Notes under the pieces: model-generated
Told to the model about the DNA's origin: nothing
What the model saw: the letters and a program-made list of their open reading frames with translations, nothing else
Databases searched by the model: none
Origin: Cellvibrio mixtus subsp. mixtus J3-8
GTDB taxonomy: Bacteria; Pseudomonadota; Gammaproteobacteria; Pseudomonadales; Cellvibrionaceae
Length of the DNA stretch: 64,000 nt
Assembly (NCBI RefSeq): GCF_000766945.1
Contig: NZ_KN266214.1
Location: forward strand, 54,602-118,601
Direction of reading: 5' to 3'
Shown here: piece by piece, positions 1 to 64,000 of the stretch
How positions within the stretch are numbered: position 1 is the stretch's first letter
Layout of the letters: each line of letters opens with the position of its first letter
Translations under genes and position numbers: made by a program

Positions 1-65
1 AATAAATTTATCTTTTATTTTTATGATGAAAATTGATGGGATATATTCAATAGGTGATTACTTAT

Positions 66-503
66 TTATGTAGTCCCATTTCCAAAAACACCAATGGCAA
101 CTCCGATAATTAATAAGTATCGAATGGCTTTTCCGCAAAAAACCAACACCAGAAATCGGTAGAAGGAAACGCGCATAACCCCTGCAAAGAAAGTTAACGG
201 ATCACCAATTACAGGCACCCAAGCAAATAATAATGACCACTGGCCATGTTTTTTAAATCGTGTTTGTGCATTATTTATTTGTGCCTGCGAAAATGGAAAC
301 CATTTTTTTGTTTGTAAATGCAAACATTGCTTGCCCAAATACCAATTCACACAGGAACCCAGTGTATTGCCCAACGTAGCAACAGCCCATAATAATGGCA
401 GGGAATAATGTTGATAAATCAATGTAGCAAGCAATGCTTCCGATGAAAGCGGCAGGAGAGTTGCCGCCAGGAATGCAGCAACGAAAAGCGAGAGATAAGC
501 CAT
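66..503 (-). CDS. YqaA/DedA-related small inner-membrane protein
   Basis: A 145-aa, strongly hydrophobic protein with about four membrane segments (roughly residues 4-25, 33-52, 88-110 and 115-140). The conserved pattern of the YqaA branch of the DedA/SNARE-associated family is visible: a small-residue loop with GNTLGS near residue 45, WYLGK just after it, and WVPVIGDPLTFFAGVMR around residues 95-111. Members are probably lipid or ion transporters of the cytoplasmic membrane, but no substrate is established for this branch. It ends 46 bp downstream of aroE on the same strand and may be the last gene of that run. The family call is fairly safe; the function is open. Confidence 0.75.
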   Translation of the reverse strand: MAYLSLFVAAFLAATLLPLSSEALLATLIYQHYSLPLLWAVATLGNTLGSCVNWYLGKQCLHLQTKKWFPFSQAQINNAQTRFKKHGQWSLLFAWVPVIGDPLTFFAGVMRVSFYRFLVLVFCGKAIRYLLIIGVAIGVFGNGTT

Positions 504-549
504 AATGAATGCGATACCAACCAGAAAAAGTGTCAGTATCGCATGGGAT

Positions 550-1380
550 CTATTTTTTTTCGGTAAGCTGGCGGCGTAGCGACGTTATCACCGGCACCAC
601 TTCAGGGCGAATTTGTCGCCACAAATAAAAAGCTTCTGCCGCTTGCCCAATTAACATCCCCAAACCATCAGCAATTTGCGTAGCGCCGTGCGTTTTTGCC
701 CACTGCAAAAAGATGGTTGGCTCGGCACCGTACATCATGTCGTAACAACTGGCATTTGCAGCGAGCAGTTTTTCCGGGAGCGGCGGTAATTCACCTTGCA
801 AACTGGCTGAGGTTCCATTAATCACAATATCAAAACTGTCACCGTGAAGTTGTTCAAAGGCTTTCGCGTGGATATCGCCAAGGTCCAGAAAATTTTTCGC
901 CAACTCTTCCGCTTTACTCAGGGTTCGATTAGCAATGGTGATGCGTGCTGGTTGTTCTTCCAACAAAGGTTGCAAAATGCCGCGCACTGCGCCACCAGCA
1001 CCGAGAATTAATACGCGCTTGCCCTGGATCTCCCAACCGAGGTTGTGCATATCGTGAATCATACCGATACCGTCCGTGTTATCACCAAGGATAGTGCCAT
1101 CGCTTAATACCGCGAGTGTATTAATTGCGCCTGCACGCTCTGCACGAGCAGTACGTTTTTGGGCAAACTCAAATGCATTTAATTTAAATGGCACAGTAAT
1201 ATTTAAACCTTTGCCGCCCTGCGCAAAAAAATCCTGCGCCGCTTTTTCAAATTCACCTTCATTGACCAATTGCTTGGTGTAATGCATATCCTGCCCGGTT
1301 TGTTCGGCAAACTGGCGATGAATAACTGGCGATTTACTGTGGCTAATCGGATTGCCAAATACTGCGTATAAATCTGTCAT
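550..1380 (-). CDS. aroE: Shikimate dehydrogenase (NADP+)
   Basis: A 276-aa cytoplasmic enzyme that reduces 3-dehydroshikimate to shikimate in aromatic amino acid synthesis. The substrate-binding motif GNPISHSKSP lies at residues 9-18. The catalytic lysine is in NITVPFK (K66) and the catalytic aspartate in GDNTDG (D103). The nucleotide-binding loop GAGGAVRG is at 127-134. The length is typical of AroE. It lies 47 bp downstream of hemF in the order tsaC-hemF-aroE, the arrangement known from Pseudomonas near the chromosome origin. The ATG at 1380 has only a weak upstream purine stretch. Confidence 0.97.
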   Translation of the reverse strand: MTDLYAVFGNPISHSKSPVIHRQFAEQTGQDMHYTKQLVNEGEFEKAAQDFFAQGGKGLNITVPFKLNAFEFAQKRTARAERAGAINTLAVLSDGTILGDNTDGIGMIHDMHNLGWEIQGKRVLILGAGGAVRGILQPLLEEQPARITIANRTLSKAEELAKNFLDLGDIHAKAFEQLHGDSFDIVINGTSASLQGELPPLPEKLLAANASCYDMMYGAEPTIFLQWAKTHGATQIADGLGMLIGQAAEAFYLWRQIRPEVVPVITSLRRQLTEKK

Positions 1381-1427
1381 GAGAGTCCCAATAAAATCAA
1401 AATGTCAGCGCGGATAATTGTCGTTTT

Positions 1428-2387
<960 letters not shown>

Positions 2388-2428
2388 CTACGCGGCCTTG
2401 TCATAAAGGGGAAAAGATAGTGGCGCAA

Positions 2429-2998
2429 TCAGCCGGGTCGAATGATTTCACCGGTAAGCAAATCGCGAATTTCCGAGGGGGCAGCACGCGCGCCCACTTG
2501 CCCGGAGGTAACAGCATCGAGCTGATTACCAAAATAGCGCCGAACCTGATCAATAGTGCGCGCCGGTTTCATGCCAGCGGGATTGCATGAAGTGGATACT
2601 ATCGGCCCACCAAAGGCACGTGACAGGCCAGCCGCAACCGGATGATCGGTAACCCGCAACGCAACACTGGAAAAATTACCGGTAATCCAGGGCGGCGCCA
2701 AACCATTATTAGGCACCAGCCAGGTGTAAGGCCCAGGCCATGAATTTTTCAAGCGCTGCCGTTGCAGATCATCCAGGTGCACTAAAAAAGGCTCGAACAT
2801 ACGAATATCCGCTGCTAATAAAATCACTCCCTTTTCTACCGGGCGATCTTTCAATGCCAGCAAATCCATGACCGCAACTTCATCAAAAGGATTACAGCCC
2901 AGCCCCCACACGGCTTCGGTGGGATAAGCAACAACACCACCCAATCTCATTTGCCGGGCGGCGAATTGCACACGGGGGTTGAGCGACCATTCAAGCAT
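2429..2998 (-). CDS. tsaC: Threonylcarbamoyl-AMP synthase (YrdC/Sua5 family)
   Basis: A 189-aa single-domain YrdC protein that makes threonylcarbamoyl-AMP from threonine, bicarbonate and ATP for the t6A37 modification of tRNAs. The nucleotide-binding signature YPTEAVWGLGCNPF is at residues 25-38. LKDRP, close to residue 50, and the SSVALRVTDHP and PIVSTSCNPAG segments are also conserved. It lacks the C-terminal Sua5 domain, so it is the short TsaC form, and it matches the E. coli length. An AAAGGT ribosome site precedes the ATG. It lies downstream of dprA, as in Pseudomonas and E. coli. Confidence 0.95.
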   Translation of the reverse strand: MLEWSLNPRVQFAARQMRLGGVVAYPTEAVWGLGCNPFDEVAVMDLLALKDRPVEKGVILLAADIRMFEPFLVHLDDLQRQRLKNSWPGPYTWLVPNNGLAPPWITGNFSSVALRVTDHPVAAGLSRAFGGPIVSTSCNPAGMKPARTIDQVRRYFGNQLDAVTSGQVGARAAPSEIRDLLTGEIIRPG

Positions 2999-3077
2999 GA
3001 ATATACCTTTTTCAACGTTGGAAACACGGTCTGGTGATTATCCCAGCTTAGCGTTCAATCTTACACCCTTCACCTAC

Positions 3078-4235
3078 TCATACACGTTGATAACAAGCAC
3101 CTATTTGCTGCACCAGACCTTTGATTTCCAGTGCCACCAAACCGGCGGAGAGGCTTCCTATATCAGCGCCGGTACGCTCTGCGAGTAGGTCCAGCGGCAA
3201 CGGATCAAAGCCCAACGCATCCAGTAATGCCTGCTCATCCGGATCTAAAACTGGCTCGGGAGCGTCAATATCAGCCGTATCAAACAGAGCCAGGGAGCTA
3301 TTTTTATGTGCCACTTCCTGGCGCTTGTAACTGATCAAACCAGCCAGTTGCTCGACAATATCCTGCGCAGTTTCAACCAGCGTCGCCCCCTGGCGAATTA
3401 ACTGATGGCAACCACGGGCTAATGGATTATGGATTGACCCCGGAATTGCAAAGACTTCCCGGTTATGTTGCAAGGCGTAAGCAGCCGTTATCAATGAACC
3501 GCTTTGTACAGCCGCCTCCACCACCAGAGTCCCGCCACTTAAACCACTGATAATGCGATTTCGTTGCGGGAAATTCGCTGCCTGGGAGCTCACCCCAAGC
3601 GGGAACTCACTGACCAATGCGCCGCCTGCATACAGAATCGCCTGCGCCAAACCACGATGGCGCGCAGGATAAATCATGTCAATTCCGGTCCCCATCACTG
3701 CAATAGTTTTTCCACCGGCATTCAATGCACCCTGATGCGCAGCAGCATCAATTCCCAGTGCCAGGCCACTGGTAATCGCAAATCCGCATTCTGCAAGGTA
3801 TCGCGCAAAACGCTCGGCATTTTCACTGCCACCCGCCGTCGGGTTACGGCTGCCCACCATCGCAACTTGCGGCAGGCTAAGGCAAGTGTGATCACCACGC
3901 ACAAATAACATAGGGGGCGGCTTCGGGATTTCCCGCAACAGCCTGGGATAGCGGGGGTCATCGAATGTCAGGCAATGCAAATCCGGTTGGCTTTCTATAT
4001 AAGCCAGATCCTGTTCCAGGCGCCGGGTCAGTGCAGAGCCGGAGTGAAAAGCACGGAGCGATTCCAACGCGGCGGGACGAAAATAGGATTTAAGGGCTGA
4101 TGGAGATTGATCTAACAGGGTTTCAATATCCAATCCCTGTTCGCGCAATTGCCAGTAAGCACCGGCGCCGGTTTCAGGCAAACGCAAAAAGAGTAGATAT
4201 TTAGCGAGGCAGGAATCGAGCAGGGAGAGGGTCAT
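3078..4235 (-). CDS. dprA: DNA processing protein DprA (Smf)
   Basis: A 385-aa DprA, the RecA loader that protects incoming single strands during natural transformation. The Rossmann-type core shows MVGSRNPTAGG, SGLALGIDAAAHQGAL, MGTGIDMIYPARH and SGGTLVVEAAVQSGSLITA. The C-terminal 60 residues look like the DprA winged-helix domain. An upstream helix-rich SAM-like region is also present. An ATG two codons further upstream (4241) exists, but AAGGA sits immediately before it. That motif is correctly spaced, 6 nt, for the ATG at 4235, which I therefore prefer. The gene follows the LysM gene by 44 bp. It does not by itself prove competence, because dprA is widespread. Confidence 0.95.
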   Translation of the reverse strand: MTLSLLDSCLAKYLLFLRLPETGAGAYWQLREQGLDIETLLDQSPSALKSYFRPAALESLRAFHSGSALTRRLEQDLAYIESQPDLHCLTFDDPRYPRLLREIPKPPPMLFVRGDHTCLSLPQVAMVGSRNPTAGGSENAERFARYLAECGFAITSGLALGIDAAAHQGALNAGGKTIAVMGTGIDMIYPARHRGLAQAILYAGGALVSEFPLGVSSQAANFPQRNRIISGLSGGTLVVEAAVQSGSLITAAYALQHNREVFAIPGSIHNPLARGCHQLIRQGATLVETAQDIVEQLAGLISYKRQEVAHKNSSLALFDTADIDAPEPVLDPDEQALLDALGFDPLPLDLLAERTGADIGSLSAGLVALEIKGLVQQIGACYQRV

Positions 4236-4279
4236 AATCATCCTTGATATAGACTGCCCCCGGACGGGGGCATATTTAC

Positions 4280-5332
4280 TTAGGGGTTGCGCACCTTGTC
4301 GTTAACAGCCAATGCGCGATCCGCTTCCAAAACCAGACCGAAGCTTATCTTTTCAAACGTGCGGAATACCATTAACAGGCCAGCACGCTCATCCGGCAGG
4401 GCAATTTTGCCGCCTTTCACACGATCGCGAACCACTTCACCCGTCTTGTAGATAGCCAACACATTGCCAATTTGCAGACCTTCGCGTTCACCGCGGTTAA
4501 TGATTACCACATTGAATTTGCCAACCTGGGTAACACCACCTTCAACAGCAATGATTTGAGCATTGATGTCATCATCCGGTGCACTGGGATAAAACAGTGA
4601 ATCTACGGAACGGTCTTCGCTGGGCAGTAATTGGTCGCCAGGGCGCACTTCTTCATAGGTACGGATTACATCCAGCTTGGCAACTTCACCCTCGATGTTA
4701 TCAATCGCAACAGTACCAATGCTTTGCGCGTATACCCCCAGAAACTCTTTGGTTACCGGATCTTTAAACACCTGGCCTTTGCGATAAATACCGTAATTGG
4801 AAAAGCTCGAATCAAACGTACCGCGCGCATAAGCCAAATCACCCGCACCTACAATAACGTGCTGCTGCTGGCCAGCCAGCATGTAAGGGGCTTTTTCCAG
4901 TACACCAGCTTCCACAATACGACTGCGGGACAGGAATGCATCAATCCTGTCGAGCGGGATAGTAGAGATGGCATCCTCCATTTTTTGTACACGAACGCTG
5001 GGGCTAAGCTTGGTTGCGCCATTGATACCACCAGCACCCGGAACCATCTTGAGCGTGCGCTCAACAGTCAGGCGCGGCCGGCCATCCAAATAAATAAGCT
5101 TGATCAAATCCCCAGGGAAAATGAGATGGGGGTTTTCAATTTGTGGATTAACATGCCAAATCTCTGGCCAGAGCCAGGGACTGTTTAAAAATGTCGCGGA
5201 GATATCCCACAGGGTATCGCCTTTTTTAACGGTATATTCGTCGGGGTGACCCGTTTTGAGCACGGAGTCATCAGCCCAGGAAAACAAGCTGATTAGGGAT
5301 GCGGCGAACACCGCCAATAATATTTTTTTCAT
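4280..5332 (-). CDS. tsaP: LysM-domain periplasmic protein, TsaP-like
   Basis: A 350-aa exported protein. It has a cleavable signal peptide (MKKILLAVFAASLISLFSWA), then a LysM domain (YTVKKGDTLWDISATFLNSP followed by WPEIWHVNPQIENPHLIFPGD). About 250 further residues resemble the C-terminal FlgT-like part of TsaP. TsaP anchors the type IV pilus secretin to peptidoglycan in Neisseria, Myxococcus and Pseudomonas (PA0020). The gene holds exactly that position here, between dprA and the divergent def. An in-frame upstream extension to 5440 lacks a ribosome site and would hide the signal peptide, so I start at 5332. The LysM call is certain; the TsaP identity rests on synteny and length. Confidence 0.85.
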   Translation of the reverse strand: MKKILLAVFAASLISLFSWADDSVLKTGHPDEYTVKKGDTLWDISATFLNSPWLWPEIWHVNPQIENPHLIFPGDLIKLIYLDGRPRLTVERTLKMVPGAGGINGATKLSPSVRVQKMEDAISTIPLDRIDAFLSRSRIVEAGVLEKAPYMLAGQQQHVIVGAGDLAYARGTFDSSFSNYGIYRKGQVFKDPVTKEFLGVYAQSIGTVAIDNIEGEVAKLDVIRTYEEVRPGDQLLPSEDRSVDSLFYPSAPDDDINAQIIAVEGGVTQVGKFNVVIINRGEREGLQIGNVLAIYKTGEVVRDRVKGGKIALPDERAGLLMVFRTFEKISFGLVLEADRALAVNDKVRNP

Positions 5333-5487
5333 AGAAACCGATCCTGTTTTATTCGGTCCTGAGGCAGATAGACGTATAATAGTTGAATTAAAGCCCATGC
5401 TGTTTCCATTTGCACCGCATAAATCCTGTGCGATCATCATGTTAGCAGCGGTTATTACCTTTTTACTAGAAGTTTGTCACAAACACT

Positions 5488-5997
5488 ATGGCCTTGTTAC
5501 CTATCCTTGAATTTCCCGACCCACGGCTGCGTACTGTCGCCAAACCCGTCACAGAAGTGGACGATGAAATCCGCAAACTGATCGACGATATGTTTGAAAC
5601 CATGTACGACGCCCCCGGTGTTGGCCTCGCAGCATCCCAGATCAATGTGCATATTCGCGTAGTAGTTATAGACGTGAGCGAAGATAAATCCCAGCCGCTG
5701 GTGTTTATCAACCCGGAAATTGAGACGCTGGATAATTCTTCTGCACCCTACGATGAAGGTTGCCTGTCAGTGCCTGGATTCTACGAAACGGTAATGCGCC
5801 CGACCCGTATCCGGGTAAAAGCGCTGGATCGGGATGGCAACCCCTTTGAAATGGAGCCCGCCGGTTTGTTGGCCGTGTGTATCCAGCACGAGCTGGACCA
5901 CCTGAATGGCAAATTGTTTGTAGACCATATTTCGCCGTTTAAACGTTCGCGCATTCGCTCCAAGCTGGAGAAAAAGCATAAGGCCGAAGCGCGCTGA
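5488..5997 (+). CDS. def: Peptide deformylase
   Basis: A 169-aa metalloenzyme that removes the N-formyl group from nascent proteins. All three signature motifs are intact: GVGLAASQ (44-51), EGCLS (90-94, metal ligand C92) and QHELDHLNG (133-141, ligands H134 and H138, catalytic E135). It is divergent from the LysM gene across 155 bp, which must hold both promoters. It pairs functionally with fmt, which adds the formyl group, but an intrinsic terminator at 6016-6038 separates the two. Confidence 0.98.
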
Positions 5998-6015
5998 GTT
6001 AGCGCCCGGCAAACC

Positions 6016-6038
6016 AAGGCGCTACTGGCGCCTTTTTT
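6016..6038 (+). terminator. Intrinsic terminator between def and fmt
   Basis: A perfect 7-bp stem AAGGCGC/GCGCCTT with a 5-nt loop is followed by TTTTTT. It lies 18 bp after the def stop and 43 bp before the fmt start. It should reduce read-through, so fmt may have its own promoter or be attenuated. Confidence 0.75.
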
Positions 6039-6080
6039 ATTTCTTGCGAGTTAAATTTCCGCTATTTCAATAGGTTATCC

Positions 6081-7052
6081 ATGAGCCAAGGTTTACGCAT
6101 TATTTTTGCCGGCACCCCGGAATTTGCCGCTGAACATCTAAAGACCCTGCTGGACAGCCGCCACCAGGTGATCGCCGTATATTCCCAGCCTGATCGCCCC
6201 GCAGGTCGCGGCAAAAAGCTTACCGCGAGCCCGGTAAAGGAAGTCGCGCTGGCCAACAACATCCCGGTTTACCAACCGCTCAATTTCAAAGCGCCAGAAG
6301 CGATTGCCGGGCTTGCCAGCTTGCAAGCGGATTTGATGGTCGTGGTCGCATATGGCCTGATCTTACCAAAGGCGGTCCTCGAGGCGCCGCGCCTGGGTTG
6401 CATTAACGTCCATGCCTCAATCCTGCCGCGCTGGCGTGGTGCGGCCCCTATCCAGCGCGCCATTGAAGCGGGCGACACCGAGACCGGCGTCACCATTATG
6501 CAAATGGATGTGGGATTGGATACCGGTGATATGCTGATCAAAGCTTATTGCCCGATTTTAGCGGACGATACCGGCGGAAGCCTGCATGATAAGCTCATCC
6601 AGATTGGAAGTCCGGCGCTATTAAGCGCGCTAGAGCAACTGCAAACCAATACCGCCAAACCGGAAAAACAGGATGATTCCCTAAGCAATTACGCTCCAAA
6701 ACTTAGCAAAGAAGAAGCTGCCTTAAATTGGGCATTACCAGCGCTTACCCTGGAGCGCCGTGTGCGCGCCTTTAACCCGTTTCCTGTCGCCCACACCAAA
6801 CCGGCAGGTGCCGCTGACGACCAACGTATTCGTGTCTGGGCGGCAAGCGCCATTGATAAAACCTCAGCAGGGATTCCCGGGAGTATCAGTCAAATCACCG
6901 AACAGGGCCTTTGGGTTGCTTGCGCTGAAGGCCAATTAATACTGGAACAATTGCAGCTCCCGGGCAAAAAAGTGATGAAGGTAAACGAAATACTGCGCGG
7001 CCACCCGGACCTGTTTAAAGTCGGCGATCAGTTGGAACAACCGACATGCTAA
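6081..7052 (+). CDS. fmt: Methionyl-tRNA formyltransferase
   Basis: A 323-aa enzyme that formylates initiator Met-tRNA using 10-formyl-THF. The N-terminal formyltransferase domain shows [10 protein letters not shown] (11-20) and the catalytic triad equivalents N109 and H111 (in INVHASILP) and D147 (in DVGLDTGD). Each is offset by three from the E. coli numbering. The OB-like C-terminal domain begins near residue 210 ([10 protein letters not shown]). Its last 7 bp overlap rsmB, implying coupled translation. Confidence 0.98.
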
Positions 7053-8344
7053 GGGTACGCGCCGCCGCCGCACAGGTGATAACACAGATTCTTGGATTGA
7101 AAGGCTCACTTTCCAGCTTATTACCACCTATTTCAGCGAAAATCCCTGAAAATGATCGCGCGTTACTACAGGAATTGTGTTTTGGCACTTGCCGTTTTTA
7201 TCCCCAACTTCAGGCCTATACCGAGTGTCTCCTGGATAAACCGCTAAGGGCTAAAGATAACGACGTGCAAGCCCTGTTGCTACTCGGGCTTTACCAACTG
7301 CTACATACACGCATTCCCGACCATGCCGCCATCGGTGAAACCGTGGAGGTCACCCGCCACATCAAAAAGCCCTGGGCGACCAAACTGGTAAATGGCGTTT
7401 TGCGGAGTTTCCAGCGCGATAGCGCCAAAATTAACGAATTTCTTAGCCAAAACCGCGCATTCCAGAGCAATCACCCCGCCTGGATGGAGGCCATGATTAG
7501 CAAATGCTGGCCTGAACAATTCGATAATCTGATCGCTGCCAATAACCAGCACCCGCCATTCACCTTGCGCCTCAATGTCAACAAAATCCGTCGCGAGCAA
7601 TATCTCACTTTATTGAGTGGACTCGGCATTAACGCGAATGCCACCCGATTCAGCCCTTATGGCATTACCCTTGAACACGCTTGTGATCCGCGCAAACTGC
7701 CGCATTTCGCTGAAGGCTGGCTGAGCGTGCAGGATGAAGCTGCGCAATTGAGTGGCGATTTGCTGCAATTGTCACCCAACTTGCGGGTATTGGATGCATG
7801 TAGTGCGCCCGGAGGGAAAACAGGCCATCTCTTAGAGCTGGAACCGAGCCTTACAGTGACCGCACTGGATGCCGACGAACGCCGCCTTGGCCGTGTGCGC
7901 GAAAACCTTACTCGCTTGGGAGTAACCGCCAACATTATGTGCGGCGATGGTACAAAACCGGATACCTGGTGGAACGGTGAACTTTACGATCGCATCCTGC
8001 TCGATGCACCTTGCTCAGCAACCGGCATTATCCGCCGCCACCCGGACATCAAGGTCTTGCGCACCCCCGAAGAACTCGACCGGCTTGGTGAATTGCAGCA
8101 ACAACTCCTGAAAAGCTTATGGCCGCTCTTGAAACCCGGCGGAATTTTGCTCTACGCCACCTGTTCAATGATGCCGAAGGAAAACACCCGGGTTATCGAA
8201 GCCTTTGTGGCGCGCCAAAAGGATGCCCACTGCGACCAGCTGGATGTTGATTGGGGCCTGCCGCAAACCTGTGGCAGGCAATTGTTACCACAACTGGATG
8301 GCCACGATGGTTTTTACTATGCGCGCCTCCGGAAGCTAAGCTGA
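7046..8344 (+). CDS. rsmB: 16S rRNA (cytosine-967-C5)-methyltransferase
   Basis: A 432-aa enzyme that methylates C967 of 16S rRNA. The N-terminal 140 residues form a NusB-like RNA-binding domain. The SAM domain has [17 protein letters not shown] near 248. The two cysteines of the NOL1/NOP2/Sun mechanism are in [17 protein letters not shown] (about C321) and LLYATCSM (about C373). It overlaps the fmt stop by 7 bp. The gene order def-fmt-rsmB-trkA is conserved in many gammaproteobacteria. Confidence 0.97.
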
Positions 8345-8514
8345 TCTACCTACTGGATGCAGATGTGCATGTTCCGAACCGGGAAAATACCGTTCTTGCC
8401 AGAAGTAGATGGATGCGACATTACCTAGGCACAACATCCGCAGGGAAAATTAAAAAAGTTGCGCAAACCAGTCCGGCAGCGCGGTGAGTTTGCCCAATAA
8501 CGGAGATAGCGATT

Positions 8515-9900
8515 ATGAAAATAATTATCCTCGGCGCCGGCCAGGTTGGCGGCAGCCTCGCAGAGCACCTGGCCAACGAGGCCAATGACATTACCGTTGT
8601 CGATACCGATGAAGCGCGTTTGCGCGAGTTGCGCGACCGGCTGGATATCAGCGTCGTTACTGGCGAAGCCTCGCATCCGGATATCCTTGCGCAAGCCGGC
8701 ATGGAAGACGCCGATATGCTGGTGGCCGTCACCAGCGATGACGAGATCAATATGATCGCCTGCACCGTCGCAGAAAATCTGTTCCACACCCCCACCAAAA
8801 TTGCGCGGGTGCGTGCCACCTCGTATTTAACCCATCAAAAACTGTTTGAATCCGGCGCTATCCCGATTGATGTATTGATCAGCCCGGAGCAGCTGATGTC
8901 TGAATACATTTTCCGTTTGATCGAACAACCCGGCGCACTGCAAGTGCTGGATTTCGCCGATGGCAAAGTACAGTTAGTGGCAGTAAAGGCTTACCACGGT
9001 GGCCCGCTGGTTGGCCAGGAGCTGCGCTTTTTACGTGAGCATATGCCCGCAGTGGAGACCCGCGTTGCGGCAATTTACCGCCGCAATCGCGCCATAATGC
9101 CTACCGGAACCACGGTGATCGAAGCCGATGATGAGGTTTTCTTTATCGCCGCCAAGGCCGATATCCGCGCGGTAATGAGTGAGTTGCGCCGCCTGGAAGT
9201 CGCTTATAAACGCATCACTATCGCTGGAGGTGGCAATATTGGTTTGCGCCTCGCCAGGATGCTGGAAGGCCGTTACAACGTGCGCGTGATTGAATACAAC
9301 AAAAGCCGCTGCATTCGCCTTTCCGAACAACTGGAGCGCGCCATCGTGATTCAGGGCAGCGCTTCGGATAAAGATTTATTGTTGGAAGAAAGTATTGAAG
9401 ATACGGATGTTTTCCTCGCCCTGACCAACGACGACGAGGCCAATATCATGTCCTCGATGCTCGCCAAACGCCTGGGTGCGCGCAAGGTAATGACCTTGAT
9501 TAACAACCCCGCCTATGTGGATGTGGTGCAGGGCGGTGATATTGATATTGCTATTTCACCCCAAACCACCACCATCGGCAGCCTGCTTACCCACGTGCGC
9601 CGCGGCGATATTGTCAACGTTCACTCACTGCGGCGCGGTGCGGCGGAGGCGATCGAAATCATCGCCCATGGCGATGCCAAGTCGTCAAAAGTCGTGGGTA
9701 AAGCGCTGGAAGATATCGATCTGCCGGAAGGCGCCAATATCGGCGCGATTGTACGGCAAGGGCCTGATGGCGATGAGGTAGTAATCGCCCATGACGATGT
9801 GGTTGTGCAATCGGGCGATCATGTCATTATTTTCCTGCTGCAGAAAAAGCATATCCGCGATGTGGAAAAGCTGTTCCAGGTTGGCTTCAGCTTTTTCTAA
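8515..9900 (+). CDS. trkA: Trk potassium uptake regulatory protein TrkA
   Basis: A 461-aa peripheral membrane protein that gates the TrkH/TrkG potassium channel in response to NAD(H)/ATP. It consists of two tandem RCK units, each with a Rossmann nucleotide site ([15 protein letters not shown] at 4-18 and [15 protein letters not shown] around 237) followed by a TrkA-C domain. Length and duplication match E. coli TrkA. GGAGAT precedes the ATG. It is 170 bp downstream of rsmB, so a promoter of its own is possible. No trkH is in the window. Confidence 0.97.
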
Positions 9901-9934
9901 TTATCCCCCAGCCGGTATTCCTGCCGCCCCAGCA

Positions 9935-9957
9935 AGCCTGCCATTATCCGGCAGGCT
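9935..9957. terminator. Hairpin between convergent trkA and DUF6445 gene
   Basis: An 8-bp perfect stem AGCCTGCC/GGCAGGCT with a 7-nt loop lies between the two convergent stops and overlaps the 3' end of the minus-strand gene. There is no U-tract on either strand, so it is only terminator-like. Confidence 0.35.
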
Positions 9958-10678
9958 GTTGGACCCAATCGCGCTTGCCAAAAATAAACGAGTTAAGCGT
10001 TAAGCGGCCGCTGGCCGGATCGGGATCAAACCGGAAATCCGGGCCGATATTGCCCGAATGCAACACGTTTCCAGGGTAAATAACCAACCGGTTAAAGCGC
10101 GCATCCACACTCATAATTTGCTCAAACCATTGATCTGAACCATTCATATATGTGCGCGGGGATTTCTCCAGCAGGCCTTCCGCGCGGGCGCGTTCGCTAT
10201 AAATCGCTTGCCGTGCGCCATCAATAATTTCAAAGCCAGTGCCGCGATGGCGATACAGTGATGTTCCCCCATGCTCGGCACCACACAGGTAATGTACGCA
10301 TGCCAAATCGGTACGCTTGATGGTATCGATATGCGGCAAACTTTGCTGCGCGCCCATTTTTTCCGGGGGAGTTGCCACAATTGAATAAAGCGATTGCGCA
10401 CCTGCCCAGGCATCCCGGGGTAAACCAAAACAGCGTTCGATCAACTCACCCAGATAGCGATAAATAGCGTAGGTATATTGCTTGGGGGCCATCATTCGCT
10501 TGCCCGGATAATAGGTATCAGCCTCGTCAAGTTTATTATCCTGAACACACAGACTCACCAGGAACTCAGGGCTAGCGAGGAAATTATCGATTACCAAAAC
10601 CGGGATGTTATCGCGTCCAACCCTGACGGTCTGGTAGATAAAGTGGGGATGCAAGGAAAAATTATACGTATCGTCCAT
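9944..10678 (-). CDS. DUF6445 family protein (putative 2OG-Fe(II) oxygenase-like fold)
   Basis: A 244-aa cytoplasmic protein without signal or membrane segments. It resembles the DUF6445 family, often found next to tryptophan-halogenase-like and TonB-receptor genes. A possible metal-binding set is visible: LPHIDTIKRTDLACVHYLC around 130-150 (an HxD pair) and a late histidine in VIYPGNVLHSGNIG (about residue 208). RLTLNSFIF follows. That HxD...H spacing resembles prolyl-hydroxylase-like oxygenases, which is inference. It stands alone here, convergent with trkA and divergent from lpdA, with no halogenase nearby. The biological role is unknown. Confidence 0.6.
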   Translation of the reverse strand: MDDTYNFSLHPHFIYQTVRVGRDNIPVLVIDNFLASPEFLVSLCVQDNKLDEADTYYPGKRMMAPKQYTYAIYRYLGELIERCFGLPRDAWAGAQSLYSIVATPPEKMGAQQSLPHIDTIKRTDLACVHYLCGAEHGGTSLYRHRGTGFEIIDGARQAIYSERARAEGLLEKSPRTYMNGSDQWFEQIMSVDARFNRLVIYPGNVLHSGNIGPDFRFDPDPASGRLTLNSFIFGKRDWVQQPAG

Positions 10679-10867
10679 GGCTGCGCACGGCTCTCATTGC
10701 TGGTAGTGGCACCATGATACTGAATCCTGCTTCAGGTAATAAGGTGATTTTTTATGGCGATAAGCACCTGATTTATGAGCGCCGAATCCCTTATGATGCG
10801 GCTTCCTTAATATGCACAACAATGTCCTTTAAAAAGCCCCAGATCAAAATTCACACAGGAGCACTTC

Positions 10868-12286
10868 ATGGCAAATGTTAAGACCCAACTCGTCGTTCTC
10901 GGCAGTGGCCCCGGTGGCTATTCCGCTGCCTTCCGCGCTGCTGACCTTGGCCTTGAGGTCACCCTCGTTGAACGTTATTCCAGCCTAGGCGGTGTTTGCC
11001 TGAATGTGGGCTGTATTCCCTCCAAAGCGCTATTGCACGTGGCGGAAGTGATCAATGAAACCAAACATGCGGATAACCTCGGCCTGAGTATCGGCGCGGT
11101 CAGCCACGATCTGGATAAAGTCCGCGCTTACAAGGATTCGGTCGTCAGCAAACTCGTTTCGGGGGTTGGTGCCATGGCGAAAGGCCGCAAAGTGCGCGTC
11201 GTGGAAGGTCACGGCAGCTTTGTGAGCGATCGCCAGTTACAAGTGGTTAAGGGTGGAGAAACCACCCTGATAGATTTTGACCATGCGATTATCGCCGCTG
11301 GTTCACGCAGTGTGAAACTGCCCTTTATCCCTGAAGATCCTCGTATCTTTGATTCTACCGGTGCCCTTGAGCTTCGCTCAGTGCCAGCGCGCCTGCTGGT
11401 TATCGGCGGTGGCATTATTGGCTTGGAGATGGCAACTGTCTATGAAGCACTGGGCAGTAAAGTGACTGTTGTGGAGTTTGCAGACCAACTGGTTCCGGCC
11501 GCCGATAAAGACCTGGTCGCGGTGTACAACAAATATAACAAGGGCCGCTTTGAAGTATTGCTTTCCACCAAAGTAGACGCTGTCACTGCCAAACCTGAAG
11601 CAATACAGGTTGCATTCAGCGGCGCCCAGGCACCGGCAACTCCCCTTGAATTTGATGCTGTATTGGTTGCTGTGGGCCGCACACCGAATGGCAAATTGAT
11701 CGGCGCGGAAAAAGCTGGTGTGAATGTCGATGAGCGCGGCTTCATCCCGGTTAACGAATACCTGCAAACCAATGTGCCGCATATCTACGCGATTGGCGAT
11801 ATCGTCGGCCAACCGATGCTCGCCCACAAAGCCACCCACGAAGGTCACGCCGCCGCTGAAGGTGTTGCGGGTCATCCCCATAAGTTTGAGCCTATGGCGA
11901 TCCCATCCATTGCCTACACCAGCCCGGAAATTGCCTGGGTTGGCCTGACTGAAAAAGAGGCCCAGCAAAAAGGCATCAATTTCAAAACGGCAGTGTTCCC
12001 GTGGAGCGCCAGTGGCCGTGCCATTGCTGCGGACCGGAGCGAAGGCAAGACCAAACTGATTTACGACGCAACGACGGATCGTTTACTCGGCGCCGGGCTG
12101 GTAGGTATCCACGCCGGTGAATTATTGGGCGAATTAACACTGGCATTGGAATTTGGTGCGAGTGTTGAAGATATTGCACTGACCATTCACGCACACCCGA
12201 CCTTGCATGAATCCGTCGGTTTGGCCGCTGAATTAGGCGCAGGCACCATTACTGATTTGCCGAATCCGGCCGCGAAGAAACGCTAG
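10868..12286 (+). CDS. lpdA: Dihydrolipoyl dehydrogenase (E3)
   Basis: A 472-aa FAD flavoprotein that reoxidises dihydrolipoyl groups of the 2-oxoacid dehydrogenase and glycine-cleavage complexes. The FAD fingerprint GSGPGGYSAAFRAADLG is at 12-28. The redox disulfide is in GVCLNVGCIPSK (C44/C49). The NAD domain fingerprint IGGGIIGLEMATVYEALG is near 178, and the C-terminal active-site base is in HAHPTLHES. AGGAG precedes the ATG. It is monocistronic; no E1 or E2 genes are adjacent, so it probably serves several complexes. Confidence 0.96.
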   Translation: MANVKTQLVVLGSGPGGYSAAFRAADLGLEVTLVERYSSLGGVCLNVGCIPSKALLHVAEVINETKHADNLGLSIGAVSHDLDKVRAYKDSVVSKLVSGVGAMAKGRKVRVVEGHGSFVSDRQLQVVKGGETTLIDFDHAIIAAGSRSVKLPFIPEDPRIFDSTGALELRSVPARLLVIGGGIIGLEMATVYEALGSKVTVVEFADQLVPAADKDLVAVYNKYNKGRFEVLLSTKVDAVTAKPEAIQVAFSGAQAPATPLEFDAVLVAVGRTPNGKLIGAEKAGVNVDERGFIPVNEYLQTNVPHIYAIGDIVGQPMLAHKATHEGHAAAEGVAGHPHKFEPMAIPSIAYTSPEIAWVGLTEKEAQQKGINFKTAVFPWSASGRAIAADRSEGKTKLIYDATTDRLLGAGLVGIHAGELLGELTLALEFGASVEDIALTIHAHPTLHESVGLAAELGAGTITDLPNPAAKKR

Positions 12287-12300
12287 TCCCCGCCCCCGTC

Positions 12301-12329
12301 AGCAGGTAGTTGCGTTGCAGCTACCTGCT
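12301..12329. terminator. Hairpin between convergent lpdA and FAD oxidase gene
   Basis: A perfect 9-bp stem AGCAGGTAG/CTACCTGCT with an 11-nt loop starts 14 bp after the lpdA stop. No U-tract follows, so it may act as an RNA-end stabiliser or a weak terminator. Confidence 0.4.
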
Positions 12330-12349
12330 CACCAGCCAATCCATGTTTT

Positions 12350-13876
12350 CTATAATGGCTTCACGCCTTGCGGGATTTTGAATAACCAATCGGGATCATA
12401 AGTCGCTTTCACCTGCTGCAAGCGCGGATAATTCGCGCCGTAATAAGCCACTTCATAATTGCTGATCAACGGGTCGATGTAATTCACATAAGCGCCTCCG
12501 GTAGTCCAGGGCGAGAGCGTTTGGCGGAAACTGTTTACCCAGACCTGGGCGGCGTCGACCTGGTTATTGGCTGTACCGGCGCGAAACCAGGTGTAGTACT
12601 CAACGCTAAACAGCGCCCCGCGATGCACAAATGCCGTCTCATCTGCTGCCAATTCATCGATTGCCCCGTGCATCAAATCCATGATCATCATGCCGTAATT
12701 GCCGGCAAGCTGGCTGTCCAGAATGGCTTGTTTCAGCACCAGCAAACCCTCTTCCGGGATAGGTTTGGCGAAGAAATCCGAACTCGCCGCAAACGCGTTG
12801 CGGGGATATTGGCCTTGACCATCGCCCTGAACGTGGCACGCCGGAATATTTAACTCGCCACAACCACTCAACATGACACTGCGATAGGGCTCGGTAACCT
12901 GACTCACCCATAAAGGCGTGACGCCGGCCTGTTGCAGGAAGTGCTGCCAGTGGGGCGTCATGTCCGCGATAGACCCGATACAAAAGACACGGATTTGCAA
13001 CGCAGGGGAACTGGAGGGCGAATTCCAGCCGGGGATCGCCTGCGCCCAGATATGGTTGGGCAACGTCTCCGGCCATGCCTGCCAGGCACTCATAACCCTG
13101 GTGAAATCGTTGAAATCGAAATAGGAATCGAACGTGGTGATATCGGCAGTCGTATGGGTTTTAAAGGTAAAGCGGGTAACCACCCCGAAATTACCGCCGC
13201 CACCGCCGCGCAATGCCCAAAAAAGATCAGCGTGGTTTTGCGCATCGCACTCAATGACCCGCCCATCAGCGAGCACCACTTCCGCAGCAAGCAGGTTATC
13301 GCAGGTCAAGCCGTAAGCGCGATCCACAATGCCAATCCCGCCACCCAACGTCAGGCCACCAATACCCACTGTGGGGCAACTACCCGCAGGAATACCAACA
13401 CCCTGCGCGCCCAATTGGTCGTAGATATCAACCAGCCTGGCGCCGGCACCGATAGTCGCGGTACCGGGTCCAACCTGGATACTTTTCATCTGCCCCAAAT
13501 CCAGCACAATACCTTCGGTAGTCGAATAACCCGCGTAACCATGACCACCTGAGCGTGGCACGATCGCCAATTTTTGGCTGCGGGCGAAAGCCAGGGTCGC
13601 CTGTACGTCTTGCACACTGGTGCAACGCACCACGGCAACCGGTTTGATGTGATCGTAGCGGGTGTTGTAAACCCGTCGCAGGAGTTCGTAATCATTTTGT
13701 CCCGGACGCAGCACCGTGCCACTCAGCTGTGTCGCAAGTTGACCCCAAATTCCATTTTCAGAAGAAACACTACTGCTGCTCGAAGCAATACTTCCATTAC
13801 CGCCGCCACTCCCACCACCGCACGCACTTAATGCAGTGGTAGTGAGGGATACCGCCAAAAATTTTCGACGATCCAT
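12350..13876 (-). CDS. Exported FAD-linked oxidase, BBE/AA7-type lipoprotein
   Basis: A 508-aa protein with a Tat-like start (DRRKFLAVS) and a lipobox LSAC ending at C19, then a Gly/Ser-rich tether (20-40). The PCMH-type FAD-binding domain follows, and the C-terminal BBE motif NYPRLQQVKATYDPDWLF closes the protein. Both residues used for bicovalent flavin attachment in berberine-bridge enzymes and AA7 oligosaccharide oxidases are present: H112 in RSGGHGYAG and C167 in GSCPTVGIGG. This points to an open active site that oxidises a sugar or similar alcohol to a lactone, making H2O2. The substrate is not deducible. It is a single gene, convergent with lpdA. Confidence 0.82.
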   Translation of the reverse strand: MDRRKFLAVSLTTTALSACGGGSGGGNGSIASSSSSVSSENGIWGQLATQLSGTVLRPGQNDYELLRRVYNTRYDHIKPVAVVRCTSVQDVQATLAFARSQKLAIVPRSGGHGYAGYSTTEGIVLDLGQMKSIQVGPGTATIGAGARLVDIYDQLGAQGVGIPAGSCPTVGIGGLTLGGGIGIVDRAYGLTCDNLLAAEVVLADGRVIECDAQNHADLFWALRGGGGGNFGVVTRFTFKTHTTADITTFDSYFDFNDFTRVMSAWQAWPETLPNHIWAQAIPGWNSPSSSPALQIRVFCIGSIADMTPHWQHFLQQAGVTPLWVSQVTEPYRSVMLSGCGELNIPACHVQGDGQGQYPRNAFAASSDFFAKPIPEEGLLVLKQAILDSQLAGNYGMMIMDLMHGAIDELAADETAFVHRGALFSVEYYTWFRAGTANNQVDAAQVWVNSFRQTLSPWTTGGAYVNYIDPLISNYEVAYYGANYPRLQQVKATYDPDWLFKIPQGVKPL

Positions 13877-14099
13877 AATCGCTCTTCCCCGTTATTCAGA
13901 GTGTAGTGAAAACACCTTTATGGTTGTGGGATTCCAGAGCGCGCGTAGTGATAGTGGAGTGAATCTGTTTTTATTGTTTGACCGGCATATATTGACCCGG
14001 AAAAGTATTCGTTACCCGGAGAGTTTCTATGCGGTTTGTTTCATTTAACAAGCAATGAGCCACCCTTGGCAACTTCACAAGTGTCATGTCTTTTTTCGC

Positions 14100-14126
14100 A
14101 AAAAAATGCCCGATTATATCGGGCAT
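14100..14126 (-). terminator. Intrinsic terminator downstream of ridA
   Basis: A perfect 9-bp stem ATGCCCGAT/ATCGGGCAT with a 3-nt loop is followed, on the minus strand, by a run of T. It begins about 30 bp after the ridA stop and closes the gmk-rpoZ-spoT-ridA run. Confidence 0.85.
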
Positions 14127-14154
14127 GTATCCGCACAAAAACAAATGCAGATAG

Positions 14155-14538
14155 TTAAATAACCATCACACCATCTGCTTCAATCAGCGAATTGCGCGGT
14201 AATTGATTGATGCCAATGGCGGCACGCGCAGGATAGGGTTGTTGGAAATAGTGGCCCATCACTTCATTGACTATCGGAAAATTTGCAAGGTCCGTCAGAT
14301 AGATATTCAGCTTCACCACATCTTTCAACCCACCCCCGGCAGCTTCGCAAACCGCTTGCAGGTTTTTGAATACCTGGTGCGCTTGTACCGCGAAATCACC
14401 GTCCACCAATTGCATGGTTTTTGGGTCCAATGGAATTTGGCCGGAAAGATAAACAGTATTGTTAACTTTCACCGCCTGGGAATAAGTGCCGATAGCGGCG
14501 GGAGCATTGTCGCTGTGGATAATGGCTTTATTGGTCAT
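14155..14538 (-). CDS. ridA: RidA family enamine/imine deaminase
   Basis: A 127-aa cytoplasmic protein of the YjgF/YER057c/UK114 family. It hydrolyses reactive 2-aminoacrylate-type imines made by PLP enzymes such as threonine dehydratase. Conserved segments are [21 protein letters not shown] and the catalytic arginine in [13 protein letters not shown] (about R105), followed by IEADGVMVI. The ribosome site AAGG precedes the ATG. It follows spoT on the same strand, as in Pseudomonas and many other gammaproteobacteria. Confidence 0.94.
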
Positions 14539-14651
14539 GGGAGAACCTTTTAATCGATAGTCGTAATGGGAAGCGGTGAAGTATAAAACAAAATCCTCCG
14601 CGAGCTTCCTTTTTCAAAAAGTCTCACCCACTCCCCCTGGCCGGAGAAGGA

Positions 14652-16766
14652 TTAGTTTTTAGAACGATTCACCCGAATCACAAAACTCAGATTGCGAATA
14701 CGGCGCATGATATTGGCGAGATGGATACGGTTGTGCACCCCGATGCACAAATGGATAACACTGTTGTGCGCATCGCGTTCATGGACGTTGATGTGCTCGA
14801 TGCTCGCACCTTGTTCGGTGATGCGCGTCGCCAACGTGGCAATAATGCCGCGATCACTTTCCACCTCAACACGCACATCCACCAGGAATTCACCGCTGAC
14901 ATTTGCGGCCCAATTCACCTGGCTGATTTTGTCGGGATAGTTGCGGATTTCAGCAATATTGCGGCAAGTGTCCTGATGGATTACCAGCCCTTTTCCGGAA
15001 CTGACGTGGCCGATAATCGGATCGCCAGGAATTGGGCGGCAACAACGGGCAAAACTGATCATCATCCCTTCAGCGGAATCAATCGTAATTGCCGAGCCAA
15101 CCAAACCGGTACGCGGCTTTGCTTCAGCATCCGGCTGCAACAATTTTATAATCGAATAAACCACCTTATTTCCAAGGCCGATTTCCTCGTAGAGTTTTTC
15201 CATCGAGTCAACCTGGGTACTCTGCAAAATCTTGTGCTGTTTTTCCTCGTTGAGATGCTCGAGATCGAGATGGATTTCTGCCAGTGCGCGGTTGAGCATA
15301 CGTTTGCCAAGCGTCACCGATTGATGGTGGCGCTGGTGCTTCAGGTAATGGCGAATCGCCGAGCGCGCTTTCGCCGACACTACAAAATTGAGCCAATTCG
15401 GATTCGGTTGCGCACCCTGCGCCGTGATAATCGCCACTTTTTGTCCGCTCAATAACGGCTGCGACAACGGCGCCATGCGCTCGTTAATGCGGCAGGCTAC
15501 GCAAGTGTTGCCGATATCGGTATGCACCGCGTAAGCAAAATCCACCGGAGTTGCGCCGGTGGGCAACTCCACAATTTTGCCTTTGGGTGTAAACACATAC
15601 ACTTCGTCGGGGAAGAGATCGATCTTGACGTTTTCGATAAACTCCAACGAATTACCGGCATTCTTTTGCATCTCCAGCAAACCCTGCACCCACTGGCGCG
15701 CACGGCTGTGGCTGGCATTGATGGTGGCATCGCTATTGGATTTGTAGAGGAAATGCGCCGCAATTCCGCTGTTGGCCATCTCGTCCATTTCCTTGGTGCG
15801 GATTTGCACTTCAATCGGCACCCCATGCATTCCCACCAACACGGTATGCAGCGATTGGTAGCCGTTGGTTTTGGGAATGGCGATGTAATCTTTAAATTCA
15901 CCGGCAACCGGCTTGTAGAGGTTATGCACTACACCAAGTACGCGATAACAAGTATCTACGCTATCTACAATGATGCGGAACGCGTAGACATCCATAATCT
16001 CTTTGAAGAATTTTTTCTTCTGGCGCATCTTCTCGTAGATGCTGAACAAATGCTTTTCCCGCCCGATTACAATCGCGGTGATATTTTCCTTGAGCAGGCG
16101 TTTTTCAAACGACGCCTGGATTTGTTCTACCAGTTCCTTGCGATTACCGCGCGCAGTTTTTAACGCAGCTTGCAAGCGCGTAGCGCGCAACGGATACATA
16201 CAGTAGAAGCTGCGATCCTCCAACTCCAGGCGCACATCGTTCATACCTAATCGATGAGCAATCGGCGCGTAAATTTCGAGGGTTTCTTTGGCGATACGGC
16301 GTTTTTTATCTGGCGGCATCGCACCTAATGTGCGCATGTTATGCAAGCGGTCGGCGAGTTTTACCAGGATCACGCGCAGATCATTGGCCATCGCCAATGC
16401 CATCTTCTGGAAATTTTCCGCCTGCTTTTCCGCGTGGGATTCAAATTCAATCTGCGTCAGCTTGGATACGCCATCCACCAGGTTCGCCACCGATTCGCCA
16501 AATTGGCCGGAGATGGCTTTTTTGCTGATGCCAGTGTCTTCAATTACATCGTGCAACATGGCCGCCATCAGGCTTTGATGGTCCATATGCATACTGGCGA
16601 GGATGTCGGCTACCGCGAGGGGATGGGTAATATAAGCTTCGCCGCTCCGGCGTTTCTGGCCGTCGTGGGCTTGTTCGGCGTAGAAGTAGGCGCGCTTCAC
16701 CAAATTGATTTGGGAAGGTTCGAGATAAGACGATAGCCGATGGCTAAGGGCCTCGATGGTTTGCAC
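14652..16766 (-). CDS. spoT: Bifunctional (p)ppGpp synthetase/hydrolase SpoT
   Basis: A 704-aa stringent-response enzyme. Order: HD hydrolase domain (ITHPLAVADILASMH and MLHDVIEDTG, residues 45-80), synthetase domain (FRIIVDSVDTCYRVLG, then AIPKTNGYQSLHT, about 260-310), TGS domain (VYVFTPKGKIVELPTGATPVDFAYAVHTDIG, about 395-425), helical/zinc-finger region, and C-terminal ACT domain (about 630-704). The intact HD box implies active ppGpp hydrolysis. The likely start is GTG at 16766, with GGAG correctly spaced. It lies in the run gmk-rpoZ-spoT-ridA. Confidence 0.97.
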   Translation of the reverse strand: MQTIEALSHRLSSYLEPSQINLVKRAYFYAEQAHDGQKRRSGEAYITHPLAVADILASMHMDHQSLMAAMLHDVIEDTGISKKAISGQFGESVANLVDGVSKLTQIEFESHAEKQAENFQKMALAMANDLRVILVKLADRLHNMRTLGAMPPDKKRRIAKETLEIYAPIAHRLGMNDVRLELEDRSFYCMYPLRATRLQAALKTARGNRKELVEQIQASFEKRLLKENITAIVIGREKHLFSIYEKMRQKKKFFKEIMDVYAFRIIVDSVDTCYRVLGVVHNLYKPVAGEFKDYIAIPKTNGYQSLHTVLVGMHGVPIEVQIRTKEMDEMANSGIAAHFLYKSNSDATINASHSRARQWVQGLLEMQKNAGNSLEFIENVKIDLFPDEVYVFTPKGKIVELPTGATPVDFAYAVHTDIGNTCVACRINERMAPLSQPLLSGQKVAIITAQGAQPNPNWLNFVVSAKARSAIRHYLKHQRHHQSVTLGKRMLNRALAEIHLDLEHLNEEKQHKILQSTQVDSMEKLYEEIGLGNKVVYSIIKLLQPDAEAKPRTGLVGSAITIDSAEGMMISFARCCRPIPGDPIIGHVSSGKGLVIHQDTCRNIAEIRNYPDKISQVNWAANVSGEFLVDVRVEVESDRGIIATLATRITEQGASIEHINVHERDAHNSVIHLCIGVHNRIHLANIMRRIRNLSFVIRVNRSKN

Positions 16767-16824
16767 GCCTCTCTCCAGATTTCACATTGCCAGCAGCGCC
16801 GGCATCAGGTTTCCAAAAGCACAA

Positions 16825-16849
16825 CCGCCACTCATGGAGATGGTGGCGG
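16825..16849. other. Stem-loop between rpoZ and spoT
   Basis: A 7-bp stem CCGCCAC/GTGGCGG, extendable by three pairs across a one-base bulge, lies in the 94-bp gap. No U-tract is present. It may affect relative expression of rpoZ and spoT; that is inference. Confidence 0.35.
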
Positions 16850-16860
16850 CTGATGGAAAT

Positions 16861-17112
16861 TTAAATCTCGTTGTCGTAAACACGTTCTGGCTTGGGTTGT
16901 GGCAGGGTGTCTTTTTCCAGCAGGATACTTGCGTCGATAAAACCTTCTTCAATTTCACGCAACGCGATAACGGTTGGCTTGTCGTTCTCAGGGGCAACAA
17001 AAGGATCTTTGCCACCGATGGCTAATTGGCGGGCGCGCTTGCTGCCAACCATCACCAACTCAAAACGGTTATCTACATGATCCAGACAATCTTCAACGGT
17101 AATACGTGCCAT
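16861..17112 (-). CDS. rpoZ: RNA polymerase omega subunit
   Basis: An 83-aa subunit that aids beta-prime assembly and contributes to the ppGpp site of RNA polymerase. The diagnostic N-terminus [20 protein letters not shown] and the following SKRARQLA are present, then [13 protein letters not shown]. It sits between gmk and spoT, the classical arrangement, and is functionally linked to ppGpp control. Confidence 0.97.
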
Positions 17113-17270
17113 AACTCAATGCTCTGTTAAAAAGGTACTTTGTTAGAGGTACTTTGCAAAATTACGTGTCGGATAACACGTGGAATTCGGGGCGCTTCAG
17201 GTCCAAAGCACCAAGGGGGTCGCTATTATGCGTCAGCGGCAGCAACTATGCCAACCGCCGCTGGCTGAAA

Positions 17271-18014
<744 letters not shown>

Positions 18015-18078
18015 TTAAATGTAACGGTAAATATGGCATAGTGAGCCTCTTGCCATCCGATCACACAGTGAACCCAAG

Positions 18079-18300
18079 ATGCTACGTCAACTGCTTTCGA
18101 TTAGCCAAACTGCTGAACGCCTGCGTGTGCGCCCGGATTATGTGCGTGCACTGGTAGCCAAAAAACGCCTTACGTTTATCCACGGCGAACAATTGGATGC
18201 AGCGGAAGTAGAACATCTCGCCAAACTAATGGACAAGCTGCGCAAGAATGGCATCGCAACACTGGTGGAAATCAGTGCGCAAGGGGATATCAATCTGTAA
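18079..18300 (+). CDS. Small helix-turn-helix (excisionase/MerR-like) protein, unknown role
   Basis: A 73-aa protein. The first 45 residues (LLSISQTAERLRVRPDYVRALVAKKRL, given here by its key turns SISQTAERL and VRALVAKKRL) look like the winged helix-turn-helix of excisionase-type DNA-binding proteins. A short amphipathic helix and beta-like tail follow. There is no toxin, integrase or phage gene nearby. It is divergent from gmk across 190 bp and convergent with uvrD, so it could be a local regulator. The frame and N-terminal pattern look genuine, but I do not recognise the family. Confidence 0.6.
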   Translation: MLRQLLSISQTAERLRVRPDYVRALVAKKRLTFIHGEQLDAAEVEHLAKLMDKLRKNGIATLVEISAQGDINL

Positions 18301-18509
18301 TTCTTTTCGATTGCTTAATCGCACAACTCAATCACTTTTTTGCCGCGCTTTGGTGTACAAAAAGCTACCAATACCGCAGCAAATACCTGGTACTCAAATC
18401 AAAAGACGCTGGCAACCACGATAGCGATAAGTATGCGCAGATTGCCTCCGCCAACCTGACAATAAATCATTGAGCGCTGGGCCTTGCCTTACAATCAAGC
18501 CCAAACAAA

Positions 18510-20720
18510 TTACAAGCCCTGCAATTTTGCATATTGCATAACCAAACGCTTGGTGCCGATTTTTTCGAATTTGACCTGCACTACCGCATTGGGGCCGGTG
18601 CCTTCAAATTGCAAAATAACCCCTTCACCAAATATGGCATGATTGACGCGCTGGCCAAGCCTGAAGCCGCTGCCTTCGCCGCTATCACTCAAGCTTTCAC
18701 GCGCAGGTGTGCGCTGAAAACTGACCGGACGAGTGACGGCGGTTTTTAAACGAACTTCTTCAATGCAATCCGTCGGGATTTCTTTTACAAAACGCGAGAC
18801 TGCATTGAAGGTTTCGTTGCCGTATAGCCGACGAGTTTCGGCGTAACTGATAAATAATTTTTGCATCGCGCGCGTGATGCCCACATAACAAAGGCGACGT
18901 TCTTCTTCCAAACGATCCGGATCATCCGCCGACATTTTATGCGGGAACAAACCTTCTTCCACACCGGCGAGGAATACCAACGGGAATTCCAAACCTTTCG
19001 CCGAGTGCAAGGTCATCAGCTGGATCGCTTCTTCAAATTCATCAGCCTGGGTTTCACCGGCATCGAGTGCAGCGGTATCTAAAAATTGTTGCAGTGGTGT
19101 AAGGTTTTCATCGCTTTCTTCTACATCAAACGCGCGGCACGCGGTAATTAATTCCTGCAAGTTTTCGCCGCGCGCCTGGCCTTTCTCGCCTTTTTCATTT
19201 TGATGGAACAGCAGCAAACCCGTGTCTTCAATCACCATGCGCGCGATTTCGTCGAGCGCAGGCGCATCGCCATTCACGTCAATTTCGCTAGTGTCTTGAG
19301 CGAGTTTGATAATTAAATTCAAAAACGTTTGCACCGCATTGCCGGCGCGCGCCGTTAACACTTTATGCGCGAGCATTTTTTCCGCAGCGGCCCACAGGGA
19401 AAAACCCTGCTCCCGCGCAAAGAGGCGAATGTCATCAACCGTCTTGCCACCAATGCCGCGCGTTGGTGTATTAATGACGCGCTCAAATGCCGCATCGTCG
19501 TGGCGATTGCTGATAAGGCGCATATACGCAATTGCATTTTTAATTTCGAGGCGATCATAAAAGCGCAATCCGCCGTAAATACGATAGGGAATTGCCTCGC
19601 GCAGCAACGCTTCTTCAAGTACCCGCGATTGGGCGTTGGAGCGATATAAGATCGCTACCGAATCGCGTTTATTACCTTGCTTTAACCAGCTTTGGATTCG
19701 CTCGACAATAAAACGCGCTTCATCCTGCTCGTTGTACGCGGCGTAAAGGGAAATCGCCTCGCCTTTATCACCCTCTGTCCATAATTCTTTGCCCAAACGC
19801 CCGGCATTGTGTTTGATCACCGCATTGGCAGCTTGCAAAATATTGCCGGTGGAACGGTAATTTTGTTCGAGGCGATATACCTGTGTGCCGGCGAAATCCT
19901 GCGAGAAACGCTGGATATTTTCTATTTTTGCACCGCGCCAGCCGTAGATGGATTGGTCGTCATCGCCCACTGCCGTTACACAACTTTCTTTGCCGGCAAG
20001 CACACGCAACCAGGCGTATTGCACACTGTTGGTATCCTGGAACTCGTCGACAAGGATGAATGGAAAACGCTGGCGATAATGTTCCAGGATGTGCGGCTTG
20101 TGGAGCCAGAGTTCATGGGCGCGCAACAAAATTTCAGCGAAGTCCACCATGCCACCGCGCTGACAATCCTCTTCGTAGGCGCGATAAATTTGCAGCATGG
20201 TGCGCACAAATGGATCGCCCGTTTCCTGGATGTGTTGCGGGCGCAAACCTTCATCTTTTTGTTCGTTGATGTACCACTGTGCTTGTTTATGCGGCCATTT
20301 ATTTTCATCCAGATTGAGTGCTTGATATACACGCTTGATTAACCGCAGCTGGTCATCGCTATCAAGGATCTGGAAATTTTGCGGCAGGTTTGCATCTTGC
20401 CAATGGGCTTTTAACAAACGATGGGCAAGACCATGGAAAGTGCCGACCCACATAGCGCGGCTGTTGATGTGTTGATTGTTCTGGTGGAAGAGTTCATCCA
20501 GCCGGCTGCGCATTTCGCGTGCGGCTTTGTTGGTAAACGTCACCGCCATAATCGAGTAGGGCGACACCCGCTCCACCTGGATCAACCAGGCAATGCGATG
20601 CACCAGCACCCGGGTTTTACCGCTGCCGGCACCGGCCAGGATTAACTGGTTGGTGGCGGGGGCAGAAACCGCATCGCGCTGGGCATCATTGAGGTGGTCG
20701 AGCAGCAGGGAAACATCCAT
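18510..20720 (-). CDS. uvrD: DNA helicase II UvrD (SF1A, 3'-5')
   Basis: A 736-aa helicase for nucleotide-excision and mismatch repair. Motif Ia/Walker A is AGAGSGKT (29-36). Walker B is DEFQDTN, motif III is GDDDQSIYGWRGA, and LEQNYRST, LMTLHSAKGLEF and VGITRAMQKL follow in order. The C-terminal 60 residues carry the UvrD-type Tudor-like tail (GQRVNHAIFGEGVIL). MDVSLLLDHLN matches the family N-terminus, so I start at 20720. In-frame TTG/ATG codons at 20762/20759 would add 14 residues. A LexA-like box lies upstream. Confidence 0.97.
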   Translation of the reverse strand: MDVSLLLDHLNDAQRDAVSAPATNQLILAGAGSGKTRVLVHRIAWLIQVERVSPYSIMAVTFTNKAAREMRSRLDELFHQNNQHINSRAMWVGTFHGLAHRLLKAHWQDANLPQNFQILDSDDQLRLIKRVYQALNLDENKWPHKQAQWYINEQKDEGLRPQHIQETGDPFVRTMLQIYRAYEEDCQRGGMVDFAEILLRAHELWLHKPHILEHYRQRFPFILVDEFQDTNSVQYAWLRVLAGKESCVTAVGDDDQSIYGWRGAKIENIQRFSQDFAGTQVYRLEQNYRSTGNILQAANAVIKHNAGRLGKELWTEGDKGEAISLYAAYNEQDEARFIVERIQSWLKQGNKRDSVAILYRSNAQSRVLEEALLREAIPYRIYGGLRFYDRLEIKNAIAYMRLISNRHDDAAFERVINTPTRGIGGKTVDDIRLFAREQGFSLWAAAEKMLAHKVLTARAGNAVQTFLNLIIKLAQDTSEIDVNGDAPALDEIARMVIEDTGLLLFHQNEKGEKGQARGENLQELITACRAFDVEESDENLTPLQQFLDTAALDAGETQADEFEEAIQLMTLHSAKGLEFPLVFLAGVEEGLFPHKMSADDPDRLEEERRLCYVGITRAMQKLFISYAETRRLYGNETFNAVSRFVKEIPTDCIEEVRLKTAVTRPVSFQRTPARESLSDSGEGSGFRLGQRVNHAIFGEGVILQFEGTGPNAVVQVKFEKIGTKRLVMQYAKLQGL

Positions 20721-20779
20721 AACATTAAGGCCGGCGGGCAGGGAGCCCGAAAAATTCATCAATAGGAATGGGGCGATTT

Positions 20780-20799
20780 TACTGTTTAGATATACATAT
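20780..20799 (-). promoter_or_regulatory. Candidate LexA (SOS) box upstream of uvrD
   Basis: The sequence TACTGTTTAGATATACATAT matches the gammaproteobacterial consensus CTGT-N8-ACAG at seven of eight conserved positions (the last G is T on this strand) and keeps the AT-rich centre. It is 60-80 bp upstream of the preferred uvrD start. uvrD is a known LexA target in E. coli. The site also lies about 100 bp upstream of the divergent deaminase gene. Confidence 0.55.
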
Positions 20800-20896
20800 C
20801 GCTACCTTTGTTTTTATCCCGTTGTCATTAGCATTTTAGAAACAGGCGACACGCGTTATGCTGGCATTAACAGATAACTGTACGGAGTAAATACCC

Positions 20897-21373
20897 ATGA
20901 ACGAGAAGCAACACCAATGGCTGCAACGCTGTATAGACCTGGCATGCGCACACGCCGGTAGCGGCAAGGGTGGGCCATTTGCGGCGCTGGTGGTCAAAAA
21001 CGGGGAAGTGATTGCCGAGGGTTGTAACGAGGTGACGAGCACCAACGATCCCAGTGCCCATGCGGAAGTTGTCGCTATTCGCAATGCCTGCCAGCGATTA
21101 GGCAGTTATCAATTGGACGATTGTGAGATTTACAGCAGCTGCGAGCCCTGCCCGATGTGCCTGGGGGTAATTTTCTGGGCGCGCCCGAAAGCGGTGTATT
21201 TTGTCGCCAGCCGCGAGCAAGCAGCAGCGGCCGGGTTTGATGATGAGTTTATCTACGAACAAATCAACCTGGCGGGCAACCAGCGACATATCCCGTTTGT
21301 GCATCAACCATTGGCTTCAGCCAATCATCCATTTGAGCACTGGTGTAACTGTTGCACCAAACAGGCGTACTAG
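20897..21373 (+). CDS. Guanine deaminase-like nucleoside deaminase
   Basis: A 158-aa zinc enzyme of the cytidine/deoxycytidylate deaminase superfamily. The zinc ligands and catalytic glutamate are in HAEVVAIRNAC (H55, E57) and CEPCPMC (C85, C88). The overall pattern (GGPFAALVV near 25, FWARPKAVYFVASREQAAAAGFDD) is like bacterial guanine deaminases of the GuaD/YknA type rather than the tRNA deaminase TadA. It likely converts guanine to xanthine. GGAG precedes the ATG. It is a single gene, divergent from uvrD. Confidence 0.8.
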   Translation: MNEKQHQWLQRCIDLACAHAGSGKGGPFAALVVKNGEVIAEGCNEVTSTNDPSAHAEVVAIRNACQRLGSYQLDDCEIYSSCEPCPMCLGVIFWARPKAVYFVASREQAAAAGFDDEFIYEQINLAGNQRHIPFVHQPLASANHPFEHWCNCCTKQAY

Positions 21374-21388
21374 GCAACCCGGCAAAAA

Positions 21389-21736
21389 TCATTTGTTATT
21401 GCAGCTTTTGGCGCGAATGAGCATCACCCCAAACAACCCTATAAAGAACACCACCAGCGGGAGCGAATCGGGTACAGAACTGCCGGTTTGCGGGGCACTC
21501 ACATGAAAACCACTGCGCGCCAGCAATGGCGGTGGCGTACGTTCAGTAGTGGGAAGGGAGACCAAAACAGGCGTGGGGTGATGGCTTTCCTCAAGCATGC
21601 ATTCACCCTGGGGGTTGCGATCAATACCCGGGATTTTGGCGCAATCCAGCAGCGATGCCCGGCAATCCATGGCAAATACCAGGGTAAAAGCTACCCCTGC
21701 AAGCCGGTAGCTTGCTGATAGTGTTAGATGGTTCAT
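21389..21736 (-). CDS. Small exported protein with C-terminal membrane tail (sorting-signal-like)
   Basis: A 115-aa protein with an N-terminal signal-like segment (LAGVAFTLVFA), a short Cys- and Pro-containing middle, and a C-terminal tripartite end. The end has VPDSLPL, a hydrophobic stretch of about 17 residues, then RAKSCNNK. The layout resembles PEP-CTERM/PDSG-type exosortase substrates but lacks the PEP core. The start at 21736 has a very strong AGGAGGGG ribosome site, which lies inside the alternative start at 21754. I do not recognise the protein. Confidence 0.6.
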   Translation of the reverse strand: MNHLTLSASYRLAGVAFTLVFAMDCRASLLDCAKIPGIDRNPQGECMLEESHHPTPVLVSLPTTERTPPPLLARSGFHVSAPQTGSSVPDSLPLVVFFIGLFGVMLIRAKSCNNK

Positions 21737-21934
21737 TTCCCCCCTCCTCCCCAAAGGCAGGGTCTTGGTAACTTGACTGTAGCATCGATAAAAAGTGATT
21801 CAAGTTACCACTTTTGGGGGAATTTAAATGCCAATCTCTGCGCATAAAGACAATTTAAGCGACAAGCCATTGATTTTATTGGCAGGAAAAAAATCGCTAA
21901 AAATCCCAAGTAGCCAGCAGCTATAAAAGGGATT

Positions 21935-22765
21935 TTAGAAAGGAAAAAATGATCCAGGAAATTCGCCTTTACGTATCAACGCAGCGATATCCATGCTCAA
22001 TGCAACGCCCGCGTGCACCAAAACACCGCCCCAGATCGAGCGCGATTGCAGTGCCAGGATACCGAGGAACAGGCCGAACAAAATGGCGCCGGTAGCTTCC
22101 AGCCAAAGCTTGGGGAAATGAATCATCAGGTAGGGCACACACATCACCCAAATCGCATTGGCGCCAATAGCCGGACGCAAGGCATTGAGCATAAAGCCGC
22201 GGAAGAAAAACTCCAGGAATATAAACTGGCTCATGTAAAGCAATTCCCACAGCAGGAAATCCAGCCAGCTGCGGCCCGCGTGGCGATAGAACGGATAATG
22301 CCCGACAAAATCCTCTCCCATGCTGACCAAGACCACAAACACCAGGATTGGACTGAGCAGCAGCAGGTAACCGCGCCAATGCTCGCCGACCTGGTTCCAG
22401 CGCCAGCCAAAGTCGCGCATTTGTGCGCGGAATATAAAGCGTATCACCAGCCAGGGCAGCACGATAAAAGTCAGCAGGTGGCAACCCGTCCACCACACAT
22501 AACTACACAACTCTAACCAACCGGCGTCGCGCAATTGTTGCAAGTAATCCACACCGCGCCTTTCACCTAACGATTGCAACAAGGCATGGAGATTGGTGGC
22601 GAATTTGCCGTAATGGAGGATGAGCAAGCTGACTGACACCGTTGCCAATACGATGAACACCCGCCGTAACGCTTCGGGGCGGGACATTTGCCAGGAAGGT
22701 GCCGCTGCATCGATCTGGTCCAGGGCGCGCAATATCTGGCGCGGATGCAAAGCGGCAAGTTTCAT
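21935..22765 (-). CDS. CPBP-family intramembrane metalloprotease homologue
   Basis: A 276-aa membrane protein with about seven hydrophobic segments. The C-terminal half carries the CPBP (CAAX protease/bacteriocin-processing) motifs: EFFFRGFMLNAL, a histidine in YLMIHFPKLWLE and GVLVHAGVALSMD. The first glutamate of the usual EExxxR pair is replaced by leucine, so activity is uncertain. The frame is open up to 22891, but that would overlap the upstream hydrolase by 95 nt. The ATG at 22765 leaves a 31-bp gap and starts a normal protein. It probably forms a transcription unit with the serine hydrolase at 22797-24569. Confidence 0.78.
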   Translation of the reverse strand: MKLAALHPRQILRALDQIDAAAPSWQMSRPEALRRVFIVLATVSVSLLILHYGKFATNLHALLQSLGERRGVDYLQQLRDAGWLELCSYVWWTGCHLLTFIVLPWLVIRFIFRAQMRDFGWRWNQVGEHWRGYLLLLSPILVFVVLVSMGEDFVGHYPFYRHAGRSWLDFLLWELLYMSQFIFLEFFFRGFMLNALRPAIGANAIWVMCVPYLMIHFPKLWLEATGAILFGLFLGILALQSRSIWGGVLVHAGVALSMDIAALIRKGEFPGSFFPF

Positions 22766-22796
22766 TGTTATTGTCCGGTAGTCGGTTACTGTCCGC

Positions 22797-24569
22797 TTAT
22801 TGGGCCTTGGCAGTTTTGCCTTTGGTTGTACGCGCAGGGTTACGGCTGCTTTCGTACATATCAAGGAATTTAAAAATAATGTCTTTGGCAAAGCGACTTT
22901 CGGAGTTGGTGAGAAACACCATACCGATTTGCAAATCGCGATTAAACACCATCTCGGTGCGGAAACCTTTTACATGGCCGCCATGATGGACAAAGTTTTT
23001 GTAGCGCCCGTAATCAAATACTCGCCAGCCCATACCATATGCCGTATTTACTGCAGCTTTGTGCCCGGAGTAATAATTTTGCGCCGGTGTATTTTTAGTC
23101 ACACGGGATTGAATAGGGTTAAGTACCGAGGGCGGCAAGGCTTCAGGGCGCTTACCCATTTGCCCGAGCAAAAATTTGGACATATCCACAATGCTGGCAT
23201 TGACGCCCGCCGCTGGCGCAACGCGATACCAGTTGGGCGTCACCGCCGTGGGAATCCAGCGCTTGCCGTTAGAAATGTGTGGCGCCGCGCGATTGGGGGA
23301 GGCGTTGTAGTTACTTAATCCGTAAGAAGCAGTGCGCATCCCTAACGGATCAAAAATATTTTTCTCCACGTATTTTTCAAAGCTCATCCCGGATTTCTTT
23401 TTGATCATCTCGCCCGCCAGGCTATAGCTGACGTTCTGGTAGGCATAGCATTTACCCGGAGCACAAGCAAAATTCACATAGCGCAAACGCCGGACAATTT
23501 CGGCGTAACTCATATTCTCGTCGATAAAATGGCTGTAGGTATGGCGGGGTAAACCCGACGCCTGGGAGAGCACATTGCGGAACGTCAGCTGCTTGCCGTA
23601 GCGCGCATTCTTAAAGGCGACATCCGGTAAAACCGAGGTGACGGTGGTATCCCAGGAAATTTTGCCTTCATTGACCAGTTCACTGGCGGCGGTGGCGGCG
23701 AAGGATTTGGAGAGGGAGGCAAGGCGAAAAACAGTATCAGGGGTCAGGGTTTCACGGGTTCCTGCGCGGCGAACACCATAGCCTTGCAGGGATTTGATTT
23801 GCCCACCCGAGACCACAGCAATGGCAACACCGGGGACAAAAGGTGCGACCTTTTTCGCCACGTAATCCTCAAACTCCGCCACAAAAGCTTCGGGATGTCC
23901 GGCGGGATAACGCAACGCACTGATCGGTGCGGTAGTGACAACAGGAATAGTAACTGTCGCCGCTCCCGGCTCCTCGTCATCAAATTTTTCCTCACCCACT
24001 CTTTCATCATCCAGCGCCGATGCTGACGGCCTCCGGAGTTCAGATTTTTGGGCGACGACTTTGGGTGATTGTTGCGGCGTTGCCGCCACAGTGGGCGCCG
24101 CTGGATTTCTATTTGCAGTACTGCTGCTATTCACCGCCAGTGCATTGCTGCCAACCAAAGTGCCGGCTGAAACAGATGACGTAGATGCCACCACCGGAAC
24201 ACCTATCGCCGGTGTAAGCACTTGCGCGGGCACATTTACCGCTGTTGCCGACGACGCCACAAGCGGTTGTTGCGCTATTTGTTGCTGGACCGTTTGCTGC
24301 TGGATCACCTGTTGTTGCACTGGCAGTTGTTGCACAGCCGGTGCCGACGAGGCAGCAAGGGTTTGGGTGTAGGGTGTGGTTTGCAAACCTTGCGCGGCAG
24401 CTACAGACGTAGCGGCACTACTGGCTTGCTGCTGGAATGGGAGGGCGATGGGCACGGTAACCCGCTTTTCCCCGTTGGCCATAACTGGCACAGCAGTGGA
24501 AACCAGCAGAGCACACAATAGGCCCGTTAGAAATGTTGTTGTCGTTTTTGGTATCAGGATAACGGGCAT
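22797..24569 (-). CDS. Exported class C beta-lactamase-like serine hydrolase with low-complexity N-terminus
   Basis: A 590-aa protein. It has a signal peptide (about residues 1-31), then about 190 residues rich in Gln, Ala, Val, Ser and Thr (including QQQ repeats at 85-98) and an acidic stretch near 187-201. A complete beta-lactamase/transpeptidase-like domain runs from about 225. The catalytic set is S285-L-S-K288 in RLASLSKSF, Y377-Q-N379 and H529-G-G. This family contains penicillin-binding-protein-like peptidases, esterases and AmpH-type enzymes, so the substrate cannot be assigned. The downstream CPBP gene is 31 bp away. Confidence 0.85.
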   Translation of the reverse strand: MPVILIPKTTTTFLTGLLCALLVSTAVPVMANGEKRVTVPIALPFQQQASSAATSVAAAQGLQTTPYTQTLAASSAPAVQQLPVQQQVIQQQTVQQQIAQQPLVASSATAVNVPAQVLTPAIGVPVVASTSSVSAGTLVGSNALAVNSSSTANRNPAAPTVAATPQQSPKVVAQKSELRRPSASALDDERVGEEKFDDEEPGAATVTIPVVTTAPISALRYPAGHPEAFVAEFEDYVAKKVAPFVPGVAIAVVSGGQIKSLQGYGVRRAGTRETLTPDTVFRLASLSKSFAATAASELVNEGKISWDTTVTSVLPDVAFKNARYGKQLTFRNVLSQASGLPRHTYSHFIDENMSYAEIVRRLRYVNFACAPGKCYAYQNVSYSLAGEMIKKKSGMSFEKYVEKNIFDPLGMRTASYGLSNYNASPNRAAPHISNGKRWIPTAVTPNWYRVAPAAGVNASIVDMSKFLLGQMGKRPEALPPSVLNPIQSRVTKNTPAQNYYSGHKAAVNTAYGMGWRVFDYGRYKNFVHHGGHVKGFRTEMVFNRDLQIGMVFLTNSESRFAKDIIFKFLDMYESSRNPARTTKGKTAKAQ

Positions 24570-24636
24570 CAGCGATTCAGTATGTCGTATTTCAATTAAT
24601 GGGTAGCCTTAAGGGCATTTAAATTTCTGATAAACA

Positions 24637-24694
24637 AACGCCATCGTTGCAGTGCAATATCCAATCAACAACATTGCACTGCAACGATGGCGTT
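24637..24694. terminator. Very long perfect palindrome, likely terminator
   Basis: Two 22-nt arms (24637-24658 and 24673-24694) are perfect inverted repeats around a 14-nt loop. ATTTTT follows on the plus strand and TGTTTATC on the minus strand. It lies in the 244-bp gap between the RoxA-like gene and the serine hydrolase, both transcribed leftwards. It probably terminates the cytochrome transcript. The stem is much longer than the other terminators here. Confidence 0.65.
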
Positions 24695-24813
24695 ATTTTT
24701 CCCTTAACAAAGTGCGGCCTCTGTTGCATCCGGAACGTTTATCCGGGGCGAATTCTAACCTGAACCTTACCACCCGAATCTTAACGGGAGTTAAAGTCAC
24801 ACTGAATTGGTGA

Positions 24814-26994
24814 TTACAATGTTTTAATGTATTCCACCAACTCCCAGCGCTCGGCTTCGGTCAGAGGTTCCTGCCTGGTTCCGCTCACAGCCGGAGCGTG
24901 GACTGTGCCGTATTCGTGGCCAATATTCAAATCGCCACGCCTGGTTGCACGGAAGTGGAATCCTTCATAGCCTTCGGTGCGCAATCCGATTTTCACCGGA
25001 TCAAATTCGCGGCTGCCCACTTTAAATTCATTCGGGCGATATTGGCCATCCTCCGGATCGCCGTCGCGTTTTATCGGCAGCAACAAATCATAAATACTCG
25101 GCACCGAACCATTGTGCAAGTAAGGCGCGGTAGCCCAGATACCATTCAAGGGGCGCGCTTTGTAAGCCAGCAGTGAATTGTAGGGCAATGCCGTTGTGTC
25201 GGACCAATAGTCGCCGGATTTTACACTGGCTTTGATTTCATTATCAAAGAAGGATTTCGCCATCATGTACAACCAATCCAGCGCGCGACGCGGCCACCAT
25301 TTATCAGGGTCGGGCTCGGTTGCCACTTCACCCATGGTTGCCGCCGTTAATATTTGCACCACCGGCGCGCGGTCTTTGATCACCAGCGAACCCACACTTT
25401 CTGATTGATAAGTGTTTTTAAAATTCCCCGAGTAGCCAGTGTAGTTCACACTATTTTCCGCCATAGCACGGTCGGTACCCATCAAGTCGATATTGGCCAT
25501 GCTCGCAACGACAATCCGATTCCAGTCGGTGCGATCAATCACCTCATGGCAGGACTCACAATATTGCGCATACAACTGGCGACCGCGGCGAATTTTGGTT
25601 TCATCGATTTGCCATTCGGAAAACTTGCCAAAAATGTCATTGGCTTTTTTCTGCTCGGGATTATTGGTGCCGGTATCAATCGTTGGCCACACCGGTGAAG
25701 TCAGGCTTTTCAGATGGGATTCCAGTCGCGACAAATTCACCAGATCAATGGAAGACGTGAAATCGATTTGATAACTCTTACCGCGCTGGCCAGTCAATAA
25801 CGATGACAAACTCCAGCCACGTTTGTGCGCGGTCCAATCAAGGATACCAAATACACCGATCACTTCACCGGTGTTGCGCCCCAGCGGCCCGACTCCCGAG
25901 TTATTCGCCAAACCATTCCATTGCACATAGTCGGATTGCACGATATCCCACAGGAACGGATAACTGACCGGCGCGTTGGGTTCATTAAAAATTTGCGCTT
26001 TTATGCGCTCCATATCAGGGAGGCCTAAACCGGGATAGCCGTCTTTTTTTGACATCAACCGATCAATAATCCGCGCAAATTGCAGGTCGCCAATAATAGT
26101 TTCGCTGATGCCATCGAGGACGTTATCGACCTGCTCCTGAGTCAACAAATTCGTATCATCTTCACCGGCTCTCGTCACACCGAGTAGCACATCGCGCAAT
26201 TGGTTGCGGCTGATGACATGTTCCAGTACGCGGTTATAAATGCGGCCAAAGGCATCCAGGCGCGCATAGCCGTATTCCACATTGGAGTGATTGATAGTGT
26301 TGTAGAGGCGGATTTTGCGCGTCCAGCGTTTAAGGTCAGCTTGCACATCATCAGCATTGGAATAGGTGTTATTCAACTCCAATACGCGCGTCACAAAGCG
26401 ATGGTTTTTCTCGCTGTTTTCCACAGCCGCCGCCAGGCTTTTTTCCAGGCCAGTGAGGAAACCCACCATATCCGCCATAGCCGCGCCGCCATCAATACGC
26501 AGTGCGTTGCCTTTGTAATTCACCTGGCCGGTGTGACAGGCAGCGCAAGTCAGGCCGATATAATCATTGCCTTTGTAGGTTTCTTTCACGAAGCCTACGG
26601 GTAAACCATCGGGGTTAAAAAAAGTAGGCTTTTGCGGCAGGTAACGGTATTTATCGATCACGCTGTTCGCGCGAAACAAACCGGTGGAATCCGCTTGCTC
26701 CAGGGCGATGAAAAAATCGTAGGGCATCAACGCTGAACCCTGCGTGGTGTTGTAATACCACAGGCTATCGTTGGCATCCCAACCCTGGTCCAGGTAGATC
26801 GGCGTGGAATAATTTTCGCCAAACGCGCCTTGCTCAATCGCAATCGCGCCACGATCAGGATCGTCATCCCAATTCTGGTAAAGCTTTCCTAGCGTAAGGC
26901 CAATCGCCATCAATATGGCGATGAACACCAGCCATTTGAACAAACCCCGGAAGAAACGACGGGTAAAAAGGTTGCCCAGGCTCAACGCGCCCAT
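24814..26994 (-). CDS. Membrane-anchored di-haem cytochrome c, RoxA/MauG-like
   Basis: A 726-aa protein with an N-terminal membrane anchor (about residues 18-38) and a large periplasmic part. There are two haem c sites: C150-AACH-154 in GLTCAACHTGQ and CESCH near residue 478. The C-terminal region has the di-haem peroxidase hallmark LNGIWATAPYLHNGSVPSIYDLL. Size and haem spacing resemble the rubber oxygenase RoxA and its many uncharacterised homologues rather than short cytochrome c peroxidases or MauG. It therefore could be an oxygenase or peroxidase; the substrate is unknown. AGGAG precedes the ATG. It is a single gene. Confidence 0.78.
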   Translation of the reverse strand: MGALSLGNLFTRRFFRGLFKWLVFIAILMAIGLTLGKLYQNWDDDPDRGAIAIEQGAFGENYSTPIYLDQGWDANDSLWYYNTTQGSALMPYDFFIALEQADSTGLFRANSVIDKYRYLPQKPTFFNPDGLPVGFVKETYKGNDYIGLTCAACHTGQVNYKGNALRIDGGAAMADMVGFLTGLEKSLAAAVENSEKNHRFVTRVLELNNTYSNADDVQADLKRWTRKIRLYNTINHSNVEYGYARLDAFGRIYNRVLEHVISRNQLRDVLLGVTRAGEDDTNLLTQEQVDNVLDGISETIIGDLQFARIIDRLMSKKDGYPGLGLPDMERIKAQIFNEPNAPVSYPFLWDIVQSDYVQWNGLANNSGVGPLGRNTGEVIGVFGILDWTAHKRGWSLSSLLTGQRGKSYQIDFTSSIDLVNLSRLESHLKSLTSPVWPTIDTGTNNPEQKKANDIFGKFSEWQIDETKIRRGRQLYAQYCESCHEVIDRTDWNRIVVASMANIDLMGTDRAMAENSVNYTGYSGNFKNTYQSESVGSLVIKDRAPVVQILTAATMGEVATEPDPDKWWPRRALDWLYMMAKSFFDNEIKASVKSGDYWSDTTALPYNSLLAYKARPLNGIWATAPYLHNGSVPSIYDLLLPIKRDGDPEDGQYRPNEFKVGSREFDPVKIGLRTEGYEGFHFRATRRGDLNIGHEYGTVHAPAVSGTRQEPLTEAERWELVEYIKTL

Positions 26995-27303
26995 AGTGTT
27001 AACTCCTATTTAAAGTTTTGTCCTATCAATACTTCGTTATAGGTCGATGCTTTCTTATCAATATGCTGGTTATTGATATTTTTGTTGTCGCTGCCTTTGA
27101 TGAGTGATGCAACTAGACAGATTAAAGATACTATGCGCGCCAACGTTTACCACTATTTATTAGCGCATTCCCGGGGTTATTCATGTTACGCGGGATTACA
27201 CCGGGACTTTTGGCCCGACTTGCAACTCCAACGCCATGGCAGTAGTGTAGCCGCGTATTTTTGTCCCCCTGGTTAATGATTAATCAACTCTGAGGAAATC
27301 CCT
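26995..27303. other. Divergent intergenic region between cytochrome and DUF4156 lipoprotein genes
   Basis: This 309-bp region lies between two divergently transcribed genes and must carry both promoters. I see GAGGAA at 27291-27296 as the ribosome site of the lipoprotein and no convincing operator, repeat or RNA gene. A 67-codon open frame inside it has no coding character. Confidence 0.6.
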
Positions 27304-27624
27304 ATGAAAAAATTCTCCATCATCCTCGCTGCCGCCCTCGTCAGCCTGACCAGTGCCTGTACCTGGGTGAAAGTGTCTGAACAAGGTTCCAACGTCGCAG
27401 TGGCCAACGCCGCCAACGTGCGCAGCTGTGAAAAAGTGCGCACTGTTAACGTAAAAGTAAAAGATAACTTTGTGGGTTCCATGAAGCGCGACCCGAATAA
27501 AGTTTCCACTGAACTGACCAACATGGCGCGCAACGAGGCGACCCAATTCGGCGGCGACACCGTAGTGCCGGTTTCCCAACCGGCCGATGGCCGCCAAAGC
27601 TTTGATGTGTACAAGTGCAACTAA
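27304..27624 (+). CDS. DUF4156 family lipoprotein
   Basis: A 106-aa protein. It has a lipoprotein signal peptide with lipobox TSAC (C19 or so), then a short globular domain. The second cysteine in NVRSCEKVRTVNVKVKD and a final Cys (VYKCN) probably form a disulfide. The middle MARNEATQFGGDTVVPVS is typical of DUF4156 (YajI/RcsF-like small lipoproteins). Function unknown. GAGGAA precedes the ATG, and a strong terminator follows. Confidence 0.8.
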   Translation: MKKFSIILAAALVSLTSACTWVKVSEQGSNVAVANAANVRSCEKVRTVNVKVKDNFVGSMKRDPNKVSTELTNMARNEATQFGGDTVVPVSQPADGRQSFDVYKCN

Positions 27625-27648
27625 GCGAAATAGTGGCACTGTCAAAAC

Positions 27649-27674
27649 AAAGGCCGGGTTAATCCCGGCCTTTT
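27649..27674 (+). terminator. Intrinsic terminator after DUF4156 lipoprotein gene
   Basis: A 10-bp perfect stem AAAGGCCGGG/CCCGGCCTTT with loop TTAAT and a T-rich 3' side lies 25 bp after the stop. Confidence 0.88.
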
Positions 27675-27803
27675 GCATTTCTTTTTGCGTATTCCTTTTC
27701 GATTCTCCACATCTCCGTAATTTTTTGTACATAGCGCACGGCTTTTTGCACTTGCTTCCGCTTTATCACCCAAATCTTTGCTAGTGTTAGCGGCAGATAA
27801 TTT

Positions 27804-27832
27804 TTGTCTTATTGCTGTCACATAATTGCCAT
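27804..27832 (+). promoter_or_regulatory. Pho box (three 11-bp-spaced PhoB half-sites) upstream of ppk
   Basis: TTGTCTT (27804), CTGTCAC (27815) and TTGCCAT (27826) are spaced exactly 11 bp apart, the PhoB tandem-repeat geometry around consensus CTGTCAT-N4. A possible -10 (CAAAAT, 27842-27847) lies nine bases after the last unit. Together they suggest phosphate-starvation activation of ppk, as known in other gammaproteobacteria. Confidence 0.7.
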
Positions 27833-27870
27833 AATCTGGCGCAAAATCCGGTGTGTAAATGAGGTCCAAG

Positions 27871-29934
27871 GTGTCCAACGCCTATTTCAATCGCGAACTG
27901 AGCCTGCTCGAATTTAACAAGCGCGTGCTTCACCAAGCTTACAATCGCAATTTGCCCTTGCTGGAACGGCTGCGTTTTTTGTGTATTTTTTCCACCAACC
28001 TCGATGAGTTTTTTGAAGTGCGCGTCGGCGGGCTGGTGGAAATTTTGGAGCGCAACGCACCGCCCACCCACGGGCCGGATGGCATGACCCAAACCCAGAC
28101 CCTGAATGAAATTTCCCTGCGCGCCCACGAACTGGTGGCCGAACAATACCGCATCCTCAATAGCGAATTGCTGCCGTCCATGCGCGACCACGGCATCCAG
28201 GTGTTGCGCCGCGAAGATTGGACCCCGGAACAAATCCAATACCTGAAACATATTTTTTTGTCCGATGTGCTGCCGGTATTGAGTCCAATCGGGCTCGACC
28301 CCGCGCACCCGTTTCCGCGCATCCTCAATAAAAGCTTGAACTTTATTGTCCGGCTCGATGGCAAAGATGCCTTTGGCCGCAACTCGGGCCGCGCGATTGT
28401 GCAGGTGCCACGTTCGCTGCCGCATATCATTGAATTGCCCGAAGCCCTGAGCCATAACGGACGCAATTTCGTATTTATTTCCTCCATCATCCATTTTTTC
28501 ATGGCCGAAATATTCGTCGGTATGACGGTGATGGAGAGCTACCAATTCCGTCTCACCCGCAACTCGGACATTTTCCTCGACGAAGAAGAGACCGACGATT
28601 TATTGCGCGCGGTACAAGGTGAACTGGCATATCGCCAGTACGGTGATGAAGTACGCCTGGAACTTACCGACACCTGCCCGTCTGAACTGGAGCAATTTCT
28701 ATTGCAGCGTTGCGAAATTAAAGAGCGCGATTTGTACCGCATTAACGGGCCGGTGAATTTGAATCGCTACAGCGATTTGTTCGATCTGGTGAAAGATGCG
28801 CAGCATTATTTCAAGCCATTTATGCAAGCAATGCCCAAGTTGCCCAAGCGGACTAACTCGTATTTCGAAGTGCTGCAAAAACAGGATATTTTGCTGCATC
28901 ACCCCTTCGATTCATTCCAGGGTGTGGTGGACTTCTTGCGCGAAGCGGCCACCGATCCAAACGTGTTGGCGATTAAACAAACGCTGTATCGCACCGGTTC
29001 CAATTCGCCGATTGTGGATGCGTTGGTTGCCGCTGCCAAAGCCGGCAAGGAAGTCACCGCGATTGTGGAATTGCGCGCGCGTTTTGACGAAGAGCAAAAC
29101 GTCGCCCTCGCCGAACGCTTGCAGCGTTTTGGTATCCACGTGATTTACGGCGTGGTCGGCTTTAAAACCCACTCCAAAATGATTCTGGTCGCGCGCCGCG
29201 AAACCGGAAAATTACGTTACTACGTGCACCTGGGTACCGGTAACTATCATCCGCGCACCAGTAAAATTTATACCGATTACGGTTTGCTCACGTCCGATAA
29301 AGAAATCGGCGAAGATGTGTATCGCATCTTTTTGCAATTATCGAGCATGGGCAAAGCCTCCAAAATGGAAGCGCTGTTATACGCCCCATTCACCTTGCAC
29401 AGGGGCATGGTAAAACGTATCCGCACGGAAAAGGAAAACGCCGAACACGGCAAGCCGGCGCGCATCATCGCCAAGATGAATGCGCTGTACGATGAGGAAT
29501 TGGTGAATGAACTTTACGCTGCCTCGCAAGCGGGCGTGCAGATCGATTTGATTGTGCGCGGTGTTTGCCAGTTGCGTCCGGGCGTTGAAGGCTTATCGGA
29601 AAACATCCGCGTGCGTTCGATTATCGGCCGCTTCCTTGAGCACCATCGCGTGTTTTATTTCGAGAATAGCGGCAACCCCGAATTGTTCTGTTCCAGCGCT
29701 GACTGGATGCTGCGCAACATGTTCCACAGGGTCGAGACCTGCTTCCCGATCAAGCACAAGAAAATCCGCGACCGGATTCTGGAAGACCTGCATTTGTACC
29801 TGGCCGATAACACCCATGCGTGGTTATTGCAGGACGACGGCAGTTATATCCTCACCCAGCCCAAAGAAGGTGAAGAAACAATTGATGCACAGGCTGTGTT
29901 ATTGGAGCGTTGGTCCGCGCATATCAGCAATTAA
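27871..29934 (+). CDS. ppk: Polyphosphate kinase 1
   Basis: A 687-aa enzyme that reversibly polymerises ATP gamma-phosphate into polyphosphate. The N-terminal YFNRELSLLEFNKRVL, the phospho-histidine in GFKTHSKMILV, and YVHLGTGNYHPRTSKIYTDYGLLT (positions about 440-480) identify PPK1. The second histidine region is near the C-terminus. An in-frame ATG at 27859 is often taken as the start. However, GAGG at 27861-27864 lies six bases before a GTG at 27871 and would be inside that longer frame, so I favour GTG. ppx lies 3.7 kb away on the other strand. Confidence 0.96.
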   Translation: MSNAYFNRELSLLEFNKRVLHQAYNRNLPLLERLRFLCIFSTNLDEFFEVRVGGLVEILERNAPPTHGPDGMTQTQTLNEISLRAHELVAEQYRILNSELLPSMRDHGIQVLRREDWTPEQIQYLKHIFLSDVLPVLSPIGLDPAHPFPRILNKSLNFIVRLDGKDAFGRNSGRAIVQVPRSLPHIIELPEALSHNGRNFVFISSIIHFFMAEIFVGMTVMESYQFRLTRNSDIFLDEEETDDLLRAVQGELAYRQYGDEVRLELTDTCPSELEQFLLQRCEIKERDLYRINGPVNLNRYSDLFDLVKDAQHYFKPFMQAMPKLPKRTNSYFEVLQKQDILLHHPFDSFQGVVDFLREAATDPNVLAIKQTLYRTGSNSPIVDALVAAAKAGKEVTAIVELRARFDEEQNVALAERLQRFGIHVIYGVVGFKTHSKMILVARRETGKLRYYVHLGTGNYHPRTSKIYTDYGLLTSDKEIGEDVYRIFLQLSSMGKASKMEALLYAPFTLHRGMVKRIRTEKENAEHGKPARIIAKMNALYDEELVNELYAASQAGVQIDLIVRGVCQLRPGVEGLSENIRVRSIIGRFLEHHRVFYFENSGNPELFCSSADWMLRNMFHRVETCFPIKHKKIRDRILEDLHLYLADNTHAWLLQDDGSYILTQPKEGEETIDAQAVLLERWSAHISN

Positions 29935-30277
29935 CGCCCCATCACCATGGATGGTGAACCCATGAAATACCCGCAAAACGCGCGTACATCCTTCACCCAT
30001 AAAAATCAAACCCGACCAGTTTCGCATTTCCGGCAAAAAGCCCGAAATATGGTCCTGTAAACACACCTGCCATAATTTCCGAATAAATCTTACTTATATA
30101 TTCTGGGCGCACCCGCTTCCGGCCTATGCCGGTTCTCTCCAGCAGGTTAAACAACTAACAACAATAGCCATAAATCACGTTGTACCTGATTCACGGCAAG
30201 GTATCGGCAATAACACCGACCACAGGCCCACTGTGTAGTCACTATCGTCTACAACACAACTCTAGAGAGATAAGAAT
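29935..30277 (+). other. Leader and promoter region of the pectin lyase gene
   Basis: This 343-bp gap holds no open frame of note. I see a small CCGGC/GCCGG hairpin at 30119-30132 and a TATATT hexamer at 30097-30102 without a good -35. GAGAGAT lies shortly before the ATG. The long leader suggests regulated transcription of the lyase, but no operator is recognisable. Confidence 0.5.
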
Positions 30278-32644
30278 ATGATTAGGCATAACCTGCAACC
30301 CTGGTTGCGCAAAACGTTATTGGCCTGCGCGTGCGCAGGTTTGATGGGAATAGCGGCAGCGCCGAGCTTTGCTGCACGCCAGGCCGAGCACCTGGACCGT
30401 GGCGTGGTAGCCCTGCCGTCCGGCAGCGGCATATTTATTAGCTGGCGAATGCTAGGGAGTGATCCGGCAGCAATTGGTTTTAACGTGTATCGCAACGGCG
30501 CCAAAATTACCTCATCACCAATTACCACCAGCACCAATTACGTTGATGCAACCGGTACCACCAGCGCCGCCTACACCGTGCGCCCGGTTATAAATGGCAT
30601 CGAATATGCTGCTAACGCCGCCAAAGCAACCTGGGCAAACCCTTATTGGGCGATCAACCTCAATCGCCCGGCAGGGGGAACCACCCCCAGTGGCGAGGCT
30701 TATACTTATTCCCCTAACGACCTGAGCGTGGGCGATCTGGATGGCGATGGCCAGTATGAAATCGTAGTGAAATGGGACCCGTCCAACGCCAAAGACAATT
30801 CCCAATCCGGTTATACCGGTAATGTATTGATTGATGCCTATGAATTTAACGGCACCCAGTTATGGCGTATTGACCTTGGCAAAAACATCCGCGCCGGCGC
30901 GCATTACACCCAATTTATGGTGTATGACCTGGACGGTGACGGCAAAGCCGAAGTGGCGATGAAAACCGCACCGGGCACCCGCGATGCCGCCGGCACCGTA
31001 TTGGGTGGCAGCAATGCCAATACCGATTACCGCAATTCCAGCGGTTATATCCTGTCCGGCGCAGAATACCTGACCATTTTCAACGGCCAGACCGGTGTGG
31101 CATTAGCCACCACGGATTATTTACCCGCACGCGGCACCGTTAGCAGTTGGGGCGACAGCTATGGCAACCGCGTGGACCGCTTCCTCGCTGGCATCGCTTA
31201 TCTGGATGGCAGCCGCCCGAGCCTGGTGATGACACGCGGCTACTACACTCGTGCGGTCCTGGTCGCATGGGACTGGCGCAACGGTAGCCTGACCCGTCGC
31301 TGGACGTTTGATAGCAATTCCAGCGGCAATGGCGCCGCAGCGGGCCAGGGCGCGCACTCACTAACCGTAGGCGACGTTGATCAGGACGGTAAAGATGAAA
31401 TCGTCTACGGTTCCGCCACCATCAACGACAACGGCACGCTGATGTACTCCACCGGCCTGGGCCATGGCGATGCGCTGCATTTATCCGACTTCATCCCCAG
31501 CCGTCCCGGGCTGGAAGTATTTATGGTGCATGAGTCCAATGCCGTGGGTGTCGATATGCACGACGCCAGAACCGGCCAGGTTATCTGGAGCATTCCCAGC
31601 GGCGGTGCTGACGTGGGCCGCGGTGTGATTATGGATATCGACCCGCGTATCGCCGGTGCGGAAAGCTGGGCCAGCGTAGGCGGATTGAATAATCCCACCG
31701 GCGGCCAGATCACCACCACCAAACCGGCATCCATCAACTTCGCCAGCTGGTGGGACGGCGATTTGCTGCGCGAGCAGTTGAATAACACCATGATCGACAA
31801 ATGGAATTACAGCAATAACTCCAGCTCGCGCTTGCTGACCGCCTATAACTACGGCGCCGCATCCAATAACGGCACCAAGTCTACACCCGGCCTGTCGGCA
31901 GATCTGTTCGGAGACTGGCGTGAAGAAGTAATCTGGCGCCATGAAAATAACAGCCAGCTGCTGGTGTTTTCGACCACTGCAGTAACCAATAACAAGCTGC
32001 GCACACTGATGCACGACTCCCAATATCGCCAAGCCATCGCCTGGCAAAACGTGGCCTACAACCAACCCCCGCACACCAGTTTTTTCCTTGGCGAAGGGAT
32101 GGCAACACCCGCAACGCCGGATTTGAGTTACGTGGGCACCAACCCTAATGGCGGGCCGTTAACGACTTCCAGTTCAGTTGCATCCACCAGCCGTAGCAGT
32201 TCGTCAACACCGGTAACCAGTAGCTCATTGTCCAGTCGTTCCAGCAGTGTGATAGCCGCCACCAGTTCATCGCACAGCAGCACGCCAAGCTCAACACCAG
32301 TTACCAGCAGCTCACGCAGCAGTATGGCCTCCAGCGCTGCGAACACCGGCGGTAATTGCAGTTATGTAATTAGCAACAACTGGGGTGCAGGCTTTACCGG
32401 CGCGATCCGTATTACCAATAAAGGCACCAGCGCAATCAACGGCTGGAATATCAATTGGACTTATGCGGGCAGCACGCGCCTGAGCGGTTCATGGAATGCG
32501 ACCGTAACGGGAACCAACCCTTATTCGGCAAGCAACCTGAGCTGGAACGCCAGCATCCAACCCGGCCAAACGGTTGAATTCGGTTTCCAGGGCACCCACA
32601 CCACGGCGGAAACGCCCGTGATTACCGGCTCTGCCTGTAATTAA
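30278..32644 (+). CDS. Secreted rhamnogalacturonan lyase, PL11 with C-terminal CBM2
   Basis: A 788-aa secreted enzyme that cleaves the rhamnogalacturonan-I backbone of pectin by beta-elimination. It has a signal peptide (about 1-32), then the PL11 eight-bladed propeller (about 33-620). Repeated calcium-binding DxDxDG loops are visible ([53 protein letters not shown]), and [16 protein letters not shown] lies near 545. A poly-Ser/Thr linker spans about 625-690. A CBM2 cellulose-binding module ([20 protein letters not shown] to the final SACN) ends the protein. The linker and CBM2 style are characteristic of Cellvibrio; its close relatives are named Rgl11. Confidence 0.93.
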
Positions 32645-32658
32645 TTTTACGGATAACA

Positions 32659-32693
32659 AAAAAGGCCGATGGTGCATTGCCATCGGCCTTTTT
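32659..32693. terminator. Bidirectional terminator between pectin lyase and EamA genes
   Basis: AAAAAAGGCCGATGG pairs with CCATCGGCCTTTTT around a 7-nt loop. A-rich and T-rich flanks on both strands fit termination of both convergent genes. Confidence 0.88.
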
Positions 32694-32711
32694 GTTTTCG
32701 CCAAGATCAAC

Positions 32712-33584
32712 TCACCTCGCGCCCAACCAGGCCCCGGTACTGGTTACCAGCAATCCTGAAATTAACCAGGTGCTGAGTTCCTCACCTAAAATCAGCGATG
32801 CGCCTATTCCCGCCAGCGCTGGCACCAGCGCCATGCACGCGCCCGTTCGTGCCGGACCAAGCCGCGTCATCGCCGCCATATAAAAAAACATCGCAATAAC
32901 CGCCACCACCACGCCCTGGTAAATAGCTTGCAACGCAATATCAGCGACAGGGGCATGCAGGATTTCCTTGGGCAAGAACAGAAAGTAAACCGGAAGATAA
33001 ATAAGAGCCGCGAGCAACGCACTGCCAATGGCGGTTTCCCATGGACCGAGGCCGGAGCGCTTGGCCAGGATGGTATACAACGCCCAGATAATTGATGACG
33101 CGACCAGCAATATATCCCCAGGCAAGGTGTTTTCACTGCGCGAGAAAATATCCACGCCGAGGCAGAGAATTCCCACCGCAATCACCGGCAATGCAATGCG
33201 CAGGTTGCTGCGCAAGGGTTCTTTCAGCAGCCAAAATGCCAGCAAAGGCACGAAGAAGGGCAACAACCCTGAAATCAACACCGCACCGTGGGCAGCCGGT
33301 GCATGCTTGAAGGCAAGGTAAACGACGACGGAATAACCGATACCGCCGCTGAGCGCGAGGGACAGCACGGTTTTATTGAACAGCGGCACCCGCTTCCAGA
33401 ATATCCATAGCGGCAACAGGATCAGGCTCGCAGCACCGAAGCGCAAGGCGGTGATATCAAACGCATTCAGTGCGCTGGCTCCGCCCATGCGCGCCACCAG
33501 CACAAAGCCGGACCAGATTAAAACCGTACCGGCAACAAAGAAATAGCCGCTTTTGGATGCAGATGTTTGCATGGGCAACCCCAT
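32712..33584 (-). CDS. EamA/DMT-family inner-membrane transporter
   Basis: A 290-aa protein with ten predicted membrane helices arranged as two EamA repeats (about 15-145 and 155-288). Typical motifs are TVLIWSGFVLVARMGG at the first helix, DITALRFGAASLILLPLW and the second-repeat ILLVASSIIWALYTILAKR. Relatives export amino acids or metabolites; no substrate can be named. An internal ATG at 33572 is an alternative start. It ends at the shared terminator with the pectin lyase gene. Confidence 0.88.
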   Translation of the reverse strand: MGLPMQTSASKSGYFFVAGTVLIWSGFVLVARMGGASALNAFDITALRFGAASLILLPLWIFWKRVPLFNKTVLSLALSGGIGYSVVVYLAFKHAPAAHGAVLISGLLPFFVPLLAFWLLKEPLRSNLRIALPVIAVGILCLGVDIFSRSENTLPGDILLVASSIIWALYTILAKRSGLGPWETAIGSALLAALIYLPVYFLFLPKEILHAPVADIALQAIYQGVVVAVIAMFFYMAAMTRLGPARTGACMALVPALAGIGASLILGEELSTWLISGLLVTSTGAWLGAR

Positions 33585-33634
33585 AAAAAAGACGGAGGAA
33601 AAATCACTCCGATGGCAGCAACAGAGGATTGCAG

Positions 33635-35134
33635 TTAATCAATCACCAATTCCAGCTGGTAACCAATATCCGCCAGGTGACGCTGCTCCGTTTCCAGGTC
33701 AGCCTGGGTAAGGGGATGGCCGCTGATCCACTTTTCCGAAAGCAATAATTTCATTTTTTTGCCATCGGCTTTTAACGTCATCGCCGGCAAGCCTTTTTCA
33801 ATACGGCCGCGGTGAAAAATAATGGCCATGCGCAATAAAATCGCCAGGCGCACCAACTGGGTGTTTCCCATCGGAAATGTTTTGCTGGGAAAGCGCTTGC
33901 GATGGGCCAGCACCAATGCCGCCAGCTGGGCCTGCTCCGAACGCGAACAACCGGCGAGATCGACGTGCTGCACGATGTAGGCGGAATGTTTGTGGTAATC
34001 GGCGTGGGCGATATCCAGGCCGACGTGATAAAGGCGCGCCGCCCAACCCAATAATTTATCGGCATCATCCGTGGTGAGGCGCCAGGCGCGCTCGACCTGG
34101 TTGAGTAAATTCAGCGCCGTTTTTTCCACCGCGCGGGCTTTATCCATATTTACGCGGAAACGTTCGGCCAGGGCATCCACGCTCGCCTGACGAATATCGT
34201 GGTCTTCAAGGCGGCCTTTTTGATCGAACAACAAGCCTTCGCGCAACGCCCAATCAGCAGCCACCATTTTGTCGAGCCGAAGGGCATCGAAGAGCGCACA
34301 GAGCACTACCACACCGCCAAGGAATACCGGTTTGCGATCCTCCGACAAGCCGGGAATCTGGACATCCAGGCCGCCGTGGTCAATGTAGATCGCCATAATT
34401 TTTTCCAGCGAGTCCACGGTGATTGTGCCATCACTCCAACCATTCGCTTCGCACACTTTAGCCACTGCTTTAATACTGCCCGAGGCACCGAGCACCTGGT
34501 TCCAGCCCTGTTCCAGGAATTCGTCACGCACCGGCTCCAGCTCCTGCAAACAGGCGATGACTGCACGCGCAACCAGTTTTTCGTCGACACGGCCATCCAT
34601 AAAGAATTTTTTAGTGATCGCCACGCAGCCCATGTTCAAACTTTCCTTGAGCAAGGGCTTCATGCCTTCGCCCAGGATTACTTCGGTACTGCCACCGCCG
34701 ATGTCCATCACAATCCGCTTGCCTTTACCCGGCTCAATGTAATGGGCCACGCCGAGATAAATCAGGCGCGCCTCTTCGTCGCCGGAAATAATCTCCACCG
34801 GATGGCCCAGGCGTTTTTCCGCTTCTTTCAGGAATTGGCGCGAATCGCGCACGCTGCGCAGGGTTTTGGTGCCGACGATACGCACAATCCGCGAAGGATA
34901 AGCGCGCAAGGCTTCGCCAAACCGTTCCATACACGCGAGGGCGCGTTCGCGCGCATCCTCACTCAGGCTGCCATCGGACTGTAAACCAAACCCCAGGCGC
35001 ACCGGCTCGCGCAGACGATCAAGCAGGGTCAACTGGCCGTTGTCCCAGCGCGCGACAATCATATGGAAACTGTTGGAACCCAGATCAATCGCAGCGATAT
35101 GACTGGCGCGGGAGTGGCTTCTGAGGTTGAACAT
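33635..35134 (-). CDS. ppx: Exopolyphosphatase (Ppx/GppA family)
   Basis: A 499-aa ASKHA-fold enzyme that degrades polyphosphate, and possibly pppGpp. The phosphate-binding loops AAIDLGSNSFHMIVARW (15-31) and VMDIGGGSTEVILGEGMKP (about 140-158) are intact. The C-terminal HD-like domain (LYHVGLDIAHADYHKHSAYIVQH) and long length fit Ppx rather than the short form. It complements ppk at 27871-29934. The two enzymes are separated here by the pectin lyase and EamA genes; in Pseudomonas they are convergent neighbours. Confidence 0.93.
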   Translation of the reverse strand: MFNLRSHSRASHIAAIDLGSNSFHMIVARWDNGQLTLLDRLREPVRLGFGLQSDGSLSEDARERALACMERFGEALRAYPSRIVRIVGTKTLRSVRDSRQFLKEAEKRLGHPVEIISGDEEARLIYLGVAHYIEPGKGKRIVMDIGGGSTEVILGEGMKPLLKESLNMGCVAITKKFFMDGRVDEKLVARAVIACLQELEPVRDEFLEQGWNQVLGASGSIKAVAKVCEANGWSDGTITVDSLEKIMAIYIDHGGLDVQIPGLSEDRKPVFLGGVVVLCALFDALRLDKMVAADWALREGLLFDQKGRLEDHDIRQASVDALAERFRVNMDKARAVEKTALNLLNQVERAWRLTTDDADKLLGWAARLYHVGLDIAHADYHKHSAYIVQHVDLAGCSRSEQAQLAALVLAHRKRFPSKTFPMGNTQLVRLAILLRMAIIFHRGRIEKGLPAMTLKADGKKMKLLLSEKWISGHPLTQADLETEQRHLADIGYQLELVID

Positions 35135-35244
35135 AGGCGGTTTCTCGCAAACATCGGCAGGCAGTGATTATGCGAGACTTTGGCGAGATTACAAATCGCA
35201 AAACCATTACGCATTGATCTGGTTTGGAAAAAGTGAAGCAAAAA

Positions 35245-35275
35245 TAAAAAAAGGCAATCACCTGCGTGATTGCCT
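35245..35275 (-). terminator. Intrinsic terminator downstream of secB
   Basis: A 10-bp perfect stem AGGCAATCAC/GTGATTGCCT with a 4-nt loop. On the minus strand it is followed by a T-rich run. It closes the yibN-grxC-secB transcript about 20 bp after the secB stop. Confidence 0.88.
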
Positions 35276-35296
35276 CCGGGAGAATACCTGCGTCGA

Positions 35297-35812
35297 TTAA
35301 TTAACGACTTCAGGTTTTTCCGCTTGTGCTTGATCTGCCGCTTGTTGCTGGGCAGCAGCAATGGCTTGAACAAACACGGCATCAAAGTTGATCGGTGCCA
35401 GCATCAGGGGTGGGAAGCTGCCACGACCGAGAATACTGTCCACCGCTTCGCGCGCGTAAGGGAACAGGATTTGCGGACACGCGGTGTTGATCAATTGGGT
35501 AATGGCCGGGCCTTCGATATTGGCAATGCCAAACAAACCGGCTTGTTTCACTTCAACCAGGAATACCGCGCGGTTATCAATATTTGCAGTGATGGTCAGG
35601 AACAACACCACTTCAAACAAACCGTCTTCGATCTGGTTTGCCTGGATATTCAGGTCTTGCTGGATATTTGGCTTGAACGCCTTGGTAAATGCTTCTGGCC
35701 CCATCGGGGTTTCAAAGGAAATATCTTTTAAGTAAATACGTTGGATAGCAAAAATGGGGCCTTGTGCGCCTTCGGCAGCTTCCGCGGCTTGTTGGTTATT
35801 TTCTTCAGACAT
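35297..35812 (-). CDS. secB: Protein-export chaperone SecB
   Basis: A 171-aa tetrameric cytoplasmic chaperone that keeps presecretory proteins unfolded and delivers them to SecA. Diagnostic are FAIQRIYLKDISFETPMGPEAF (24-45), NIQANQIEDGLFEVVLFLTI and the SecA-contact region ACPQILFPYAREAVDSILGRGSFPPLMLAPINFDAVF. The C-terminal tail is Gln/Ala-rich. It lies in the conserved run rhodanese-grxC-secB, with 42-bp gaps. Confidence 0.97.
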   Translation of the reverse strand: MSEENNQQAAEAAEGAQGPIFAIQRIYLKDISFETPMGPEAFTKAFKPNIQQDLNIQANQIEDGLFEVVLFLTITANIDNRAVFLVEVKQAGLFGIANIEGPAITQLINTACPQILFPYAREAVDSILGRGSFPPLMLAPINFDAVFVQAIAAAQQQAADQAQAEKPEVVN

Positions 35813-35854
35813 AATGAACTCGACTCGATGGGATTAAATAAAACACTCGGCCAA

Positions 35855-36112
35855 TCAGGGTTGTGCCAGCAGTGGATCCAGTTTGCCCGCTTTATCCAAC
35901 GCCCAGAGATCGGTAAAGCCGCCGACATGGGTGTCGCCGATCCAGATCTGCGGTACTGTGCGCTGACCGCTTTTGGCCATCATTTCCTGGCGCAATTGCG
36001 GTTGGGTGTCCACGCGAATTTCTTCCACTGCCACTCCTTTTTGCGCTAACAATTTCTTCGCATTAACGCAGAACGGACAAACAGCAGTGGTGTACATCAG
36101 CACGCGGGCCAT
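35855..36112 (-). CDS. grxC: Glutaredoxin 3
   Basis: An 85-aa thiol-disulfide oxidoreductase. The active site is C12-P-F-C15 in TTAVCPFCVNAKKLL; this is a CPFC variant of the usual CPYC. The cis-proline loop RTVPQIWIGDTHVGGFTDL is present. GGAGTT precedes the ATG. It is encoded between yibN-like and secB, as in E. coli. Confidence 0.96.
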   Translation of the reverse strand: MARVLMYTTAVCPFCVNAKKLLAQKGVAVEEIRVDTQPQLRQEMMAKSGQRTVPQIWIGDTHVGGFTDLWALDKAGKLDPLLAQP

Positions 36113-36154
36113 AAATAACTCCGAGGTTAACTAACCAGTATTTCAATTCTTCAC

Positions 36155-36568
36155 TTACTTACCTTTAACAAGCGGCAAACTCTGCGCCTGCCACTCGGCA
36201 ATACCACCGCTCAGGCGACGCACGTCAAAACCTTCTTTACCCAGCAAACGACCTACCGCACCAGCGTGCTGGCCGAGTTTATCCACCAGGATAATGGTTT
36301 TGCCTTTATGGCTGGCCACTTCGGTGGTTTCCTTGTTGAGTTTGGAATACGGGATATTCAATGCACCAACAATATGGCCCGCCTTGAATTCCGCACCTTC
36401 GCGTAAATCCACAATCACCGCATTGCCATCATTAACCAGGCGGGTTACTTCGTGGGGTGATACCGGGCGGCCACTCTTGATACGATCACGCCATATATAC
36501 ACATAAATCAATGCAATCAGAACGGTGACCAATAGCCACTCTTGGGTAACAAAATTAATAAAATCCAC
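36155..36568 (-). CDS. yibN: YibN-like membrane-anchored rhodanese domain without active-site cysteine
   Basis: A 137-aa protein. It has one N-terminal membrane helix (about 8-26), then a single rhodanese domain with VIVDLREGAEFKAGHIVGALNIP (51-73) and LSGGIAEWQ at the end. The loop that should carry the catalytic cysteine reads VDKLGQHAG (95-103), and the whole protein contains no cysteine. Sulfurtransferase activity is therefore not expected. The E. coli YibN loop is similarly altered. The start is GTG at 36568. Gene order with grxC and secB is conserved. Confidence 0.88.
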   Translation of the reverse strand: MDFINFVTQEWLLVTVLIALIYVYIWRDRIKSGRPVSPHEVTRLVNDGNAVIVDLREGAEFKAGHIVGALNIPYSKLNKETTEVASHKGKTIILVDKLGQHAGAVGRLLGKEGFDVRRLSGGIAEWQAQSLPLVKGK

Positions 36569-36940
36569 GGTATTGGCCTTCTTGTAAATCTGCAGGGGGA
36601 CGATAAAACGACCCGCTGTCCCGGTGAAACCAAAATGGGGACAGGTAAAGTCGATTTCAATACAGCGACCGAAACTTTACCCGGGCGGGCGATAAGGCGG
36701 CGAAGTATACACGATTCGACGCCAGCATCCGCCTGACGCAACAACGAGAATACCGCTATTTATCAGACCTATAGCCGGTTTGCTTGCGTTTAAACATAGA
36801 GTTGGGCCGCCCAACCCGCTAGAATGCCTATCATTCACGGGCTGCAGCCCGAACCACTACCCAGCGGTTGCATTCCATGGCTGTCACAAGCAGTTGCCGG
36901 AATTGACCGGTTCATGTTCATCCGACATTGGAAGCGATTT

Positions 36941-38488
36941 ATGAGCGCGAAAAAACCTGTAGTTCTGCTGATTCTCGATGGTTACGGCTATTCGGAAAAA
37001 ACCAAATACAACGCTGTCTACGCCGCAAACACGCCTGTGTATGACAATCTCTGGAAAACGTGCCCCAATACCTTGATCGATACCTCGGGTATGGCCGTGG
37101 GCCTGCCGGATGGCCAGATGGGCAACTCTGAAGTCGGTCATACCACCATCGGCGCCGGCCGTGTGGTTTACCAAAATTTTACCCGCATCAATAAATCTAT
37201 CAGCGATGGTGATTTCTTTACCAATCCCGAATACGTGAAAGCCATCGACAGCGCTATCGCCAATGATAAATCCGTACACATCCTCGGCCTATTGTCCGAA
37301 GGCGGCGTGCATGCACATCAGGACCACATGTATGCGATGATCAAAATGGCGGTGCAACGTGGAGCCAAAAACGTTTACTTGCACGCGTTCCTTGACGGCC
37401 GCGACACACCACCGCGCAGCGCAGAATCATCACTGCAAAAAGCCGAAGACCTGTTCAAGGAACTGGGTACCGGTCGTGTAGCCTCGATTGTCGGCCGCTA
37501 TTTTGCATTGGATCGCGATAACCGCTGGGATCGTGTAAAAGCCGCTTACGATGTCATGGTGACAGGCGATGCCGAATTTGATGCCCTCACTGCCGTCGAC
37601 GGTTTGAAAGCGGCTTACGAGCGCGGTGAAAACGATGAATTTGTAAAAGCGACAGTTATCTGCGGTGAAGATGAAGAAGTTGCGACGATCAATGATGGCG
37701 ACTCCGTAATTTTTATGAACTTCCGCCCGGACCGCGCGCGCGAAATTACCCGCGCCCTGATCGATGAACCTTTTACCGGTTTTGACCGTGGCGATACCCA
37801 TCCGGCAATTGCGCATTTTGTGCAAACCACCGAATACGCCTCCAATATCAAAGCGCCTATCGCATATCCGCCCGAGAATTTGGCGAACTCATTTGGTGAA
37901 TACCTTTCCAGTTTGGGCAAAACCCAATTGCGTATCGCCGAAACTGAAAAATACGCGCACGTGACGTTCTTCTTTAATGGCGGCAACGAAGTGGTTTATC
38001 CCGGTGAAGACCGTATCCTGGTGCCATCGCCACAAGTGGCAACCTACGATTTGCAACCGGAAATGAGCGCACCGGAAGTGACCGAGAAACTGGTTGCAGC
38101 GATTGAATCCGGCAAGTACGACACGATTATTTGTAACTATGCCAACTGCGATATGGTCGGCCACTCAGGTTTGATGGAAGCGGCAATCAAAGCCGTAGAA
38201 GCGATTGATGTCTGCCTCGGTAAAGTATTGGCAGCAGTGGAAAAAGTGGGCGGTGAAGCGTTGATCACCGCTGACCACGGCAACGTGGAAGAAATGTTCG
38301 ACGAGGAAACCGGCCAACCACACACGCAACATTCCACACTGCCAGTGCCATTTATTTTTGTTAGCAGCCGCAAAGGTACTATGGCAAATGGTGGATCCCT
38401 GGCCGACGTTGCACCTACCATCCTGTCTTTACTGGGCTTGCCGCAACCCAAAGAAATGACTGGCCATAATTTGATTACCCTCGGTTAA
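36941..38488 (+). CDS. gpmI: 2,3-Bisphosphoglycerate-independent phosphoglycerate mutase
   Basis: A 515-aa Mn2+-dependent glycolytic enzyme that interconverts 3- and 2-phosphoglycerate. The alkaline-phosphatase-like metal site begins with [11 protein letters not shown] (9-19). The phospho-serine is in [17 protein letters not shown] (S63). [27 protein letters not shown] and [11 protein letters not shown] complete the set. The frame is open upstream to 36824, but the ATG at 36941 gives the normal length. It is divergent from yibN and heads the gpmI-envC-ctpA-yibQ run. Confidence 0.97.
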
Positions 38489-38499
38489 TCACCGCGCAT

Positions 38500-38526
38500 A
38501 CGGCCGGCATTCGCCGGCCGTTGTTT
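38500..38526 (+). terminator. Terminator-like hairpin between gpmI and envC
   Basis: A 9-bp GC-rich perfect stem ACGGCCGGC/GCCGGCCGT with a 4-nt loop, then TGTTT. It lies 12 bp after the gpmI stop and 44 bp before envC, so it may only partly terminate. Confidence 0.7.
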
Positions 38527-38569
38527 CCCCTCGAGTTTGCTACTAAAACGGATAGTTAATAACAAAAAT

Positions 38570-39748
38570 ATGAGTCGATTTTTTGCATTCACCAAGGTTT
38601 TCGCACTCAGCAGTTTGCTCTGCGCGACATTAATCAGCGGATATGCCTGCGCCGATGAAAAAGCCGATATGGCAAAACTGCAAAAAGATATTGAAGCGCT
38701 GCAAAAAGAATTGAAAGCGGTGCAAGGCACGCGCACCGGTTTGCAAAAAGACCTGGAAAAATCCGAACAGCAAATTAATGAATTGCAAAAAAAAGCGGAT
38801 GAGATTAATCAACAACTCAACCAGCAAAACAAAGAGCTTAACCAGTTAAAAAACGAACGCAGCCAACTGGAACAGGCGCGCAAAAACCAGCAAGCCCACA
38901 TCGCCGAGCAAATGCGCGCTGCGCACAAATTGGGGGAGCAAAGTGAAATCAAGGTTTTGTTGAACCAGGAGTCGCCCGATCAGGTATCGCGCATCATGAA
39001 ATACCACAGTTATTTTATGGAAGCGCACACCGCCAAAATGAAAACCTACCTGGAAACCATCACCCGTATCGATGCGCTCACACCGGAAATAGAAAAAAAA
39101 ACGCTTGAGTTAGCCGGGATGCAAAGTGAGCTGGATGGCCAGCGCGCTGAATTAAAGAATATCCATGGCGAACGCGAAAAAGCCCTCGCCAAAGTCAACG
39201 ACGATCTCAAAAATAAAAATAAAGAACTCAGCCAACTCAATGAAGATCGCCGCCGCTTGCAAGCATTGCTGGAGCGCGTGACCCAAAAAGTCGCCACCAC
39301 CGGCGCGATAAATTCCCCCGACTATGTACCGCTGCCCAAAGGCGGTGAAAAGTTTTCGCTGCGCAAAGGCCGTTTACCCTGGCCAACCCGCGGCAGCATG
39401 ATTCACCGTTTTGGCAGCGCACGTATTGCCGGGCAAATCAATTGGAGTGGCGCTTATATCGCCGCCCCCATGGGCAACAACGTGGTCGCTGTGCATCATG
39501 GCCGGGTAGTATTTGCCGATTATTTTGGCGGCCACGGCTTGCTGGTAATTGTTGATCACGGCGAAGGTTACATGAGTCTGTACGCGCACAATCAACGCTT
39601 ACTCAAAAAAGCGGGCGATCCGGTGCAAGCCGGTGAAAGTATCGCCACTGTTGGTAATTCCGGTGGCCAGGCCAATGCCGGTTTGTATTTTGAAATTCGC
39701 CATCAAGGCAAGCCGATTGACCCCAACCTATGGCTGGCGCGCGGCTAA
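38570..39748 (+). CDS. envC: Murein hydrolase activator EnvC-like (degenerate LytM/M23)
   Basis: A 392-aa periplasmic protein. It has a signal peptide (about 1-26), a long coiled coil rich in Lys, Gln and Glu (about 28-240), then an M23/LytM domain (about 275-390). The zinc-site residues are degenerate: INWSGAYI replaces the HxxxD site, and the final HxH motif reads GLYFEIRHQG, with Tyr for His. This fits an amidase activator of the EnvC type rather than a peptidase. A TTG-initiated extension to 38537 is less likely than this ATG. Downstream are ctpA and yibQ. Confidence 0.93.
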   Translation: MSRFFAFTKVFALSSLLCATLISGYACADEKADMAKLQKDIEALQKELKAVQGTRTGLQKDLEKSEQQINELQKKADEINQQLNQQNKELNQLKNERSQLEQARKNQQAHIAEQMRAAHKLGEQSEIKVLLNQESPDQVSRIMKYHSYFMEAHTAKMKTYLETITRIDALTPEIEKKTLELAGMQSELDGQRAELKNIHGEREKALAKVNDDLKNKNKELSQLNEDRRRLQALLERVTQKVATTGAINSPDYVPLPKGGEKFSLRKGRLPWPTRGSMIHRFGSARIAGQINWSGAYIAAPMGNNVVAVHHGRVVFADYFGGHGLLVIVDHGEGYMSLYAHNQRLLKKAGDPVQAGESIATVGNSGGQANAGLYFEIRHQGKPIDPNLWLARG

Positions 39749-39897
39749 AACCATCCAGCGACAGAAAAATATTGCATCAACCCTGTCATTTTCCAATTTT
39801 TTGGCTTAGTGTTCCTTTTGGATTCACGGGACTGATTTAACGGCAACTTCCGCTTCATTCAGCCCGCTGTCACGCTGTTGCGTCTTTCGGAGACACC

Positions 39898-41301
39898 ATG
39901 TTCGTCGCTGCTTTTCCCAGAATTATTTCTCCTCGCTCGCTGCTGTTTACCGGTTTGCTGGGCACGCTTGCACTCGCATTTCCCGCTGTCGCAGCGGAAA
40001 AAAAACCGGCGGGGGAAGCAGGCCTGCTACCACTGGAAGAATTGCGCACATTTACTCGCGTTTACGATCACGTGCGCAATGGTTATGTTGATGAAATAGA
40101 CGACGCACAACTCCTCGAATATGCCATCAAAGGGATGATTGCTGAACTTGATCCACACTCTGCGTATCTCGATAAAGAAGCCTTTGCTGATTTGCAGGCG
40201 AGCACCTCGGGTGAATTTGGCGGAATAGGTTTGGAAGTCAGCCTGGAAGAAGGTTTTATCAAAGTGGTAACGCCCATTGATGACAGCCCTTCGGCCAAGG
40301 CCGGAATCATGGCGGGTGATATTGTGGTGCGTATTGATGACGCCCCGGTCAAAGGCATGGAACTCACCAAAGCCATTAACCTGATGCGCGGCGCCAAAAA
40401 TACACCGATCAAAATTAATGTAATGCGCGAAGGCGTGGATCAGCCCCTCGAATTTAATTTGCAGCGCGACATTATCAAAGTACAAAGCGTTCGCACGCGC
40501 ACGCTGGAACAAGATTATTTTTATATCCGTATCGCCCAATTCCAGTTAGATACGGGCAAAGACACCGTGCAGAAATTGCGCGATCAACTAAAGAAAAACC
40601 CGGCGACCAAAGGCGTGATTCTCGACCTACGCAATAATCCGGGTGGCGTATTGCAAGCTTCAGTGGAAGTGGTGGATGCATTCCTCAACGGCGGCCAGGT
40701 GGTCTATACCCAGGGCCGTATGGATAATTCCAATATCAGTTACAACGCCGAGGCCGGCGATGTTACTAATGGCTTACCGCTGGTAGTACTGATTAATGAT
40801 GGCTCTGCATCGGCATCGGAAATTGTTGCTGGCGCATTACAGGATCACAAGCGCGCGGTGATCATGGGTACACGCAGTTTTGGTAAAGGTTCGGTGCAAT
40901 CGGTTATCCCGATTAGTAATGACCGCGCTATCAAACTCACCACCGCGCTTTATTACACCCCCAAAGGTCGCTCAATCCAGGCGCAGGGCATTGAACCGGA
41001 TGTGGATGTGGAACGCGTGCAAGTTGCCGGTATCCAGCAAGGTGTGAGCACAACGGAAGCTGACCTCGTCCGCCATCTGGGCAATGGCAAAGGCGGCAAG
41101 GAAAGCAACCGCAAAGAGCGCGAACAAAAGCGGGTATCCAGCGCAGAATTGTTAAAAGAAGATAACCAATTGCACGAAGCATTAAATTTGCTGAAAGGTT
41201 TGAACATCTTCATCCAGAGTACTCCGCTAGCAGCGGCGGCCCCTGAAATTGCACCCGATATCGCCGTACAACCAACTCCTGCTACAGATTCACCGCAATA
41301 A
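39898..41301 (+). CDS. ctpA: Carboxy-terminal processing protease (S41, PDZ)
   Basis: A 467-aa periplasmic serine protease. It has a signal peptide (to about residue 38), then a PDZ domain around 95-180 (GEFGGIGLEVSLEEGFIKVV, DIVVRIDDAPVKGM) and the S41 catalytic core with NDGSASASEIVAGALQDHKRAV (catalytic Ser) and GTRSFGKGSVQSV (catalytic Lys). The C-terminal 100 residues are charged and Pro/Ala-rich. Related CtpA enzymes trim peptidoglycan hydrolases and envelope proteins. It lies between envC and yibQ; GGAG precedes the ATG. Six bases separate it from yibQ. Confidence 0.95.
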   Translation: MFVAAFPRIISPRSLLFTGLLGTLALAFPAVAAEKKPAGEAGLLPLEELRTFTRVYDHVRNGYVDEIDDAQLLEYAIKGMIAELDPHSAYLDKEAFADLQASTSGEFGGIGLEVSLEEGFIKVVTPIDDSPSAKAGIMAGDIVVRIDDAPVKGMELTKAINLMRGAKNTPIKINVMREGVDQPLEFNLQRDIIKVQSVRTRTLEQDYFYIRIAQFQLDTGKDTVQKLRDQLKKNPATKGVILDLRNNPGGVLQASVEVVDAFLNGGQVVYTQGRMDNSNISYNAEAGDVTNGLPLVVLINDGSASASEIVAGALQDHKRAVIMGTRSFGKGSVQSVIPISNDRAIKLTTALYYTPKGRSIQAQGIEPDVDVERVQVAGIQQGVSTTEADLVRHLGNGKGGKESNRKEREQKRVSSAELLKEDNQLHEALNLLKGLNIFIQSTPLAAAAPEIAPDIAVQPTPATDSPQ

Positions 41302-41307
41302 CACCGC

Positions 41308-42171
41308 ATGCCGCAGCTAATTCACAGCATAGTGTATTGGCTCGGCATCCTGTGCCTTACGTTATGCCCGTCAATATTTGCCAAAGAACGCGCGAAACTC
41401 GCGATTATTATTGATGATGTCGGTTACAACCTATCGCTGGGTGAACGCGCGGCCCGTTTGCCCGGTGCATTTACACTCGCCGTTTTACCCTTTACCCCCC
41501 ACGGTAAACAACTCGCCGAACTAGCTCACGAACGCGGCAAGGAAGTGATGCTGCACGCCCCCATGAGCAACCATCACAGCTTCCCATTAGGGCGCGGCGG
41601 TTTGATGGGCACTATGGGACAGGCTGAATTCCTTGCGGTATTGCGCCAGAACATCGCCAATATTCCCCATATCAAAGGTGTGAACAACCACATGGGCAGC
41701 CAGCTGACCGAGCAAACCGAACCTATGCGCTGGCTGATGCAGGAGCTACAGGCGCACCAGCTTTATTTTGTGGATAGCCGCACCACCGCCAAAACCCAAG
41801 CGTTAATTGAAGCGGAACGCATCCGCTTGCCGAGTCGCAAACGCGATGTTTTTCTCGACGATGAGCGCGATTTATCACAAATCCAGCAGCAATTACTTCT
41901 GGCATTACAAAAAGCCCGGCAACAGGGTTCGGCAGTTGCCATCGGCCATCCTTATCCGGAAACCCTGGCGGTACTGAAGCAAATACAGCCGTTGTTGAAG
42001 CAATATCAGGTAGAGCTGGTGCCTGTATCAGGATTGTTACCTGCATTTCGCTCCCATCCCGATCCCACCGATTATTGCCAGGCACCACCCCAAAGTTTTT
42101 GGCCACAAACATGGGCCCCCGTAGATCCTTTTGATGAGGACTTATTCACACTTTCAGGGCAAATACGATAA
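41308..42171 (+). CDS. yibQ: Divergent polysaccharide deacetylase (YibQ family)
   Basis: A 287-aa exported protein. It has a signal peptide (about 1-24), then a carbohydrate-esterase-4-like barrel with LAIIIDDVGYNLSLGERAARLPG, EVMLHAPMSNHH, GVNNHMGSQLTE and VAIGHPYPETL. The DD and H positions correspond to the metal site of polysaccharide deacetylases. The substrate of this family is not known. Ctp-YibQ linkage downstream of envC is widely conserved and suggests a role in cell-wall remodelling. Confidence 0.9.
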   Translation: MPQLIHSIVYWLGILCLTLCPSIFAKERAKLAIIIDDVGYNLSLGERAARLPGAFTLAVLPFTPHGKQLAELAHERGKEVMLHAPMSNHHSFPLGRGGLMGTMGQAEFLAVLRQNIANIPHIKGVNNHMGSQLTEQTEPMRWLMQELQAHQLYFVDSRTTAKTQALIEAERIRLPSRKRDVFLDDERDLSQIQQQLLLALQKARQQGSAVAIGHPYPETLAVLKQIQPLLKQYQVELVPVSGLLPAFRSHPDPTDYCQAPPQSFWPQTWAPVDPFDEDLFTLSGQIR

Positions 42172-42231
42172 ATGCATCAAAAAAATAAAATTTGGGCATA
42201 AGAGATGTGCTTTTAGGAGACAACTAAATCT

Positions 42232-42260
42232 AACAAGCTGTTTAAAATGCTGTCTATAAT
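42232..42260 (+). promoter_or_regulatory. Possible sigma-70 promoter of the DUF6316 gene
   Basis: A perfect TATAAT at 42255-42260 lies about 17 bp downstream of a weak -35-like region near 42232-42237. It is 71 bp upstream of the ATG. The -35 match is poor, so only the -10 is persuasive. Confidence 0.4.
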
Positions 42261-42330
42261 CAGCGAGGATGATTTTTAATCAATCCAGCAAAAGGAACCG
42301 GTGGTTAGAGCAACATATTGAGGAGCTTAT

Positions 42331-42555
42331 ATGGCAACACTAAATAGAGCGGGTGAACATGGCTCAGTGCCCGAACGACATGGGCGTTACCTGCAAAAAG
42401 ATGGCTATTGGTACTATGGCACTCGCGAAGGTGTGGATATAGGCCCATTCGACAGCCGTGCGGATGCCGAAAATGGCGTGGGGGAATTTATCGAGTTCAT
42501 CCAGGCATCCGAACCCAAGGTGTCAGATGTATTGAAACAGTATCGCGCGGCCTGA
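42331..42555 (+). CDS. DUF6316-like small protein
   Basis: A 74-aa cytoplasmic protein with no membrane segment. The pattern RAGE at the start, then VPERHGRYLQKDGYWYYGTREG and IGPFDSRADAENGVGEFIEFI, resembles the small DUF6316 family of gammaproteobacteria. Its WYYxTREG...GPF core also recalls GYF/domain-of-unknown-type small folds. Function unknown. A strong GAGGAG ribosome site and a good terminator indicate an independent, expressed gene between yibQ and hisF. Confidence 0.72.
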   Translation: MATLNRAGEHGSVPERHGRYLQKDGYWYYGTREGVDIGPFDSRADAENGVGEFIEFIQASEPKVSDVLKQYRAA

Positions 42556-42576
42556 ACCGGGTTTGGGCCGACACAC

Positions 42577-42600
42577 AAAGGGCGCCACACGGCGCCCTTT
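42577..42600. terminator. Bidirectional terminator between DUF6316 gene and hisF
   Basis: A 10-bp perfect stem AAAGGGCGCC/GGCGCCCTTT with loop ACAC lies between the convergent stops of the DUF6316 gene and hisF. It can serve both. Confidence 0.82.
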
Positions 42601-42630
42601 GTATTTGGTTAGGTTGTGCAATTCAGGCGA

Positions 42631-43404
42631 TCAGAGTCGTACTTCGATGCCCTGTGCCCGCATAAACTCTTTTGCCTGAGGCACAGTGTATTCACGAAAG
42701 TGGAAGATACTCGCTGCCAGTACTGCATCGGCACGGCCGAGCGTTACACCATCAACCAAATGTTGCAAATTACCAACACCACCGGACGCAATTACCGGGA
42801 TAGGCACGGCATCACTAATTGCGCGGGTTACCCCCAGATCATAGCCTTTCTTGGTGCCATCACCATCCATACTGGTCAGCAGGATTTCACCAGCGCCATA
42901 CTCCGCCATTTTCATCGCCCACTCCACCGCATTAATGCCGGTAGGTTTACGACCACCGTGGGTGAAGATTTCCCAGCGCGGTTCTTCTCCATCAACACTG
43001 ACTTTTTTGGCGTCGATGGCAACTACAATACACTGTGCACCAAAGCGATCTGACGCGGCTTTCACAAAGTCCGGATTGAACACTGCCGCCGAGTTGATAC
43101 TTACCTTATCCGCACCGGCATTGAGCATAGTGCGAATATCGTCCACGGTACGAATACCACCACCGACGGTCAGCGGAATAAATACCTGGCTGGCGATTTT
43201 CTCCACGGTATGCACCGTGGTATCGCGACCTTCGTGCGTGGCAGTGATATCCAGGAAAGTGATTTCGTCAGCACCTTCATCGTTGTAGCGTTTGGCGATC
43301 TCCACCGGATCACCCGCATCGCGAATGCCAACAAAATTCACCCCTTTCACCACGCGGCCATTATCAACATCGAGGCAGGGAATAATACGTTTTGCGAGTG
43401 CCAT
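42631..43404 (-). CDS. hisF: Imidazole glycerol phosphate synthase cyclase subunit
   Basis: A 257-aa (beta-alpha)8 barrel that, with HisH, makes IGP and AICAR in histidine synthesis. The catalytic aspartates are in [15 protein letters not shown] (D11) and [12 protein letters not shown] (near D130). [13 protein letters not shown] and [16 protein letters not shown] are typical. It is the last gene of hisBHAF; a 112-bp gap with a degenerate REP-like palindrome separates it from hisA. Confidence 0.98.
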
Positions 43405-43444
43405 AAACCTACAGTCTCGTATTCAATCTCAATTCAAGGAACCA

Positions 43445-43489
43445 GTAGGCTGGTGCTGAGCGCAGCGATGCCCAACAAATCAACCTGCC
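43445..43489. repeat. Degenerate REP-like palindrome between hisA and hisF
   Basis: GTAGGCTGGTGCTGAGCG followed by CAGCGATGCCCAAC and a partial outer arm near ACCTGC. It has the GCTG/CAGC inner stem and shares GTAGG and TGCCCAAC with the intact pair at 44274-44340. GTAGGTTGGGCTGAGCG-type repeats are common interspersed palindromes in bacteria. Confidence 0.65.
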
Positions 43490-43516
43490 GACTCAATCGA
43501 CAGTCACTACTGAGCC

Positions 43517-44248
43517 TTAATTGGCATCGCAATAGGCCTGAGCTTCAGCCATTTTAAGCGTACCTTCATATATTGCACGGCCGGTGATAGCACCGCAGAT
43601 ACCTTTATGGGCTTCCGCTTTCAATGCGATGATATCGTCCATATTGGTGATACCACCGGAAGCAATCACCGGAATGCTGGAAGCTTGCGCCATCGCCACA
43701 GTCGCCTGCACGTTGACACCTTGCATCATGCCGTCGCGCGCGATATCGGTATAAACGATACTGCTCACGCCGTCCTGCTCGAAACGCCTGGCCAGCTCAG
43801 AGGCCTGGATGTTGGATACTTCGGCCCAGCCATCAGTCGCCACCCACCCGTCTTTTGCATCCAAACCAACAATAATGTGGCCGGGAAACTGTTTGCACAT
43901 ATCGGTGACGAATTGCGGTTCTTTTACCGCTTTGGTACCGATAATCACGTACTGAACACCGGCTTGCAGGTAGTACTCGATAGTTGCCGCGCTACGGATA
44001 CCGCCGCCAATCTGGATCGGCAATGACGGATAGGCTTTGGCAATCGCCGTCACTACACCACCGTTAACCGGTTTACCTTCAAAAGCACCATTCAAATCCA
44101 CCAGATGTAAACGGCGACAACCCTGGTCCACCCACTGTTTGGCCATGGCCACCGGGTCATCGGAAAATACCGTGGAATCATCCATCAAGCCCTGGCGCAA
44201 GCGCACACATTGGCCATCTTTTAAATCAATTGCGGGGATAATCAGCAT
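43517..44248 (-). CDS. hisA: Phosphoribosylformimino-5-aminoimidazole carboxamide ribotide isomerase
   Basis: A 243-aa (beta-alpha)8-barrel Amadori isomerase of histidine synthesis. [18 protein letters not shown] holds the catalytic Asp at residue 8, and [14 protein letters not shown] the second near 130. [13 protein letters not shown] is the phosphate loop. The frame stays open to 44350 through the REP hairpins, but the ATG at 44248 gives the family N-terminus. It lies between hisH and hisF. Confidence 0.97.
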
Positions 44249-44273
44249 TACAAACGTCTCATCTTTCGATTGG

Positions 44274-44340
44274 GTAGGTTGGGCAGCAATGCCCAACGCG
44301 AGGATAGATTTTATGTGTTGGGCATTGCTGCCCAACCTAC
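44274..44340. repeat. Pair of inverted REP-like hairpins (BIME-like) between hisH and hisA
   Basis: Two perfect 24-nt inverted arms (44274-44297 and 44317-44340) flank a 19-nt spacer. Each arm is itself a hairpin (GTTGGGCA-GCAA-TGCCCAAC) with the outer GTAGG/CCTAC. The right arm covers the hisH stop codon region. This head-to-head arrangement is like the BIMEs formed by REP elements and could form one long stem or two short ones. Confidence 0.8.
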
Positions 44341-44999
44341 GCCTTGCCATTCCAGTGCAAAAAATTCTTCAATAACTGCAAGCCTGCCGTGTGGCTTTTT
44401 TCCGGGTGGAATTGCACTGCGAACAAGTTGCCGCGCGTCAAGGCTGCGTGAAATTCCACGCCGTAATTGCAAGTCGCCGCGACTAGCGCCGCTTCCCGGG
44501 CGTGGATATAAAAACTGTGCACGAAATAAAAACGCGCATTTTGCGGGATATTAGCCCACAACGGATGGTCATTGTGATGTACCTCGTTCCAGCCCATATG
44601 CGGCACTTTCAGCGCATTCCCTTCCGCATCCTTGTGATGCTCGCCGAAGAACTTCACCTGACCCGGCAATATGTGGATGCAATCTACCCCGTTGTTTTCT
44701 TCGCTGTGATCCATCAACGCCTGCATACCGACGCAAATGCCCAACACCGGTTTTCCAGTGGCGATTTGCTCGCGCAGCAGTTGGTCAAAACCAAGGCGTT
44801 TGATTTCCGCCATACAATCGCGGATCGCACCGACACCGGGGAAAATCACCCGATCAGCCGTCGCAACGACGGCTGGATCAGAAGTTACAACCACATTTTG
44901 TTCGGGAGCTACGTGTTCGAGTGCGCTCTTGACCGAGTGCAAATTGCCCATGCCGTAATCAATCACGGCGACGGTTTGTTTTCTTTCCACGTCAGTCAT
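44337..44999 (-). CDS. hisH: Imidazole glycerol phosphate synthase glutaminase subunit
   Basis: A 220-aa class I glutamine amidotransferase that feeds ammonia to HisF. The triad is in GICVGMQAL (nucleophile Cys near 87) and [13 protein letters not shown] (His and Glu near 201-203). [11 protein letters not shown] at 14-24 is the typical start, preceded by a short extension. It is separated by only 3 bp from hisB. Its 3' end runs into the REP hairpin pair. Confidence 0.97.
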
Positions 45000-45002
45000 T
45001 GC

Positions 45003-45596
45003 TTACAGGGTTCCTTTGGTGGAAGGAGTAATACCTTCCATACGCGGATCTTTTTCCAGGGCCATGCGCAGGGCGCGACCAAAGGCTTTGAAGACAGTTT
45101 CAATCTGGTGATGCGCATTATGGCCGCGCAAATTATCCACGTGCAGGGTCACGCCAGCGTGGTTGACGAAGCCCTGGAAAAATTCCCAGAACAACTCCAC
45201 ATCAAACTGGCCAACACGTTTTTGGGTAAAGGGGATTTGCATTACCAAACCGGGGCGGCCGGAAAAATCGATCACTACACGCGACAAGGCTTCATCCAGC
45301 GGAACATAGGCATGGCCGTAGCGACGAATGCCTTTTTTATCGCCCACAGCCTTGGCGATAGCCTGGCCAATGGTGATGCCGATATCTTCTACCGAGTGGT
45401 GATCATCAATGTGTGTGTCGCCGTCGCAAGTCACGTCCAGGTCAATCATGCCGTGGCGGGCGATCTGATCCATCATGTGTTCAAGAAAAGGAACACCGGT
45501 ATTAAACACGCCTTTACCGGCACCATCCAGATTAAGGCTGACGCTGATTTTGGTTTCCAGGGTGTTACGGGTGACCTGGGCGATACGGTCGGACAT
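45003..45596 (-). CDS. hisB: Imidazoleglycerol-phosphate dehydratase (monofunctional)
   Basis: A 197-aa Mn-dependent dehydratase. Duplicated metal motifs [11 protein letters not shown] (near 63-73) and [10 protein letters not shown] (near 160) are present. There is no HisB-N phosphatase domain, so histidinol phosphatase must be encoded elsewhere. The ATG at 45596 gives the standard [12 protein letters not shown] start; a longer frame to 45629 has no support. First gene of hisBHAF; the operon promoter must lie in 45597-45799. Confidence 0.97.
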
Positions 45597-45799
45597 AAGA
45601 AAACTCACAAAAGATAGAAGTGCCAACAAGCTAATACACAGAAAGCGCGAATTATATAGACTTGGCGCGCTGAATTCACGGAAAGCCGCGCTATAAGTAC
45701 GATTGTTAAGTTAGCGTACAGATTCTGCTGCGCAAAATTCTGCTCCAGGGGCGGTAAAAACTATCGCCAGCACCTTTCAATCACTGATGGATCACCCTT

Positions 45800-46438
45800 A
45801 TGTTCACACCCCTGAGCAACCCCATGGCCATGATCAAACCGCTGGTATTAGGCAGTTGCCTGCTAGCGTGCAGCCAACTGGCCCTCGCCCAATCCAATAA
45901 CAATGTGCGCCAAACCGGCTGGAGCTGGTCAGGCCATGTAGACCATATCAATATCGACAAACAAGCCGCAGCTGAACAGTGGATTGAAGACACCGCCTTC
46001 GCTATCGGCGGTGCCGCAGAATATTATGCGAGCGATAGCGAAAATACCTTGTCGTTAGGCGCGAGTGTTTTGTTCTACCGCGATAACGCCGAATTCTCCC
46101 AATATGTCGAAGATTATTGGGGCGATGTGGATTACGAAGAATCCGATGCAAATGCGTTTATGCTGTTTGCGGAATACGGTCCCAAATACCGCTTTGGCCG
46201 CGACAATATGACATTCTTCAGCGTGCGCGGTGGCGTGAGCGGCATACTCGGTTCCGAGCGCAGTATTAGCAATTGCAGAAATTGTTATTCTGAAGATATT
46301 GAAATCGACGGTGGTTTATACGGGGTTATCGGTATCGGGCAAACATTGGGTGCAATTGATATCGGCCTGCAGTTCCAGCAATACTTTAGCGGCGACCTCG
46401 ATAACACATTGCGTTTGAAAATTTCAGGGGCCTTCTAA
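45800..46438 (+). CDS. Exported beta-rich (outer-membrane barrel-like) protein, unknown
   Basis: A 212-aa protein with a signal peptide ending in LALAQS (about residue 31). Alternating hydrophobic/polar strands end in an aromatic-terminated segment (LRLKISGAF), which resembles an outer-membrane beta-barrel C-terminus. Tyr- and Asp-rich loops (YVEDYWGDVDYEESDAN) and a CRNC pair near 164-167 are unusual. ATGs at 45824 or 45830 are alternative starts. No family is recognised. It is divergent from hisB. Confidence 0.62.
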   Translation: MFTPLSNPMAMIKPLVLGSCLLACSQLALAQSNNNVRQTGWSWSGHVDHINIDKQAAAEQWIEDTAFAIGGAAEYYASDSENTLSLGASVLFYRDNAEFSQYVEDYWGDVDYEESDANAFMLFAEYGPKYRFGRDNMTFFSVRGGVSGILGSERSISNCRNCYSEDIEIDGGLYGVIGIGQTLGAIDIGLQFQQYFSGDLDNTLRLKISGAF

Positions 46439-46461
46439 AAAATTTAGTCGTCTGGATATGC

Positions 46462-46490
46462 ACCTGATGGCACAAAAAATGCCATCAGGT
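46462..46490. terminator. Hairpin after the barrel-like protein gene
   Basis: An 11-bp perfect stem ACCTGATGGCA/TGCCATCAGGT with a 7-nt A-rich loop lies 23 bp after the stop. A T-rich tract follows only later, so it is terminator-like. Confidence 0.55.
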
Positions 46491-46612
46491 CGATTTATGC
46501 GGTTGCTTTGGTTTTTATAAAAAGTTGGTATTAGGGCTCACTTGCGTTTACCCCGTCTTGGTTTACTTTTAATTCGCGATTAATGAATTTCGCGACCGGA
46601 AGGATTGTAAAT

Positions 46613-47311
46613 GTGATTAGTTATAATGATTACCAGAGACTAAGCTTGAACGACCCACTCAACCCCATTCGCCAGTTAATTGCGCAGGCGCAAGTGCAGG
46701 ATTCCGCCTCGGGGAAGTTATTGGAATTTGTTGAGTGCCGAAAAACCCGCTTGCACACCGCTATTAAATTACCGGAAGACCAGGCAGCTAAAGGTCTGGC
46801 AGATTTTATTGTGCGCTATATAAAACATGTACCGGATTTTATTGATGCCATTCGCACAATGGCACAAGAGGCCGGTATTTATAGCGAAGTAGAACCATTA
46901 TTAAAAATTGCCAGCGATTATTTTTTATCACCACCATCCATTATCGATCCGCACAGCCAATTGGAAGCGTTGCTGGATGAAGCCTATCTCGCTCATCGTT
47001 TGCTCGAAGAAGTGAATGATCGCTTTATGGCCAAGAGTGGAATTCCCCTCGCGCCCATGGACATGACAGTAGCGAATGTGATCGCACATGAATTAATTGG
47101 CGAGCCCTTTGCGAATGAGTTGGATCAGGCAGTGCTATTTTCTGCGGAATTGTTATTGAACGAACATAAATTTGAAACAGGCAATATCGCCGATTACGTC
47201 AATACGCACAAAAGCCGTGGCTGGGCAGAGGAAATGGAGCGCTGGCCATGTCTGGTTGATGACCTTGTTATCAGTGTGGAATTTGATTCGGAAAGTATTA
47301 CCCGGCATTAA
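46613..47311 (+). CDS. Predicted alpha-helical protein of unknown function
   Basis: A 232-aa soluble protein with no signal peptide or membrane helix and few motifs. Helix-rich character is evident (for example LIAQAQVQDSASGKLLEFVE and EAYLAHRLLEEVNDRFM). I choose the GTG at 46613 because GGAAGGA lies eight bases upstream; the ATG at 46583 has no ribosome site. The frame is genuine by its length, composition and a matching terminator at the end. No family is recognised; I cannot assign a function. Confidence 0.65.
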   Translation: MISYNDYQRLSLNDPLNPIRQLIAQAQVQDSASGKLLEFVECRKTRLHTAIKLPEDQAAKGLADFIVRYIKHVPDFIDAIRTMAQEAGIYSEVEPLLKIASDYFLSPPSIIDPHSQLEALLDEAYLAHRLLEEVNDRFMAKSGIPLAPMDMTVANVIAHELIGEPFANELDQAVLFSAELLLNEHKFETGNIADYVNTHKSRGWAEEMERWPCLVDDLVISVEFDSESITRH

Positions 47312-47333
47312 ATGTATTTAAAATTTTGCACAT

Positions 47334-47371
47334 AAAAAAAGCGAATTGCTGATAGGCAATTCGCTTTTTTT
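47334..47371. terminator. Strong bidirectional terminator
   Basis: AAAAAAAGCGAATTGC pairs perfectly with GCAATTCGCTTTTTTT around a 6-nt loop. It separates the convergent unknown gene and the symporter gene. Confidence 0.92.
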
Positions 47372-47389
47372 ATGTACTACGTTGACACG

Positions 47390-48688
47390 TCAGGCAGGAT
47401 CGTTCTCGGCATTCAGCGTCGGATTATTATAGCGTTCCACATCCAGCATTTTTTCACTTTTTGCCACTATGACTGCAATGACTGCATCGCCCGCGACATT
47501 AACACCGGTGCGAATCATATCCAGCAATCGATCAACACCAATAATTAACGCAATACCTTCCACCGGCAAACCCACCGATTGCAGCACCATCGTCAAGGTC
47601 ACCAAACCAACACCGGGAACACCGGCAGTGCCAATTGAGGCAAGCGTCGCGGTTAAAATCACCATTAAATAACCAGCGATACCAATATCGATATTGTATG
47701 CCTGCGCAATAAAAACCGTGGCAACACCTTGCATGATGGCAGTGCCATCCATATTCACCGTAGCGCCGAGGGGGACAGAAAAACTGGCAACTTTATTATC
47801 CACCCCCAAATCATGTTCGACAGTGCGCAAAGTGATAGGAATAGTGGCATTACTCGATGCAGTACTGAATGCAAACAGCATGACTTTTTGCATTTTTTTG
47901 AAAAAGATAACAGGGCTTAAACCCGAGAGAATTTTAATCAGTGCCCCATAAACACCGATACCGTGCAAAAACAAAACGAGTACGACAGTAAAAAAATATT
48001 TGGCTAAATCGAGAATGACGCCGACACCTAGTGATGAAAATAATTTAGCCAGCAGACAAAAAATCCCATAAGGCGCCAGCTGCATTAACATCATCACCAT
48101 TCTAATAATCACATCGTTGAGATTATTAAAAAACACCACCATATTGCCTGCTGCTTCACCACCGGTACGCGAAATTGCCAGACCAAACAAAATCGAAAAA
48201 ATAATGATCTGCAACATATTGGCTTCAACCATGGATTGCAGCGGGTTACTGGGCACAATATCAATCAGGGTATCTTTAATGGAGGGAATTTCCGGCGCGG
48301 TAAAATTACTGGCAGTGGGAATACCTACGTCAGCGCCCGGTTGGATAAACACCGCACACGCAATAGACAAAGCAACTGCAAAGGAAGTGCAACACAAGTA
48401 GAGTCCCAGCGTTTTTCCAGCCATCGGCCCCATACGGCTTTGTCCACCCAGCGCAGCCGCCCCGCACACAAGGGAGACAAATACCAGCGGTACAACAAGC
48501 ATCTTGAGCGATGCTATAAAAATTTTTCCGACCGCATCAAACAAGCCGTCAATCACAAACATTTGCAACCATTGGCTTAAACCGCCGATCTGGCTTTGAT
48601 CCTGATTGATGCCCAAAGCTACATTGAAAATTATGCCGACAATTGTCCCCAGCACCATGCCCAGTAAAATTTTATTGGTTAGAGACAT
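47390..48688 (-). CDS. Dicarboxylate/amino acid:cation symporter (DAACS)
   Basis: A 432-aa inner-membrane transporter of the GltP/DctA/SstT superfamily. The re-entrant loop signature AFSTASSNATIPITLRTVEHDLG, the NMDGTAIMQGVATVFIAQ motif and the second loop GTAGVPGVGLVTLTMVLQSVGLP are all visible, as is VDRLLDMIRTGVNVAGDAV. The serine-rich motif is STASSNATIP rather than the classic SSSxxTLP. The substrate (acidic amino acid, dicarboxylate or other) cannot be decided. GGGGTG precedes the ATG. Confidence 0.92.
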   Translation of the reverse strand: MSLTNKILLGMVLGTIVGIIFNVALGINQDQSQIGGLSQWLQMFVIDGLFDAVGKIFIASLKMLVVPLVFVSLVCGAAALGGQSRMGPMAGKTLGLYLCCTSFAVALSIACAVFIQPGADVGIPTASNFTAPEIPSIKDTLIDIVPSNPLQSMVEANMLQIIIFSILFGLAISRTGGEAAGNMVVFFNNLNDVIIRMVMMLMQLAPYGIFCLLAKLFSSLGVGVILDLAKYFFTVVLVLFLHGIGVYGALIKILSGLSPVIFFKKMQKVMLFAFSTASSNATIPITLRTVEHDLGVDNKVASFSVPLGATVNMDGTAIMQGVATVFIAQAYNIDIGIAGYLMVILTATLASIGTAGVPGVGLVTLTMVLQSVGLPVEGIALIIGVDRLLDMIRTGVNVAGDAVIAVIVAKSEKMLDVERYNNPTLNAENDPA

Positions 48689-48729
48689 AGATACACCCCG
48701 GAATTATTGTTAGTTGATAGGCGGGTGAG

Positions 48730-48749
48730 GGCGGCATGGACATGCCGCC
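48730..48749. terminator. Hairpin between hup and symporter gene
   Basis: A near-perfect 9-bp GC-rich stem GGCGGCATG/CATGCCGCC with a very tight turn lies 12 bp after the hup stop. No U-tract follows on the minus strand. Confidence 0.4.
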
Positions 48750-48761
48750 GGAAGGTACTGG

Positions 48762-49037
48762 TTATTCGTTAACCGAGTCTTTAAGGGCTTTGCCCGCTTT
48801 AAAGGTTACGGTTTTACTGGCAGCGATCTGGATAGTCGCACCGGTTTGCGGATTGCGGCCTTCGCGCGCAGCACGCTCACTCACGTTGAAGGTGCCGAAG
48901 CCCAGCAATGCCACAGATTCACCGCGAGCAAGCGCATTGGTGATCTGCTCAATGAACGCTGAAACGACTAAATCAGCTTTGTTAACTCCCAGATCAGTGT
49001 TATTAGCCAAGGCTACAACGATATCGGTCTTGTGCAT
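48762..49037 (-). CDS. hup: HU-family histone-like DNA-binding protein
   Basis: A 91-aa nucleoid protein. The beta-arm motif GFGTFNVSERAAREGRNPQTG is near residues 46-66, and VTFKAGKALKD follows. The N-terminal MHKTDIVVALANNTDL differs from the usual MNKxELI start, which is a family variation. The ribosome site GGAGAAG is clear. HU compacts DNA and is often abundant; it stands alone here upstream of the symporter gene. Confidence 0.95.
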   Translation of the reverse strand: MHKTDIVVALANNTDLGVNKADLVVSAFIEQITNALARGESVALLGFGTFNVSERAAREGRNPQTGATIQIAASKTVTFKAGKALKDSVNE

Positions 49038-49221
49038 ATTTTCTTCTCCTAGATATTAAATCGCCCGGGGAGTTTACCTGCATTAATGGCATTGGGGCAG
49101 ACTTGCAGCGGCATTTTGCACGCTCATATGCATTCAAGCTGATAAACTGCCGGCCGCCCGGCGCGATTGCGATTATTTATCCGCCAAAGATACCTACACG
49201 CTGACAATTTGCAGGAGATTT

Positions 49222-49797
49222 GTGTTGCTCCAGGTTGTGACTCACTCACGCAAGCCATTGTTATGGCGCCCGATTGATCGCTGGCAACAATTACGGCCAC
49301 CCTCGATATTGCGCGATTGGTTGGCCGATGCAGGCTCATTAACGGCACGCCTGATTACCAAAAGTGAAGGCCGGTTCCAGGTGGAAGTATTGCGCCAGGT
49401 GATTGGTCGCCCCGACTTGAACGAATGCCAGGTGCTGGGCGTTCGCACCGCCGGGCTTGCACTGATCCGCGAGGTGATCCTCAAAGGCAATAATCAACCC
49501 TGGGTGTTTGCACGCAGCGTGCTGCCATTAACCAGCCTGACCGGCGAGTTGCGTCATCTGCGCAAGCAAACGAATCGCCCGTTGGGCGCATTTTTGTTTA
49601 GTCAGCCACACCTGGTGCGCAGCCCGATTGCGATTGCAGCGATTAATCGCGATCATGCTTATGTCCCTTTTCGGTTGGTGGGATCAGCGATTCTGTGGGG
49701 GCGCAGATCCATCTTTTCCCTGCATGACAAACCCCTGCTGGTAAGCGAAGTATTCCTGCCGGATTTCATCGCCAGCTTACCGAAAACAACGGCATAA
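49222..49797 (+). CDS. ubiC: Chorismate pyruvate-lyase
   Basis: A 191-aa enzyme converting chorismate to 4-hydroxybenzoate, the first committed ubiquinone step. Conserved features are [20 protein letters not shown] near 88-107 and the following [14 protein letters not shown] (LG-LG region), and the acidic end EVFLPDF. It initiates at GTG with AGGAG about seven bases upstream. It is followed by ubiA 65 bp later, so the two probably form a ubiquinone operon. Confidence 0.93.
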
Positions 49798-49862
49798 TCC
49801 GGCCACCTTCGATATACCGAAAACAGGTGTATACCAATAACAAGGCTACAGGCGCTCTGGCG

Positions 49863-50882
49863 ATGACTACTGTTAACGATAATCCACCCCCTACTCCTAA
49901 CGCTCCCGGCGATACCGAAACACCCGCATCCACACCATCTCTGCCGGAAGTAACTAAAAATCATGCGGCGAAAATCCTTAAACAGGCAGGGAAATCGCAC
50001 AAAACGCACACATCCGGTAATTTGCTGTTACAAAAAGCACCCCATTACTGGAAGCTAATGCGCATGGATCGTCCCATCGGTACCTTGCTGCTACTCTGGC
50101 CCACACTCTGGGCGTTATGGATTGCGGCGAAAGGTGTGCCGGGCCTCAAAAATTTGCTGATTTTTGTGTTGGGTGTGATTGTGATGCGTGCTGCTGGTTG
50201 TGTGATTAACGATTTTGCCGACCGCAAAATTGACGGCCAGGTACTACGCACCAAAAATCGCCCGCTGGCTACCGGGGCAGTATCCAGCCGCGAAGCCATC
50301 GGGCTCTTTATCGCGCTGTGCCTGATTGCTTTTGGCCTGGTATTAATGACTGATCCACTTACCATCAAGCTTTCAGTAGGCGGCTTGATTCTCGCCTTCA
50401 GCTACCCCTTCATGAAACGCCACACACATTTACCCCAGGTGGTGCTCGGTGCCGCATTCGCGTGGGGAATTCCTATGGCATACGCCGCTGAAGCGGGCGA
50501 GCTCGACCGGCACATGTGGTTGATCTATATCGCCGTGGTGTTGTGGACCGTGGCCTATGACACCTTTTATGCGATGGTCGATAGGGACGATGATTTGAAG
50601 ATCGGCGTGAAATCCACCGCTGTTTTATTCGGTGAGCAGGATCGGGTTATCACCGGCTTGCTGCAATTTCTAACGCTATGGGCATTGGTACTGGTAGGGA
50701 AGCATTTTGGGTTGGGTACTTTTTATTATCTCGGCCTGGTGGTTGCTGCCGGATTATTTGTTTACCAGCAATGGTTAATCCGGTTCCGCGCGCGCGAAGC
50801 CTGCTTCAAGGCATTTCTCAATAATAATTGGGTGGGAATGGCGGTTTTTATGGGAGTTGCCGTTGATTATGCTATTAAATAA
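49863..50882 (+). CDS. ubiA: 4-Hydroxybenzoate polyprenyltransferase
   Basis: A 339-aa integral membrane prenyltransferase. The first Asp-rich motif [14 protein letters not shown] and the second in [17 protein letters not shown] are intact, and [21 protein letters not shown] begins the membrane region. The first 45-50 residues are a Pro/Thr/Lys-rich extension not needed by the family. A GTG at 49827 is also in frame and neither start has a strong ribosome site. It is the second gene of ubiCA. Confidence 0.94.
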
Positions 50883-50923
50883 CCAGGCAATTTGAATCCT
50901 GGAACCTGGATAAAATTTTTTGC

Positions 50924-50957
50924 CTGTCATAAATGTGTAACACTGAACTTATTTAAT
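50924..50957 (+). promoter_or_regulatory. Pho box and -10 of the phoBR promoter
   Basis: CTGTCATAAATGTGTAAC (50924-50941) reads as two PhoB half-sites (first one perfect, second 5/7) with the 4-bp spacer. A TTTAAT -10 lies ten bases further (50952-50957), as in PhoB-activated promoters. It is about 60-90 bp upstream of the phoB start and indicates autoregulation. Confidence 0.75.
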
Positions 50958-51019
50958 AAGCTGCAACAATAGCTTCATAAACCATGGAGCGCCCCGTAGT
51001 TATTTCAGGCAGAACACCT

Positions 51020-51718
51020 ATGACTGGTCGCAAAATTCTGATCGTTGATGATGAATCCGCTATTCGCGATATGTTGCGCGTGGCACTGGAGATGGCCGAG
51101 TATCAGGTCATGGAAGCAAGTAATGCGCAGGATGCCCACGGACTGATTATCGACGAAAAACCGGATTTGATCCTGCTCGACTGGATGATGCCCGGCACCA
51201 GCGGTATTGAGCTGGCGCGCCGCTTGAAGCGCGATGAAGTCACCGCCGGAACCCCGATCATTATGCTGACGGCCAAAGGCGAGGAAGATAACAAAATCCA
51301 GGGCCTTGAGGTCGGCGCCGACGATTACATCACCAAACCTTTTTCCCCGCGTGAACTGGTAGCCCGCCTGAAGGCGGTACTGCGCCGCGCCGATCCCCAA
51401 ATCAATTCTGCACCTATCACCGTACAAGGCTTGTGCCTTGATCCGGCCAGCCACCGCGTGACAATTAACAATCAATCCGTGGACATGGGCCCCACCGAAT
51501 ATCGCCTGCTGGAATTTTTCCTGACCCACCAGGAAAGGGCTTATACTCGCAGCCAACTCCTGGATCACGTCTGGGGCGGCAATGTTTATGTGGAAGAGCG
51601 CACGGTGGATGTCCATATCCGCCGCTTGCGCAAAGCCCTCACCATCGACGGCCACGAAGACCTGATCCAGACCGTACGCGGTACCGGTTATCGTTTTTCT
51701 ACCCGTATTGAAGCCTGA
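51020..51718 (+). CDS. phoB: Phosphate regulon response regulator PhoB
   Basis: A 232-aa OmpR-family regulator. The receiver domain has [15 protein letters not shown] (acidic pocket) and the phospho-acceptor in [16 protein letters not shown] (near D54). The C-terminal winged helix shows [28 protein letters not shown]-type conservation (key part [10 protein letters not shown]) and [12 protein letters not shown]. The ATG at 51020 fits the usual length; an ATG at 50984 would add twelve residues. A Pho box precedes it, and phoR follows by 112 bp. Confidence 0.96.
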   Translation: [232 protein letters not shown]

Positions 51719-51830
51719 TTTAACTGCATATTGAGTATCTAATGACGATGAGCCCCGTGGATGGGTTTACGGCGTGTCTCACCATGTTTATCGTCGCTGG
51801 ATACGGATTTAAAACCGAGAGGCTTCCACG

Positions 51831-53117
51831 TTGTTAAAAGGTTTCAGCACCGAACTCCAGCGTATCCTGGTCATCCTTGTTATCTGCAGTGTGATTGGTT
51901 TTTTCAGCGATCACTATTTGCTGTGGATGCTCTTCGGCTGCGCCGTTTACATCATCTGGATGCTCTGGCAAATGCGTCGCCTTAACCAATGGCTGGTGCG
52001 CCAGGAAAGCGAACATCCTCCCGAGGCCAGCGGTATCTGGGGCCAGATCTTCGACAATATCTACCAACTGCAACGCGACCAGCGTCTGGAAAAAGAAAAC
52101 CTTCAGGCGGTGATAAAACGTATCCAGGAAATCAGTTCGGCGCTAAAAGATGGTTTGGTGATTCTGGATGCTCGCGGCCATCTGGATTTCTGGAATCCGG
52201 CGGCGCACCGTATGCTTGCACTTAGCACCAAAGACCAGGGCCAATCGGTCATCAACTTTATTCGCCACCCCAAATTCGTCGCCTACTTTGAAGAAGGCAA
52301 TTACGAAGAGCCGCTGGAGCTGCCATCAACACGCTTTCCCTCAAAGCACCTGCAATTCCAGATCACATTGTTCGGCAAGAACGAGCGCCTGATTGTGATC
52401 CGCGATGTGACCCAGCTGCACAATCTGGAAAAGATGCGCCAGGATTTTATTGCTAACGTTTCCCACGAATTACGCACACCGCTGACAGTGATTAACGGCT
52501 ATGTGGAAACCCTCGCCGATAACAATACAACACCCGGTTGGGATAAGCCCTTGCAGCAAATGTCGCAGCAATCCAAGCGCATGTCGTTACTGATTAACGA
52601 TTTGCTGGTTCTCTCCAAACTGGAAACAACTGAAGCAGGGCACAACCACAAGCCGATCAATATCGAACAGCTACTCGCCATCGTTAAGAGTGAAGCGGAT
52701 GTATTGAGCACCGAGAAAAGCCAGCAACTGACGTTGATCTGCAACAACACAACAAAACCGCTCCTGCTGCACGGCAACGAAAAAGAGTTACACAGCGCTT
52801 TTTCCAATCTTGTCACCAACGCTATTAAATACACACCGCCGGAAGGCAAAATCAGCATGCTGCTGTGGCAGGACCAAAAACATTTTTACTTTTCCGTGAG
52901 CGATAACGGGCCAGGCATTGAAGCCCAGCATATCCCGCGCTTGACCGAGCGTTTCTATCGTGTGGATGCCAGCCGCAATAGCAGTACTGGCGGAACCGGT
53001 TTGGGTTTGGCGATCGTAAAACATGTGCTCATGCGTCATGATGCTGAACTGCAAATTACCAGCGAACCCGGTAAGGGCAGTATGTTTATTTGCGTCTTCC
53101 CGCTGCCGCATAAATGA
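51831..53117 (+). CDS. phoR: Phosphate regulon sensor histidine kinase PhoR
   Basis: A 428-aa inner-membrane kinase. Two close membrane helices near the N-terminus (about 10-50) have no large periplasmic loop, typical of PhoR. Then come a PAS domain (about 95-190), HisKA with FIANVSHELRTPLTVINGY (about 205-223) and HATPase with LVTNAIKYTPPEGK, DNGPGIE and STGGTGLGLAIVKH. The likely start is TTG at 51831 with GAGAGG nine bases upstream. It works with PhoB and, probably, the PstSCAB-PhoU system elsewhere. Confidence 0.95.
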   Translation: MLKGFSTELQRILVILVICSVIGFFSDHYLLWMLFGCAVYIIWMLWQMRRLNQWLVRQESEHPPEASGIWGQIFDNIYQLQRDQRLEKENLQAVIKRIQEISSALKDGLVILDARGHLDFWNPAAHRMLALSTKDQGQSVINFIRHPKFVAYFEEGNYEEPLELPSTRFPSKHLQFQITLFGKNERLIVIRDVTQLHNLEKMRQDFIANVSHELRTPLTVINGYVETLADNNTTPGWDKPLQQMSQQSKRMSLLINDLLVLSKLETTEAGHNHKPINIEQLLAIVKSEADVLSTEKSQQLTLICNNTTKPLLLHGNEKELHSAFSNLVTNAIKYTPPEGKISMLLWQDQKHFYFSVSDNGPGIEAQHIPRLTERFYRVDASRNSSTGGTGLGLAIVKHVLMRHDAELQITSEPGKGSMFICVFPLPHK

Positions 53118-53417
53118 GCATGACACTTTTCTGGCGTCAAATGACAACCTTGTCACTTTTCTCCCCACTTGTCTGAAAATCGAACGCTGACTGCTATAGC
53201 AAACGGAATTTTCTCCCAAATTCGAACTTCTTTCTAAAACTCTTACCCTGAAAACGGAAAGTCGGACTCGCCAAAACAACGTTGTCATTTTAGACTCGCT
53301 CCACATGCAATGAACCTGACGCCAAGTTCGGTTGACTTGCATGAGTTACATAACAAAGCGAACACCCCAAGGTTCGCCCCGCTATATGACCAATCTAAAT
53401 TACCCAGGAGATTGAGA
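53118..53417 (+). other. Promoter region of the LPMO gene
   Basis: A 300-bp gap without a supported gene. It carries several TGTCA/TGACA words (for example near 53121, 53141, 53150 and 53283), but none show the 11-bp spacing of a Pho box. AGGAG at 53406-53410 is the LPMO ribosome site. Confidence 0.5.
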
Positions 53418-54584
53418 GTGAAAAAGACAATAATGAAATGCGGTGTTTCCGCTGTAGTACTGGGCTCTTTACTGGCTGCTGGCCAGGCATTTGCCCACGG
53501 ATATATTTCTTCTCCAAAAGCGCGCTACATCCAATGTGCTGAGAACGGTATTGAAAACCCGTCTCACCCTGCATGTATCGCTGCCAAGGCAGCTGGTAAC
53601 GGCGGCCTGTATACCCCACAAGAAGTTGCTGTGGGCGGCGTAAAAGACAACCATGAGTTCTTCATTCCCGATGGTCGCCTCTGCTCTGCAAACCGTTCCA
53701 ACCTGTTTGGTATGGATCTGGCGCGCACTGATTGGCCTGCTACCGCTGTAACTGCTGGTCCACGCACTTTCACCTGGACTAACACTGCTGCGCACAAAAC
53801 CATGTACTTCCGTTACTACATCACCAAACAAGGTTACAACCACAGCCAACCACTGCGTTGGAGCGATCTGGAATTGATCCATGATTCCGGTAAAGCAGAC
53901 CAGGAAGCCGTTTCCAACCACGTAGTAAACCTGCCAGCACGTACCGGTCGTCACATTGTGTACAGCATTTGGCAACGTGACTGGGAGCGCGACGCAGCTG
54001 AAGGTTTCTATCAGTGTGTGGATGTTGACTTCGGTGGCAGCACTTCTTCTGTAGCTAGCACCAGTTCATCTGTGAAGAGCTCTTCTTCTGTGGCGTCTTC
54101 AGTAGCCTCTTCTGTGGCTTCAAGTGTATCTAATGACACTTGCGCTGGCCTGCCAACCTGGAGCGCAAGCAGTACTTACACTAACCCACAACAAGTGAAG
54201 CACAACAACAAGCGCTACCAGGCTAACTACTGGACCCAAGGCAATGACCCAACCACCAACTCTGGCCAATACAGCTACTGGTTGGATCTGGGTGCGTGTG
54301 CTGGAAGCCCGACCTCTTCTTCAGTTGCGTCAAGCGCTGTAGTGAGTTCATCCAGCAAATCAAGCACTGCTGTTTCCAGCGTAGCGTCTTCAGTATCAAC
54401 TGGTAACTGTACTTCTCCTGCTTACGTAAATGGTTCTACCTACGCGAATGGCGCCAAGGTAACCAACGGTGGTAGCGAGTATCAATGTACTGTTGCCGGC
54501 TGGTGTAGCGTTGGCGGCCCATACGCTCCAGGCACCGGTTGGGCTTGGGCGAATGCGTGGTCTTTGGTTCGCAGCTGTAACTAA
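53418..54584 (+). CDS. Secreted lytic polysaccharide monooxygenase AA10-CBM5-CBM73
   Basis: A 388-aa secreted copper enzyme for oxidative chitin cleavage. The signal peptide ends AFA at residue 26, exposing the N-terminal His27. The second copper histidine is H126 in NTAAHK and the axial Phe is F197 in EGFYQCVDVDF. After a Ser/Val linker (about 207-239) comes CBM5 (CAGLPTWSASSTYTNPQQV, about 242-295), then a second linker (297-328) and CBM73 (about 331-388). This order is exactly that of the chitin-active CjLPMO10A of Cellvibrio japonicus. GTG is the preferred start, with AGGAG seven bases upstream. Codon use is unusually T-ending and uniform, as in a highly expressed gene. Confidence 0.93.
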   Translation: MKKTIMKCGVSAVVLGSLLAAGQAFAHGYISSPKARYIQCAENGIENPSHPACIAAKAAGNGGLYTPQEVAVGGVKDNHEFFIPDGRLCSANRSNLFGMDLARTDWPATAVTAGPRTFTWTNTAAHKTMYFRYYITKQGYNHSQPLRWSDLELIHDSGKADQEAVSNHVVNLPARTGRHIVYSIWQRDWERDAAEGFYQCVDVDFGGSTSSVASTSSSVKSSSSVASSVASSVASSVSNDTCAGLPTWSASSTYTNPQQVKHNNKRYQANYWTQGNDPTTNSGQYSYWLDLGACAGSPTSSSVASSAVVSSSSKSSTAVSSVASSVSTGNCTSPAYVNGSTYANGAKVTNGGSEYQCTVAGWCSVGGPYAPGTGWAWANAWSLVRSCN

Positions 54585-54634
54585 TACGTAAGGATTTACA
54601 CCGGAATTTCCTGCAAGTTAATCCGGAGTAAAAT

Positions 54635-54669
54635 AAAAAACGGCAATCCCACAAGGATTGCCGTTTTTT
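54635..54669. terminator. Bidirectional terminator between LPMO and DUF2141 genes
   Basis: AAAAAACGGCAATCC pairs with GGATTGCCGTTTTTT around loop CACAA. It lies between convergent stops and serves both strands. Confidence 0.92.
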
Positions 54670-54671
54670 AT

Positions 54672-55088
54672 TTAGCGCAACTGAATTTCTATTTCAGTGG
54701 CTTTATCCAGTAACACCTTGGCTTCCTCAAAAGAGGGTTGGCCAAAACTGCCACCACTATTGGAAAACCCGTAAGGCTCGGTGGGAATGCCAATAGAATT
54801 CTTATCGATAAAACCATTGTCATTTTCATCCTGGAATAACTTTACCGCATAGTGACCAGCGGGAAGATCCCCCAGCGAAATGAGGATTGGTCCTTCCACC
54901 ATTTTGATTTTCCGTACTGTAACCCACTGGTTATTACTGTCGTAATGCGCAGCTTGATCGTAAACCGCTACCAGTAAACTGCCATTAACATTTTTTACCT
55001 TATCTACCTTCAGCGTCAGCTCATGGGCCAGTGACGGCACACCGAACGCAACCAATGCCATACCTGCCAGCGTCATTATCATTTTCAT
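54672..55088 (-). CDS. DUF2141 family exported protein
   Basis: A 138-aa protein with a signal peptide (about 1-22, SLAHE) and one beta-sandwich domain. Motifs of DUF2141 include GSLLVAVYDQAAHYDSN, LPAGHYAVKLFQDENDNGFIDK and GIPTEPYGFSN. The Asp-rich DENDNGFID loop may bind calcium. Function is unknown. AAGGAG precedes the ATG. It is convergent with the LPMO gene. Confidence 0.85.
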   Translation of the reverse strand: MKMIMTLAGMALVAFGVPSLAHELTLKVDKVKNVNGSLLVAVYDQAAHYDSNNQWVTVRKIKMVEGPILISLGDLPAGHYAVKLFQDENDNGFIDKNSIGIPTEPYGFSNSGGSFGQPSFEEAKVLLDKATEIEIQLR

Positions 55089-55289
55089 CGCAAAACTCCT
55101 TATTTAGTTTGGGTAAACACAACAACAGAATAATGAGCCGCGCTTCATTACACAGGTGTCATTTCTCAGTAATTCGCGATGACAAGGCTCACCAGATGCC
55201 GATGACAAATGTCCTGATTTACTAACAGAGGTTTGCCATTAAGCGTGCGCGATCACTGACAAATACCGACCGGCTGCTAAAGGTGCAGG

Positions 55290-57050
55290 TTATATTTCCT
55301 GAAAGGCCGCCGATTGTAATTGTAATCGCGCAAGCTGCTGATATAACTCGCTATTGGACATCAACTGTTGATGCGTACCGCTCGCCACAATTTTTCCCTG
55401 TTGCAACACCAGAATTCGATCAGCATTAATCACCGTTGATAACCGATGCGCAATCATAATCGTGGTGCGGTTTTGCATTAAACGCTCCAGCGCCTGCTGC
55501 ACAATTTGTTCACTGTTGGAATCCAGCGCACTGGTCGCTTCATCCAATAATAAAATCGGACGATCCGCAAGAATTGCACGCGCAATTGCGATACGCTGTT
55601 TTTGTCCACCGGATAACCGTACCCCGCGCTCACCCAAAAAGGTATCCAGTCCCTCCGGTAATTTTTCAATAAATTCCATCGCAAACGCCGCATCGCACGC
55701 CGCCAATACATCCATATCTGTTGCATCCGGGCGCGCATAGCGCACGTTATCGCGCAGGCTTGCAGCAAATATCACCGGATCTTGCGGGACCAATGCAATA
55801 CGTTCACGCAATGCATGGATATCTGCTTCACGGATATTTATACCGTCCAATAAAATCTCACCGGCGTGTGGATCATAAAATCGTTGCAGCAACTGAAACA
55901 CCGTCGTTTTACCAGCACCGGACGGCCCCACCAACGCAATTTTTTCGCCGGGATTAATGTGCAAATTAAATTGTTCGAACACCGGCGCATCGGGGCGCGA
56001 TGGATAAGCAAATACAATATCGCGCATAGTTAATGCGCCGGTTGCAGGGACGGGCAACGCCACCGGATTGTTCGCCAGGGGTAATCCCGAAGGTGTTACC
56101 AATAATTCCACCAATCGTTCGGTAGCACCCGCCGCACGCTGCACATCGCCAATCACTTCCGAAATAGTCCCCATCGCACTGGCAACAATCACCGCGTAAA
56201 AAATAAACGCAGATAACTCACCGCCAGTAATCTCGCCACTTAATACATCGTGACCACCTACCCATAAAATTAATGCAACAGCACTGAATACCAACGTGAT
56301 TACGGCCGCGACCAGTAGTGCGCGCTGACGCACACGTTGAATACCCGTCGCAAAGGTTGACTCCACGCGCTGGTTAAATTCATACGCGGAAGCGGCTTCG
56401 TGACCGTAAGCCTGCACGGTGCGGATTTCATGGATAACTTCATCAGTGTAAGCACCAACATTAGCCACCGAATCCTGGCTCGCTCGCGCCAGGCGGCGCA
56501 CACGACGACCAAACGCAATAATCGGCACCAACACAAACGGAATCGCCAACAACACCAATAACGTGAGTTTCAAACTGGTGATTGCAAGCATCACCAATCC
56601 ACCCAATAACAAAAGTGCATTGCGTAGCGCCATAGAAACACTGGAACCAATAACCGTTTCCAGCTGCGTGGTGTCATTGGTTAAACGCGAGAGCACATCA
56701 CCCGTGCGGTTCTGTTCAAAAAATGAGGGAGAAAGCGTGAGCAAATGGGAAAACACACGGCGACGCAGATCCGCTGTAATGCGCTCCCCCAGCCAGGACA
56801 CCAGGTAAAAACGCGCATAGGTCGCGAGCGACATCACCAGAATCACCACCAGCAACCCCAGCAGCGCGTAATTCAATAGTTCCGGGCTACCCGCTACAAA
56901 CCCCTTATCAATTACCTGTTTCAAACCCTGGCCAATCAGCAGCACCGAAGCAGCGGCAACCACTAACGCCAGCAACGCGAAACTTATGCGCACACGGTAA
57001 GGGCGAATTAAATCAAGCAGAATCTGGCGGCGGGAGAGAGGCAGGGTCAT
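55290..57050 (-). CDS. ABC exporter half-transporter (MsbA/multidrug type)
   Basis: A 586-aa protein with a six-helix ABC membrane domain (about 15-310) fused to an ATPase domain. The nucleotide-binding motifs are GPSGAGKTTVFQLLQRFYDP (Walker A), LSGGQKQRIAIARAIL (signature) and ILLLDEATSALDS (Walker B). The frame extends to 57110, but AGGAC is well placed for the ATG at 57050. It probably works as a homodimer for lipid or drug export; substrate unknown. It lies alone, upstream of the DUF2141 gene on the same strand. Confidence 0.9.
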   Translation of the reverse strand: MTLPLSRRQILLDLIRPYRVRISFALLALVVAAASVLLIGQGLKQVIDKGFVAGSPELLNYALLGLLVVILVMSLATYARFYLVSWLGERITADLRRRVFSHLLTLSPSFFEQNRTGDVLSRLTNDTTQLETVIGSSVSMALRNALLLLGGLVMLAITSLKLTLLVLLAIPFVLVPIIAFGRRVRRLARASQDSVANVGAYTDEVIHEIRTVQAYGHEAASAYEFNQRVESTFATGIQRVRQRALLVAAVITLVFSAVALILWVGGHDVLSGEITGGELSAFIFYAVIVASAMGTISEVIGDVQRAAGATERLVELLVTPSGLPLANNPVALPVPATGALTMRDIVFAYPSRPDAPVFEQFNLHINPGEKIALVGPSGAGKTTVFQLLQRFYDPHAGEILLDGINIREADIHALRERIALVPQDPVIFAASLRDNVRYARPDATDMDVLAACDAAFAMEFIEKLPEGLDTFLGERGVRLSGGQKQRIAIARAILADRPILLLDEATSALDSNSEQIVQQALERLMQNRTTIMIAHRLSTVINADRILVLQQGKIVASGTHQQLMSNSELYQQLARLQLQSAAFQEI

Positions 57051-57185
57051 AGCACGTCCTGAAATACGCAACAGACTCAGGAAGATTGGGCGATACCGCG
57101 GTAAAAACAATGGCCGGCTAACAATTGATGACCTTTGTCAGCGAACGTCAAGGCTTATTAGAAAAAGTGCCAAATTGCGGGCAAT

Positions 57186-57216
57186 AAAAAAGGCGAGAGG
57201 TTAATCTCGCCTTTTT
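57186..57216 (-). terminator. Intrinsic terminator downstream of the cold-shock gene
   Basis: AAAAAAGGCGAGA pairs with TCTCGCCTTTTT around a 6-nt loop; the T-run faces the minus-strand direction of the csp gene. Confidence 0.9.
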
Positions 57217-57240
57217 GCTATGGATTAATTTCCGCAGAAA

Positions 57241-57450
57241 TTAGATAGCAGTGATGTTTTCAGCTTGTGGGCCTTTTTGGCCTTGAGTCACAGTGAAGCT
57301 CACTTTTTGGCCTTCAGCCAGAGTTTTGAAACCAGTACCAGATATAGCACTGAAATGTGCAAATACATCCGGACCAGATTCTTGAGCGATAAAACCAAAA
57401 CCTTTAGCTTCGTTGAACCACTTAACGGTACCAGTAACAGTCTTAGACAT
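57241..57450 (-). CDS. CspA-family cold-shock protein
   Basis: A 69-aa single OB-fold RNA chaperone. RNP1 is KGFGFI and RNP2 VFAHF, inside [28 protein letters not shown] (key words only). The ATG at 57450 has AGGA eight bases upstream; the ATG at 57459 overlaps that site. The long upstream gap (57451-57745) can hold the extended 5' UTR often found in cold-shock genes, but I see no clear structure. Cold induction cannot be inferred from sequence. Confidence 0.93.
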
Positions 57451-57745
57451 GTTAATCATCCTATTTAAAACAGAAGTAATTTAATACCCGCGAACGGGCG
57501 GTTTGTGCTGGAAATGTGGGAATTACTTATGAAACAGGACGAGGTACTTTGGAACTTCGAAATGATGTGCATAAATATTAATCGTACTTTCAAGCGAAGC
57601 CCAGTGTACACTCGTCGTTATCAAAGTCAATGGATACTTCTATCAAAACAGGGGTTGGCGGCTGATTACCCAGCCAAATGGTTATAATGGCGACAATCTT
57701 CCATCGATCTATTCACAATTCCCCAAAATCCAGAGTTTGTTGTTT

Positions 57746-58177
57746 ATGTCCCGTCCTGCCGCAATAAAGTTTTTATCGTTGTGTTGCTTATTATTCCCTT
57801 TAAATGCATTTGCTCAGGGTAATGCGTTTAATCTGGAGGATTGGCCAAAAACCCGGCCCGACCTGAAACCAATGTACGTAAAAGCAATCATGGAACAGGC
57901 AGGCGTACACAAAGTGAGTTTCAAATTGCCGGCCGAATTTTATATCGCCGAACTGGATAAATTTTCCACTTTCGCGGCGGAAAATAATTATCGGCCTTAT
58001 TTAAAAACGTCGGTCGCACAAAACCTGGCAACCCTTGCGGTTATCCATTGTGATTGGAATAACGGCGTCCCTCCGTGGGAGTTCGCGCAAAAGTATTTGG
58101 GCGATAAACAAATAGAACTATTAAAAACACCTTACGCAACTGCGATTGCCAGGCTGCAAAATAATTGCGCTGAATAA
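57746..58177 (+). CDS. Small exported protein of unknown function
   Basis: A 143-aa protein with a signal peptide (about residues 1-24, ending NAFAQ). It has an amphipathic middle part ([27 protein letters not shown], key words), a Cys in [15 protein letters not shown], and another near the end (NNCAE), perhaps forming a disulfide. No family is recognised. ATG 57746 is preferred over two leading TTG codons. It ends 14 bp before the YnfA-like gene, so the two are probably co-transcribed. Confidence 0.65.
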
Positions 58178-58191
58178 ATACGGATAACACC

Positions 58192-58524
58192 ATGAATTAT
58201 CTTGTTATAGGCGGATTATTTTTCGCGACTGCGATTGCGGAAATTATCGGCTGCTATTTACCTTATTTGTATTTGCGCAAAGAAGGCAGTGCCTGGTTAT
58301 TGATACCTGCTGCAATTAGCTTGATGATTTTTGTATGGCTGCTGACACTACATCCCGCTGCCAGTGGCCGCGTTTATGCCGCTTACGGTGGCGCTTATGT
58401 GATTGTCGCGCTCTTGTGGCTCCGCGTTGTCGATGGCGTAAAACTTTCCGCTACCGATTATATCGGCGCCGCCGTTACTTTTGCCGGCATGGCTATCATT
58501 ATCTGGGGTTGGAAATCACCATAA
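58192..58524 (+). CDS. UPF0060 (YnfA) family membrane protein
   Basis: A 110-aa protein with four membrane helices. The family features are visible at the N-terminus ([30 protein letters not shown]) and in [25 protein letters not shown]. It is SMR-like in fold, and some relatives are drug exporters, but the substrate is unproven. GGATAACACC precedes the ATG. Confidence 0.92.
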
Positions 58525-58622
58525 GCATTATCGAAAAATTTGTTGTTTCTGTTTCATTTTCACCACTCGTTAATCAGGTTGCCGGGGTCTAGGCTATAGG
58601 CTAGTTAAACAATGAGCTTGCT

Positions 58623-59813
58623 ATGACCCGCGAATCCCACCCTTATTTAATTATCCTGCTTGCCGCTGTTATCGCGATTACACCACTGGCAGTTGATATG
58701 TATTTGCCAGCAATGCCCGACATCGCCCTCAGTCTCAATACCCATATTGGCAATGTGCAGCAATCATTAAGTATTTTCCTCGCAGCTTATGCCAGCGGCA
58801 TGCTGCTGTTCGGGCCATTGGCAGATCAATGGGGCCGGCGGCCGTTGGCGATTTTTGGTTTGAGCGGATTTACGCTCAGCAGCATCGGATTGGTGTTTGC
58901 CAACAATATCGAATTATTTTTAACCTTGCGTACCACCCAGGCTTTCTGTGGCGCGGCTGCAACCGTGGTAATACCGGGACTGGTTCGCCATCTATATCAA
59001 GAGCACACTGCAAAAGGCATGTCTTATCTCTCAATGATAATGATGCTTGCCCCTTTGCTTGCGCCAGGTATCGGTAGTGGAATTTTATTATTCAGCGAAT
59101 GGCACAGTATTTTTGCGGTGCTCGCTATTTATGGTGTATTGATTTTTGCATTGGTATGGAAATGGTTACCGGAAATCAGCCAACCGATTAATACAGATAC
59201 GGAAAAAAAACCGGCGAACTTTTTCAGCGGTTACAAAATTGTTTTTTCCAATCCGCAAGCGCGACCAATGATCGCCAGCATGATGTTTGGCTCTTTCGCT
59301 TTTTTCTGTTTTATCACCGCCGTATCATTTCTCTACATTAATTATTTTGGTGTTAGCGAGCAGGTTTTCAGTGTGTTGTTCGGCTTAAACGTATTTTGTT
59401 TGATGATCGCCAATTTTATTAACAGCCGCCTGGTAACACGTTATGGGCCATTGCGCATGCTACGTTCGGGGTTAGTGATAGGACTAATAAGTGCGTCTGT
59501 CTTGTGCGCAGTGAACTATCTGGAATTGGGCATTGCTTATACGGTGGTTGCAGTAGCCGCGTTAATGGGCTCCTTGACGTTAATGGGTACAAATTCCGAT
59601 GCAATATTATTGATGAAATTCCCCCACAACAGCGGCACAACCACCGCCGTCTCCGGCACCCTGCGTTTTGGTAGCGGCGCCTTTGCCGGACCTTTACTCG
59701 CTTTTTTCTACACTGGTACTGCTATGCCATTTTCGTTGATGATGTTGTCCGGTGTCACCGGTGTATTGATTTGCCAAATCTGGTATTGGAAAGCTAATAG
59801 CAATGTAGAATAA
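58623..59813 (+). CDS. Bcr/CflA-family MFS efflux transporter
   Basis: A 396-aa protein with twelve membrane helices. The N-terminal motif TPLAVDMYLPAMPDIA and the MFS loop GPLADQWGRRPLAIFGL are typical of the Bcr/CflA drug:H+ antiporters. Members export bicyclomycin, chloramphenicol or sulfonamides, and sometimes cysteine. The substrate is not predictable. It is 98 bp downstream of the YnfA gene and may be co-expressed. It is followed by the 507-bp gap. Confidence 0.93.
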   Translation: MTRESHPYLIILLAAVIAITPLAVDMYLPAMPDIALSLNTHIGNVQQSLSIFLAAYASGMLLFGPLADQWGRRPLAIFGLSGFTLSSIGLVFANNIELFLTLRTTQAFCGAAATVVIPGLVRHLYQEHTAKGMSYLSMIMMLAPLLAPGIGSGILLFSEWHSIFAVLAIYGVLIFALVWKWLPEISQPINTDTEKKPANFFSGYKIVFSNPQARPMIASMMFGSFAFFCFITAVSFLYINYFGVSEQVFSVLFGLNVFCLMIANFINSRLVTRYGPLRMLRSGLVIGLISASVLCAVNYLELGIAYTVVAVAALMGSLTLMGTNSDAILLMKFPHNSGTTTAVSGTLRFGSGAFAGPLLAFFYTGTAMPFSLMMLSGVTGVLICQIWYWKANSNVE

Positions 59814-60320
59814 AATTTGTCGCGATTTCGATTTTATGATGCGATAAGTAAAGTTTTATTTGGCGTCGGTAAGGGTGCATCACTCATTGAAAAAAACCGG
59901 TGGAAGATTTTGTATTTACCGACATCGAAATTAAATAATCCTGACATGTGTTCGCCCGTGGTCATGAGTAACTAATACCGCTTGTGCTGCGGCCGGGCGA
60001 TCCGTTTTTGCCCCCAACGACTCCGTAAATTGCCAAGTAGAGGATCATGCAAAATGATAGCGTTGACGCAAACTAATGCGCCAAGAGCGGTAAAATTAGA
60101 ACAAATAGTCACTTTTTTAAACGGACAAATCGGACAAACGCAGGCACAAGATCCAAGCGCTGCCCCTTTTTGCTTCCTGGTGGGGCACTTTATCTTTTAA
60201 TCATGGTGCTGATCGGTATAGACTTCCTGCGGCGCTGGCATTGCTGGTTGTCATTTGCGCAACATCCAATTCTCCGGTTGCGCAAATATCCATTCATACC
60301 TAAAGCATAAGGATCACACC
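59814..60320 (+). other. Long intergenic region between efflux gene and lipoprotein gene
   Basis: 507 bp with no confident gene. A 48-codon frame (60054-60200), with GAGG ten bases before its ATG, has no recognisable features. Near its end sits the 11-bp palindrome described separately. The rest is AT-rich without clear promoter pairs that I can defend. Confidence 0.55.
60253..60287. repeat. Perfect 11-bp inverted repeat upstream of a lipoprotein gene
   Basis: ATTTGCGCAAC (60253-60263) and GTTGCGCAAAT (60277-60287) are exact inverse complements separated by 13 bases, 33 bp before the ATG. There is no U-tract. The arm-to-arm distance is close to two helical turns, which suits a dimeric regulator's operator as well as an RNA hairpin. 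Confidence 0.55.
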
Positions 60321-60653
60321 ATGAAAATTATCCATACGTTCGCTACCCTGCTGGTTGCTGCCGGCTTGTTAACTGCCTGTGCAAAAGAAGAACCACAAAC
60401 CACAACCGACGCAGTAAAAGAAGCGACTACCGAAGCCAAAGAAGCAGCGGCAGAGAAACTGGAACAAGCGGGTGAAACCTTGCAACAAGCAGCTGATAAT
60501 GTGAGCGATACTGCTGCGGAACTGAAAGCCGATGCTTCCGAAACTGTAGAAGCTACCGGTGAAGCAATTAGTGAAGGTGCGGCAGAAGCAGCTGAAACAG
60601 TCGAAAATGCAGCCGATAAAGCAGAACAAAAAGTAAAAGAAGCAGCGCAATAA
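60321..60653 (+). CDS. Small Ala/Glu-rich lipoprotein, predicted coiled coil
   Basis: A 110-aa protein with a lipoprotein signal and lipobox LTAC (Cys21). It then has repetitive Ala-, Glu-, Lys- and Thr-rich helix (EATTEAKEAAAEKLEQAGETLQQAADN-type, given here by its start EATTEAKEAAAEKLEQAG), with KEA/EAA repeats to the end. The pattern resembles small stress-associated or LEA-like coiled-coil lipoproteins, but this is only compositional. AAGGA precedes the ATG at 60321. Function unknown. Confidence 0.7.
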   Translation: MKIIHTFATLLVAAGLLTACAKEEPQTTTDAVKEATTEAKEAAAEKLEQAGETLQQAADNVSDTAAELKADASETVEATGEAISEGAAEAAETVENAADKAEQKVKEAAQ

Positions 60654-60678
60654 TGTAATACCGCCTCATCAGCACAAC

Positions 60679-60707
60679 ATAATCGGGCATGTACAATGCC
60701 CGATTAT
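60679..60707. terminator. Palindromic hairpin between convergent lipoprotein and ABC genes
   Basis: A 12-bp perfect stem ATAATCGGGCAT/ATGCCCGATTAT with loop GTACA lies between two convergent stops. No U-tract follows on either strand. Its words also occur in the ridA terminator at 14106-14126. Confidence 0.6.
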
Positions 60708-60744
60708 CAAATCTCTAATCACACACCGGTTTTGTCATTAAAAC

Positions 60745-62574
60745 CTAATCAGCATCCTGCAATTGCATTGCCCACATCTGCGCATATTTTCCCTGTTTGG
60801 CTAATAATTCTGCATGCGTGCCTTGCTCAACAACCCTGCCTGCTTCCAGCACTACAATTTTATCAGCGTCGACAACGGTGGATAACCGATGGGCGATAAC
60901 CAATGTTGTATGGCCACTGGCAGCTTCGCGCATGGCTTCAAGGATCGCCGCTTCCGAATTGGAATCCAGCGCACTGGTAGCTTCATCAAAGATTAAAATA
61001 GACGCACCTTTTAATAATACCCGCGCAATGGCAATACGTTGCTTTTCACCGCCGGATACTTTCAAGCCGCGTTCGCCAACCAGGGTTTTATCACCGTCAG
61101 GCAAACTATTAATAAATGATTCCAGGTGAGCCATTTTTATTGCGCGATCAATTTGCTCTTCACTCGCCGCCGGATTTCCATAAGCAATATTTTCACGGAT
61201 GCTGGTGTTAAACAACACGGTATCCTGCGGCACTATCGCAATGGCACGGCGCAGTGAATCCAGCGTGACACCGCGAATATCCTGCCCATCGATTAAAATT
61301 TTTCCGCCACTGATATCGTAGAAACGGTACAGCAAACGCGACAGAGTACTTTTACCGGCACCGGAGGAACCAACAATAGCTACCTTGCTACCCGCCGGAA
61401 TTTCTAAATCCAGTTGCTGTAAAATCGGCCGATCCTGATGATACGAAAAATCCACCTGGTGCCAGTGTATTTCGCCGCGAGTTACCTGCAACGGCGCTGC
61501 ATCATCAGCATCAATAATTGCGGAATCACGCTTTAGTAAAGCCAGCATATTTTCCAGATCGGTTAACGAGCGGCGAATTTCACGGTACACAAACCCAAGA
61601 AAATTAAGCGGGATAAATAGCTGGATCATATAGGCATTGATCATCGCCAAATCACCCAGCGTCATGGTTTTATCCAAAACACTTTGCGCCGCCATCCACA
61701 TCATCGCCGTCATTGCCAATGCAATGATCAATGCTTGCCCGGAGTTAAGTGCTAACAGCGACATGCGATTTTTTAATTTTGCGGTTTCCCATTTCTCCAG
61801 GAATTTATCATAGGTTTCCGCTTCGTAATTCTCGTTATTGAAATATTTAACTGTTTCATAATTGAGCAGGGAATCAATGGCGCGCGTGCTGGTAGATGAA
61901 TCGGCCTGGTTAGCTTCGCGCACAAATTTGTTGCGCCACTCGGTGGTATAAATGGTAAAGATTACATAGATAACGACAGCGACCAGGGTAATAACGGCAT
62001 ACCAGATCGAAAATGCCGCCGCAAAAATAATCGCGACCATTAGGATTTCAAACAGGGTAGGGACAATATTGAACATCAAAAAACGCATCAAAAAACTGAT
62101 GCCGTTAGTACCACGCTCAATATCCCGGCTAATGCCACCTGTTGCGCGATCCAGGTGAAACGCCAGCTCCAGCGAATGCAAATGTTTAAATACACGCAAA
62201 CCAATTTTACGCATGGCATGCTCGGTAACACGACTGAAAAGCGCGTCGCGCACTTCGCCAAAAAAGACACTGCCAAAACGCATCGCCCCGTAAAATAAAA
62301 TAAAAAATACTGGCAACAGTAATTCGGGCGAAATACTGCGATCAACACCATCAATGATATGTTTCAGCGCCCAGGGCATCACCAGCGTAGCACCTTTGGC
62401 TGCAAGCAGAGCGAGTATCGCGAGCAAAACGCGCCCTTTAAAATCCCATAGGTAAGGCAGCAGGTATTGCATGCTCTGGCGCAAATTAACCTTTGGACTT
62501 GTTTCGTTAGCACCAGGTGCGCGAGGTTCGTTATTGGGATGAACGGATAAACCGGAAGTGTGCATACCGCGCAT
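60745..62574 (-). CDS. ABC exporter, ATM1/heavy-metal type
   Basis: A 609-aa half-transporter with membrane domain (about 40-330) and ATPase domain (about 375-600). It shows the Atm1/HMT-type features: GGISRDIERGTNGISFLMRF and SLLNYETVKYFNNENYEAE in the membrane domain. GSSGAGKSTLSRLLYRFYD (Walker A), VSGGEKQRIAIARVLL and ILIFDEATSALDS follow. Atm1-like proteins export glutathione-bound or metal-related compounds; here the substrate is inferred only. It is divergent from the RIO kinase gene. MRGM offers two ATGs; 62565 is an alternative. Confidence 0.9.
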   Translation of the reverse strand: MRGMHTSGLSVHPNNEPRAPGANETSPKVNLRQSMQYLLPYLWDFKGRVLLAILALLAAKGATLVMPWALKHIIDGVDRSISPELLLPVFFILFYGAMRFGSVFFGEVRDALFSRVTEHAMRKIGLRVFKHLHSLELAFHLDRATGGISRDIERGTNGISFLMRFLMFNIVPTLFEILMVAIIFAAAFSIWYAVITLVAVVIYVIFTIYTTEWRNKFVREANQADSSTSTRAIDSLLNYETVKYFNNENYEAETYDKFLEKWETAKLKNRMSLLALNSGQALIIALAMTAMMWMAAQSVLDKTMTLGDLAMINAYMIQLFIPLNFLGFVYREIRRSLTDLENMLALLKRDSAIIDADDAAPLQVTRGEIHWHQVDFSYHQDRPILQQLDLEIPAGSKVAIVGSSGAGKSTLSRLLYRFYDISGGKILIDGQDIRGVTLDSLRRAIAIVPQDTVLFNTSIRENIAYGNPAASEEQIDRAIKMAHLESFINSLPDGDKTLVGERGLKVSGGEKQRIAIARVLLKGASILIFDEATSALDSNSEAAILEAMREAASGHTTLVIAHRLSTVVDADKIVVLEAGRVVEQGTHAELLAKQGKYAQMWAMQLQDAD

Positions 62575-62691
62575 AACGACAGCCTATAAATCAATGGGGA
62601 AATTTCATGCTAACAGATTCCCCCTTATGGGACCGACACAAGCCCGTTTCAAGTGCTACCATATGCACTTTCAACTCTTTCTGTTTTTTTC

Positions 62692-63552
62692 ATGAAAATA
62701 CCCAAACGTTTACAACCACTGGTCGATGATGGCTTGATTGATGAGGTTTACTATCAATTAATGAGCGGCAAAGAAGCCCAGGTCTTTGTGGTCAGCGCCA
62801 ATAACGAAGTACGTTGCGCCAAAGTCTATAAAGAAGCGAATAAACGCAGTTTCAAACAGGCAGCGCAATACCAGGAAGGCCGTAGCGTGCGTAACACACG
62901 CCGCGCCCGCGCTATGGCCAAAGGCACAAAGTTTGGCCAGCGGGAAGCGGAAGAGGCCTGGTTAAATGCCGAAGTTGAAGCGCTATATCGCCTCGCGCAA
63001 GCCGGAGTACGCGTCCCTACACCTTACTGGTTTTTAGAAGGTGTATTAGTGATGGAACTGGTGGTGGATGAAGACGGCGACCCCGCTCCGCGTTTGGATG
63101 ATGTCGCCTTTGATGCGGAAACCGCACGCGATTATCACGCACGGATGATGCAGGAAATTGTGCGCATGCTCTGTGCTGGCCTGGTTCACGGTGATCTGTC
63201 TGAATTCAATGTACTGGTCGATCACTCCGGTCCGGTGGTTATCGATTTACCACAGGCCGTCAATGCCGCTGGCAACAACAACGCAAAAATGATGTTGCTG
63301 CGCGACGTAAATAATATGACCCAATATTTTGGCCAATACGCGCCGGATTTATTAGTCACGCACTACGGCGAAGAAATCTGGGATTTATTTGAGCACGGCA
63401 ATTTACATCCCGATGTAAAACTCACGGGGCAATTTGCCCACAGCAATGTGGACGCGGATATCGCCACCATGATGCGCATTATCGAACACGCCAAACAGGA
63501 AGAAGAAGATCGCAAAGAGCGCGAGCGCATGGCGCGCAACGGCGAGTTTTAA
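62692..63552 (+). CDS. RIO-type atypical serine kinase
   Basis: A 286-aa RIO-family protein kinase-like enzyme. The ATP loop is SGKEAQVFVV (about 24-33), and the Lys is in RCAKVYKEANKRSFKQ. The catalytic loop LVHGDLSEFNVLV (about 170-182) contains the Asp and Asn, and the metal-binding loop VVIDLPQAVN replaces DFG, as usual in RIO enzymes. The frame extends to 62653, but ATG 62692 is the natural start. The C-terminal HAKQEEEDRKERERMARNGEF is charged. Bacterial substrates are unknown. Confidence 0.9.
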   Translation: MKIPKRLQPLVDDGLIDEVYYQLMSGKEAQVFVVSANNEVRCAKVYKEANKRSFKQAAQYQEGRSVRNTRRARAMAKGTKFGQREAEEAWLNAEVEALYRLAQAGVRVPTPYWFLEGVLVMELVVDEDGDPAPRLDDVAFDAETARDYHARMMQEIVRMLCAGLVHGDLSEFNVLVDHSGPVVIDLPQAVNAAGNNNAKMMLLRDVNNMTQYFGQYAPDLLVTHYGEEIWDLFEHGNLHPDVKLTGQFAHSNVDADIATMMRIIEHAKQEEEDRKERERMARNGEF

Positions 63553-64000
63553 ACGCGGTTAACCGGCAACCGGATGATTACCCGCAAACCACCCAAGGGG
63601 CTGCTATCCAACACTAATTCGCCACGGCAGTGTTCGACAATATCGCGCACTATGCCCAACCCCAAACCGTGCCCTTGCACCTGTTCATCAATACGTGCAC
63701 CGCGAGTCATTACCTGTTCGCGCAATTCCGCTGCGATGCCCGGGCCATCATCATCAATCGTGATGCAATAATGGGTTTGCTCATAGGTGACACCAATCTG
63801 TATTTTTTGGTGCGCCCATTTGCAGGCGTTATCAAGCAGGTTGCCAAGTAATTCCAGAATATCTTCACGATCCCAGGGCAAACGCAAACCGGATTCCGCT
63901 TGCCACCCCAATTGCAAATCGCGCCGATGGATTTGTTGCAAAGTGCTACATAAATCCGGCAATTCTCTTGCACATTCAAAATACGCGCCGGGCAATGCTT
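63549..64000 (-). CDS. Sensor histidine kinase, C-terminal part (truncated by window)
   Basis: About 150 residues of a histidine kinase's ATPase domain remain, with LLGNLLDNACKWAHQKI (N box), DDDGPGIAAEL (G1), GARIDEQVQGHGLGLGIVRDIVEH (G2, key part GHGLGLGIV) and the final RVIIRLPVNRV. The frame runs off the right end of the window, so the sensor, HAMP and HisKA regions are not visible. The ATPase domain is PhoQ-like in appearance. It overlaps the RIO kinase stop by 4 bp, convergently. Confidence 0.88.
   Translation of the reverse strand, partial: ALPGAYFECARELPDLCSTLQQIHRRDLQLGWQAESGLRLPWDREDILELLGNLLDNACKWAHQKIQIGVTYEQTHYCITIDDDGPGIAAELREQVMTRGARIDEQVQGHGLGLGIVRDIVEHCRGELVLDSSPLGGLRVIIRLPVNRV

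Follow-up and report, generated by a model that had tools for sequence, protein, structure and literature searches.

The window analysed here is a 64-kb stretch (64,000 nucleotides) of the genome of Cellvibrio mixtus subsp. mixtus J3-8, which is genome G000 among the 21 genomes of the genus that were compared. As the preliminary description had stated, it holds an LPMO gene directly behind phoBR, on the same strand and 300 bp after phoR; phoB and phoR were identified by the models given with the other features of the locus in Table 1. The LPMO gene starts with GTG and encodes 388 amino acids. The upstream start at 53310 of the mechanical ORF is disfavoured, and the GTG region at 53417-53422 is invariant in an alignment of 11 genomes, as is a Shine-Dalgarno-like GAGAT run at 53408-53412.

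Table 1. Features of the locus (window positions) and operator core sites in the genome of strain J3-8 (contig:position)
Feature	Position	Strand	Remarks
PHO-box-like site before phoB	50924..50941	+	3 mismatches; comparison site
phoB	50984..51718	+	TIGR02154 above cut-off
phoR	51831..53117	+	TIGR02966 above cut-off
phoR-LPMO intergenic region	53118..53417	+	no PHO box at 3 mismatches, no terminator recognised
Distal NagR-type operator	53140..53157		AATGACAACCTTGTCACT; clear in 4 of 11 genomes
Proximal NagR-type operator	53272..53289		CAAAACAACGTTGTCATT; overlaps 17-column invariant run
LPMO gene	53418..54584	+	signal peptide (1-26), AA10 (mature His = residue 27), CBM5, CBM73
Terminator-like hairpin	54631..54673		CGGCAATCC-CACAA-GGATTGCCG, A and T runs on flanks
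Core sites before GH18	C1:341878, C6:159868		own genome
Core site before GH19 with CBM5/12	C2:532461		own genome
Core site before GH20	C5:78258		own genome
Core site before nagK-nagP-nagX-nagA-nagB	C2:103085		own genome
Core site before AraC-type gene/TonB receptor/GH18 cluster, GH20 just upstream	C7:136740		own genome
Core sites at TonB receptors	C2:109938, C2:109974, C3:164283		own genome
Core site before MCP	C3:14688		own genome
Core site before acetyl-CoA synthetase	C8:73521		own genome
Core sites before three genes of unknown role	C1:146252, C2:483987, C12:54940		own genome
One-mismatch cores before GH18	C1:709315, C2:234285, C2:654438		own genome

The module order AA10-CBM5-CBM73, proposed earlier as a Cellvibrio type, was confirmed by domain and structure matches. 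Pfam places LPMO_10 (PF03067, 168 bits) at residues 27-203 and CBM_5_12 (PF02839, CBM5, above cut-off) at residues 247-288, while the AA10 part, the middle and the C-terminus match the AA10, CBM5 and CBM73 of CjLPMO10A in 5fjq (E 9.7e-108), 6z40 (E 5.9e-25) and 6z41 (E 3.2e-27), respectively. The mature N-terminal H27 and H126 align with 5fjq, and we take these two residues to be the copper ligands. The LPMO tree included the own-genome paralogues on contigs C6, C8, C9 and C15, without the one on C2 and without the AA10 row G008_b, for which no mature start was found; the LPMO falls in a 13-row group with the protein of genome G002 (support 99/94), apart from its own-genome paralogues. The AA10 domain of the G002 protein equals 5fjq over all 180 residues, and the two LPMOs are 75% identical over residues 10-387, although their signal peptides are unalike (23%). 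Judged from its sequence, the LPMO is orthologous to CjLPMO10A of Cellvibrio japonicus, which carries CjCBM5 and CjCBM73 (PMC8449059) and whose domains it shares in the same order. Oxidative cleavage of chitin is the predicted activity.

The gene had also been described as lacking chitinase neighbours, and none of the seven GH18 genes found in a genome-wide search lies on its contig; the genome holds six AA10 genes. A scan of the larger ORFs between 41.3 and 63.6 kb, 20 in number with the LPMO counted and four of them without a Pfam match, found no glycoside hydrolase; one ORF is a divergent polysaccharide deacetylase. Between the LPMO gene and a convergent DUF2141 gene lies the terminator-like hairpin, with a fold z of -5.66, which is absent from the output of the consensus terminator scan.

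Codon use was compared by CAI with a reference of 24 genes of ribosomal-protein clusters, rpoA included, named from sequence and order. The LPMO scores 0.725, the highest of the 44 non-overlapping window ORFs of at least 150 aa (next 0.662), and the reference genes themselves, left out one by one, average 0.706 (range 0.60-0.79). The very high expression that had been read from codon choice is upheld, because the codon use of the LPMO is ribosomal-protein-like and the strongest in the window; it differs from the genome average as far as the 64-kb window shows. The accompanying statement that the codons end in T and the neighbours are GC-richer stands in part: GC3 is 0.488, compared with 0.565 for the pooled window, and T (0.333) hardly exceeds C (0.328) at third positions. 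Elsewhere in the genome the other five AA10 genes reach 0.50-0.65, the seven GH18 genes 0.53-0.67 and dnaK 0.677. With own-genome weights throughout, the mature parts of the phoR-adjacent LPMO genes, here called slot genes, score 0.615-0.752 in 11 genomes and those of the other tested AA10 genes 0.51-0.683, two of the latter, in G008 (0.683) and on contig C8 of G000 (0.674), lying above the lowest slot gene, that of G004 (0.615). The slot LPMO exceeds the C-terminal part of phoR (0.53-0.59) in each of the 11 genomes.

An LPMO gene about 280-370 bp after phoR occurs in 11 of the 21 genomes (G000, G001, G004, G005, G006, G007, G009, G010, G014, G016 and G017). In G002, G003, G008 and G011 a full-length AA10 of the CjLPMO10A kind is found only away from phoR, and in G012, G013, G015, G018, G019 and G020, with a completeness of 77% for G013 and 92% for G019, no full-length close LPMO match was detected. 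The phoR tree covers 19 genomes, without G015 (no close PhoR match) and G018 (PhoR missed by the motif filter), and unites all 11 adjacency genomes with G002 and G019 in a single clade of 13 (100/99). A single simple gain of the adjacency was considered and set aside, as the tree does not resolve G002 and has G019 inside the clade. G019 carries phoR, a 35-residue DUF2141 remnant and an ABC transporter gene (L180, G019:C267, 6149-6276), the last 85% identical to the orthologue in the window, and there is no LPMO on its 8-kb phoR contig. With nothing but that remnant separating phoR from the transporter gene, G019 has probably lost its LPMO from behind phoR.

The many TGTCA words reported for the 300-bp gap are present as four TGTCA/TGACA words. 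When the window is cut into 1274 overlapping tiles of 300 bases, seven tiles contain at least four such words; three of these overlap the phoR-LPMO gap, and the other four fall ahead of the DUF2141 gene, at 55001-55450. Three of the four words in the gap sit in two copies of a LacI-type operator with the core GACAACGTTGTC. When the intergenic regions of the 11 phoR-adjacent genomes were aligned, the 17-column run ACAACGTTGTCATTTTA at 53276-53292 was the only invariant run of more than six columns, the next, of six, being at the start codon; it covers one arm of a LacI-type palindrome and half of the other. The proximal operator is present in all 11 genomes, while the distal one is clear in G000, G009, G016 and G014 and weak in G001 and G005. 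Like the window LPMO, the G002 gene has a NagR-type operator upstream (about 120-140 bp, score 21.1), despite lying 2.3 Mb, in coordinates, from its phoR. No operator was found upstream of the LPMO orthologues in G003 and G008 or of the AA10 gene of G011, which belongs to the paralogue clade; all three genomes have the NagR candidate described below.

The operator matrix was built from 17 other own-genome sites, which score 18.8-25.9 when left out one by one. With it the distal operator outscores every other 18-mer of the window (18.88), an intragenic match at 22632 comes second (17.5) and the half-degenerate proximal operator third (17.35). The maxima of 30 Markov 64-kb windows average 12.2, and one of the 30 reaches 18.0. 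By score the proximal operator is not outstanding, and its weight comes from its invariance in 11 genomes and from the G002 site. No sigma-70 promoter was recognised by a scan of the phoR-LPMO gap; our guess at one, taken from the alignment, is a TTGTCA/TGCAAT pair that overlaps the operator. A GACTC repeat stands on either side of the proximal operator (53258-53300) and is kept in most of the 11 genomes.

The search for further sites started from the consensus of the Shewanella NagR operator, at no more than two mismatches. Of the six places that it returned in the own genome, against none for the control, two are immediately ahead of GH18 genes, one is the distal LPMO operator and three lie outside chitin contexts as judged from the neighbouring ORFs (C2:162982, the only perfect match, C13:8801 and C13:22111). 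Across the 21 genomes the core GACAACGTTGTC was found at 221 sites and its reversed control at 30 (own genome, 14 and 1; G002, 11 and 6), and a one-mismatch core search in G002 gave 18 matches against 48 control matches. The own-genome sites (Table 1) put the operator ahead of five of the seven GH18 chitinases, the GH18 gene at C2:67001 having no core upstream, and the core precedes the nag operon in G002 as well. The sites C2:109938 and C2:109974 fall within the 5' end of a mechanically called ORF. They are identical cores spaced by 36 bp where a TonB receptor gene has its 5' end, and G002 has such a pair too (C1:1358659/1358695); the spacing recurs in G001, G004, G005 and G006.

On contig C2 a LacI-family gene at 96260-97312, one of five in the genome, adjoins nagB. 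The G002 counterpart of this gene lies at C1:1369851-1370897, and orthologues of the C2 gene, at 82-100% identity, occur in 20 of the 21 genomes, counting a partial copy in G019 and a copy in G008 with one reported in-frame TAG; in G012 the best match is 43%, and G012 is also the only genome with no core sites. NCBIfam gives the protein no curated name, all its matches being below cut-off, as is NagX. This gene beside the nag genes is likely NagR. None of the other five own-genome AA10 genes has an AACGTT-type operator. The AA10 paralogue on C2 (L144) has a variant site, GACAGCGCTGTC, at -339, which scores 16.0 and may belong to another LacI protein. The GACAGCGCTGTC palindrome was also seen near another LacI gene (L150:4317), and sites of this type are perhaps a sister regulon for another polysaccharide. 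The second AA10 gene of G016 (C26) has a two-mismatch operator just upstream.

Among the nearest known systems is the NagR regulon of Shewanella oneidensis, which comprises nagP, nagK-nagBII-nagA, ompNag, mcpNag-hex and cbp. As PMC3223726 reports, the LacI-family repressor NagR bound in EMSA upstream of nagP, nagK, mcpNag, ompNag and cbp, the nagK shift was lost with GlcNAc, and deletion of nagR raised the five transcripts 5- to 50-fold, that of cbp (SO1072, linked to chitin by the authors) 5-fold. The predicted Cellvibrio regulon resembles it in its targets nagK, nagP, nagA, glucosamine-6-P deaminase and TonB receptors, and also in having an MCP, a hexosaminidase and a chitin-binding protein gene among them. 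It differs in that the operator also stands before GH18, GH19 and acetyl-CoA synthetase genes, and in that binding by NagR was shown in Shewanella, whereas the transcription factor here is predicted and named by no curated model. Shewanella cbp is presumably itself an AA10. RegPrecise may include a C. japonicus NagR entry. PMC5343134 lists NagR for 25 genomes from four groups of proteobacteria and describes chitin genes as frequent members of GlcNAc regulons; its main text makes no mention of Cellvibrio. As for the enzyme, PMC11497827, a study of growth on fungal necromass, presents LPMO10A as physiologically important when alpha-chitin is the growth substrate and as abundant in the secretome, and reports its gene as up on low-melanin necromass relative to glucose and not up in an exponential-versus-stationary comparison. 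In the literature searched, PMC2996990 included, nothing was found that links NagR to a Cellvibrio LPMO or that deals with the control of CjLPMO10A, a much-studied chitin LPMO. Both the enzyme and the type of regulon are therefore familiar, while operator coordinates in Cellvibrio were not found in print within that literature.

We consider it very likely that the LPMO is a major chitin-active enzyme of the GlcNAc/chitin regulon and not of the Pho regulon, derepressed by GlcNAc through the NagR candidate. When chitin sugars are lacking, the NagR candidate would occupy both operators upstream of the LPMO; as chitin is broken down, GlcNAc or a derivative would enter the cell and release NagR from them. 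The LPMO would then be transcribed from its own putative promoter, alongside the chitinases, the hexosaminidase, the TonB receptors and the nag operon, and its mRNA translated with ribosomal-protein-like codons. The secreted enzyme would bind chitin by CBM5 and CBM73, and the predicted copper site of AA10 would make the oxidative cut. Because the region upstream of the LPMO carries an operator common to chitin/GlcNAc genes, phoBR are probably just neighbours and the position behind phoR incidental. That place is kept within one clade and is not needed for NagR-type control: the LPMO of the window lies behind phoBR, that of G002 far from phoR.

The phosphate link hinted at in the preliminary description fared poorly, as no PHO box of the level seen at phoB and ppk lies in the gap and the operator is kept in G002 far from phoR. 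With a PHO-box pattern of 14 positions, the window has PHO-like repeats before phoB (Table 1) and, in tandem, before ppk (27804 and 27815, 3 mismatches each), just ahead of the polyphosphate kinase gene at 27859-29934. The best fit in the phoR-LPMO gap has 5 of 14 mismatches, and the 11 adjacency genomes have 4-6. Seven 3-mismatch matches occur in the window, where shuffles average 4.2 and 13 of 100 reach seven; single matches of this kind mean little, the count being near shuffle level. At 27804-27832 the two PHO-box-like matches overlap, as three 7-bp words at 11-bp spacing, and the DUF2141 gene too has a 3-mismatch site ahead of it, at 55156. The TGTCA words were rejected as PHO boxes on account of the poor PHO fit and of the three that sit in LacI-type operators.

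Since the consensus scan recognised no terminator after phoR, read-through from phoR into the LPMO could occur. Joined to the LPMO's own operator, this would allow a dual input, in which Pho-dependent read-through from phoBR supplements the NagR-controlled promoter and tops up the enzyme at low phosphate; we think it unlikely, as there is no direct sign of read-through and the scan misses terminators, the hairpin behind the LPMO among them. The operator might instead belong to a LacI-family protein other than the one beside the nag genes. With five LacI-family genes in the genome, and with the variant core GACAGCGCTGTC near the LacI gene of L150 as a sign that related operators coexist, such a protein is conceivable but very unlikely, given that the core precedes the nag operon both here, next to the NagR candidate, and in G002, and that candidate and core are both missing from G012. 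Least probable is a Pho-regulon gene, served by PhoB boxes or phoBR read-through and used, for example, in freeing phosphate-bearing material from fungal walls: the shared strand, the 300-bp distance with no recognised terminator and the adjacency in 11 of 21 genomes would suit it, but the 11 intergenic regions have no PHO-like site of the phoB/ppk level (a level that is itself close to chance), the G002 gene carries the operator while standing away from phoR, and the codon use of the LPMO surpasses that of phoR in all 11 genomes.

In the LPMO tree nine slot genes group with CjLPMO10A, but those of G001 and G005 (L019, G001:C5; L020, G005:C78) fall in the clade of the G000 paralogue on C8 (99/99). 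The signal peptides of these two are 92% identical to that of the G010 slot gene and 27-35% to those of the paralogues, whereas over AA10 residues 1-60 the identity is 85-90% with paralogues but 51-54% with slot genes; the break lies at the shared mature N-terminus (HGYVSSPKSR). The remaining AA10 is still nearer to paralogues (74-87% against 62-73%), CBM73 shows 80-88% against 82-87%, and the second linker is nearer to slot genes in most comparisons. As the second linker and CBM73 are not clearly paralogue-derived, only a part of each slot gene may have been exchanged. The intergenic operator is retained in both genomes. In the phoR tree G001 stands nearer to G010, G017 and G019 than to G005 (98/93), which implies that the exchange happened twice, was transferred between lineages, or was followed by a reversal.

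These results name a candidate regulator for Cellvibrio, locate its putative operators and predict the regulon, and the operator analysis corrects a tempting reading of the LPMO, by guilt of neighbourhood, as a phosphate gene. In G001 and G005 nature offers an apparent example of a catalytic domain exchanged while the promoter region and signal peptide stayed constant. We lean, by a little, towards regarding the place behind phoR as a fixed and strongly expressed slot, made of a NagR-controlled promoter and a signal peptide, for an exchangeable catalytic cargo; if this is true, recombination swaps the catalytic domain of the LPMO under constant regulation.
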